From Actinomycetota bacterium (lineage in GTDB: Bacteria > Actinomycetota > Aquicultoria > SKW223): a DNA stretch of 38,198 nt. The notes below the pieces were generated by a model. The model saw only the letters and a program-made list of their open reading frames with translations, ran no database searches and was not told where the DNA came from. Numbering within the stretch: position 1 is the first letter of the stretch; every line of letters begins with the position of its first letter. The DNA is taken from NCBI GenBank assembly GCA_026417515.1, contig JAOADC010000057.1:1-38198 (forward strand), in the 5' to 3' direction. A program made the position numbers and the translations under genes. This document shows positions 1-38,198 of the stretch, in pieces.

Positions 1-290
1 ACACCTCTTTGAGCAGCTGCAAGCAATATGACTCCAGAAGCATGACCAACAAAAAGAGCATTCGTTACATTTCTATTAAAAAACTGTCTTTCCAAAGCCA
101 CAACCTCAGGCTGGAACCAATCAATTAAGTTAGATACTTCTTCGTAGATCTGCTTTATTCTTCTTGAGATCTCTATTTCTGATTTAGTTTTTATGCAACC
201 ATGCTTATGAAGTTTGAATCTACCGTCAAATAATTCAAGACAAGCATAACCGGTGGTTGCTGTTCCAGGATCAATACCGACAATTTTCAT
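1..290 (-). CDS. ruvC: Holliday junction endonuclease RuvC (partial, N-terminal part)
   Basis: The minus strand from an ATG at 288-290 to the window edge encodes about 96 residues beginning MKIVGIDPGTATTGYACLE. This is the RuvC/RNase H-fold N-terminus; the Asp of the GIDPGT motif is the first catalytic acid, and the later stretch VVALERQFF carries the next conserved acid. RuvC cleaves four-way junctions made by recombination, acting with RuvAB. The C-terminal half lies outside the window. A ribosome site (AGGTGT) sits a few bases upstream of the ATG. It directly follows yebC, the usual order yebC-ruvC-ruvA-ruvB. Homology is clear; only the truncation limits the call. Confidence 0.93.
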   Translation of the reverse strand, partial: MKIVGIDPGTATTGYACLELFDGRFKLHKHGCIKTKSEIEISRRIKQIYEEVSNLIDWFQPEVVALERQFFNRNVTNALFVGHASGVILLAAAQRG

Positions 291-326
291 TAAAACACCT
301 AGTTTCAACTTTGATATAACTATATT

Positions 327-1079
327 TTAATCTTCCAACTCATCAAGAATAGATTCTTTTATGTCAAAATTGGAGTAGACTTCTTGAACATCGTCATGGT
401 CTTCGAGAGCCTCAATAAGTCTTATTATCTTCTTTGCAGTCTCCTTATCCTCAATTCTTACTGTTGAGGTTGGGGTCATCGTTATTTCTGCCCTTTCAAA
501 TTTGTAATTCTTGCTTTTAAGAACCTCCTTAACCTGATTAAAGTTCTTTGGACTTGTAATCACATTGACAAAGCTTTCGTCTTCTTCTAAATCTTCAGCT
601 CCAGCTTCTAATGCATCCATCAACAGCTCTTCTTCATTAACTTTTTCCTTCAAAAAAGAGATTATGCCCTTTTTTTCAAACATCCAGGACACACTACCAG
701 TTTCTGATAGATTGCCACCGTGCTTGCTGAAAATATGCCTGATATCAGCAGCAGTTCGGTTCCTATTGTCAGTCATCGTTTCAACCATAACTGCCACCCC
801 ACCAGGAGCATATCCTTCATAGACTATCTGTTCATAATTCTCAGAGCCCAGTTCACCAGTTGCTTTCTTTATTGCTCTCTCAATGTTCTCTTGAGGAAGG
901 TTAAACTGCTTTGCTTTTTCTATAGCATTCGCTAGTTGAGGGTTGGTTTCTGGATTTCCCCCTCCCTGCTTTGCAGCAACTATTATTGCCCTAGTAAGTT
1001 TTGAAAAAATCTTTCCCCTTTTAGCGTCTTCTTTTGCCTTCTTATGCTTTATCTGAGCCCATTTGGAATGACCAGCCAT
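327..1079 (-). CDS. yebC: YebC/PmpR-family protein (translation factor or transcriptional regulator)
   Basis: The 250-residue product starts MAGHSKWAQIKHKKAKEDAKRG, the hallmark YebC/TACO1 N-terminus, and includes the family segment YEGYAPGGVAVMVE near residues 87-100. Length matches the family (about 240-250). Members were described as DNA-binding regulators (PmpR, YebC); more recent work links them to ribosomes stalled on proline-rich or difficult sequences, and the mitochondrial TACO1 aids translation. The role here cannot be settled from sequence. It lies between pdxT (6 bp upstream) and ruvC, an arrangement common in Actinomycetota, and is probably co-transcribed with pdxS-pdxT. Confidence 0.95.
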   Translation of the reverse strand: MAGHSKWAQIKHKKAKEDAKRGKIFSKLTRAIIVAAKQGGGNPETNPQLANAIEKAKQFNLPQENIERAIKKATGELGSENYEQIVYEGYAPGGVAVMVETMTDNRNRTAADIRHIFSKHGGNLSETGSVSWMFEKKGIISFLKEKVNEEELLMDALEAGAEDLEEDESFVNVITSPKNFNQVKEVLKSKNYKFERAEITMTPTSTVRIEDKETAKKIIRLIEALEDHDDVQEVYSNFDIKESILDELED

Positions 1080-1084
1080 ATGGT

Positions 1085-1657
1085 TTAACCTCCACAGACT
1101 TCGCTTAAAAAGTATTTCGCAATGCGCAAATCTTCAGTTAATTCAGGATGAAAGGTAGCAGCAAGAATCTTCCCCTGCCTAACCAATACAGGTTCGTTAT
1201 CAAGTTCACCTAGCACTTCAACCTCATGGCCAACTCTCGTAATCTTGGGCGCTCTAATAAATACACCAGTAAACTCTCTTTCGCTGTCAAACTTTAATGA
1301 AATACCTGCTTCAAAACTATCTTTCTGTCGTCCGTATGCGTTACGCAAAACTGAGATATTTAATAACGAGAGGGATTTGACCTGGTTTCCAAAAACTTCG
1401 TTTGCTAAAAGGATTAAACCAGCACAGGTTGCAAAAATGCCCTTACCTTCTTCTATCATCTTCTTAATTGCTTCGTCAAAGCCTTCTTCAAAAAGAAATT
1501 TTGATATCGTTGTGCTCTCCCCTCCAGGAAGAACCAGAGCATCTGCATTCTCTAATTCTCTGGCATTTTTTACGGAAAATGTTTCTGCGCCTGCTGCAGC
1601 AAAGTATTTTAGGTGCTCGTAGACATCTCCTTGAAATCTAAGAACAGCTACCTTCAT
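1085..1657 (-). CDS. pdxT: Pyridoxal 5'-phosphate synthase glutaminase subunit PdxT
   Basis: A 190-residue class I glutamine amidotransferase that hydrolyses glutamine and passes ammonia to PdxS for PLP synthesis. Visible motifs are LPGGEST (residues 43-49), the nucleophile Cys78 in FATCAG, and His170/Glu172 in the FHPEL segment, giving a complete triad. Length is typical. The ATG follows directly on the pdxS TAG stop, and the ribosome site (AGGGGATGG) lies inside the end of pdxS, so translation is probably coupled. PdxST is the DXP-independent route to vitamin B6. Confidence 0.97.
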   Translation of the reverse strand: MKVAVLRFQGDVYEHLKYFAAAGAETFSVKNARELENADALVLPGGESTTISKFLFEEGFDEAIKKMIEEGKGIFATCAGLILLANEVFGNQVKSLSLLNISVLRNAYGRQKDSFEAGISLKFDSEREFTGVFIRAPKITRVGHEVEVLGELDNEPVLVRQGKILAATFHPELTEDLRIAKYFLSEVCGG

Positions 1658-2539
1658 CTACCATCCCCTTGTCTGTAACAATTCTTGTTCTGGAAGCTTG
1701 GATATATCTATACCTCTCATAGGCTCTCCAATGCCTCTTGATACCCTTGCTAGAACATCTGGATCATCAAAATGGGCAACTGCCTCAACGATCGCTTGTG
1801 CTCGCTTCTGTGGATCTTCAGACTTAAATATTCCAGAACCAACAAAAACGCCATCTGCGCCCAACTGCATCATCAGTGCTGCATCTGCAGGGGTTGCTAT
1901 TCCTCCTGCTGCAAAGTTTACCACTGGAAGTCTTCCCAAATCTTTTACTTTCTTTACAAGTTCGTAAGGAGCATTCAACTTTTTTGCTTCTGCCATCAAT
2001 TCATCTTCAGGCATATTCTGTATTTTTCTAATCTCACTCATTACAGCCCTCATATGCCGTACAGCTTCCACAACATTGCCTGTTCCTGCTTCTCCTTTGG
2101 TTCTTATCATAACTGCACCTTCAGCGATTCTCCTCAAAGCCTCTCCAAGGTTTCTGCATCCGCAAACGAATGGCACATTAAAATCCCATTTGTTTATATG
2201 GTGCTCTTCATCGGCAGGAGTTAAAACTTCACTCTCGTCGATAAAGTCAACACCAATTGCTTCAAGAATCTGGGCTTCGACAAAATGTCCTATTCGAACC
2301 TTAGCCATCACAGGAATCGTTACTGCATCCATTATTTTTTCAATTATTTCGGGATCAGCCATTCTGGCTACGCCTCCAGCAGCACGGATGTCTGCAGGCA
2401 CCCTTTCAAGAGCCATTACAGCAACAGCACCAGCGTCTTCTGCTATCTTCGCCTGTTCAGGAGTTGTAACATCCATAATAACTCCGCCTTTAAGCATCTC
2501 AGCCAAACCTAACTTTACTCTATAGGTACCATGAACCAT
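1658..2539 (-). CDS. pdxS: Pyridoxal 5'-phosphate synthase lyase subunit PdxS
   Basis: The 293-residue TIM-barrel subunit that builds PLP from ribose 5-phosphate, glyceraldehyde 3-phosphate and ammonia supplied by PdxT. Asp23 (GGVIMDV), the Schiff-base Lys80 (VMAKVRIGH) and the second active-site Lys148 ([11 protein letters not shown]) are all present. The phosphate-binding [13 protein letters not shown] and GVFVGSGIF segments are intact. The ATG is preceded by a strong ribosome site (GAGGGTGAT) and, about 40 bp upstream, by a good sigma-70-type promoter. First gene of the pdxS-pdxT-yebC-ruvC run. Confidence 0.98.
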
Positions 2540-2579
2540 AATCTATCACCCTCATGCCGAAGATAAATTTAAGTTTTTA

Positions 2580-2608
2580 ATATTATCAAGCAAAGATAAT
2601 TAGTTCAA
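2580..2608 (-). promoter_or_regulatory. pdxS promoter
   Basis: On the minus strand, TTGAAC (2603-2608) and TAATAT (2580-2585) are separated by exactly 17 bp, a near-consensus housekeeping sigma promoter. The expected start point is about 30 nt upstream of the pdxS ATG, leaving room for the observed ribosome site. Confidence 0.7.
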
Positions 2609-2620
2609 TAAATGAACAAG

Positions 2621-2650
2621 TGGGGATTTGCATCTAAATGCAAATCCCCA
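2621..2650 (-). terminator. Strong hairpin between tasA-like gene and pdxS, probable terminator
   Basis: Arms 2621-2633 and 2638-2650 are perfect 13-bp complements around the loop CTAA. It lies 35 bp beyond the stop of the TasA-like gene and just upstream of the pdxS -35 box, the expected place for a terminator insulating pdxS. The stretch after the hairpin on the minus strand is T-rich (TTGTTCATTTATT) but has no clean T-run, so efficiency is uncertain. Confidence 0.55.
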
Positions 2651-2685
2651 TCCCTATTTACTTGATTTTACCAGATTGAACCCAA

Positions 2686-3240
2686 CTATTGTTGCTCAGC
2701 TTTAAGAATGATATCGAAAGTAAAAGAATCGCCCTGATAGTCATTTGTAATGCTAGTCTTTGCATCAAACTTTAATACCACATAAGTTGTTTCATTTGGC
2801 TTTAAAATTCCAATACTTTTTGTTAGACCATCCTTAAGAGTCGATCGTGAACCTCCATTAACTGAAACATAGAAACCCTCCCATAATTCAGCTGTGTTGG
2901 TTCCAGTTTTTGCGGTAAGCTCAGGTTCGGTATCGTTGCTCTCAATTAACTTGAAGTTATCGAAGGTGACTGAGACCTTTCCTTCCCTATCTCCAACAAT
3001 CCTTAAGGGTATTGTTGTTAAGAAGGATTCGCCTGGAAGAATTCCACTGATATCAACAAGAGCAGGTGGAGTATCGCCCCCATCAACTTTTAAATCAAAG
3101 CAGGCAATCTTTATCTTATTTCCAGAAGATACCTCATCATCAAAAAGATAGGTTCCTGCAATACCTGCACTCACGAGTACTAAGATTGCTGTTGCTAATA
3201 ACCAGTATTTCGTATTCCCTAGTCTGTCTTCCGATTTCAT
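2686..3240 (-). CDS. TasA/camelysin-like secreted protein with SipW-type signal
   Basis: The 184-residue product has a short basic N-terminus, a hydrophobic segment (about residues 12-30) and then AGTYLFDDEVSSGN followed by FDLKVDG. This matches the SipW-dependent signal family (pattern GTyAyFsDtEtssgN...LdLkvdg) found in TasA and camelysin-type proteins. The rest looks like a beta-sandwich (LPGESFLTTIPLRIVG; VSVTFDNF). In Bacillus such proteins form biofilm fibres or act as surface proteins after cleavage by the SipW signal peptidase. No SipW gene is in the window. Start: the ATG at 3238-3240 is preceded by GGAGGGGGTC; an upstream TTG would lie inside that ribosome site. The gene directly follows a LuxR-type regulator. 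Family confident, role inferred. Confidence 0.8.
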   Translation of the reverse strand: MKSEDRLGNTKYWLLATAILVLVSAGIAGTYLFDDEVSSGNKIKIACFDLKVDGGDTPPALVDISGILPGESFLTTIPLRIVGDREGKVSVTFDNFKLIESNDTEPELTAKTGTNTAELWEGFYVSVNGGSRSTLKDGLTKSIGILKPNETTYVVLKFDAKTSITNDYQGDSFTFDIILKAEQQ

Positions 3241-3273
3241 TTTGACCCCCTCCAATTGTTTAGTAGAAGATAA

Positions 3274-3285
3274 GGAAGCGCTTCC
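3274..3285. repeat. 12-bp perfect palindrome in the tasA-like leader
   Basis: GGAAGCGCTTCC is a perfect palindrome located 34 bp upstream of the ATG of the TasA-like gene, downstream of the LuxR-type gene. Its place and symmetry would fit an operator or a small leader hairpin. It is GC-rich against an AT-rich background. No function is shown. Confidence 0.4.
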
Positions 3286-3367
3286 AAAGAATATTTAAGC
3301 AGGAAGGGATTTAAGATATAAATCAGATAAAGTTTTCAATTCTTTAATCTAAATTCTCTAATAACAA

Positions 3368-4021
3368 CTAAATATCAAAAATATCTTCCTTGTCTTCTCT
3401 TTGTTCATCAAAGAAATCAGATAAAATGCCGAGGCTGATGGCCTTCATAATGGCACTTACCTTATCGTTGACGCCTAATTTGTTATATATTCGATGCACA
3501 TGGTTTCTTACAGTATGCACAGAAATATTTAAACATAGAGAGATTGAATAAGTGGTCATTCCACGCGCCATCAAATAAAGAACTTCTCTTTCTCGAAGAG
3601 TCAAGCTTTCAATGTTTATCATTTTTTCTGCAGCAAAGGGAAGTATTTTTCTCAACTCTTCAGAAGATGCTCGACCCTTTTTTATGATGAGTTCAAGGAT
3701 CTCTTTTAGCTCATCTAAGGAAAGGTTTTCTTTAAACACCACTGCGTTTTTTCTATCGAATATTTTCTCCAGCATCGTTGCATTATAATTTCGGCATAAA
3801 ATAACAATTGGGAATTTTGTTTTATTAAAGAAGCTTGAAATCTTTAGAAAGTCGTAGTGATTAATGATATGAAGAACACCGTAATTGAACTCTGATTCTG
3901 AAGTAGAGTGGTCTTTTTTTAAGAAAATGACTTCATACTTAGGGAAGGATTTTTCAAAAAGACCGGCTACACCCTGACGATAGATTTCAAGAGGTGAATA
4001 AACGATGACCTTATTCGTCAT
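3368..4021 (-). CDS. LuxR/NarL-type transcriptional regulator with degenerate receiver-like domain
   Basis: The 217-residue product has a C-terminal GerE/LuxR helix-turn-helix at about 139-200 (LTLREREVLYLMARGM...ISVHTVRNHVHRIYNKLGV...KVSAI). The N-terminal 110 residues resemble a response-regulator receiver fold (KVIVYSPLEIYRQGVAGLF; FPIVILCRN; AVVFKENLSLDEL), but the acidic pocket after strand 1 is Ser-Pro and there is no Asp at the end of the strand-3-like segment YGVLHII. Control by phosphorylation is therefore unlikely; ligand binding or protein contact is possible. No histidine kinase is adjacent. It lies upstream of and codirectional with the TasA-like gene, its most plausible target. 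It has its own promoter and an AGGGGGT ribosome site. Confidence 0.85.
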   Translation of the reverse strand: MTNKVIVYSPLEIYRQGVAGLFEKSFPKYEVIFLKKDHSTSESEFNYGVLHIINHYDFLKISSFFNKTKFPIVILCRNYNATMLEKIFDRKNAVVFKENLSLDELKEILELIIKKGRASSEELRKILPFAAEKMINIESLTLREREVLYLMARGMTTYSISLCLNISVHTVRNHVHRIYNKLGVNDKVSAIMKAISLGILSDFFDEQREDKEDIFDI

Positions 4022-4091
4022 TGCTTAACCCCCTCAAAGACCTTTTAGATTATTAGTTCTAATTTTCATTAATAGAATAGCATAAAAATGT

Positions 4092-4100
4092 ATTATATCA
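4092..4100 (-). promoter_or_regulatory. Extended -10 promoter of the LuxR-type gene
   Basis: On the minus strand the sequence reads TGaTATAAT, a perfect extended -10 element, about 70 bp upstream of the luxR-type ATG. The -35 match is poor (TTGCAA at 20-bp spacing), as is usual for extended -10 promoters. Confidence 0.55.
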
Positions 4101-4105
4101 ATTAT

Positions 4106-4124
4106 TTTGCATATAATTTGCAAA
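4106..4124. repeat. Dyad TTTGCA-N7-TGCAAA upstream of the LuxR-type gene
   Basis: Arms 4106-4111 and 4119-4124 form an inverted repeat just upstream of the extended -10 element, in the -35 region. This is a typical place for an operator of an autoregulated gene. The AT content makes chance symmetry possible. Confidence 0.35.
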
Positions 4125-4141
4125 TTTTTTGAGATATAAGG

Positions 4142-4160
4142 GAATTGAAACTTTCAATTC
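4142..4160. repeat. 19-bp dyad GAATTGAAA-C-TTTCAATTC
   Basis: Perfect 9-bp arms (4142-4150 and 4152-4160) around a single C, in the gene-poor interval 4022-4200 between the divergent luxR-type gene and tRNA-Pro. A one-base loop is too tight for an RNA hairpin of full length, so a dimeric protein-binding site on DNA is more likely. It contains TTGAAA on both strands. The rest of this interval holds the luxR-type promoter and a second dyad. Confidence 0.45.
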
Positions 4161-4200
4161 ATAGTGGCTTCTTTACTTTGGTAAAATATAGTATTCAGGT

Positions 4201-4277
4201 CGGGGCGTGGCGCAGGAGGCTAGCGCACCAGCATGGGGGGCTGGAGGTCGCCCGTTCAAATCGGGTCGCCCCGACCA
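4201..4277 (+). tRNA. tRNA-Pro (anticodon GGG), CCA encoded
   Basis: A complete cloverleaf: acceptor stem CGGGGCG with CGCCCCG (4201-4207 and 4267-4273), D-stem GCGC/GCGC (4210-4213 and 4223-4226), anticodon stem CCAGC/GCTGG (4228-4232 and 4240-4244) with loop ATGGGGG and anticodon GGG at 4235-4237, and T-arm GCCCG-TTCAAAT-CGGGT (4250-4266). Discriminator A74 of the gene is followed by an encoded CCA. GGG reads the proline codon CCC (and CCU by wobble). It is on the plus strand, 78 bp ahead of the nuclease gene, and may share a transcript with it. Confidence 0.97.
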
Positions 4278-4355
4278 TCTTGGCTTATATAAGATTCAAA
4301 AATGTCTCACCTTAGTATTAAACTTTTTTTAATAAAGGAAAGGCAGGATCACTTA

Positions 4356-5363
4356 GTGTACAACCAGAAAAACGGAAAAATCAAGGTCAGTTATACCCAT
4401 ATCTCGACATTTGAAAAATGCCCACTCTTATACAAGTATCGCTTTATAGATAAAATCCCAACTCCCCCAAGCAAACATTTATCTTTCGGAAACTCAGTTC
4501 ACCAGGCATTGGAGTATTTTCAGAGACAGTTACTTTCTGGGGGCATCGAAATTTTTTCTGATACTGTGGAAAACAGCATTCTTGCTTTCTTAGAACAAAG
4601 TTGGAAAAGTGAAGGTTTTGAGAGCCAGTCTGAAGAAGAAGAATGGAAAGAAAAAGCTAGGTATGCGCTCAAATATTACTTTCTTCCGTGGATAAGATCT
4701 CAGATGAGTTCTAACTACAACATTGTAGCCATTGAAGAGAGGTTCGAAATAGATATAGATAAGTGCATTTTAACTGGAAAAATTGACAGGGTTGATTACA
4801 GAAAAGAGAACGGAAGCATTTATTACAGAATTGTCGATTTTAAAACAGGAGAAAAGGTTCCAAGAAAGATGCAAAATTCAGAAGATACACAACTCTACAT
4901 ATATACACTTGGAGCAGAAAAAATTATTCAGCAGAAACTTTCCTTTCCAGATTTGAAACCTGAAAATCTGATTTTGGAAAAAATCATGTATTTTTACGTT
5001 ATACCGAATAACGAAGTTGAAAATACTATTGAAGAATCTCATCGTAATTTTATTCTTAGCAAGATCAATGAACAGATAGATAGTCTGATTAATGCAACTG
5101 AAAACAATATTTATCCACCAAGAACAGGAAGACACTGTGAATGGTGCGATTTTAGAGATATCTGTCCAGCATTCAAAGAGCTTTTTATTCTGTCTCAAGA
5201 AAAACCCACTAATAAGCAGGAAATATTAGAAAATCTTATTGATGAATGGGAAAAAATGGTCCAAGACATCGCTGAAAAAGAAAGACAGATCTACGAATTG
5301 ATGCAAGAAATGGGGATTTATGAGTTTGAATACAACGGAAAAATATTTAAAATATCAAACTAA
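4356..5363 (+). CDS. PD-(D/E)XK nuclease, RecB/Cas4/AddB-like, with predicted 4Fe-4S cluster
   Basis: From a GTG start the product has 335 residues. It carries VSYTHISTFEKCPLLYKYRF (Cys22), GNSVHQALEYF (His49), IEERF, GKIDRVD (Asp144), VDFKTG (Asp161-x-Lys163) and the QLYIY helix (Gln179), the ordered motifs of RecB-type nucleases. Three further cysteines, C261-x2-C264-x5-C270, complete a four-Cys iron-sulphur pattern as in AddB, Cas4 and Dna2. It probably cuts or resects single-stranded DNA ends. There is no helicase beside it and no CRISPR array, so it is a stand-alone member. Start: AGGCAGGAT lies 6 nt before this GTG; an ATG at 4302 would add 18 residues but has no ribosome site. Confidence 0.87.
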   Translation: MYNQKNGKIKVSYTHISTFEKCPLLYKYRFIDKIPTPPSKHLSFGNSVHQALEYFQRQLLSGGIEIFSDTVENSILAFLEQSWKSEGFESQSEEEEWKEKARYALKYYFLPWIRSQMSSNYNIVAIEERFEIDIDKCILTGKIDRVDYRKENGSIYYRIVDFKTGEKVPRKMQNSEDTQLYIYTLGAEKIIQQKLSFPDLKPENLILEKIMYFYVIPNNEVENTIEESHRNFILSKINEQIDSLINATENNIYPPRTGRHCEWCDFRDICPAFKELFILSQEKPTNKQEILENLIDEWEKMVQDIAEKERQIYELMQEMGIYEFEYNGKIFKISN

Positions 5364-5375
5364 TTAATTTTTTAG

Positions 5376-5402
5376 TTGACAATTCCTGTTTTTATGTAAA
5401 AA
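5376..5402 (+). promoter_or_regulatory. Possible promoter of the 90-residue gene
   Basis: A perfect TTGACA (5376-5381) is followed after 15 bp by TAAAAA (5397-5402), upstream of the small gene at 5453. The -35 is convincing, the -10 and spacing are poor. Confidence 0.35.
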
Positions 5403-5452
5403 ATCTAAGAAAACAGCACAATCGCAGCAAAAAACGTAGAAGGTGATGTAGT

Positions 5453-5725
5453 ATGATTATCGTTGAATCGCCTAATGGCAGTTTCAGGCTAATTGCGCTT
5501 GAAGAAGGTTGGTATTTTTACTCCCCTCCGCTTGAAAATCCAGGAGTAGAAGCATTCATTTCAATTGAGGATCCAATGGTTGTTCAAATTTCAGAAATGC
5601 TAGGAAGTCCACCAGAAAATCTTCTTAAATCGAGATTAGCAGCCAATATTCTTCTTGAAAAACTTCTAAATCTCAGGACATTGCCAAATGAAAGAAACCT
5701 TAGAATGCTTTATTCAACTGTCTAG
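5453..5725 (+). CDS. Small protein of unknown function (90 residues)
   Basis: I do not recognise this family. The ATG has a good ribosome site (AGAAGGTGAT, 5 nt away) and codon use resembles its neighbours, so it is likely real. The protein looks soluble: residues 1-40 are predicted to be mostly strands (IIVESPNGSFRLIALEEGWYF) with a Pro-rich turn, and residues 45-85 amphipathic helices rich in Leu (NLLKSRLAANILLEKLL). No Cys, signal peptide or membrane segment is seen. It lies 89 bp downstream of the nuclease gene in the same direction, and could be a partner or an unrelated gene with its own promoter. It ends 17 bp from the convergent rluD stop. Confidence 0.7.
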   Translation: MIIVESPNGSFRLIALEEGWYFYSPPLENPGVEAFISIEDPMVVQISEMLGSPPENLLKSRLAANILLEKLLNLRTLPNERNLRMLYSTV

Positions 5726-5742
5726 GTCTTTAGTATCATCGC

Positions 5743-6687
5743 TTACTGCGATTCAAGAAATCTGATTACTTCTTCCAGTTCAGCTGGAAGTGGATCTTCA
5801 AGAGATAGATGTGCGCCAGTTATAGGATGTGAGAATTCAAGTTGATATGCATGTAAGAATAGCCTTTTTAATGGTAGAGATTTTGAACACTTAAGCCCTC
5901 CATATATTGGGTCACCTGCGACCGGATGGCCAATTGACGATAGATGAACCCTTATTTGATGAGTTCTACCTGTGGATAATGTTGCTTTCATAAAAGTAAA
6001 GTTATTGTAGTTCTTCAGCACATCGAAGTGTGTAAGTGCATATTTACCTCTTTCAAAATCAACAGTCATTTTTACTAATTCCTGTCTGTGCCGAGTTATT
6101 GGAGCTTCCACAGAAAACTTTGAACGATAAATATTTCCACATGCAAGTGTTAAATAAACTCTCTTAATCTCTCTCGATTTAATCATCTGAGCCAACTTAA
6201 TGTGTGCCTCTTCAGTCTTTGCAAGCATAATCAGCCCAGAAGTATCTTTATCGAGTCTGTGAACAATTCCAGGGCGTAAAGGTGCTCCTATTGAAGAAAG
6301 CCTGATACCCATTCCAACGAGAGCGTTAACAAGAGTATCAGAGTAATGTCCGTACGCAGGATGAACTACAAGACCTGAAGGTTTTGCAACGACAATCAGG
6401 TGTTCGTCCTCATAAACCACCCTTAACGGAAAATCGTATGGAATAAGTTCTATCTCTTTCTCTTTTGGCAGAAAAACCTCAATCGTTTCTCCAGGTTTTG
6501 GTTTATAGGATTTACTCTTTAACTTTCCATTGACAAATACCCTTTTTTCAAGGATTAGTTTTTCGGCAAAACTTCGTGAAGGTATTTCTTCAAAGGACGA
6601 AAGAATTACATCTAACCTGATGCCTTCATCAGTCACCCTAAATTCCAATCTTTCACTATATTCGAGATCTTCAGCTCCTTTGTACAT
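5743..6687 (-). CDS. rluD: RluA-family 23S rRNA pseudouridine synthase (RluD type)
   Basis: 314 residues with an N-terminal S4 RNA-binding domain (about 14-75; FAEKLILEKRVFVNGK) and a pseudouridine synthase domain carrying GIVHRLDKDTSGL, where Asp146 is the catalytic residue. The later motif STGRTHQIRVHL and GDPIYGG are intact. Members isomerise uridines in large-subunit rRNA; the exact target cannot be read from sequence. The start overlaps the end of lgt by 17 nt and the ribosome site is weak, so translation is probably coupled. The order lspA-lgt-rluD is typical of Gram-positive-type genomes. Confidence 0.93.
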   Translation of the reverse strand: MYKGAEDLEYSERLEFRVTDEGIRLDVILSSFEEIPSRSFAEKLILEKRVFVNGKLKSKSYKPKPGETIEVFLPKEKEIELIPYDFPLRVVYEDEHLIVVAKPSGLVVHPAYGHYSDTLVNALVGMGIRLSSIGAPLRPGIVHRLDKDTSGLIMLAKTEEAHIKLAQMIKSREIKRVYLTLACGNIYRSKFSVEAPITRHRQELVKMTVDFERGKYALTHFDVLKNYNNFTFMKATLSTGRTHQIRVHLSSIGHPVAGDPIYGGLKCSKSLPLKRLFLHAYQLEFSHPITGAHLSLEDPLPAELEEVIRFLESQ

Positions 6688-7438
6688 TTCCAGTCTTTCT
6701 TCTTATTCCACCTTTATTTTTCACAAAATAGATCAATGCTGAGATTACAAGTAGTGCACTTCCAATCTGTGAACCAGAAAGACCAGCAATAACTGGAGGG
6801 TTAACTCTTAAGAACTCATTCAAAAACCTAAAAAAGCCATACAAACCAATGGATGAAAAGAATATAAGCCCTTTTGATTCATACCTCTTATCAATAAAAA
6901 CAAGTAAAAGAAATATCATCAAAGTATATAAGGACTCAAACAGTTGGGTTGGAAGACGGCTCGTATTATCTCCCAACGCTTTAAAGGTAACTGCAATAGG
7001 CAGGTTAGATGCAACACCGTAGCAGCAACCATTAAGAAAACAGCCTATCCTTCCTATTGCGAAACCAAGAGGAAGAGAGTAAGAAACTGAATCTGCCAAA
7101 TCATAAAAATCCAATTTCTTCCATCTTATGTAAATCAAACTTCCAAGAATAGCAGCAAAAATACCACCAAAACTGGCAAGCCCACCTTCCCAGACATAAA
7201 AGATCCTCATCGGATTATCAGAAAAATAATCCCAATGTGAAAAAACATAAGCCAGGCGAGAACCTATAATTGCAGGAAAAAGTATAAAGAAGCCTAAATT
7301 GTAAAAGTCGTCTTCATTAACACCCTTCTGCCTGGCTTTAAAAAGACCTACCACAAAAGCAACAAGTATACCAAGAGCCACAAAAAAACCATAGGAATAG
7401 ATTTTTAACCATCCAAACTCAATGAGTACAGGTCTCAG
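6671..7438 (-). CDS. lgt: Prolipoprotein diacylglyceryl transferase Lgt (probable CTG start)
   Basis: Lgt transfers a diacylglyceryl group from phosphatidylglycerol to the lipobox Cys, the first step in lipoprotein maturation. The Lgt signature AIGRIGCFLNGCCYG, the RLPTQLFES segment and several membrane helices are seen. A GTG at 7381 would give 236 residues but would cut off the conserved N-terminus: the reading frame stays open upstream and encodes RPVLIEFGWLKIYSYGFF, which matches the usual start of Lgt up to the conserved Tyr-Gly. In that extension there is no ATG, GTG or TTG. The best start is a CTG at 7436-7438 that overlaps the lspA stop as CTGA, with AAGGTGG six bases upstream, giving 255 residues. 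An ATT at 7442-7444 is the alternative. Function is certain, the start is not. Confidence 0.93.
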   Translation of the reverse strand: MRPVLIEFGWLKIYSYGFFVALGILVAFVVGLFKARQKGVNEDDFYNLGFFILFPAIIGSRLAYVFSHWDYFSDNPMRIFYVWEGGLASFGGIFAAILGSLIYIRWKKLDFYDLADSVSYSLPLGFAIGRIGCFLNGCCYGVASNLPIAVTFKALGDNTSRLPTQLFESLYTLMIFLLLVFIDKRYESKGLIFFSSIGLYGFFRFLNEFLRVNPPVIAGLSGSQIGSALLVISALIYFVKNKGGIRRKTGNVQRS

Positions 7439-7896
7439 ACCAATCCACCTTCTCCAAAAAGGTATTCATAAATTAGGATAAGAACTCCTCCGGTAATCGC
7501 AACATCTGCAAAGTTAAAAGTGCTGAAGAAAGGTATATTTATGAAGTCGACCACCCATCCAAGAAAAAGTCTATCAAAAAAATTAGATATGGCGCCACCA
7601 AAAATAAGACCAAGAAAAATAGGAGAAAGCCGAGTCCGAGTGATTTCTGGAAAAAAAACAAGTATAGAAAGAAAGCCAATAAATCCAACGAGTGATAGGA
7701 AAAGAGACATTCCTTTGTATAAACCAAATGCAATTCCAGTGTTTTTAATAAACTCCAGACTAAGTATTCCAGGAATTAATTCCATGCCATTGCTATTGTA
7801 AAGATATTTTTTCGCCAAAAACTTTGTAAGTTGGTCAAGACATACCACTATTGAGAAAACTGATATTGACAAAAGTATTCTTCTGCTAAAAAACAT
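7435..7896 (-). CDS. lspA: Lipoprotein signal peptidase LspA (signal peptidase II)
   Basis: A 153-residue, four-helix membrane aspartyl protease that removes the signal peptide from diacylglyceryl-modified prolipoproteins. The diagnostic motifs are present: GAISNFFDR (to Asp108), WVVDFI (Asp117) and FNFADVAITGG (Asp131); Asp117 and Asp131 form the catalytic dyad. KNTGIAFGL is the usual conserved membrane-face segment. Its TGA stop shares bases with the putative CTG start of lgt, so the two enzymes that act in sequence on lipoproteins are tightly coupled. At least PstS and the thioredoxin-like protein in this window are predicted substrates. Confidence 0.96.
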   Translation of the reverse strand: MFFSRRILLSISVFSIVVCLDQLTKFLAKKYLYNSNGMELIPGILSLEFIKNTGIAFGLYKGMSLFLSLVGFIGFLSILVFFPEITRTRLSPIFLGLIFGGAISNFFDRLFLGWVVDFINIPFFSTFNFADVAITGGVLILIYEYLFGEGGLV

Positions 7897-7914
7897 AAGC
7901 CCTGTCAGTCTTTT

Positions 7915-10665
7915 TTAGGATGAGAGCACCTCTTTACACCTGAGACATATTCCTTCTTTGACATCAGACGAGTAGTTCCAGCAGCGATTACATTTTTCTG
8001 CGTTCGATTTTCTTAAACCATACCATCCAGATTCAAGTTCCTGTGAAACTGGCAAATCACTGACCGGCTCATTAATAATGTTTACATTTCTGCTTGTGAA
8101 AATGAAGTAAAGATCCTGCTTGCTATTAATAAGAGTGTCTCTTAATCCTTCTGAAGGAACTATAAAAACTTCTGCTTCCATCATTGTTTTAAGAACGCTA
8201 GAACTCTTTGCCATCTCATAGACTTTAAGATAATCCTTTCTTACCTTTAGAAGCATTTCCCATCTTTCCAGGTGATCTTCATCAATCTTAATCCAATCCA
8301 GGTCATCGAATAATTCAAGGTGAATACTCTCTTCCTTCTTTCCTGGTAGGTAATCATAAGCCTGTTCAGAAGTGAATGGAATAATTGGTGCAAGCAATTT
8401 TAAAATCGGTTTTAACATCCCATAAATGGCAGATTGAGTTGATCTTCTCTCTTGACTGTCTGGAGCATCTGCATAAAGCCTGTCCTTTAGAACATCGAGA
8501 TAGAAGGAACTGAGTTCAACGACCATAAAATTGTGAATACCATGAACAACGTTATGGAAACGATAATTTTCATATGCTTCTAGAACCTGTTTGTAGAGTT
8601 GCTTGAATTTCATTAAGATGAAACGGTCTATGCTAGTCTGTTTCTCAAAGGTAACAAAATGTTTATCAGGTTCAAAGTCATAAAGGTTTCCGAGCATAAA
8701 CCTTATGGTATTTCTTATCCTTCTATACACATCAACGGTTCTTTGAAGGATCTGTTCAGAGACTGCTATATCGCTTGAGTAATCAGATGATACGACCCAT
8801 AGTCTTAAGACGTCTGCCCCAAGTCTTTCGACCACATCAAGAGGGTCAACAACATTGCCCAGCGATTTGGACATTTTTCTTCCTTCTTCGTCAACGATGA
8901 AACCATGTGTGAGAACTGTCTTATATGGAGCTTCCATCGTAACCCCAACACTGGTTAGGAGGCTGGATTGAAACCATCCGCGGTGCTGGTCACTTCCTTC
9001 AAGATAGATGTCAGCCGGCCACTGAAGTTCTTCTCTGTTTCTAAGTACGGCAAAATGCGATATGCCTGATTCAAACCAGACATCAAAAATGTCGTCTTCC
9101 TTCTCAAATCTATTTGAGCCACACGAACTGCATTTGTGGTTTTTAGGAAGGAAGAATTGAACGTCGTTCTTAAACCAGGAATCAGCGCCATATTCTTCAA
9201 ATCTCTTTTCTATGGTGTTAAAAACTTCTTCTTCTCCCTGAACTGTTTGACAATCCGCACAATAGATAATGGGTATTGGAACTCCCCAGGATCTCTGTCT
9301 TGAAATGCACCAATCAGGCCTTTGTTCAACCATAGAAGAAATTCTTCTAATGCTCCACTCAGGAAGCCAATTCACCTTCTCTATAGCATCCAATGCCCAT
9401 TTCCTTAAGCCGTCGCTGCTAACAGAGATAAACCACTGTTCAGTTGCTCTAAAAATTACTGGATTCTTACACCTCCAGCAGTGAGGGTAGGAGTGAGTAA
9501 TTGAATCTGATTCAAGAAGCATTCCTATTTCCTTAAGACGCTCAATGATTGCTAAATTTCCGTTATTTATATGCATACCGGAGAATTCGCCTGCTTCATC
9601 TGTAAAAAATCCTTCGTCGTCGACAGGAACTGGCATTGGAAGGTTGTATTTAACTCCCAGATGGTAGTCATCTTCTCCATGGCCAGGTGCAATGTGCACG
9701 ATACCTGTTCCTGTTCCCAGATCTACAAAGTCAGCAAGGACACCTACTGAATTTCTACCAGGAAAAAGTGGATGCTCAAATTTTGACCCTTCGAATTCAG
9801 CACCTTTGAAAGACGCAATTTTTCTTGCTTCCTCGCCTATTGTCTGCGATGCAAGCTCTTCAGCAATTATTAATCTTTTTTCATCCTTTTCATAAACGCC
9901 ATATGAGGCGTCGGGATGGAAGGCAAGTGCAACGTTGGCAGGAAGTGTCCATGGAGTAGTTGTCCAGATAACAGCATAAACATTATTTAGGTTCAGTTTT
10001 TGAGGACCTTCAATTAGCTTAAAAAGTACCTTGATTGAAGGGGAGGTTTTATCGTAGTACTCTATTTCTGCCTCTGCAAGGGCTGTTTTATCCTTATAAC
10101 ACCAATAAATGGGCTTCTTTCCTCGATAAACCAAACCCTTTTGGTAAAGTTCCTTAAATGTTTTGACATTCGTTGCTTCGTACTTTTTATCCATTGTTAG
10201 ATAAGGTTTTCCCCAGGTTCCTAAAACACCAAGACGAATAAACTGGTTGCGTTGTCTCTCTATATATGTTTCAGCGTACTTTCTGCACAATTCTCTGAAT
10301 TCAGCTTGTGTAATCTGTTTGCGCTTCTCCCCTAATTGTTTTTCAACCTGTTGTTCAATAGGTTGACCATGGCAGTCCCATCCAGGTACAAAAGGTGAAT
10401 AATTTCCTTTCATCCAGTTATACCTGCAAACAAGGTCCTTAAGAACCTTATTGAGCGCATGTCCAACATGAATATCGCCATTCGCATATGGCGGTCCATC
10501 GTGAAGAATGAACGTTTCTCCTTTTCCTTTTCTTTGCATCAGTTTTTCATAGATATTCTGTTCAGCCCATCTTTCAAGCATTTTGGGCTCAAGTTCAGGA
10601 AGATTTGCCTTCATAGGAAAATCAGTTTTTGGTAAGTTCAATGTTTCTTTAAAATCTTCTGCCAC
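7915..10665 (-). CDS. ileS: Isoleucyl-tRNA synthetase
   Basis: 916 residues, typical of bacterial type 1 IleRS. The class I signature is PPYANGDIHVGHA (HVGH at 66-69), the KMSKS loop is at 597-601, and the editing domain carries GWDCHG and GTGIVHIAPGHGEDD. A C-terminal zinc-binding segment (CNRCW...CLRC) is complete, as in the eubacterial form. The start is a GTG with a strong GGGAGGA ribosome site. The upstream gap is only 80 bp with no T-box-like leader, so it is probably expressed from the divIVA operon. ileS downstream of divIVA is the classic Gram-positive arrangement. Confidence 0.98.
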   Translation of the reverse strand: MAEDFKETLNLPKTDFPMKANLPELEPKMLERWAEQNIYEKLMQRKGKGETFILHDGPPYANGDIHVGHALNKVLKDLVCRYNWMKGNYSPFVPGWDCHGQPIEQQVEKQLGEKRKQITQAEFRELCRKYAETYIERQRNQFIRLGVLGTWGKPYLTMDKKYEATNVKTFKELYQKGLVYRGKKPIYWCYKDKTALAEAEIEYYDKTSPSIKVLFKLIEGPQKLNLNNVYAVIWTTTPWTLPANVALAFHPDASYGVYEKDEKRLIIAEELASQTIGEEARKIASFKGAEFEGSKFEHPLFPGRNSVGVLADFVDLGTGTGIVHIAPGHGEDDYHLGVKYNLPMPVPVDDEGFFTDEAGEFSGMHINNGNLAIIERLKEIGMLLESDSITHSYPHCWRCKNPVIFRATEQWFISVSSDGLRKWALDAIEKVNWLPEWSIRRISSMVEQRPDWCISRQRSWGVPIPIIYCADCQTVQGEEEVFNTIEKRFEEYGADSWFKNDVQFFLPKNHKCSSCGSNRFEKEDDIFDVWFESGISHFAVLRNREELQWPADIYLEGSDQHRGWFQSSLLTSVGVTMEAPYKTVLTHGFIVDEEGRKMSKSLGNVVDPLDVVERLGADVLRLWVVSSDYSSDIAVSEQILQRTVDVYRRIRNTIRFMLGNLYDFEPDKHFVTFEKQTSIDRFILMKFKQLYKQVLEAYENYRFHNVVHGIHNFMVVELSSFYLDVLKDRLYADAPDSQERRSTQSAIYGMLKPILKLLAPIIPFTSEQAYDYLPGKKEESIHLELFDDLDWIKIDEDHLERWEMLLKVRKDYLKVYEMAKSSSVLKTMMEAEVFIVPSEGLRDTLINSKQDLYFIFTSRNVNIINEPVSDLPVSQELESGWYGLRKSNAEKCNRCWNYSSDVKEGICLRCKEVLSS

Positions 10666-10745
10666 TTTTTCCTCCCGAATTCTTTTAAGCGCGGTTTGGT
10701 TTTAAAGTAAATAATTAGTAAATATGCAACAGAAAAACGAAAAAA

Positions 10746-11030
10746 TCAATTGTTAAGGGCTCTAATAAAAGCCTTTGCGCAAGCATTTGAATCTAAATTA
10801 TGTGCAAAAATCTTTTTCACCTTTGATTTATGCCCTTTTACTATTTCAACCTTAGTCGAAAGTATTTTTTCTAAAAAAGATACTAATTCAGAGTTTGCTC
10901 TGTTCTCAATCGGCTTTGACTTAACATCAATGATAAGCCAGCGGTCATTTATTTCAACCAGTTTGGTTCGCGGCCTTTCAGTTCTAACCTTAACTGAAAA
11001 AAGGCAACCATTTTTTACGTCTGAAAGCAT
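10746..11030 (-). CDS. yggU: DUF167/YggU-family protein
   Basis: 94 residues matching the small YggU/DUF167 family: a basic first half (FSVKVRTERPRTKL), the core segment IDVKSKPIENRANSELVSFL, then VEIVKGHKSKVKKI. Structures of the family are known, the function is not. It sits between divIVA (3 bp gap) and ileS, the place this family often takes in the ylm/divIVA cluster. No convincing ribosome site is present, suggesting coupling to divIVA. Confidence 0.87.
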   Translation of the reverse strand: MLSDVKNGCLFSVKVRTERPRTKLVEINDRWLIIDVKSKPIENRANSELVSFLEKILSTKVEIVKGHKSKVKKIFAHNLDSNACAKAFIRALNN

Positions 11031-11033
11031 AGT

Positions 11034-11663
11034 TCAGGAGACATCCACAGGTTTTGTTTTCTCTAAATCTTCTACTTCAAGATCGTTTCGATCGGTTTGC
11101 ACTGTTGCTTCTTCGGTTTCAGGCACCTTCAACTCTTCTTTTTCTTCATCATATGTCTTTGATACTGCTCTTTCTAATTCTAGTTCCAGAGAACCAAACG
11201 AAGGGAGTTTCGATATCATTACATTTAATTTCTTGGATTCATTTTTCTGTTTTTCCAGAAACTTATCAAATTCTTCTTTGTATTCTCTTAGAGCAACTTT
11301 CAGTTTCACTATCTCTGCCATTGCTCTTTCTTTCTCTAGTTGAGCTTCCTTCTTTATCTGCTCTGCCTTTATTTGTGCATCCTTGATAATTAACTTTGCA
11401 GCATTCTCAGCATTCTTTTTCAGATCAGAAGCCGCTTTTTGTGCTGCTAACATCGTTTCCTGGAGTGCTTGCTCAAAACTAATATACTGCTCTAGGCGTC
11501 TCTCCAGTTTTTCAACTTTTTCTGTAAGCTCTTCGTTTTCTTGAATCAGCCTTTCTAACTCTGCCGCTACTTCATCAAGAAAAGAATCCACTTCTTCTTC
11601 ATTGTAGCCTCTAAGGCTCCTTTTAAATTTCTTTTGATGAATTTCAATGGGTGTTATCCGCAT
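11034..11663 (-). CDS. divIVA: DivIVA-family cell division/polarity protein
   Basis: 209 residues. The N-terminus, ITPIEIHQKKFKRSLRGYNEEEVDSFLDEV, is the lipid-binding DivIVA domain, which senses negatively curved membrane at septa and poles. Residues of about 30-170 form a long coiled coil rich in Glu, Lys and Ala. The C-terminal 40 residues are acidic and look disordered. In Actinomycetota the homologue (Wag31) directs polar growth; in Firmicutes it positions division proteins. Which applies here is open. It lies in the yggT-divIVA-yggU-ileS order. Confidence 0.93.
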   Translation of the reverse strand: MRITPIEIHQKKFKRSLRGYNEEEVDSFLDEVAAELERLIQENEELTEKVEKLERRLEQYISFEQALQETMLAAQKAASDLKKNAENAAKLIIKDAQIKAEQIKKEAQLEKERAMAEIVKLKVALREYKEEFDKFLEKQKNESKKLNVMISKLPSFGSLELELERAVSKTYDEEKEELKVPETEEATVQTDRNDLEVEDLEKTKPVDVS

Positions 11664-11698
11664 CTCAATCCCCCTGCTAAAACCTTCAAAACATTATA

Positions 11699-11989
11699 CT
11701 AAAAAAGAATATTTATTATGGTAAACAACGCACGCTCAATAAGCTGCAGGAGAATTACTGCTATAAATGGTGAGAAATCTATGCCAATTCCTCCAGAACC
11801 AACCACAGGAATAAAACGTCTTATTAGAGAAAGAAAAGGTTCTGTGATTTCGTAAACAAATATATAGAAAGAGCGAAAAATCCTATTATTTGGTACAGGA
11901 ATCCAAGAAAAAATTACCCTTATTATTATCAGCCAAAAATAGATTTCAAAAGCGAGGCTTAAAAGTTGTAACAGGTAAAATTTAAACAA
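11699..11989 (-). CDS. yggT: YggT-family membrane protein
   Basis: 96 residues with two membrane segments (about 7-28 and 70-94) separated by the conserved IRVIFSWIPVPNNRIFRSFYIFVYEITEPFL and RRFIPVVGSGGIGIDFSPFIAVILL. This is the YggT/YlmG family, encoded next to sepF and divIVA in most Gram-positive-type bacteria and related to chloroplast proteins affecting nucleoid distribution. Its molecular role is not established. It starts 2 bp after the proC stop. Confidence 0.92.
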   Translation of the reverse strand: MFKFYLLQLLSLAFEIYFWLIIIRVIFSWIPVPNNRIFRSFYIFVYEITEPFLSLIRRFIPVVGSGGIGIDFSPFIAVILLQLIERALFTIINILF

Positions 11990-11991
11990 AA

Positions 11992-12801
11992 CTAATCATC
12001 TCGCTTCCCGAGTTTCTTTGCCCTCTCATAAGCAGAATTAACAGCTTCCATTACTGCATATTTAAAGGAATGTTTCTCGAGTTTCTTGAGTCCTGCAATT
12101 GTTGTTCCTCCCGGAGATGAAACCATCTCAATAAGTTCAGAAGTGGCCAAACCACTTTGCCTAAAGAGCTCGCATGCACCAAGAATTGTCTCCAAAGCCA
12201 TCTTTTCAGCAACCTTAGCAGGCAAGCCAATTTCAATCCCTGCTTCTTTTAGTGCTTCAAGAAAACGAAAAACAAAAGCTGGCCCACTTCCTGAAAGAGC
12301 AGTCGCAGCATTAATTTTGTCTTCCTCAAGAACTACGACTTCTCCAACTGATTTAAAAACCTCAATAACTTTAATAAACTCGTCTTCAGACACGTATCTG
12401 CTTCTGGCAACCGCTGTAACTCCTTTTCCAACGACTGCGGGTAGGTTTGGCATAGCTCTAACAACTTTAAATTCAGAAAACTTTCGGTAATAATCAGTAG
12501 TTACTCCTGCAGCAATGGAAACAAGAACGGAATCTGACTTAACATTTTTGATTTCTTCGAGAACACTTTTCACCTGGTCAGGCTTTACACTTATTATGGT
12601 GATTTCTGAATTTGCAAATACCTGACCTGCTGATTCAAGAAAAACCGCATTTGTTTCCTTAACTACTTCCTCTGCTCTTTCTTTGCTTAATTCAAAAAAA
12701 CAGATATTCTGACTGCCCTTTAAAAAAGATAAGCCCTTTATAAGGGCACCACCCATTTTTCCTGCGCCTATGACACCGAATTCAAATTGTTTATTTTCCA
12801 T
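11992..12801 (-). CDS. proC: Pyrroline-5-carboxylate reductase
   Basis: 269 residues; makes proline from pyrroline-5-carboxylate using NAD(P)H. The N-terminal Rossmann motif is GVIGAGKMGGALIKGL, and the C-terminal dimerisation domain carries the signature ALSGSGPAFVFRFLEAL and SSPGGTTIAGLKKLE. Length is normal. It lies between sepF (3 bp) and yggT (2 bp); proC beside yggS/yggT is a frequent conserved neighbour in many bacteria although no functional reason is known. Confidence 0.97.
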   Translation of the reverse strand: MENKQFEFGVIGAGKMGGALIKGLSFLKGSQNICFFELSKERAEEVVKETNAVFLESAGQVFANSEITIISVKPDQVKSVLEEIKNVKSDSVLVSIAAGVTTDYYRKFSEFKVVRAMPNLPAVVGKGVTAVARSRYVSEDEFIKVIEVFKSVGEVVVLEEDKINAATALSGSGPAFVFRFLEALKEAGIEIGLPAKVAEKMALETILGACELFRQSGLATSELIEMVSSPGGTTIAGLKKLEKHSFKYAVMEAVNSAYERAKKLGKRDD

Positions 12802-12804
12802 ACT

Positions 12805-13269
12805 TTAAAAATCCCCTATACCAAGTTCTTTAAAGAAAGTTTCTCTTAAACGCCTTCTATCTTCAGGTGTTATCTCTATATTTTTTGGAGTGATAATGTA
12901 GATTCGGTTTCCGATTGGAGTTATCCCTCCTTTTAGTGCATAAACCATTCCGCTCACGAAGTCGATAACTCTTCTTGCCGTAATGTCATCAGCGCCTTGA
13001 AGATTCACTATAACAGGTATACCTATTCGATATTTGTTTGCAAGAACCTGAACGTCATTAAAAACCTTTGGTTCAGCCACGAAAACGCGAATTGATGGAC
13101 CTTCTCCATCGATTGCTCGCAATACTCTTTCACTGGGTTTTCTTGTTCTGATTTTCTTAACGACTGGTTCTTCCTCAAACTCATCAACTTCATCCTGCCC
13201 GAAATGTTGTTCTTCTTCTTCTATTCCCAAAAACTTCATTGCCTTCTTTATAAATCCCTCTGATGTCAT
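12805..13269 (-). CDS. sepF: Cell division protein SepF
   Basis: 154 residues. An N-terminal amphipathic helix (FIKKAMKFLGIE) for membrane binding is followed by an acidic linker and the SepF core, with VFNDVQVLANKYRIGIPVIVNLQG...ARRVIDFVSGMVYALKGGITPIG. SepF bundles FtsZ and anchors it to the membrane. No ftsA is found between ftsQ and ftsZ in this window, so SepF is likely the main FtsZ anchor, as in Actinomycetota. It should bind the FtsZ C-terminal peptide encoded at the end of the ftsZ gene (29576-30631). Confidence 0.95.
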   Translation of the reverse strand: MTSEGFIKKAMKFLGIEEEEQHFGQDEVDEFEEEPVVKKIRTRKPSERVLRAIDGEGPSIRVFVAEPKVFNDVQVLANKYRIGIPVIVNLQGADDITARRVIDFVSGMVYALKGGITPIGNRIYIITPKNIEITPEDRRRLRETFFKELGIGDF

Positions 13270-13289
13270 TTAGAAAGCACCTCCATAAA

Positions 13290-13982
13290 TCAACGCCTGA
13301 ATATAGCGCTTCCGATTCTTATCATAGTTGAACCTTCTTCAATAGCCACCTCAAAATCATTGCTCATTCCCATAGATAAGATATCAAAATCTGGCTTTTT
13401 TAGTTCATTTTTTAGTTTATCAAAAAGTTTGAATGTTTTCCTAAAATATGGACGACACTCCTCCGGGGGTAAAAAGGGTGCCATCATCATAAGTCCTCTT
13501 AAATTGACGCCTTGAGAATTAAGAGTCTTTTCTACAAAATCAAAAAGAGTTTCGGGAGATACACCTGCCTTCGTATTTTCTTTTGAAACATTAACTTCAA
13601 TCAATACATCAACTGTAACGCCGTTTTTCACTGCTCTTTCTGAAAGCTCTTTAAGGAGATTCTCTCTATCCAGTGATTGAATAAGATGTGTCCTGCCGAT
13701 TATCTTTTTCACTTTGTTTGTTTGAAGTCTTCCAATGAAATGAACTTTTACCCTGAAACGGTTGAAAAAGTCTAAGCGGTTAAGCAGGTTTTGAACTCTA
13801 TTTTCACCAACATCAGTGACAAGACCTGTCTTTAAGGCTTCAATCAGGTCAGAATCTGAAGCCTCCTTAGTTACTACAACAAGGGTTATATCGTCTGCTG
13901 ACCTTCCTGATCTTTCGGCTGCTGAACTAAGCCTCTTGATTACTGACTGTAAACGCTTGTAAACAGTATTCTCTTCATTCAT
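13290..13982 (-). CDS. yggS: YggS/PLPBP-family PLP-binding protein
   Basis: 230 residues with an alanine-racemase-like TIM barrel. Lys39 in ITLVVVTKEAS is the PLP-binding lysine; HFIGRLQTNKVKKI, NVSKENTKAGV and LSMGMSNDFEVAIEEGSTMIRIGSAIF are the family segments. Members hold PLP and balance vitamin B6 and amino/keto acid pools and have no known enzymatic reaction. As ylmE it usually follows pgeF (ylmD) directly, but here the whole pst-phoU operon separates them. The gene ends in TGA, one of several in the window. Confidence 0.94.
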   Translation of the reverse strand: MNEENTVYKRLQSVIKRLSSAAERSGRSADDITLVVVTKEASDSDLIEALKTGLVTDVGENRVQNLLNRLDFFNRFRVKVHFIGRLQTNKVKKIIGRTHLIQSLDRENLLKELSERAVKNGVTVDVLIEVNVSKENTKAGVSPETLFDFVEKTLNSQGVNLRGLMMMAPFLPPEECRPYFRKTFKLFDKLKNELKKPDFDILSMGMSNDFEVAIEEGSTMIRIGSAIFRR

Positions 13983-13987
13983 TTTGA

Positions 13988-14641
13988 TTAATCTATTTCA
14001 GCAAACTTACCTGTTATCATAAAGAGAACCCGCTCGCCTACATCAACAGCCTGATCAGCAGCTCTTTCGAAATACCTTGCAATCAAAGCAAAAGAAAGAT
14101 ACCATTCAGGTTCTTTCAAAGAAGGGGAAATTCTCTGAATATCCTTCAAAAAATTCTTGAACATCTCATCTACTTCTTCATCAAGAACTGGAAGCTCTTC
14201 AACTACTCTTGCGTCAAGAGAGTCAAACGCATTTCTTGATTTTTTGATTATTTTAAGGGTGCTTAAACCCATCTTTTTTAGACTTTCTTTCGCTTCATCA
14301 GTGAGATAACCCATCTTGTTTAAACGATTTAACGCTTTAACAGTGTTATAAATGAGATCTCCAATTCTCTCAAGATGAATATTGATAATAAGCATTGAAT
14401 GGATGAACCTGAGATCTCTTGCAACCGGAAACTGTGTGGCTACAAGTTGGATGCCTGCCTCTTCAACATCCAATACCTTTTTATCAATGACATCGTCTCC
14501 TCTTAGAATTCTTTCAGCATCCTCTTCGCTAAAAGAATCCATAAGTTTCAAAGTATCTTCAAACTGAACAATTACACTATCAAAGACATCAAGAACACTG
14601 TTCTTCAATTTTTTTAGGTCTTCTTTAAACTGCTCTCGCAT
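13988..14641 (-). CDS. phoU: Phosphate transport regulator PhoU
   Basis: 217 residues, all helical, with the two-fold repeated three-helix PhoU layout: IDKKVLDVEEAGIQLVATQFPVARDLRFIHSMLIINIHLERIGDLIYN in the first half and the shorter DEMFKNFLKDIQR...ARYFERAADQAVDVGERVLF in the second. The conserved E/DxxxD metal-site pattern (ERIGD; ERAAD) is present. PhoU couples the Pst transporter to control of phosphate uptake and, where present, the PhoR kinase. Its ATG overlaps the pstB TAA by one base (TAATG). No phoBR pair is in the window. Confidence 0.95.
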   Translation of the reverse strand: MREQFKEDLKKLKNSVLDVFDSVIVQFEDTLKLMDSFSEEDAERILRGDDVIDKKVLDVEEAGIQLVATQFPVARDLRFIHSMLIINIHLERIGDLIYNTVKALNRLNKMGYLTDEAKESLKKMGLSTLKIIKKSRNAFDSLDARVVEELPVLDEEVDEMFKNFLKDIQRISPSLKEPEWYLSFALIARYFERAADQAVDVGERVLFMITGKFAEID

Positions 14642-15426
14642 TATCCGAATCTTCCTGTTATGTAGTTCTCAGTTCTAATATCTTTAGGGTTGGTGAATAT
14701 CTGTCCAGTTTCTCCGTACTCAATCAATTTTGCTGGCTCGTTTTCTTCTGCAAGCAGGAAGGCTGTAAAATCTGAAACTCTTGCAGCCTGCTGCATATTG
14801 TGTGTAACAATAACAATTGTGTAATTGGCTTTCAGTTCAACCATCAAATCCTCTATTCTCTGGGTTGATGCTGGATCAAGGGCAGAGCAGGGTTCGTCCA
14901 TTAGTATCACTTCTGGCTCGACAGCGAGAACTCTCGCAATAGCAAGTCTTTGTTGCTGACCTCCAGAAAGCGAAAGGGCTGATTCATTTAGCTTATTTTT
15001 AACTTCTTTCCAGAGCGAAGCTTTTTCAAGACTATCCTTTACAATCTCATCAAGTCTGTTTCTATCTCTTATTCCGTGAAGTCTTGGCCCAAAAGCAACA
15101 TTATCATAGATGGACATAGGAAATGGATTTGGTTGTTGAAAAATCATCCCCACTCTTTTCCTTAAGAGAACAACATCAGTTCCTTCGTCGTAAATGTTTT
15201 TACCTTCAAAATACACTTTTCCTTCTATTCGAATGCCATCAATTAAGTCATTCATTCGATTTAAGCATCTCAAAAAAGTTGATTTTCCGCAGCCAGATGG
15301 TCCAATGATGGCTGTAATTGCATTCTTAACAATATCAATGGTGATATCTTCCAGTGCCTTGTGTTTCCCATACCAGAGATTGAGATTCCTTACTTCAAAT
15401 GCGTTTTCCTTTATCTTTATGTTCAC
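14641..15426 (-). CDS. pstB: Phosphate ABC transporter ATP-binding protein PstB
   Basis: 261 residues. Walker [10 protein letters not shown] (42-50), Q-loop [15 protein letters not shown], signature [13 protein letters not shown] (153-165) and Walker [13 protein letters not shown] (174-185) are intact, and the [18 protein letters not shown]-loop follows. The [11 protein letters not shown] and GPRLHGI features are specific to PstB. It drives high-affinity phosphate import through PstA-PstC. Confidence 0.98.
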
Positions 15427-15437
15427 TTCAACCTCCG

Positions 15438-16268
15438 CTATTTACCTACTCTTCTGGCTATTCTTTTTGCACCAACATTGAAGAAAAGGATTATAACAAG
15501 CAATAGAAAAGCTGTTCCAAATGCTGCATCAAGCGAAATACCTTCTGTTGCAAGCAAGAATAGATGGCTGCTCATATTTCTACCACCATCAAACACAGAA
15601 ATAGGAATATTAAGAGCCATTCCTGCGGTGAGCATCACTGCAGCGGTTTCGCCAAATGCCCTGCCCATTCCTAAAATAACGCCTGTAAGTATTCTTGGAA
15701 ATGCGGTTCTCAATACTACCCTTGATATAGTCTGCCACTTTGTTGCACCTAAACCATAACTGGCTTCCTTATATCCATAAGGAACATCTAAAATTGCTTC
15801 TTCTGTTGAACGCAAGATGAGTGGAAGTATCATTAAAGCAAGTGTTAGTGAGCCAGAAAGCATAGACCAACCAAAACCAAGGTAAATTACAAAGAAAGCA
15901 AATCCAAAGATTCCATATACGATCGAAGGTACAGAACTTAATGTATCAGCAGCAAAACGAACATATCTTGAAAATCTGCTGAATGGTTTACTGTATTCTG
16001 TAAGATAAATAGCACCACCAACAGCAATCGGTGTCACAATAGCAGCTGAAAAAATCGTAAGGTAAAAGGTGGTTATTATTGTTGGCCATATACCTCCTTT
16101 TGCTTCGTATCCCTGAGGCCAGGTAGTTATGAATTTTAAATTAACCACTGGTGCTCCCTTGTAGGTAATATAGGCAATAATAAATAAAAGAATGAGAATG
16201 ACTGAAACGCTTGCAATCCATGTCAAGGTTAAGAATATATTGTTAAGCGCTTTTCTTAGTTCGTACAT
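15438..16268 (-). CDS. pstA: Phosphate ABC transporter permease PstA
   Basis: 276 residues with about six membrane helices and the permease EAA-type loop ([42 protein letters not shown]). The family segments [24 protein letters not shown] and [19 protein letters not shown] are clear. It starts 2 bp after the pstC stop. Forms the membrane channel with PstC. Confidence 0.97.
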
Positions 16269-16270
16269 TT

Positions 16271-17137
16271 CTACACTCTTTCGTAGGAACCTTTATAAAC
16301 TCCTCTAACAATTGCAATAAAACACATAGAAAGCAGCAGAAGAACAAATCCCAGTGAGAATAATGCATATTTATGAAGACCACTAGCATAAGAGATATCT
16401 AAGGCAATGATGCTCGTCATTGTAGCAACTGGTTGATTCAGTGATTCTGGAATTTTGGCTACATTTCCAACAACCATAAGAACGGCCATTGTCTCTCCTA
16501 TTGCCCTTCCAACACCAAGAATGATGGCTGAGATAATTCCACGTTTAGCAGCAGGCAAAACAACGTGGTAAATCATCTCCCACTTTGTAGATCCAAGCGC
16601 AAGCGCGCCGTAGCGATATCTATCAGGAACAGACGAAAGCGCTCCTTCAGCCAAAGATGTGATAGTTGGAAGTATCATAATTGAAAGTACGAGCGAGGCA
16701 GTAATTATTCCAAGACCAGAACCTCCAAAAACCTGACGCACCATTGGTACAAGAACCATTATTCCCATAAATCCATATATGACTGAAGGTATGCCTGCAA
16801 GAAGTTCAATGGCGGTTTTTATATAATTTGCTACTTTTTTTGGAGCAATCTCAGTTAAGAAGATGGCAACAAAAATTGACAGAGGTGCGCTTAGAATGAC
16901 AGCACCTGCTGTAACAACTAAAGAACCAACAATCAAAGGGAGAGCCCCAAACCTAGCTGATGACGGCTTCCATTCTTTACCGAAGAGAAAATCAAAAACA
17001 TTGACCTTTCCAAAAAGCAAAGTGCCTTCTTTTGTTATGTAGACGATTATCAAGAGAAGTCCTACGATTGTCGCAGAAGCAGCCAGGCTGAAAAATAACT
17101 TGATTGCTTTCTCAAAAGATTTATTCCCCTTTGTCAC
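16271..17137 (-). CDS. pstC: Phosphate ABC transporter permease PstC
   Basis: 288 residues with six predicted membrane helices. The segments EWKPSSARFGALPLIVGSL, IELLAGIPSVIYGF and ALALGSTKWEMIYHVVLPAAKRGIISAIILGVGRAIGETMAV are typical of PstC; the last is the ATPase-contacting loop. Order pstS-pstC-pstA-pstB-phoU is the standard operon. Confidence 0.97.
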   Translation of the reverse strand: MTKGNKSFEKAIKLFFSLAASATIVGLLLIIVYITKEGTLLFGKVNVFDFLFGKEWKPSSARFGALPLIVGSLVVTAGAVILSAPLSIFVAIFLTEIAPKKVANYIKTAIELLAGIPSVIYGFMGIMVLVPMVRQVFGGSGLGIITASLVLSIMILPTITSLAEGALSSVPDRYRYGALALGSTKWEMIYHVVLPAAKRGIISAIILGVGRAIGETMAVLMVVGNVAKIPESLNQPVATMTSIIALDISYASGLHKYALFSLGFVLLLLSMCFIAIVRGVYKGSYERV

Positions 17138-17166
17138 AGGCCTGCCTCCGCTCTGTAATCAGCCTC

Positions 17167-18000
17167 CTACCTGTTTTCAATATACTTAACAGGTATGTAA
17201 TGTTTTTTAACTATTGTTTCCTGAATCCTGTCCGATAGGACATAATCTATAAATTCTTTAGAAAGACCTTCTGGCTCTCCTTTTGTTAAAAGGTAGAGTT
17301 TCCTTGTTATCTTGTAGCTTCCATTCTTTATGTTTTCTATTGATGGCTCTATGTTGTCCACCTTAACAACTTTCACAGTAGAATCCACCACTCCAAAAGA
17401 GATGTAACCTATGGCATCTTCATTTGATGAAACAAAAGATTTTACCTGTCCCGTTCCTGGTTGGATGATTGCTGTATCAACAAAATCACTATCACCTAAG
17501 ACTAACTTTTTGAATGCTTCTCTGGTTCCAGAAGCTTCATCTCTATTAACGACAATTATCTTGCTATCTTTACCACCCAACTCTTTCCAGTTCTTTATCT
17601 TTCCAGTATATATGTCTCTTATCTGTTCTAAACTGAGGTTATCTATCTTATTCTTAGGATTCACAATTACGACGATGCAATCATAAGCAATCGTTGTAGG
17701 CTTTAGCCCACTTTTAAGTTCATCTTCTGTAAGATCACGGGAAGACATCCCAATTTGGACCGCACCACTTAGCACAGACTGAATTCCAACATTGCTTCCG
17801 CCTGCCTGCACTTCAACATTGTATTGTGTGTTCTCCTTCTTGAACTCTTCAGCAACTTCCGTTATAAGGGGGAAAACTGAAGTTGAACCAGCAATCTTTA
17901 GACTGGTTTCTTTAACAGAAGCATTTTGCTTGCCACAACCCACAAACAATAGAGAAAACACTAAAATTGTTGCAAGAAAATAGAAAATATTCTTCTTCAT
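17167..18000 (-). CDS. pstS: Phosphate-binding lipoprotein PstS
   Basis: 277 residues with a lipoprotein signal: a basic start, a hydrophobic core, then LLFVGC with Cys22 as the lipidation site. The binding-fold motifs are KIAGSTSVFPLITEVAEEF, QAGGSNVGIQSVLSGAVQIGMSSRDL and VVNRDEASGTREAFKK, which make the phosphate pocket. It is anchored outside the membrane and hands phosphate to PstCA. The start lies only 8 bp after the pgeF stop, so pst expression probably depends on the promoter in front of pgeF. I see no convincing separate promoter in that gap. Confidence 0.96.
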   Translation of the reverse strand: MKKNIFYFLATILVFSLLFVGCGKQNASVKETSLKIAGSTSVFPLITEVAEEFKKENTQYNVEVQAGGSNVGIQSVLSGAVQIGMSSRDLTEDELKSGLKPTTIAYDCIVVIVNPKNKIDNLSLEQIRDIYTGKIKNWKELGGKDSKIIVVNRDEASGTREAFKKLVLGDSDFVDTAIIQPGTGQVKSFVSSNEDAIGYISFGVVDSTVKVVKVDNIEPSIENIKNGSYKITRKLYLLTKGEPEGLSKEFIDYVLSDRIQETIVKKHYIPVKYIENR

Positions 18001-18008
18001 TCTTACGC

Positions 18009-18851
18009 TTACCTCCTTAAAGTTATTATCCCTGCCTGACGGCCTGTAATTTTGTTTCTCCGATAAGAATAATAATTCCTGTTTTCAAAAGTGCAATCGT
18101 TAATATTGTAAGCAATTGAAGAAACTTTTTTTTCTTTATTTTCATCTATATCGCGTGCATCAAGAAAATTATCAGCAACACCCATTTGTTTAAGAATTTG
18201 AAAACCAATAGATTTTAGACTTACATACTTATTCTCTGCAATATTCATAATGCCAGTTTTAAATCTTTCCTCAATTATTAAAGATACATCTTCTCCAACT
18301 CTGTAGCACTTCTCGCAAATAGAAGGTCCAAAGAAAAATAGAAATTCCTGTGCTCCTAAATTTTGTAAGGATTCAATAGTTCTTTCAATGACTCCTTCCA
18401 CAAGCCCTCTCCATCCCGCATGGATCGCTGCAACTATGCCTGGTTCTGCCACTACAAGTACTGGCAAGCAATCTGCAGTGAGAACACCAATCGGTATGCT
18501 GGCAGCGTCTGTAATAAGAGAATCAGCTTTTATATCCAAGTGCTCTATTCTAATATCTCTTAATTTTTCTTTTCCAAAATAAACGATATCAGAACCATGA
18601 ACTTGTTGAATGGTTATAAAATCCTCCATACCAAGGAGCTTCGCAACCCTTCTTCTGTTCCTCTTAACAGTTTTTTCATCATCTCCAACATAAGGAGAGA
18701 GGTTGAGGCTTTTGTAATCTCCGGTAGAAAATCCTCCATTCTTGGTCGTAAATATAAGAGTTACTTCAAAATTGCTACCAAGAACATTGAAAGCGAAAGA
18801 TACGCTTCCCTTTGATTTCGTTAGAATTTCATAATCCACAAAGACCTTCAT
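18009..18851 (-). CDS. pgeF: PgeF/YfiH family protein (peptidoglycan editing factor, LACC1-like)
   Basis: 280 residues. The metal-binding residues of the family are all seen: His85 (QQVHGSDIV), Cys128 (LTADCLPVLV) and His144 (AIHAGWRGLVEG), plus CYRVGEDV. Family members have been reported as purine nucleoside phosphorylases/adenosine deaminases, as multicopper-like oxidases, and in E. coli as a peptidoglycan stem editing factor; the role here is not decidable. As ylmD it normally sits just before yggS. The ATG lacks a ribosome site and starts 8 nt after a -10 box, so the mRNA may be leaderless. It leads the pst operon. Confidence 0.93.
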   Translation of the reverse strand: MKVFVDYEILTKSKGSVSFAFNVLGSNFEVTLIFTTKNGGFSTGDYKSLNLSPYVGDDEKTVKRNRRRVAKLLGMEDFITIQQVHGSDIVYFGKEKLRDIRIEHLDIKADSLITDAASIPIGVLTADCLPVLVVAEPGIVAAIHAGWRGLVEGVIERTIESLQNLGAQEFLFFFGPSICEKCYRVGEDVSLIIEERFKTGIMNIAENKYVSLKSIGFQILKQMGVADNFLDARDIDENKEKKVSSIAYNINDCTFENRNYYSYRRNKITGRQAGIITLRR

Positions 18852-18864
18852 TGGTGCTTATAAT
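18835..18864 (+). promoter_or_regulatory. Promoter of the selenocysteine thioredoxin gene
   Basis: On the plus strand TCCACA (18835-18840) and a perfect TATAAT (18859-18864) are 18 bp apart, placing the start point near 18871, about 43 nt before the TTG start. The -10 shares five positions with the -10 of the divergent pgeF promoter, so the two cannot be occupied at once. Confidence 0.5.
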
Positions 18865-18888
18865 ATATTGCACATATGTTATTTTCAA
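18860..18888 (-). promoter_or_regulatory. pgeF-pst promoter, probably leaderless
   Basis: On the minus strand TTGAAA (18883-18888) and TATTAT (18860-18865) are 17 bp apart. The pgeF ATG begins 8 nt beyond the -10, where transcription itself would start, and no ribosome site is present. Both observations fit a leaderless message. Confidence 0.6.
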
Positions 18889-18900
18889 ATTTTAAATCAG

Positions 18901-18907
18901 AGAGGTG
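18901..18907 (+). promoter_or_regulatory. Ribosome binding site that decides the trx start
   Basis: AGAGGTG lies 6 nt before a TTG at 18914. A GTG at 18905 in the same frame is inside this ribosome site and is therefore an unlikely start; the TTG gives a normal lipoprotein signal beginning Met-Asn-Leu-Lys. Confidence 0.6.
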
Positions 18908-18913
18908 ATAATT

Positions 18914-19360
18914 TTGAACTTAAAAACTTTTAGAACTCTTCTTATTGCACCTTTGATTGTGCTTATTTTCCTTGCATACGGGTGCAATCCTTCGCAGGTT
19001 GGTAGCAGTTCAAAAGCTGGAAACCCCGAAGAACTTAAGTTAGCAGGTACTGATAATAAAGGAATTCCAAAGCTAGTTTCTGTAGGAAAGCCGGTTGTTA
19101 TTATGTTTACTGGTAATTACTGACCAACATGCAGACAGATGAAGCCCATCGTCGATGGGCTAATAGAAGAATACAGTGGAAAAGTAAAATTCTACTATGT
19201 TGATGTTGAGAAACAAGAATTTGTAGATCTGTTTTCTGCTTATCGTGTAAACGCTGTACCAACATTTGCCTTCATTAATAATGACGGTTCCCTGAACGAT
19301 TATTTCGTAGGCGGTATGAGCAAAGACGAACTGAAACAAAAAATAGATAATCTAAAGTAA
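18914..19360 (+). CDS. Selenocysteine-containing thioredoxin-fold lipoprotein (in-frame TGA at 19121-19123)
   Basis: Read through one TGA, this is a 148-residue protein: a lipoprotein signal ending FLAYGC (Cys29 in the full frame), a linker, then a thioredoxin domain. The active site is FTGNY-U70-P-T-C73-RQMKP, where U70 is encoded by TGA at the place of the first redox Cys. After it come KVKFYYVDVEKQEFVDLFSAYRV, the cis-Pro loop AVPTFAF and a final helix, all in the same frame with no disruption. Eight-base stem arms with a GTC loop follow the TGA at bacterial SECIS distance. TGA is a normal stop elsewhere in the window. It likely works as an extracytoplasmic thiol/selenol reductase or peroxide-handling protein. 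A recent nonsense mutation of a Cys codon is the alternative, less likely. Confidence 0.85.
19121..19123 (+). other. Recoded UGA, predicted selenocysteine codon
   Basis: This TGA is in frame with both the signal-peptide half and the thioredoxin half of the gene and falls exactly on the N-terminal Cys of a C-P-T-C motif. The second Cys (TGC, 19130-19132) is kept, so the site would form a Sec-Cys selenylsulfide. Confidence 0.82.
19143..19161 (+). promoter_or_regulatory. Predicted bacterial SECIS hairpin
   Basis: AGCCCATC (19143-19150) and GATGGGCT (19154-19161) are perfect complements around the loop GTC. The loop begins 27 nt after the TGA. Known bacterial SECIS elements have a short stem, a small apical loop with a G in its first positions and a spacing of roughly 16-37 nt from the UGA, for SelB recognition; all are met. 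The stem is GC-rich in an AT-rich gene while still encoding a normal thioredoxin helix. Confidence 0.75.
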
Positions 19361-19386
19361 AGATAAACTAAAGTAAAAATTAATTA

Positions 19387-19420
19387 AGGCTGCCCCTTAT
19401 AAGGGGCAGCCTCTTTTTTT
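19387..19420 (+). terminator. Rho-independent terminator between convergent genes
   Basis: AGGCTGCCCCTT (19387-19398) pairs perfectly with AAGGGGCAGCCT (19401-19412) around AT, followed by CTTTTTTT on the plus strand. It ends the thioredoxin transcript. The minus strand after the stem is AT-rich (TTAATTAATTTTT), so it may also serve the convergent oxidoreductase gene. Confidence 0.9.
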
Positions 19421-22400
19421 AAAGATTCTCTCTAATATAGTTAACCATTTTAGGTGCTACGAGTGGCGCCACCTTTGGAAGCATCTTTGGAAGCAAATTA
19501 TTCATTGCTTCTGGTAGAAGGTCAGGCATCTGTTCTTTCATAAACTCAGGCATAGGCACTCTTTTCTCAACTTCTTGAAGCATATCAGGAAGCACTTTTG
19601 GCATAATTCCAGGCATCAGATAAGGCATCATCATAGGTATCATTTTTTCCATCAATCGCAGCATTCCAGGAACCCTTTTTGCTGCTTTCATCATCGAAAC
19701 CATAAAACCAGGCATTGCATCAAACATCTGAGGGAATAAAGACTCCATAAGATCAGCCATATTCTTGGGCTGAAGAAGATTTATCATTGCTTCAAAAGTT
19801 ACCCACATCTGAAGAGCGTCACTTGTACCATCCTTAAATTGATAACCGAGCGATTCTGCCACAAAAGAAGCAAGGTCTTTTACTTTAATGTCTAAACCTT
19901 TCTTCTCTGCTGAAACTCTTAATTGGAACTGGCAACATGGGCATACAGCAAGAACAGTATTTGCTCCTGCTTTCTTTGCCTCGTTCAGTCTTATAGAACC
20001 TATCTCGTAAGCAACCTCAGGCTCACTGACTAAAGTAAGTACACTACCACAGCAGTGTGCCTTATCTCTGTTGTGTTCCATCTCCTTATACTCAACGCCT
20101 GGTACAGACTGAATTAGTTTACGAGGTTCCTCGTAAACACCAAGTGCCCTACCCATATGACAACTATCATGGAAGGTTACTTTTTCTTTGATTTCTTTCA
20201 TATAAGGTAAATCTCCAGCCTTCTCAGCAAGGACTTCAGAATAGTGTTTAGCCTCAAATGGATACTCGATGCCCTTTTCCTTTGCCCATTCTTTGTAGTA
20301 GTGCTTCCAGACAAGGTAACAAGCAGGGCAACTGGTAACGACTGTTTTAACTCCTCTTTCTTTCATTTTCGAAATGTTGTGTCTCATAATATCTTCAAAC
20401 ACGTCCCACTTACCTGCAACCAGCATTGGTATACCACAGCATGCTTCATCCTTTCCAAGATATGTAAATTCAATCCCAGCTTTATCAAGAAGCGTTACTG
20501 AAGCTTTAGCAATGTCGTTTTCTACATAGGAAGCTGTACATCCTGCAAAGTAAGCAATCTCGGCTTTATCTTTCAGTTTAGGCTTTATATCTTCAGGAAC
20601 CCAAGCATCTCTGTCTGAACTGAAGTTGGCCCAGATGTTCCTTTCCTTCTTTAAGGAGGCAGACATTATTTCAAATGGTGGAATTGTCATATAGTCCTTT
20701 TCCTGAATGAACAATCCACGAAGTTTTTCCCAGGATTCCTCTATGGGCATCTCAAGCTGGCATCTAAAACTGCACATCTCACAGGTCGTACAGACCATAA
20801 ACTTATTGACCTGATCCTGAGTAAGGATTTCCTTGCCTTCAATATACCGTTTTAGCCAGTAAAACTTTCCACGAGGTGATTGAGATTCAAATCCACGTCC
20901 ATAGAACTGGTCGCATTCTTTCACGCAATAACCACATTGTGCACAAGCATAAGCATACCAGGCTACATCTGGAGGAAGGTCTTTGGCTTTAAATGGCTTT
21001 TCTTTAGGCTCAACTTTGCTTGCATTGGCAAACAATCTTACAAGAGGTTCAAAAGCGCCAGCCACAGATATTAAACTCTTCAAAGATTTCTTGCCTTCCA
21101 ATTTTTCAGGGTTAAAGATTCCCTTTTCATCAAGTTCTTTCTTGAACTTCTTTATGCTATCAAGAACTTTTTCTCCAAAAACCCTTTCAGAAAAGCCTCC
21201 AAAATAAAGCCCTGCTGCATAAGGTCTTCCGCCATACTTAATTGCAGTCTTTAAGACAGATAAAGAAAGGCCAAAAGCAAAGTTATACGAAAACTTTCTT
21301 TCATCGTGCGGAATTAGCACTAAAAGAACAACTTCATTATTTTTTACAGCTGTTCCTTCGATAAGATAAGGCAGTTTAATATGGTGTTCAATTTCTGTAA
21401 GAACACTGTAAAGGGAGTTTAGAGGCACCACTGCTTCAGCAGGTATAAGAGATGGACCCAGTCTCTTGATTTTCATAGGATTGTAGCGTTGAAGCCACTC
21501 ATGTTTCGAGACTTCTTCAGAAAGAATCTCCCCACCATGTTTCTCAGCAATCTCTTTCAAACGCTCAAGTTCTTCGATTTTGCTTTCAAAAGCCCCTGCA
21601 AGAAGAATGTATTTTTCCGGAAGTTCAGGACCCTTATGTTCTGGATGTCCGTGATGGGTTCTAACAGGTAATTTGTTTTTAAGCGCAGCGCCTTGCGGAT
21701 TTATAAAGTTAACAGTATAGAGATTAAGATTCTTTACATAGATTTCTTTGATAGCTTCTGAAAAACTCTTTGGATCTTCAAAGGCAATAGCAAGAGGAAT
21801 GATATCTTCATCCTGTCTTACTTTTATCCAGAGCTTTGTAATAATTCCAAGACTTCCCATTGTTCCATAGACCAGGTTTAATTCGTCCCCCTCCAACTCT
21901 CTAACTTCTCCGTTTGAATCAACCAACCTCACCCGGGCTACACTTTCTATAAACCATCCATAGGCATAACCTCCGTAGCCGGTTCCACCCTGAGCAAACC
22001 AGCCACCGACTGTCGAAGCAGGTGCTGATGAAGGAAGTTGCTTCGGTGCCAGACCATATGGCTTGAGTTTCCTTTCAAGGTCTTCCCAGACCAAACCGCT
22101 GCCAACCTCAACAATCAAATTTTCTGAATCGACTGAGTAAATCTTATTTAATGAAGTCAAATCGAGAACAATTCCGCCAGAAGAAGGAACGACTCCTCCA
22201 TATCCAGATGTAGCAGCTGCTCTGGGTACAATCGGTATGTTGTTTTCCTTTGCCCATCTGACAAGTTTTATAACATCATCTTCGTCCATAGCCTTAACAA
22301 CTGCTGCAGGGACTGTATTGCCAATAAATGGTCTGATCAGAGATGGTAAAACTCCAATATCATGGTCATAGTAGTTTCTTTCCTCATCGAACCTTACCCA

Positions 22401-22460
22401 CTCACCAAATAGATCTTTAAGGTCCTGCTTCTGTCTCTCACCTAATTCGTAAACTCTCAT
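19419..22460 (-). CDS. FAD-linked oxidoreductase fused to Fe-S and CCG domains, with Met/Pro-rich tail
   Basis: 1013 residues. Residues 48-215 are an FAD_binding_4 (GlcD-type) domain (IVPRAAATSGYGG; PSSAPASTVGGWFAQGGTGYG), followed to about 450 by the FAD-oxidase C-terminal domain. Two ferredoxin-type clusters follow (C506-C509-C512-C516 and C557-C560-C563-C567), then two CCG domains (C641, CCG 674-676, C711/C714; C767, CCG 803-805, C840/C842/C843) as in GlpC/HdrB. It resembles D-lactate or glycolate dehydrogenases joined to their electron-transfer subunit. Substrate and acceptor are unknown. The last 115 residues are not part of the known enzyme and are rich in Met-Pro and Leu-Pro steps. Good GGAGGT ribosome site. 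Not fused to a membrane domain. Confidence 0.88.
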   Translation of the reverse strand: MRVYELGERQKQDLKDLFGEWVRFDEERNYYDHDIGVLPSLIRPFIGNTVPAAVVKAMDEDDVIKLVRWAKENNIPIVPRAAATSGYGGVVPSSGGIVLDLTSLNKIYSVDSENLIVEVGSGLVWEDLERKLKPYGLAPKQLPSSAPASTVGGWFAQGGTGYGGYAYGWFIESVARVRLVDSNGEVRELEGDELNLVYGTMGSLGIITKLWIKVRQDEDIIPLAIAFEDPKSFSEAIKEIYVKNLNLYTVNFINPQGAALKNKLPVRTHHGHPEHKGPELPEKYILLAGAFESKIEELERLKEIAEKHGGEILSEEVSKHEWLQRYNPMKIKRLGPSLIPAEAVVPLNSLYSVLTEIEHHIKLPYLIEGTAVKNNEVVLLVLIPHDERKFSYNFAFGLSLSVLKTAIKYGGRPYAAGLYFGGFSERVFGEKVLDSIKKFKKELDEKGIFNPEKLEGKKSLKSLISVAGAFEPLVRLFANASKVEPKEKPFKAKDLPPDVAWYAYACAQCGYCVKECDQFYGRGFESQSPRGKFYWLKRYIEGKEILTQDQVNKFMVCTTCEMCSFRCQLEMPIEESWEKLRGLFIQEKDYMTIPPFEIMSASLKKERNIWANFSSDRDAWVPEDIKPKLKDKAEIAYFAGCTASYVENDIAKASVTLLDKAGIEFTYLGKDEACCGIPMLVAGKWDVFEDIMRHNISKMKERGVKTVVTSCPACYLVWKHYYKEWAKEKGIEYPFEAKHYSEVLAEKAGDLPYMKEIKEKVTFHDSCHMGRALGVYEEPRKLIQSVPGVEYKEMEHNRDKAHCCGSVLTLVSEPEVAYEIGSIRLNEAKKAGANTVLAVCPCCQFQLRVSAEKKGLDIKVKDLASFVAESLGYQFKDGTSDALQMWVTFEAMINLLQPKNMADLMESLFPQMFDAMPGFMVSMMKAAKRVPGMLRLMEKMIPMMMPYLMPGIMPKVLPDMLQEVEKRVPMPEFMKEQMPDLLPEAMNNLLPKMLPKVAPLVAPKMVNYIRENL

Positions 22461-22502
22461 TGCTTGACCTCCATTTTGTTATTAGAATAACTAACTCTAA
22501 AT

Positions 22503-22532
22503 ATTATAAACAATTTTTTGTATTTATATGAA
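22503..22532 (-). promoter_or_regulatory. Probable promoter of the FAD/CCG oxidoreductase gene
   Basis: On the minus strand a perfect TATAAT (22503-22508) lies 18 bp after TTCATA (22527-22532, four of six matches). It overlaps the end of the preceding gene and leaves a leader of about 35 nt before the ATG at 22460. Confidence 0.5.
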
Positions 22533-23396
22533 AATACTATGTTTTTGAAGCACCCTAATTAAAACTGCACCAGAAAGAAAACAGGTAACAGAAAAGTAAA
22601 TAAATACAAGTGTTACAAAAACAAAACTAAAAGTTCCGTAAATCATATCGTAGATTGGAAAATATTTTAGATAGACAAGATATGCCTGTCTTCCTATCTC
22701 AATTGATATTGCTGAAAAAGCAGAACCTATAAGACTCTGGGCTGATGAAACTCTTGCCAGAGTCAGGAATCTGTAAAAGAAAAAAGAAAGTAGAAATACT
22801 GAAAAAGCAAAGAGAATGGACATCAAAAAGGATGATCTAATCAGGTAAGGATGAGATATCAGTTCCTTAAAAAAGGATATATTGCTCTTTTTAATAAATG
22901 TGATTAGAAGTTCGAATATAAATATAATGACAGCAAAAGCAACAAAAAGGAATATGACAAACATAAAAAGTAGCACTCCAAGCAGTCTTTGCATCCAGAA
23001 AGACCTCGATTGTTTCACTTCAAAAACCTGATTGAGTGCACCTTCAATAGGCCCTATTACAAAAGAAAAAGTGGCAAGTAAACCCACGAAACCAACAGCA
23101 CCATAGCCAAATCTTTTTCTAATAATGTTCTGGGCAAATCTGTAAACCTGCTCACCATATTTCCCAATGACACTTTTAAGAAAAAGATTCAGATCAAATC
23201 CATAGAAAGGAAGGTAAATCCCCAAAAAACCGATGGCTGAAATAACAAGGAGCAAGAAAGGTGTTAGAAGTAAGAAAGAATTGTATGAAATAGCAGCAGC
23301 CAGAAAGGTAACATTTTTCTTTCTCATTTCCTTGAAGAAATCGAGCAGCAGAACTCTTATAAGATCAAAATTGCTTTGTGCCCGTGCTTTCTCCAT
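22524..23396 (-). CDS. YihY/BrkB-family membrane protein
   Basis: 290 residues with about six membrane helices. Family features are the N-terminal KKNVTFLAAAISYNSFLLLTPFLLLVISAIGFLGIYLP, GYGAVGFVGLLATFSFVIGPIEGALNQVFEV, and the final YDMIYGTFSFVFVTLVFIYFSVTCFLSGAVL. Often annotated as ribonuclease BN in error; function is unknown, with a transporter or envelope role suspected. Its start overlaps the end of the UPF0182 gene by 32 nt and lacks a clear ribosome site, suggesting coupling. Confidence 0.88.
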   Translation of the reverse strand: MEKARAQSNFDLIRVLLLDFFKEMRKKNVTFLAAAISYNSFLLLTPFLLLVISAIGFLGIYLPFYGFDLNLFLKSVIGKYGEQVYRFAQNIIRKRFGYGAVGFVGLLATFSFVIGPIEGALNQVFEVKQSRSFWMQRLLGVLLFMFVIFLFVAFAVIIFIFELLITFIKKSNISFFKELISHPYLIRSSFLMSILFAFSVFLLSFFFYRFLTLARVSSAQSLIGSAFSAISIEIGRQAYLVYLKYFPIYDMIYGTFSFVFVTLVFIYFSVTCFLSGAVLIRVLQKHSIFI

Positions 23397-26082
23397 TATT
23401 CAAACCAAGAGTTTCTTTAAGCTTTTGATAAACCTCTGCAAACCCTTTTAAATCTCCTTTTTTCAATTTCTCGTCCATTTCCCTTATTAGGTTAAGCACT
23501 TCGACCTTAAACGAAGCAGGAGTTTTCTTATCCGATTCTTCTGCTTTTTCAGCTGGAGCTGGTCCGCCAACCAGTTCATAGAGTGCTTTTTCGAGGCTTT
23601 CAGCCATAACGACACGTTCAAGATCAGCCGCAATAACTCTCTTCAATTCTGGTATGCTTCCCTGCTCCGATTTCAAATAAAGAGGCTCAATATAAACAAC
23701 ACCAGATCTAAGAGGTATAACAAGTAAATTACCTCTGATGACTTTACTGCCAGCTTGGCTCCAAAGTGTTAGTTCCTTGGAGATTTCTGGATCCTGATTA
23801 ATTCTTGCTTCGACCTGAAGAGGTCCATAAACCAGAGTTCCCTTAGAAAATTTGTAAATTCCACCCTTTCCATAATTCTCTCCGTCAGAGGATACAAAAA
23901 TCCAGGATACAAGATTGTTCTTTCCAAAAGGTGTCATTGGAAGAATTAAGACAAACTCAGGCTCTTTACCATCTTCATTTAAATCGCTGGGCATCATCAC
24001 ATAGTAAGGTTCAACAGGAATGCGAGTGTCTTCATAAACTTCTTCTGAGATAGCCCATCTATCTTCTTTATTGTAGAAAACTTGAACGTCTACCATATGG
24101 TAATTGGAAAGCATTGCAGCCTGCACAGAGAACAGATCGACAGGATATCTAACATGGCTTCTTAAACCTTCAGGCATATCCTTCAAAGGACGAAACATTC
24201 CTGGAAAAATCTTTGCGTAAGCCCTAATTATTGGGTCTTTTTCATCAAATACATATAAAGTTACCCTGCCGCTGTATGCATCAACCACTGCTTTAACAGA
24301 GTTCCTCAGGTAATTAAAGTCCCTTGAGTAAGGTTCCGAGTAAGGAAATTTATCGCTTACAGAATAACCATCGCATATCCAGTAGATCTGTCCGTTAGCA
24401 ATGACAGGATATGGGTCAGAATCGAAAACGAAAAAAGGTGCTATTTTTTTCAGCCTTACATTTATGTTTCTGTCAAAAAGCAAAACGCTATCGTCTTTAA
24501 TTTCTCTTGTCAGCATTATTTTTAAAGCCCCGAATCTAAGCGCGAAAGCCAGTTTTTTAAGATAAGAATCGAGTTTTATTCCACCTTCACCTTGCCACCT
24601 TTCATAAACATTCTTATCCCCGCTTGGGTAACCAAACTCTTCTTCCGCTGTGTTTACTATGATGTAGTTTTCTGTTTTTTCGCCAAAATAAACCTGAGGT
24701 CTTTTTAACTCGAAAACATCATCAGTACTCTTTGGCGGCAAGTCCTTTAAATAAAACACTGGAAGACCCTCTTCAGTGGCCCTATTAACTGAACTTACAA
24801 CTGCACCGTAACCATGGGTGTATTTGAGATGTAGATTTATCCAGGTTCTTGCCCGTTCTGATAAGTTGGTTGTATCGAGTTCGCGAACGCTTATGGCTAC
24901 CTGAGTTTTCTTTCCATCTATCAGATACCTATCTATATCGATATCTGTAAATACATAGTATGAACGTATCGATTGAACCTGATTAAAGACTTCAAAAAGC
25001 GGTTGCGTATCCCAGAGGCGAGCATTTGAAAGAGCAGGATTCTTCATAGATATTTCATCTGTTTTAAGTTCTTTTGGAAATTCAATCGATTTCTCTTTAA
25101 ACATATCAAGATCGTATGCTTCTCTGGTCATAACAATATTGTTTTTAATGTAAGGTCTTTCCATTTTTAATTCATTTGGCGAGACAATATACGCATGGAG
25201 AAAAGCTGGAACAGCTGTTGTGCCCAGGAAATAAGCAATAAGAGAAAAGAGAACCAGGTATCCTGTGAACTTCACTCTCAACAATCTAAATGCCGTTGCG
25301 TAGATGGCTAAGCCTAACAAGACACACGCAACAGACGCTATCTTAAAAAATGGAATTAGATACTTAACATCAACAAAGCCAGGTCCAAAGACGACCCCCT
25401 GTTTAGAATAAGCCAGAGAAAAGATTTTTAAATAGATGCTAACGCCCTCTAAAACAAAGTAAGTGCCAAGAAGCAAAAAAACATGCTTTCTATACCAGTA
25501 AAAAACTTGGACAAACGTGTTCCATGTATAGGTAAGGCTTTTTAAGAAGTAAACAGCAAGAACAATTAATAGGGAACCAAGCAAGAGTGATTTTAACCAG
25601 GTCAGAAAAAACTGATATATTGGCAACTTAAAGAGAAAGAAGGAAACATCTAATCCATACACAGGAACCTTCTTTCCATAAGGAACACTGTTGAAGAATA
25701 AAAGCAACTGTTCCCATCTCGATGAAATTTGAATACTGAACACTGTAGCAACAAATACTGCAAGAACAATGCTTACAGGCTTGTAATACTTCTTTAAATT
25801 TGCTCGAACAATGTAGAGAAACTTCTCTATCCTTGTAAGTGGAATAGCAACATTGATACTCGTTTCTCTTATCACTGGAAGAATGGCAATGTAGATAACT
25901 GAAAGGCTCAGAATAAGACTTATCAGAAAAAGAACAACACTCGCAAATGTCTTATAAAGAAAAACCTTATCATATCCTAAATCAAGGTACCAAAGATACT
26001 CGGTATAAAGATAAGCCAGATTAGGTAGAGCTACGACCAGCGCTATCAAGAAGATTAATAAGATCAGTCTAAGATTTTTCAT
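23365..26082 (-). CDS. UPF0182-family large membrane protein
   Basis: 905 residues. The first 310 or so hold about seven membrane helices (LILLIFLIALVVALPNLAYL; TFASVVLFLISLILSLSVI; IVLAVFVATVF and others), followed by a large soluble part with the UPF0182 segments RPYIKNNIVMTREAYDL, YVFTDIDIDRYLI, RTWINLHLKYTHGYGAV, VYFGEKTENYIIVNT and RYPVDLFSVQAAML. The soluble part is expected outside. The family is widespread in Actinomycetota, cyanobacteria and clostridia and has no known function. The C-terminal 70 residues are charged and Ala-rich (PAEKAEESDKK) and may be a flexible tail. It follows hemY by 18 bp with no obvious ribosome site. Confidence 0.9.
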   Translation of the reverse strand: MKNLRLILLIFLIALVVALPNLAYLYTEYLWYLDLGYDKVFLYKTFASVVLFLISLILSLSVIYIAILPVIRETSINVAIPLTRIEKFLYIVRANLKKYYKPVSIVLAVFVATVFSIQISSRWEQLLLFFNSVPYGKKVPVYGLDVSFFLFKLPIYQFFLTWLKSLLLGSLLIVLAVYFLKSLTYTWNTFVQVFYWYRKHVFLLLGTYFVLEGVSIYLKIFSLAYSKQGVVFGPGFVDVKYLIPFFKIASVACVLLGLAIYATAFRLLRVKFTGYLVLFSLIAYFLGTTAVPAFLHAYIVSPNELKMERPYIKNNIVMTREAYDLDMFKEKSIEFPKELKTDEISMKNPALSNARLWDTQPLFEVFNQVQSIRSYYVFTDIDIDRYLIDGKKTQVAISVRELDTTNLSERARTWINLHLKYTHGYGAVVSSVNRATEEGLPVFYLKDLPPKSTDDVFELKRPQVYFGEKTENYIIVNTAEEEFGYPSGDKNVYERWQGEGGIKLDSYLKKLAFALRFGALKIMLTREIKDDSVLLFDRNINVRLKKIAPFFVFDSDPYPVIANGQIYWICDGYSVSDKFPYSEPYSRDFNYLRNSVKAVVDAYSGRVTLYVFDEKDPIIRAYAKIFPGMFRPLKDMPEGLRSHVRYPVDLFSVQAAMLSNYHMVDVQVFYNKEDRWAISEEVYEDTRIPVEPYYVMMPSDLNEDGKEPEFVLILPMTPFGKNNLVSWIFVSSDGENYGKGGIYKFSKGTLVYGPLQVEARINQDPEISKELTLWSQAGSKVIRGNLLVIPLRSGVVYIEPLYLKSEQGSIPELKRVIAADLERVVMAESLEKALYELVGGPAPAEKAEESDKKTPASFKVEVLNLIREMDEKLKKGDLKGFAEVYQKLKETLGLNNGESTGTKQF

Positions 26083-26100
26083 GTTAGTAAGTTTAACATA

Positions 26101-27537
26101 TTAAAACTTTCTTTCTTTTGCTAACTCTGCCACTCTTTCAGCAACTTCAAAGGAATGCTTTAAGCAGTCTGAAATGCCTATCCCTTTATAAGCGGAACCT
26201 GTAAGGAAAAGACCTGGTACCGAAGAAATTTCCTGAAATACGTTTTCAATCTTTTCCAGATGCCCTTTCTCGTAAAGTGGCATAGAATCTAAGAATCGAC
26301 TTACCTTTACATCATAAGGTTCAGCATTAAAACCTGGCACAAGCACCTTTAAATCATTAAGCGATAATCGTACAAGTTCTTCTTCGCTTAAACCTGCAAG
26401 ATGGCTCTTCTTGCCTCCACCAACAAAGGTTCTAAGCATAAAATAGCCCTCATTAACCCTATCCGGCCATTTGTTGCTTATAAAGGTAACTGCTGAAACA
26501 TTTAGGTTTTCGTTCCCTGCAACAACAATTCCATGCCCTTTTACTGCTGTTTTCAATTCTTTTTCCCTAAAAATAAAGTTAACTGTAGAAACTGAATTAT
26601 ATCTGATACTTTTAAGAATCCGTTTAGCGTCGCCGAAGAAATCAGGAAGGATTTCAGATGTAACAAAAGCAGGGGTTGTAATTACAACTGCATTGTATGT
26701 ATCAGGAATACTATTATTGTTAGCCAACAATCTAAAATCCCTTCCATCAAATTCGACCTTTGAAATCTGTGTATTAAGAAAGATTTTTGTTCTTGAAAGA
26801 GAATTTACCATAGCTTCAAAAAGCTGCTGCATACCCTCTTTAAATGAGATGAAGTAGGAGTAATTTGAATATTTGCCAGAATTTTTTGCGATATTCTTTC
26901 TGCTTTTTAAAAAACCCCTGATCAAACTTCCGTATTTTCTTTCCATATCTAAAAATCTTGGAAAGGTTGCCCTTAAACTGAGTTCGTAGGGATCTGCACC
27001 ATAGATTCCTGCCACAAGTGGCATTGCCAACTTCTCGAGTGCTTCTCGACCAAATCTTCTTAAGACAAACTCTGCAAGGGTCTCGTCTTCATTGGAACTT
27101 CTAGGAATAAATAACTCAAGACCCATCCTTATTTTTGCTAAGGGGCTGAAGAGTCCTGTTTTTATGAACGGCGCAAATTTGGTTGGTACGAAAGAAATCA
27201 CACCTTCTGGAAGTTCAAAAAGTCTATTTTTTGAAAATATGAAGGTTCCCTTATTTTCTTCCCTCGTAGAAACCAGTTGATCTAAAATTCCGATTTCTTC
27301 GGCTACAAGCAATGGCATTGGTTTATCTTTCACAAAGCAGTCAGGTCCACATTCATAGATCGCTCCGTTTTCCCTAACAGTTTTTACCTTTCCAAAAAGT
27401 CTTTCAGACGACTCGAATAAATGTATCTCTGCCTCAGGCATCAATTTTTGAAAACGATAACAGAAACCAATGCCTGAAGCTCCAGCGCCAATTACTGCTA
27501 CTTTAAACTGTCTTGGTTTTTCAGAATTGCCCGACAT
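26101..27537 (-). CDS. hemY: Protoporphyrinogen/coproporphyrinogen oxidase HemY (CgoX)
   Basis: 478 residues from the chosen ATG. The FAD Rossmann motif is VIGAGASG (GxGxxG at 17-22), followed by the porphyrinogen-oxidase pattern SSERLFGKVKTV...YECGPDCFV, YELSLRATFPRF and the C-terminal FAD contact GLFLTGSAYKGIGISDCLKHSFEVAE. In Gram-positive-type bacteria this enzyme oxidises coproporphyrinogen III to coproporphyrin III, using oxygen. Start: the ATG at 27535-27537 follows GGGAAGAG; a TTG at 27567 would add 10 residues but has no ribosome site. Overlaps hemH by 17 nt. Lies in the order hemE-hemH-hemY, the operon known from Bacillus. Confidence 0.9.
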   Translation of the reverse strand: MSGNSEKPRQFKVAVIGAGASGIGFCYRFQKLMPEAEIHLFESSERLFGKVKTVRENGAIYECGPDCFVKDKPMPLLVAEEIGILDQLVSTREENKGTFIFSKNRLFELPEGVISFVPTKFAPFIKTGLFSPLAKIRMGLELFIPRSSNEDETLAEFVLRRFGREALEKLAMPLVAGIYGADPYELSLRATFPRFLDMERKYGSLIRGFLKSRKNIAKNSGKYSNYSYFISFKEGMQQLFEAMVNSLSRTKIFLNTQISKVEFDGRDFRLLANNNSIPDTYNAVVITTPAFVTSEILPDFFGDAKRILKSIRYNSVSTVNFIFREKELKTAVKGHGIVVAGNENLNVSAVTFISNKWPDRVNEGYFMLRTFVGGGKKSHLAGLSEEELVRLSLNDLKVLVPGFNAEPYDVKVSRFLDSMPLYEKGHLEKIENVFQEISSVPGLFLTGSAYKGIGISDCLKHSFEVAERVAELAKERKF

Positions 27538-28438
27538 CGATCTCTTCCCAGTAATTCTCTTTTTCAAGAAGATTCACAACAAACTGCAAGAATAATGGAT
27601 TCTTAAGGGGTGTACAAACCCTTTTAAAATAGATTCCCTTCTTTAAGCAGACATTTTTTGCTTCAATATCAAGGTCATAAAGAGTTTCTACATTCTCTTG
27701 CAGAAAACCTGAAGGAATAAGAAGTAATTTGCTCCCTTCTTCAATTTTTTCAAGGATATCAATCAGGTCAGGACCAAGCCACTCTCCGCCTCTTCTTCCC
27801 TTGCTCTGATAAGCTATCCTGTATTTTTTGAATCCAAAAAATTCAGAGACTTTTCTTGCAAATACCTCTGCTTGCTTGCTGTAGACGTCCTTAGCGTATG
27901 GATCTGTCAAAGGTAATGAGTGAGCAGTGTAAATAACTTCATCAAAATCAGTGTGTTGCTTCGACTTTGAAATTTCATCCACCCATACATTAAGATAAGA
28001 TTCTTCTACAAAATAGTTGGAAGCAAGTTTTATAGATACCTGATTTAATCCAGTTTCCTTTAAAACTTCATTAACAGGTTTGAGATATCCCTTTAAAGAC
28101 CATTCAGAAGAAAATGGATTCATTGTAAAGATGTAAAACTTTGAGCAACCTGACTGGATTTTCTTTTTGACAATCTCCTTAACTGAGGGCTCTGAGAATC
28201 TAAAAGCAAAGTCAACATCATAAGAAGAGATTAAGGGTTTCAGTTTTTCTACGAATTCTTGAATATCAAATGTTACAGGGGATTTTCCACCAATTGCTGC
28301 GTATCTTCTTCTGTTAATCTCAAGAACTGGCTTTGGTACATTATTAGAAAGTACTTTTTGGATAAACTCATCGACTTCTGCTTCGTTTCTCGGCCCACCA
28401 TAAGCAAGCACTAAGAAGCAACCTTTTTTAGTTGTCAA
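27521..28438 (-). CDS. hemH: Ferrochelatase HemH (coproporphyrin ferrochelatase, CpfC)
   Basis: 305 residues; inserts iron into a porphyrin. The catalytic His173 (YTAHSLP), the SKGRRGGEWLGPDL segment and Glu251 in NVETLYDLD are seen. In most members the residues before ETL include Asp-His; here they are Glu-Asn, a modest departure. The start is TTG with a distant GAGGAG. With hemE upstream and hemY downstream, and by analogy to Gram-positive bacteria, the likely substrate is coproporphyrin III. The last step, ChdC (HemQ), is not in the window. Confidence 0.9.
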   Translation of the reverse strand: MTTKKGCFLVLAYGGPRNEAEVDEFIQKVLSNNVPKPVLEINRRRYAAIGGKSPVTFDIQEFVEKLKPLISSYDVDFAFRFSEPSVKEIVKKKIQSGCSKFYIFTMNPFSSEWSLKGYLKPVNEVLKETGLNQVSIKLASNYFVEESYLNVWVDEISKSKQHTDFDEVIYTAHSLPLTDPYAKDVYSKQAEVFARKVSEFFGFKKYRIAYQSKGRRGGEWLGPDLIDILEKIEEGSKLLLIPSGFLQENVETLYDLDIEAKNVCLKKGIYFKRVCTPLKNPLFLQFVVNLLEKENYWEEIDVGQF

Positions 28439-28459
28439 AGTAGGTGCTCAACTCCTCTA

Positions 28460-29509
28460 TTATCTCGAGTTTCTTATTTTTTCAGATTCTTCGTGAACAA
28501 AGTCTACAAGGAAAGCAACCGAATCTATAGGTGTCTGTGGTGTTAGCCCATGTCCCAAATTAAACACATGGCCTGAAAAACTACTCGCTCTATCAAGAAC
28601 ATCCTTAGCGTGCTTTCTAATAACCTCCCTATCTGCATAGAGAACCATTGGATCTAAATTGCCCTGAATGGCTTTTTCGTCACCAATGATTTTCCATGCA
28701 TCATCAATGTTTATTCTCCAATCAACACCCACGGCATTAGAACCTAATTCTTTTATGTAGTTGAAAAAGCCAGATGTCATCGTTCCAAAGTATATTGTTG
28801 GTTTGTTGTATTGCTTAAGTTCCTCAAAAATTCTTTTCAAATATGGAAATGCGAATTCTTTGAAATCCATTGGAGTTAGTGCTCCTATCCAGGAATCAAA
28901 AACCTGAACAGCATCTGCACCTTCTTCAAGCTGCATTTTCAGGTAATCTATAACTGTATCAGTTATTTTTTCAAGCAGAAGTCTGAAAGCCTCTGGCTGA
29001 TTCCACATCATCTTTTTAACCTTTGCATAATCTTTTGAATGTCCGCCTTCTACAGCGTAGCTTGCAAGAGTGAACGGTGCTCCAGCAAAACCAATAAGTG
29101 CCTTCTCATCTCCAAGTTCTTTTCTCAGCATTCTTACAGCTTCTCCAACGAAACCCGTATCTTGCCTTGCATTTGCTACTCTCAAATTTTCAACATCTTT
29201 CATACTTGAAACAGGGTTCTCAATCTGAGGCCCCTTAGATTCAAAAAATTCAAGCTTCAATCCCATAGGTGGAAGTGGTATGAGAATATCAGAAAATAGA
29301 ATTGCTGCATCAAGCTCAAATCTTCTCAATGGTTGTAAAGTAACTTCTACGGCAAGTTCAGGTGTTCTGCACATTTCAAGAAAGGAGTGTTTTTCTCTTA
29401 CTGCACGGTATTCAGGAAGGTAACGCCCTGCCTGTCTCATAAGCCAAATGGGAGTGTAAGGAACTTCTTCTCTTCTTAGAGATGCAACAAAAACCTGTCT
29501 TGGGTTCAC
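28460..29509 (-). CDS. hemE: Uroporphyrinogen decarboxylase
   Basis: 349 residues. The substrate-binding signature WLMRQAGRYLPEYRAVR is near the N-terminus, followed by FSDILIPLPPMG, FAGAPFTLASYAVEGGHSKDY and the C-terminal NLGHGLTPQTPIDSV. It decarboxylates uroporphyrinogen III to coproporphyrinogen III. Start: a GTG at 29507-29509 follows AAGTGAGGT by 7 nt; the GTG three codons upstream (29518) lies within that ribosome site and is less likely. First of the three heme genes, 66 bp after the ftsZ stop. Confidence 0.96.
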   Translation of the reverse strand: MNPRQVFVASLRREEVPYTPIWLMRQAGRYLPEYRAVREKHSFLEMCRTPELAVEVTLQPLRRFELDAAILFSDILIPLPPMGLKLEFFESKGPQIENPVSSMKDVENLRVANARQDTGFVGEAVRMLRKELGDEKALIGFAGAPFTLASYAVEGGHSKDYAKVKKMMWNQPEAFRLLLEKITDTVIDYLKMQLEEGADAVQVFDSWIGALTPMDFKEFAFPYLKRIFEELKQYNKPTIYFGTMTSGFFNYIKELGSNAVGVDWRINIDDAWKIIGDEKAIQGNLDPMVLYADREVIRKHAKDVLDRASSFSGHVFNLGHGLTPQTPIDSVAFLVDFVHEESEKIRNSR

Positions 29510-29575
29510 CAAATACACCTCACTTAAGTGGATTTCAAACAGGAATTGATTTTAAATCAAAAATCTTGCAGAGGT

Positions 29576-30631
29576 CTAACTTTTATCTTCTTTTAGAAAA
29601 TCAGGAATTTCAAATTCTATCTTCGGGATCTCGTCTTTAAATGGAACTTTTCCCTCAGCAGCAAGATCTATTCTTGCTTCACGCTTTTTATCAAAGCCTG
29701 CTGCTATAACTGTCACTTTTACCTGATCTCCCAGGCTTTCATCGATAACTGCACCGAAAATGATATTTGCTTCTGGATCTGCGGCTTTTGAAATTATTTC
29801 AGCAGCTTCATGGACTTCATAAAGACCTAAATCAGGACCACCAGAAATATTTAAAAGTATACCTTTTGCTCCTTCAATGCTTTCTTCAAGAAGTGGTGAT
29901 GTGATTGCAAGTTCTGCTGCTTGAATCGCCCTGTTGTCTCCTGAAGACACACCTATACCCATCAGTGCAGAACCCGCATCCTTCATAATTGCCTTAACAT
30001 CAGCAAAATCCAGATTAATAAGACCTGGTACTGTGATTAAGTCAGTGATACCCTGAACACCCTGACGCAATACATCATCTGCCATCTTGAACGCTTCGAT
30101 AATTGACGTCTTCTTATCTGCAACTGCAAGAAGATTGTCGTTCGGAATCACTATCAGGGTATCCACCTTTTCTTTTAACTTCTTTATTCCTTCCTCTGCC
30201 TGAACTGCTCTTCTTCTTCCCTCAAAGCCAAATGGTCGTGTAACAACCCCTACAGTTAAAGCTCCTATTTCTTCCTTTGCTATTTCAGCAATTATAGGCG
30301 CTGCACCAGTTCCAGTTCCTCCTCCTTTGCCAGCAGTAATAAAAACCATATCAGCACCCTGAAGGGCTTCACGTATCTTATCCCGGCTTTCTTCTGCTGC
30401 CTGTGCACCGATCTCAGGATTAGAGCCTGCACCCAGGCCTCTTGTTACCTTCTCGCCTATGTGAATCTTTAGATCAGCCTGTGACATAGCAAGCTGTTGT
30501 GCATCTGTGTTAACAGCAATGAACTCTACTCCTTTTAAACCGGATTCTATCATTCGGTTGATTGCGTTTGTTCCTCCTCCACCAACGCCAATAACTTTGA
30601 TGACTGCTAAATAGGTGCCGGGTGTGTTCAT
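29576..30631 (-). CDS. ftsZ: Cell division protein FtsZ
   Basis: 351 residues; the tubulin-like GTPase that forms the division ring. GTP-binding motif GGGTGTG is at 103-109, the N-terminal glycine loop [11 protein letters not shown] at 13-23, and the T7 loop [11 protein letters not shown], needed for hydrolysis, at 206-216. The tail ends EIPDFL (341-346), the conserved peptide for SepF/FtsA/ZipA-type partners. The linker between the core and this peptide is only about 25 residues. Strong ribosome site (AAGGAGGAG), directly preceded by a dyad. Confidence 0.98.
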
Positions 30632-30641
30632 TTTCTCCTCC

Positions 30642-30658
30642 TTAAACCAATGGTTTAA
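30642..30658. repeat. 17-bp dyad abutting the ftsZ ribosome site
   Basis: TTAAACCA (30642-30649) and TGGTTTAA (30651-30658) are perfect complements around one base, in the 108-bp gap between ftsQ and ftsZ. The ftsZ Shine-Dalgarno is immediately next to it. It could be an operator or an RNA fold that changes ribosome access. No good promoter is evident next to it. Confidence 0.45.
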
Positions 30659-30739
30659 AGTTTATTTATTAAGTGTTAACTTTTGATTAAAAGATTAAAT
30701 AAAATAAATTCAAATTTCAACATTTTTGATTTTTAGTTT

Positions 30740-31501
30740 TTATGGCTGCTCTTTAACAATCGGATTGTCCGGAACCCTTATATCAATCGATATTGCTTTC
30801 TTTCCTTCCTTTCTTAATATCTCTTTAATAATCTGGTTCTTCTTATCCATATACTCGGCCTGTCCATAAATTACCTCAGTTCCTCCGATGTAGAAAATCA
30901 ATTTATCTTCAGAGGGCGCTGAAATAACAAGAACCTGCTTTTTAAGATCGCTATCAAGACTCTTATAAACCTTCATTGCTTCCTTAAACTCGCTGCTTTT
31001 TAAATACGATCCAACTTTTAGTTTCTTCAATGGTAGATCAGCTATTTCAATAAGATCAGATGATTCGAGACGTTTTTCAAGAATCATGCCATCAACTGAA
31101 ACCAGGTAAAAAATACCGTCTTCTGAAACCTGCGCAAGAGGCTTTCTCTCAACGATGTTTATATCAATCCTATCAGGATACCTGCGTGTAATTTCTGCAG
31201 ACTTTATCCAGGTATCTTTTAGCAAAAGTTCTCTGACATCTGTTACAGGCGCTCTAAATATATTCTTTCCGATTAGCATTTTTTTTGCCTTTTCAATGCG
31301 CACTAAAGAAGCATGAGAAGTTTTTGAGACGGCAACCTGCTTAACCTTAAAAACTTCTGAACTTAGAAAGAAGAAAATGACAAGTGCAACTAAAAACAAT
31401 CCAGCGAAGAACAAAGCAATCCTTACACGCTGCCTTTTTCTAGCTTCCTGTATCTTTTTCTCCCGCTCTTTTCTCTTCCTTTCCTTAAGTGTCTCAGTCA
31501 A
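30740..31501 (-). CDS. ftsQ: Cell division protein FtsQ/DivIB
   Basis: 253 residues: a very basic cytoplasmic N-terminus (about 1-26), one membrane helix (about 27-46, IALFFAGLFLVALVIFFFL), then the POTRA domain (VFKVKQVAVSKTSHASLVRIEKAKKMLIGKNIF) and beta domain with SAEITRRYPDRIDINIVERKPLAQV. It recruits and stabilises the late divisome. The TTG start overlaps the murB stop by 8 nt. Only a non-coding gap separates it from ftsZ, so no ftsA. Confidence 0.93.
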   Translation of the reverse strand: MTETLKERKRKEREKKIQEARKRQRVRIALFFAGLFLVALVIFFFLSSEVFKVKQVAVSKTSHASLVRIEKAKKMLIGKNIFRAPVTDVRELLLKDTWIKSAEITRRYPDRIDINIVERKPLAQVSEDGIFYLVSVDGMILEKRLESSDLIEIADLPLKKLKVGSYLKSSEFKEAMKVYKSLDSDLKKQVLVISAPSEDKLIFYIGGTEVIYGQAEYMDKKNQIIKEILRKEGKKAISIDIRVPDNPIVKEQP

Positions 31502-32387
31502 CTTCTACAAACTCCCCCAAGAGAATGATCTCCGGTTCAAGCATCACTTTAAACTTTGAATAAACTTCGTGTTGAATCTTTCTCATTAAATTGTAAATCT
31601 CTTGTGCCGTTGCAGAACCAACATTTACTATAAAATTTGCATGAATTTCTGAAACCATTGCGCCACCTAATTTGTATCCTTTTAGCCCTGCAGCTTCAAT
31701 AAGCCTTCCAGCAAAATCTCCCTTTGGATTCTTAAAAACAGAACCAGCCGTCCTTTGTTGCAAAGGTTGCGTTCTTTTTCTTTCAGCAAAATAACTCTCC
31801 ATTTTCTTCTTGATTTCTTCCTGAACACTTTCGACAAGCTTAAACGCAGCTTCAAGAATGATTTTTTTGTTACTTATGGAAGAAAAACGGTAGCCGAACT
31901 CTACTTCTTCTTTTCTCAATTTCTCCAGCGAAAGACTGTCTGAATCAAAAACTGTGATAGTCGAAATAATATCGCTTATTGAAAAGCCATGAGCGCCAGC
32001 GTTCATCTTTACTGCTCCTCCCACTGTTCCGGGGATACCTGCAGCCCACTCGAGTCCGGAAAGAGACCTGCTAAAAGCCAACGAAGCAGTCCTTACAAGC
32101 TGCGCTCCTCCTCCTGCAACCAATGTATTCTCTTCTATTACAATTCTTGCAAACTCTTTTGAGAGCTTTAAAACAAGACCGCGGAAGCCCTTGTCTGATA
32201 CAAGAAGGTTGGTTCCTTTACCGAGCACAAAGATATCTAAATAGTGTTCGTTAGAAAAAGCAACAGCCTGCTTCAGTTCAGAGAGGTTGCCCACTTGTGC
32301 AAAGTAATCAGCAGGGCCCCCAACTTTAAAACTTGTGAATTGCGAAAGAGGAACTTTCCGTTCTATAAAGTTAGGAGTTTTCATCAC
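31494..32387 (-). CDS. murB: UDP-N-acetylenolpyruvoylglucosamine reductase
   Basis: 297 residues, FAD-dependent reduction to UDP-MurNAc. FAD-binding segments VLGKGTNLLVSD and GLEWAAGIPGTVGGAVKMNAGAHG are present. The catalytic Ser216 (TAGSVFKNP), the Tyr-Arg pair of FGYRFS and the final Glu286 (LEPEI) complete the active site. The start overlaps the murC stop as ATGA, implying coupling. Confidence 0.97.
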   Translation of the reverse strand: MMKTPNFIERKVPLSQFTSFKVGGPADYFAQVGNLSELKQAVAFSNEHYLDIFVLGKGTNLLVSDKGFRGLVLKLSKEFARIVIEENTLVAGGGAQLVRTASLAFSRSLSGLEWAAGIPGTVGGAVKMNAGAHGFSISDIISTITVFDSDSLSLEKLRKEEVEFGYRFSSISNKKIILEAAFKLVESVQEEIKKKMESYFAERKRTQPLQQRTAGSVFKNPKGDFAGRLIEAAGLKGYKLGGAMVSEIHANFIVNVGSATAQEIYNLMRKIQHEVYSKFKVMLEPEIILLGEFVEVD

Positions 32388-33766
32388 ATTTCCTCAAAGA
32401 GTCTTGCAGTTTCCTTAGCAGCCAGAGTTATGTCTCCTGCTCCCAAAAATACCACTGCGTCACCATTCCTTGCAATGCGCTTGATGTAACTGGGAATATC
32501 AATCAACCTTGGAAGATAAGCCAGTTTCTTATGAGTATTTTTTTCTGCTATTGCTTCAAAAAGAATTTTTCCGGTTATACCAGGAATCGGTTCCTCTCCA
32601 GCTGAATAAACCTCTGTTGTAATTACATAGTCTGAGGCAGAAAATGCTTTTGGAAATTCTGATAGAAGGTGGTATGTTCTTGAATATCTATGTGGCTGAA
32701 AAACCGCAATTATCCTTTTAAAACCGCTGCCCCTCAAACTCTGCAAGACAGCAGAAATTTCAGTTGGATGATGAGCGTAATCATCAAAAATAGCAATTCC
32801 ATTATGAGACGAAAGAAGCTGTAGCCTTCTGCCAACTCCCTTAAAATTTTTCAATCCTTCTTTAATTTTTTTCTGCGGTATACCAAGGTAAAGCATAAGC
32901 GAGATAACAGCAGTTGCGTTCAAAGCGTTGTGCTTGCCTCTGAGAGGAAGCGAAAAATCCATTTCGATATTGTGTCCAGTTTGGATGCTGAATTCTATCC
33001 CGTCTGGCTTTTCAACAAATTTCCTGATTACAACATCTCCACCTGAAAAACCATAGGTGATGATCTTGTTTGAACTGTTTGCTATTCTGCTGATACTTCG
33101 CAACCTTTTATCGTCATAACAGAGAACTGAAACATTCTCAGTGTTTTCTATGAAAGTCAAAGCAGCTGAGATAAGGTTTTGTTCGCTTTCAAAAAAATCA
33201 AGGTGTTCTGGTTCCAAATTTGTAAAAATAGAACAATAAGGTTTTATTTTTAAGAAAGTCCCGTCACTTTCATCTGCTTCGATTACAAAGTACTCACCTT
33301 TACCATACATTGCATTTGAACCATAGTCATTGACCTCACCACCAACTATGAAGCCAGCATCTAAACCTGAAACCCTTAAAATATGGGCAGCAAGCGAAGT
33401 GGTTGTTGTTTTACCATGGGTTCCAGTTACAGCAATAACCTTTTTCTCATCAGCTATCAACTGAAGCGCTTCGCTTCGGTGAATAACCCTAATCCCCAAC
33501 TCTCTTGCCTTTCCGATTTCTGGATTATTTGGTGGAATGGCAGTTGAATAGATAACAAGATCCTTACCCAAAACGTTTTCTGGCGAATGTCCAATAAAGG
33601 TTGGAATGCCCTTGCTTTCTACAAATTCAACATATCTAGATTTTTTTAAGTCTGAACCGCTCACATCGTAGCCCAGTTCATTTAATATTAAGGCAATTGC
33701 GCTCATTCCAGCGCCACCAATGCCAATAATGTGCACTTTTTTTGCTCTGTTTTTCAGAGAAATCAC
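32384..33766 (-). CDS. murC: UDP-N-acetylmuramate--L-alanine ligase
   Basis: 460 residues; adds L-Ala to UDP-MurNAc. N-terminal HIIGIGGAGMSAIA, ATP-binding GTHGKTT (115-121), EADESDGTFLKIKP, NLEPEHLDFF and FDDYAHHPTEI are all typical. The start is GTG and overlaps the murG stop as GTGA. Confidence 0.97.
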   Translation of the reverse strand: MISLKNRAKKVHIIGIGGAGMSAIALILNELGYDVSGSDLKKSRYVEFVESKGIPTFIGHSPENVLGKDLVIYSTAIPPNNPEIGKARELGIRVIHRSEALQLIADEKKVIAVTGTHGKTTTTSLAAHILRVSGLDAGFIVGGEVNDYGSNAMYGKGEYFVIEADESDGTFLKIKPYCSIFTNLEPEHLDFFESEQNLISAALTFIENTENVSVLCYDDKRLRSISRIANSSNKIITYGFSGGDVVIRKFVEKPDGIEFSIQTGHNIEMDFSLPLRGKHNALNATAVISLMLYLGIPQKKIKEGLKNFKGVGRRLQLLSSHNGIAIFDDYAHHPTEISAVLQSLRGSGFKRIIAVFQPHRYSRTYHLLSEFPKAFSASDYVITTEVYSAGEEPIPGITGKILFEAIAEKNTHKKLAYLPRLIDIPSYIKRIARNGDAVVFLGAGDITLAAKETARLFEEM

Positions 33767-34914
33767 CCTTCTTTTTCCATCTCCTTCAAGTCGGACAATA
33801 TAATATCAGCAATAATATCTTGTGGTAGCGCTTTTTGAAATTCTTCTTTCAATTCTTCTGCTCTTTTTTTCATATCTGAATCTGTTACAAGCCTTTTGAT
33901 CATTAAATAGATTTCTTCTTCACTTAAAGTTTTCAAAATTTCATCCGAAACCACTAATGCCGCTCCTTTCTTCTCAAGCGACTCTGCATTTTTCATCTGA
34001 TGGTTTGCAGTTGCGTATGGATATGGAATTAGCAATGCCGGCAATCCATTAGCCATAATTTCAGCAACTGTCGAGGCTCCTGCTCTTGAAACAACAGCAT
34101 CTGCAGCAGAGTAGAGCACTCCCATTTCCTTCCACTCTGGATAGACTCTTATCCCGTAAGATGATTTCATCTCACCAAGCGTTTCTTTAATCATTTCGCT
34201 TACACTTTCAAAGTTCTTTTTGCCTGTAAGTAAGATAAACTGGATCTCATCAATCTTACCTTCTTTCTTCATCCATTGAACAAGCCTGATTGTTGCTTCA
34301 TTGATTGTCTTTGCTCCCTGACTTCCTCCAAATATAAGTATTGAAGGCTTCGAAGGATCAAGATCTAAAAGTTTGCTGGCTTCTGCCTTTGTAAAAGAAG
34401 ACAAAGCTTCTTCCCTTACAGGATTTCCACTTAAAATAAACTTTTGAGATTGTCTTTTTACAATATCCTCATCGATTTCAAAACTCAAGAAAACTTTTCT
34501 AGCTTTTCCAACAAAGACTCTATTGGATAAACCAAATACAGCATTCTGCTCGTGAATATATATTGGAATATTTAGGATAACTGAGATGAGACCTGCTGGA
34601 AAGCATACATAACCACCTGTAATAATGGTGGCATCTATTTTTTCATTCCTTACTTTTTTCAGGAGTTTTAAGCTCTCTCTAAGTGCAAATAGAGAACTCT
34701 TTATTGCTTTGAGGCTTAGGCTTCTTGGTAGACCTTCAATTTCAAGTTTAATGAAACTTGCACCAAGTTCCTTTGCAATTTCCTTCTCAAAATCTTTGAC
34801 CCCAGCAATAAATATTTGAATATCAGATCTTCTTTTTTTTATGGCTTTGATAATTTCTTTTAGTGGGAAAGCGTGACCCTTAGTTCCCCCGCCTGCTCCT
34901 AATATCCTTATCAT
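33763..34914 (-). CDS. murG: UDP-N-acetylglucosamine transferase MurG
   Basis: 383 residues from the chosen ATG; converts lipid I to lipid II. The N-terminal loop reads GAGGGTKGHAFPL, where most family members have GGTGGH, so one Gly is Lys12. The C-terminal donor site is normal (FGGSQGAKTINEA; VVSRAGASTVAEI; LPALLIPYPYATANHQ). Start: an ATG at 34912-34914 is preceded by AAGAGGT; a TTG six codons upstream overlaps this site. It overlaps the end of ftsW by 35 nt. Somewhat long, from a charged C-terminus. Confidence 0.95.
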   Translation of the reverse strand: MIRILGAGGGTKGHAFPLKEIIKAIKKRRSDIQIFIAGVKDFEKEIAKELGASFIKLEIEGLPRSLSLKAIKSSLFALRESLKLLKKVRNEKIDATIITGGYVCFPAGLISVILNIPIYIHEQNAVFGLSNRVFVGKARKVFLSFEIDEDIVKRQSQKFILSGNPVREEALSSFTKAEASKLLDLDPSKPSILIFGGSQGAKTINEATIRLVQWMKKEGKIDEIQFILLTGKKNFESVSEMIKETLGEMKSSYGIRVYPEWKEMGVLYSAADAVVSRAGASTVAEIMANGLPALLIPYPYATANHQMKNAESLEKKGAALVVSDEILKTLSEEEIYLMIKRLVTDSDMKKRAEELKEEFQKALPQDIIADIILSDLKEMEKEG

Positions 34915-36076
34915 TCCTAAAACCTCTTGCACTTAAGCCGCAGATTATACCAATAATTGCATAACTTACCACCATTGAGGAACCTCCAAAGCTAACAAAA
35001 GGTAAAGGCACTCCAGTTGGTGGAAGCGCTTTTACTGTGCCACCAATGTTTATGATGGCTTGAAATGCTAACATTGAAATAAGGGCTGTAGATATCGCGC
35101 GTGAGTAATCGTCCCTCATCTTGTTCGAAATCCTAAGTCCGCAAAGAAAAACTAGGAAAAGAAGGATGATTACTGTGAGTGAACCAAAAAGACCAAGTTC
35201 AGATCCTATAATGGCAAATATGAAATCAGTATGAGCTTCAGGAAGGACGTTATATTTAAATATTGATTTACCAATTCCAACCCCTTGAATCCCACCCTTT
35301 GCCAATGCTAAAAGTGAAATAACAACTTGCCTTCCTGCATCAAGGTCTTTCCAGGGATCAATAAAAACGAGCAATCTTCTAAACCTATATTCTTCCTTTA
35401 TAACTCCAAAGAAAGAACCGACAATTGCAATCAACCACAGAGGTATCAGTTCTCTTAAATTCACAGGCGTCAGTATGAGCGAAATGGAACCCGCAAAAAA
35501 TATGATTGCAGCGGTCGTCATATCCTTCTGAAGCAACACAATGAGGGATGATATGGTTACGACCATGAAAGCAAGATAGAGATAAATTTTTTCTTTTGTC
35601 CTAACAAAAACATAGGCAAGATGTGCAGTAGCGATTATTACAGCCACTTTTAAAATTTCTGATGGTTGGAATCTGATTATCCCAAAATCAATCCACCGAG
35701 CAGCTCCTTTCGCTTCCTCTGATAGACCAGGAACAAAGGTGAGCAGAGTAAAACCTAAGGAAGATAACCATATTAGAAACCAAAATTTCCTCAGAGAAAC
35801 TGATTTAGAAAACTTGTATGCCATAAAGGATCCAATTAGCGCAATGCTTAAAGAAATCAATTGCTTCAAGAAGAGTCTGGTTGGGCTTGAATAAGTCTGA
35901 ACTGCAAGAGGAAATGAAGCTGAAAAGGTCATAACTATACCAAGAGCGGTAAGAATTGTGATAAGTGATAGAAGTAAATAAACTTCTGCTGGAAAGCTCG
36001 TTTTCTTTATATGATTACTCTCCCTTTTTTCAGGTTTTGGGAATGAAGTTTTTCTTGCTTTACTCGTATCCAGCAT
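34880..36076 (-). CDS. ftsW: Lipid II polymerase FtsW (SEDS family)
   Basis: 398 residues with about ten membrane helices after a basic cytoplasmic N-terminus of about 30 residues. SEDS features include AARWIDFGIIRFQPSEILKVAVI (with the conserved Arg/Gln/Ser/Glu), LLQKDMTTA and the C-terminal LPPTGVPLPFVSFGGSSMV. It polymerises glycan strands at the septum with a class B penicillin-binding protein. A related rod-shape protein (RodA) is possible, but the place between murD and murG fits FtsW. It overlaps murD by 17 nt. Confidence 0.93.
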   Translation of the reverse strand: MLDTSKARKTSFPKPEKRESNHIKKTSFPAEVYLLLSLITILTALGIVMTFSASFPLAVQTYSSPTRLFLKQLISLSIALIGSFMAYKFSKSVSLRKFWFLIWLSSLGFTLLTFVPGLSEEAKGAARWIDFGIIRFQPSEILKVAVIIATAHLAYVFVRTKEKIYLYLAFMVVTISSLIVLLQKDMTTAAIIFFAGSISLILTPVNLRELIPLWLIAIVGSFFGVIKEEYRFRRLLVFIDPWKDLDAGRQVVISLLALAKGGIQGVGIGKSIFKYNVLPEAHTDFIFAIIGSELGLFGSLTVIILLFLVFLCGLRISNKMRDDYSRAISTALISMLAFQAIINIGGTVKALPPTGVPLPFVSFGGSSMVVSYAIIGIICGLSARGFRNDKDIRSRRGN

Positions 36077-37562
36077 CTTTTAAAAATCCTTTAACATATT
36101 GTTGAAACTTATCTCCCCTTTCAGCATAACCGCTGAATTCGTCAAAGCTGGCACAGGCAGGAGATAGAAGTACAGTAACTCTCTGCTTCAGGTTTTCTTT
36201 TGTCTTAAAATAAATTTCTTTTAGATTTTTCGAAATATCCAGAACTGATGAACCTGAAGAGATTAAGAAGGCAATCTTCATTGCCATCTCAGTTGCTTCT
36301 TTAAGATTCTTTGCTGAATAAACCTTTAAACCCACTTTTTCAAAATCCCTTCTCAAAATATCGCGTGATTCTCCAAAAACGACAGGTATACAACCACTGC
36401 TCTTAATGGCGTCTCCTAACACTGAGTAATCGCTTTCTTTTCCTCTCCCACCAAAGAGTCCTACGACCCTGTGATCAAAACTTTTAACAGCTCTTATGGC
36501 TGCATCTGTATTCGTTGCCTTTGAGTCATCTATAAAGACAATCGTATCGTTTGCTATTGAGATTACCTTTTGCAGTCGGTGAGGTTTAATTACATAATCT
36601 GTAATAGCCTGCCTTGTTGGTACTTCATCTATCCCTGCAAACCAGGCAGAAGCAAGAGCTGCCAGCAGATTTTCAGTGTTGTGATCTCCAATTCCTTTGA
36701 AAAGTTTCCTGTCTACTCCAAGAACCCTTTTTCCTTCGATCTTTACAACCGCTATTCCGTCCTCGATATAAGCACAGTTTTCAGAAAAGTTCTTCTTCCT
36801 TGAACTGAACCAAACAGTTTTCTGGCCATTCCTTGCACTAAAATTTTTTATGTAATCATCCTCTGCATTAAGAACCAGCCATCCATCATCGGGCACAAGA
36901 TCAATCAGATGCTTTTTCGCATTGATGTATTCCTCCATACTTGAGTGCCAATCGAAATGGTCAGGAGAGATATTAAGAATCACCCCTACATCTGGAGAAA
37001 AAACACGGCTATAATGAAGTTGAAAACTGGACACTTCTGCAACCACATAGGTTTTTTCATCTATTGAATCTACCATAGAAGAAAGAGGGGTCCCGATATT
37101 ACCTACAAGAACTGATTTCTTTCCATTATATTCAAGTATTGAATGTATCAGTGAAGACACTGTTGTTTTACCATTGGTTCCTGTCACAGCAATCGTTAGT
37201 GCCGGGCGCGACTTAAGAAGCGACCAGGCAATATCGAACTCTGAATACAGAGGAATGTTTGCTAATCTCGCATTCTGAACAATTGTTGACGTCGGGGGGA
37301 TACCTGGACTTAGCACAACCAAAGAAGCATTCTTTATTTTTTCTTCCACACTGAATCCAAGGCAAGTATCTACACCTTGAGAATCAAGAAAGGAAGCAGT
37401 TTCAAGGGTACTGCTTTCAACTTTCTGGTCGATTGCAACTACTCTAAATCCTGACTTTTTCAACAGCAAAGCAGCGTCAGTACCACTTCTGCCCAGTCCT
37501 GCAACAATCACCGTTTTTTGCTCTTTCTTTATTCTTTCAAATAATTCTTTTAACTCTATCAT
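36060..37562 (-). CDS. murD: UDP-N-acetylmuramoylalanine--D-glutamate ligase
   Basis: 500 residues; slightly longer than usual, with a short charged N-terminal extension before VIVAGLGRSGTDAALLL. ATP-binding GTNGKTT is at 128-134, followed by GNIGTPLSS, NISPDHFDWH, KPHRLQKV and DDSKATNTDAAIRAV. Adds D-Glu to UDP-MurNAc-L-Ala. The ATG overlaps the mraY TGA as ATGA. Confidence 0.97.
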   Translation of the reverse strand: MIELKELFERIKKEQKTVIVAGLGRSGTDAALLLKKSGFRVVAIDQKVESSTLETASFLDSQGVDTCLGFSVEEKIKNASLVVLSPGIPPTSTIVQNARLANIPLYSEFDIAWSLLKSRPALTIAVTGTNGKTTVSSLIHSILEYNGKKSVLVGNIGTPLSSMVDSIDEKTYVVAEVSSFQLHYSRVFSPDVGVILNISPDHFDWHSSMEEYINAKKHLIDLVPDDGWLVLNAEDDYIKNFSARNGQKTVWFSSRKKNFSENCAYIEDGIAVVKIEGKRVLGVDRKLFKGIGDHNTENLLAALASAWFAGIDEVPTRQAITDYVIKPHRLQKVISIANDTIVFIDDSKATNTDAAIRAVKSFDHRVVGLFGGRGKESDYSVLGDAIKSSGCIPVVFGESRDILRRDFEKVGLKVYSAKNLKEATEMAMKIAFLISSGSSVLDISKNLKEIYFKTKENLKQRVTVLLSPACASFDEFSGYAERGDKFQQYVKGFLKDAGYE

Positions 37563-38198
37563 TTGAGAACACCAGAGAAATAAAGTGCAAAACCTAAAGC
37601 CGCAAGAAATCCAGCAAAAATCCAGAATCTTATCATTACCTGAGTTTCGCTCCAGCCAAGCATTTCAAAGTGATGATGGATTGGTGCCATTTTAAAAATC
37701 CTTTTTTTGAAAAGTTTATAAGAGATCACTTGAAGTATTACCGATAGCCCTTCAATAACATAAATTCCGCCTATCAATGGAAGAAAAAGTTCTGTTTTTG
37801 TAAGAACGCTAACTGCAGCAATTGCTCCTCCAAGTGAAAGGCTTCCAGTATCACCCATAAAAATTTGAGCTGGGTGAGCATTCCACCACAAGAAACCAGC
37901 AGCTGCACCAGCAACAGCAGCAGCAAAGAAGGCAACATCTGGAATTCTTTCCCTGAAGGCTATTGCAGCCAATGCTGCACTTGCAATGGCAACTGTACCT
38001 GCTGCGAGACCATCCAGACCATCAGTCAAATTAACGGTGTTAGTTGTCGCTGAAATGACCAGATAAACAAAAAGAGGATACGCCCAACCCAACTCAAGCA
38101 CATAACCAGTTAGTGGTATTTCAATATAAGTTGGCAAGCCAGCGTAATTAATTGCAAAATAACTGAAAGAAAGCGAAATCAAAAACTGTAAAAAAAGT
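37559..38198 (-). CDS. mraY: Phospho-MurNAc-pentapeptide transferase MraY (partial, C-terminal part)
   Basis: The frame is open to the window edge; about 212 residues are seen and an estimated 110-130 N-terminal residues are missing. Family motifs are TTNTVNLTDGLDGLAAG (catalytic Asp), NAHPAQIFMGDTGSLSLGG and MAPIHHHFEMLGWSETQVMIRFW, together with several membrane helices. It makes lipid I from UDP-MurNAc-pentapeptide and undecaprenyl phosphate. First visible gene of the dcw run in this window. Confidence 0.97.
   Translation of the reverse strand, partial: LFLQFLISLSFSYFAINYAGLPTYIEIPLTGYVLELGWAYPLFVYLVISATTNTVNLTDGLDGLAAGTVAIASAALAAIAFRERIPDVAFFAAAVAGAAAGFLWWNAHPAQIFMGDTGSLSLGGAIAAVSVLTKTELFLPLIGGIYVIEGLSVILQVISYKLFKKRIFKMAPIHHHFEMLGWSETQVMIRFWIFAGFLAALGFALYFSGVLK

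What the first reader, a model, noticed from the sequence alone, without database searches (positions are those of the whole stretch)
18914..19360. Unannotatable-as-is selenoprotein: membrane-anchored thioredoxin with a U-P-T-C active site
A TGA interrupts a thioredoxin-fold lipoprotein at exactly the first redox Cys. Both halves are in one frame, the second Cys and the cis-Pro loop are intact, and a perfect 8-bp stem with a GTC loop begins 20 nt after the TGA, with its loop 27 nt away, as expected of a bacterial SECIS. TGA is otherwise a real stop in the window. An ordinary gene caller would report two fragments or nothing. A Sec-containing thioredoxin tethered outside the cell would be a notable redox component, possibly for peroxide defence or disulfide reduction in an anaerobe.
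Basis: partly seen in the sequence, partly recalled or inferred. Interest (0 to 1): 0.88.

Follow-up and report, generated by a model that had tools for sequence, protein, structure and literature searches.

The report
Membrane-anchored selenocysteine thioredoxin in Actinomycetota bacterium
An uncultured bacterium makes a small redox protein, tethered outside its cell membrane, in which a 'stop' codon is read as the rare amino acid selenocysteine; the reading is well supported and widespread in relatives, but it is a new branch of an already known kind of protein.

Summary
TGA 19121-19123 sits in frame at the first redox position of a thioredoxin-fold lipoprotein (18914-19360, U-P-T-C). A hairpin at 19143-19161 (8 bp, GUC loop, 27 nt after the UGA) meets every published constraint for a bacterial SECIS. 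The same genome carries selA, selB and a UCA tRNA-Sec in a row, with selD close by; SelD and a peroxiredoxin there also read UGA at their active sites. Over 20 relatives in the class (Ca. Aquicultoria, Actinomycetota), plus Chloroflexota, Coriobacteriia and Spirochaetota, have TGA at the same position. The hairpin covaries, is stronger than synonymous recodings predict (median z -2.2), and is missing from Cys homologues (median z 0.0), one of which is a true Cys orthologue. Sec-containing thioredoxins are known; what is new is an exported, lipid-anchored UPxC subfamily with no curated model. Most likely it is a CcdA-fed disulfide reductase outside the membrane. Apocytochrome c is the best-guess client: the genome has ccmEFABC without ccmG beside it, and in four relatives two such genes flank a selenocysteine multihaem cytochrome. 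That role is inferred, not shown.

The parts
18900..18907 (+). Shine-Dalgarno-like GAGAGGTG, 6 nt before the TTG start
   Evidence: sequence
18914..19360 (+). Complete selenoprotein ORF, 148 aa: signal/lipobox, linker, thioredoxin domain with U-P-T-C; TTG start, TAA stop
   Evidence: Pfam PF00085 9e-17; AlphaFold pLDDT 86, domain blocks 94-98; Foldseek hits thioredoxins
18971..18985 (+). Lipobox LAYG|C; lipidated Cys24 expected to anchor the protein outside the membrane
   Evidence: sequence; most homologues in alignment A1 share the signal + Cys arrangement
19121..19123 (+). In-frame UGA = selenocysteine 70, at the nucleophilic redox position
   Evidence: TGA aligned at the same place in more than 20 relatives
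19130..19132 (+). Resolving Cys73 of U-P-T-C
   Evidence: invariant in alignment A1
19143..19161 (+). Bacterial SECIS hairpin, 8-bp stem and GUC loop, 27 nt after UGA
   Evidence: constraints from PMC13188914
19151..19153 (+). Apical loop GUC = codon of Val80; GU invariant in 39 of 39 aligned Sec homologues (12 of them found with a pattern that required GT)
19259..19261 (+). cis-Pro116 loop of the thioredoxin fold
   Evidence: invariant in alignment A1
19387..19412 (+). Intrinsic terminator: 11-bp stem and U tract; a terminator-like site is also called on the other strand for the convergent gene

Best explanation
18914-19360 encodes a membrane-anchored selenoprotein thioredoxin. SelB, bound to the SECIS hairpin at 19143-19161, delivers Sec-tRNA(UCA) to UGA 19121-19123, giving a 148-aa lipoprotein whose thioredoxin domain faces the outside of the cytoplasmic membrane with a Sec-Pro-Thr-Cys site. 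Sec70 attacks a substrate disulfide and Cys73 resolves the mixed selenenylsulfide; the oxidised protein is re-reduced through a CcdA/DsbD-type membrane conduit from cytosolic thioredoxin (inferred). The most likely clients are disulfides of exported proteins, apocytochrome c haem-binding cysteines first among them (inferred, about 35%). The UGA recoding is strongly supported by comparative evidence; localisation follows from sequence; electron donor and client are inference.
For: selA, selB and tRNA-Sec (UCA, 79 bits) lie contiguously on contig C39, with selD (U at GUASK) about 1 kb further on beyond a LysR-type gene on the other strand; a Sec-peroxiredoxin (FVUATE) is on C45. TGA at the same column in relatives from many independent assemblies. 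A Cys orthologue lipoprotein (CGAC) in G011, without hairpin, joins the Sec clade with 97/83 support. Hairpin: Sec homologues median z -2.24 vs 0.01 for 31 Cys homologues, Mann-Whitney p 1e-7; Val at +10 in 29/31 Sec vs 4/31 Cys homologues, p 7e-11. Covariation at pairs 26-36 (CG 21, GC 10, UA 5) and 27-35 (AU 18, CG 10, GC 8); whole-helix score 0.342 vs 0.130 shuffled, 0/500, and at most 0.101 when slid. A pattern holding the TGA, C and SECIS loop found only 29 stretches in 257 Gb, 26 of them encoding U-P-x-C thioredoxin-fold proteins. UGA-thioredoxin is commoner in genomes with Sec machinery: 23/42 vs 3/18, p 0.01. For the role: CcdA-like genes, TrxA/TrxB, ccmE-F-A-B-C, a pentahaem cytochrome, and only a peroxiredoxin found with PF00578. 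Sec-Trx/cytochrome/Sec-Trx order in four relatives.
Against: No expression, mass-spectrometry or selenium-labelling data. Three assemblies (G002, G022, G027; the last 97% complete) have the TGA gene but no selB over cut-off or tRNA-Sec found, probably a gap. The window gene itself stands alone, between unrelated minus-strand genes, so its context says nothing about its client. The lipobox has Tyr at -2, permitted but not typical. The deep branches of the tree are unresolved.
Confidence: 0.92

Rival explanations
1. The TGA is a true stop and the gene is a decaying pseudogene or two separate ORFs.
For: A standard caller sees two ORFs of 72 and 73 aa.
Against: The same TGA at the same codon in more than 20 genomes of several families with 26-35% protein identity on both sides of it; conserved SECIS with covariation; fully equipped Sec machinery.
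Confidence: 0.02
2. Sequencing or assembly error for TGC/TGT.
For: TGA and TGC differ by one base, and the genome is a 69-contig draft.
Against: Independent assemblies share the TGA; the hairpin is absent in real Cys homologues.
Confidence: 0.01
3. UGA is decoded as another amino acid (Trp, or Cys through a SelB-type system with a Cys tRNA) rather than Sec.
For: Several relatives, including G001 of the same family, carry a second SelB-like gene beside a tRNA-Cys of tRNA-Sec shape; in some delta-proteobacteria such tRNAs may read UGA (PMC7609411).
Against: TGA ends 10 of 33 window genes, so it is not Trp. In the own genome only one tRNA-Sec-like gene passes the cut-off, with anticodon UCA, beside selA and selB. 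The tRNA-Cys copies seen in relatives have anticodon GCA.
Confidence: 0.03
4. It is a selenoprotein, but its role is peroxide or oxidative-stress defence (a lipoprotein reductant for peroxiredoxin or methionine sulfoxide reductase) rather than disulfide or cytochrome reduction.
For: Sec favours fast peroxide chemistry; in Aquicultoraceae the gene lies beside a CsoR-type repressor and near TrxA and a flavin-reductase-like gene, compatible with stress or metal response.
Against: No signal sequence is evident in the genome's Sec-peroxiredoxin, so an exported partner for it is not apparent; the cytochrome linkage in four relatives points elsewhere.
Confidence: 0.25

Closest known systems
Sec-containing thioredoxin (PF00085, UxxC), a verified selenoprotein family in the 2026 inventory PMC13188914 and in Zhang et al. 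2006 PMC1794560
   Same: Thioredoxin fold, Sec at the first position of UxxC, UGA + bacterial SECIS
   Different: Exported and lipid-anchored; U-P-x-C nearly always; scores 54 bits against the thioredoxin equivalog cut-off of 96.8
Thiol:disulfide interchange selenoprotein (PF13098, UxxC), predicted family in PMC9312934
   Same: UxxC Trx-like domain; the window protein also passes PF13098 (45.9 vs 27 bits)
   Different: PF00085 scores higher; no sequence of that family was available for direct comparison
ResA / CcmG / TlpA exported thiol-disulfide oxidoreductases
   Same: Membrane-tethered Trx fold outside the membrane, inferred reductive role fed by CcdA
   Different: Scores far below ResA (36.8 vs 170 bits) and below PF08534/PF00578 cut-offs; Sec instead of Cys
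HUIPC-motif thioredoxin-like (seleno)protein NF047660 and SaoT NF040730
   Same: UxxC Trx-like selenoproteins
   Different: Scores far below cut-off (13.1 vs 105; SaoT matched by 1 of 17 members at 7e-6)

Membership tests
Bacterial UGA-encoded selenoprotein | In-frame UGA at a position that is Cys in homologues | tested here: met
Bacterial UGA-encoded selenoprotein | bSECIS: loop 3-9 nt, stem 4-16 bp, G in first two loop positions, UGA-loop spacing 16-37 nt, MFE <= -7.5 | tested here: met
   3 nt, 8 bp, G first then U, 27 nt, -12.8 kcal/mol (model)
Bacterial UGA-encoded selenoprotein | SelA, SelB, tRNA-Sec(UCA), SelD in the genome | tested here: met
Bacterial UGA-encoded selenoprotein | Selenium found in the full-length protein | not testable with these tools
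   needs 75Se labelling or mass spectrometry
Thioredoxin superfamily (PF00085) | Trx fold, C/UxxC at the start of the first domain helix, cis-Pro loop | tested here: met
   61.4 vs 23.5 bits; model helix 71-86 after the site; Foldseek prob 1.00, rmsd 1.2-1.6 for most top hits; Pro116 invariant
Canonical cytosolic thioredoxin (TIGR01068 equivalog) | Score over curated cut-off | tested here: not met
   54.2 vs 96.8 bits; tree places cytosolic TrxA in a separate clade, 99/99
ResA/CcmG/TlpA | Score over ResA or redoxin/AhpC-TSA cut-offs | tested here: not met
Bacterial lipoprotein | N-terminal signal with lipobox ending in Cys | tested here: met
   MNLKTFRTLLIAPLIVLIFLAYG|C by inspection; no signal predictor was available
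HUIPC Trx-like selenoprotein NF047660 | Score over cut-off | tested here: not met
   13.1 vs 105

The most novel reading that the evidence does not exclude
The family is a selenoenzyme version of the dedicated apocytochrome c thioreductase (a Sec 'CcmG'), co-evolved in Aquicultoria with multihaem cytochromes, one of which itself carries Sec in its first haem motif (C-T-U-H).
Probability: 0.28. Interest if true: 0.62.

Novelty: new member of a known kind. Interest (0 to 1): 0.38.

Why it matters
Gene callers without Sec awareness miss or split this gene, and no NCBIfam model covers it, so a recurrent exported selenoprotein across a candidate class and several phyla may be under-annotated. It adds an extracytoplasmic redox carrier to the selenium economy of small-genome Actinomycetota. 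The Val80/hairpin coupling is a clean case of an RNA signal dictating protein sequence. If the cytochrome link holds, it would tie selenium to cytochrome c assembly.

Tried and rejected
Protein-based scan of genome contigs with the window protein found nothing; a DNA pattern with TGA and SECIS loop worked instead. Rfam scan of the window gave no hit. Considered and rejected: pseudogene, sequencing error, UGA=Trp. Five Syntrophaceae/delta-proteobacterial hits of the pattern (L091, L092, L105, L113, L114) are UPHC proteins without a signal sequence; those placed in the tree branch far away; they were left out of the covariation set. L059 and L060 (UxxC but no GU loop, distant) were left out of the hairpin z-score comparison and the covariation set, but counted in the Val +10 test (29/31). 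Loci found with the GT-containing pattern were left out of both the Val +10 and the z-score tests to avoid circularity; they are in the covariation set, where the two informative pairs (26-36, 27-35) were not specified by the pattern.

Full report
WHAT WAS CLAIMED AND WHAT IS THERE. The window carries, on the + strand at 18914-19360, one frame interrupted by a single TGA at 19121-19123. Read through, it gives MNLKTFRTLLIAPLIVLIFLAYGCNPSQ...GKPVVIMFTGNYUPTCRQMKPIVDGL...NAVPTFAFINNDG...KIDNLK, 148 residues. A mechanical ORF list shows only two pieces of 72 and 73 aa. The gene stands alone between a minus-strand gene at 18009-18851 and a minus-strand 1013-aa FAD/Fe-S oxidoreductase at 19419-22460, and ends in a strong terminator.

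ORGANISM. The genome is 1.25 Mb in 69 contigs and rated 100% complete. Those taxa lie in the class Candidatus Aquicultoria, Actinomycetota. The window's genome is in the same class by the tool's kinship labels but in another family. G+C of the window is 38%.

SEC MACHINERY. On contig C39 lie selA (7539-8906, 619 bits), selB (8927-10798, 405 bits over a 242 cut-off) and a tRNA-Sec with anticodon UCA (10827-10915, 79 bits) in a row, then a LysR-type gene on the other strand, then selD (11943-12866, 347 bits) on the same strand. SelD itself has the in-frame TGA at the usual site (KKSGUASK). A peroxiredoxin on C45 has FVUATE at its peroxidatic site. So at least three UGA-Sec genes are present.

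HOMOLOGUES. 56 of 60 related genomes have thioredoxin matches; the best match per genome is very often one with exactly one in-frame TGA. Extracted and aligned, the TGA falls on the same column: UPxC in most, UGAC, USYC, UAVC or UAAC in a few. Most begin with a signal and Cys typical of lipoproteins. A Cys orthologue exists: G011 encodes a 138-aa lipoprotein with DFYADWCGACEKMEPVVEKL, which joins the Aquicultoraceae Sec clade with 97/83 support. A degenerate DNA pattern containing the TGA, the Cys and part of the SECIS found only 29 stretches in 257 Gb of genomes; 26 of them encode U-P-x-C thioredoxin-fold proteins, including Chloroflexota (Chloroflexia, Anaerolineae, Thermobaculum, Ardenticatenales), Coriobacteriia and Spirochaetia. 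UGA-thioredoxins are commoner in relatives with SelB or tRNA-Sec (23 of 42) than without (3 of 18), Fisher p 0.01; the three exceptions are probably assembly gaps.

SECIS. The published bacterial model asks for a 3-9 nt loop, a 4-16 bp stem, G in the first two loop positions, 16-37 nt from UGA to loop and MFE at most -7.5 (PMC13188914). Here: 3 nt, 8 bp, GU, 27 nt, -12.8. Against 400 synonymous recodings, Sec homologues found by protein search have median z -2.24 (59% at p<0.05), Cys homologues 0.01 (6%), Mann-Whitney p 1.2e-7. Pairs 26-36 and 27-35 (counted from the T of TGA) are C-G/G-C/U-A and A-U/C-G/G-C, paired in 37 of 39 sequences each; the covariation score is 0.342 against 0.130 in shuffles (0 of 500) and at most 0.101 when the partner is slid. 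These counts include related sequences, so they are not independent events, but the pair types recur in different families and phyla. At the protein level the loop GU fixes residue +10 as Val in 29 of 31 Sec homologues found by protein search, against 4 of 31 Cys homologues (p 7e-11).

FOLD. Pfam PF00085 61.4 bits (cut-off 23.5), PF13098 45.9 (cut-off 27). AlphaFold gives pLDDT 86 overall and 94-98 by blocks over the domain, with a helix starting right after the site. Foldseek returns ordinary thioredoxins, mostly at 1.2-1.6 A rmsd. No NCBIfam equivalog passes its cut-off for the window protein, and none of the families matched across the 17 aligned members is a dedicated model for this subfamily.

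MECHANISM. Shown by comparison: UGA recoding to Sec at a redox site. From sequence: export and lipid anchoring. From established thioredoxin chemistry: Sec as attacking nucleophile, Cys73 resolving. Inferred: electrons come through a CcdA/DsbD-type protein, of which the genome has candidates on C65, C63 and C7, from TrxB/TrxA on C63. The genome has ccmE, ccmF, ccmA, ccmB and ccmC in a row with no ccmG beside them (ccmB named from position and sequence, not from a family score), a lipoprotein pentahaem cytochrome (C7:28530-29798), and the AhpC/TSA profile, which often detects CcmG/ResA-like proteins too, finds only the peroxiredoxin. In four relatives (G010, G015, G019, G023) the gene order is Sec-thioredoxin, multihaem cytochrome, Sec-thioredoxin on one strand (in G019 the first gene is cut by the contig end). 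This makes apocytochrome c reduction my best guess for the client, about 35%, with a general disulfide-reductase or stress role as the main alternative.

NOVELTY. Sec-containing thioredoxins (PF00085, UxxC) have been known since the first bacterial selenoproteome surveys (PMC1794560, PMC1088965) and stand as a verified family in the 2026 inventory, whose main text has no mention of a lipoprotein or UPxC form. I file it as a new member of a known kind: an exported, lipid-anchored subfamily. It does not qualify as canonical thioredoxin, ResA/CcmG, HUIPC or TsoB by the curated models tested.

Noticed in passing
L051 4721-6049 (U codon 4889), L055 463, L056 4095, L057 reverse strand 5421: Multihaem (Cytochrome_C554 / ExtKL-like) cytochrome with a conserved in-frame TGA in its first haem motif, reading EGC-T-U-HAQ where relatives (own genome C7:28530-29798 included) have CxxCH: Sec with one residue fewer in a haem-binding site. 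Resembles the Geobacter selenoprotein ExtKL (NF040886 2.7e-13, below its cut-off)..
   Followed up: partly
L065 1584-1676, L071 3768-3857, L081 3872-3964, L082 1671-1762, L075 1506-1595, L072 1656-1745 and others: Several Aquicultoria and other Actinomycetota genomes have a second SelB-like gene beside a tRNA of tRNA-Sec shape but Cys anticodon GCA. This is the selC*/selB* arrangement described by Mukai et al. 2017 for delta-proteobacteria (review PMC7609411, which does not list Actinomycetota). No second SelB or second tRNA-Sec passed the cut-offs in the window's own genome.
   Followed up: partly
L154 (G000:C45:28024-28422, minus strand): Selenocysteine peroxiredoxin (PGDFTFVUATELSA) in the window's own genome.
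   Followed up: partly
L153 2373-2948 minus strand (G000:C15): Lipoprotein with weak Thioredoxin_2 similarity (E 5e-4, below cut-off), divergent from a Cytochrom_C_asm protein; no CxxC was seen in the stretch read. Possible redox-dead thioredoxin-like partner.
   Followed up: no
window 19419-19739 (3' end of the 1013-aa FAD/Fe-S oxidoreductase gene 19419-22460, minus strand): The C-terminal ~100 residues are strikingly Met/Pro rich (MPGFMVSMMKAAKRVPGMLRLMEKMIPMMMPYLMPGIMPKVLPDMLQEVEKRVPMPEFMKEQMPDLLPEAMNNLLPKMLPKVAPLVAPKM), an unusual tail for an enzyme of this kind.
   Followed up: no
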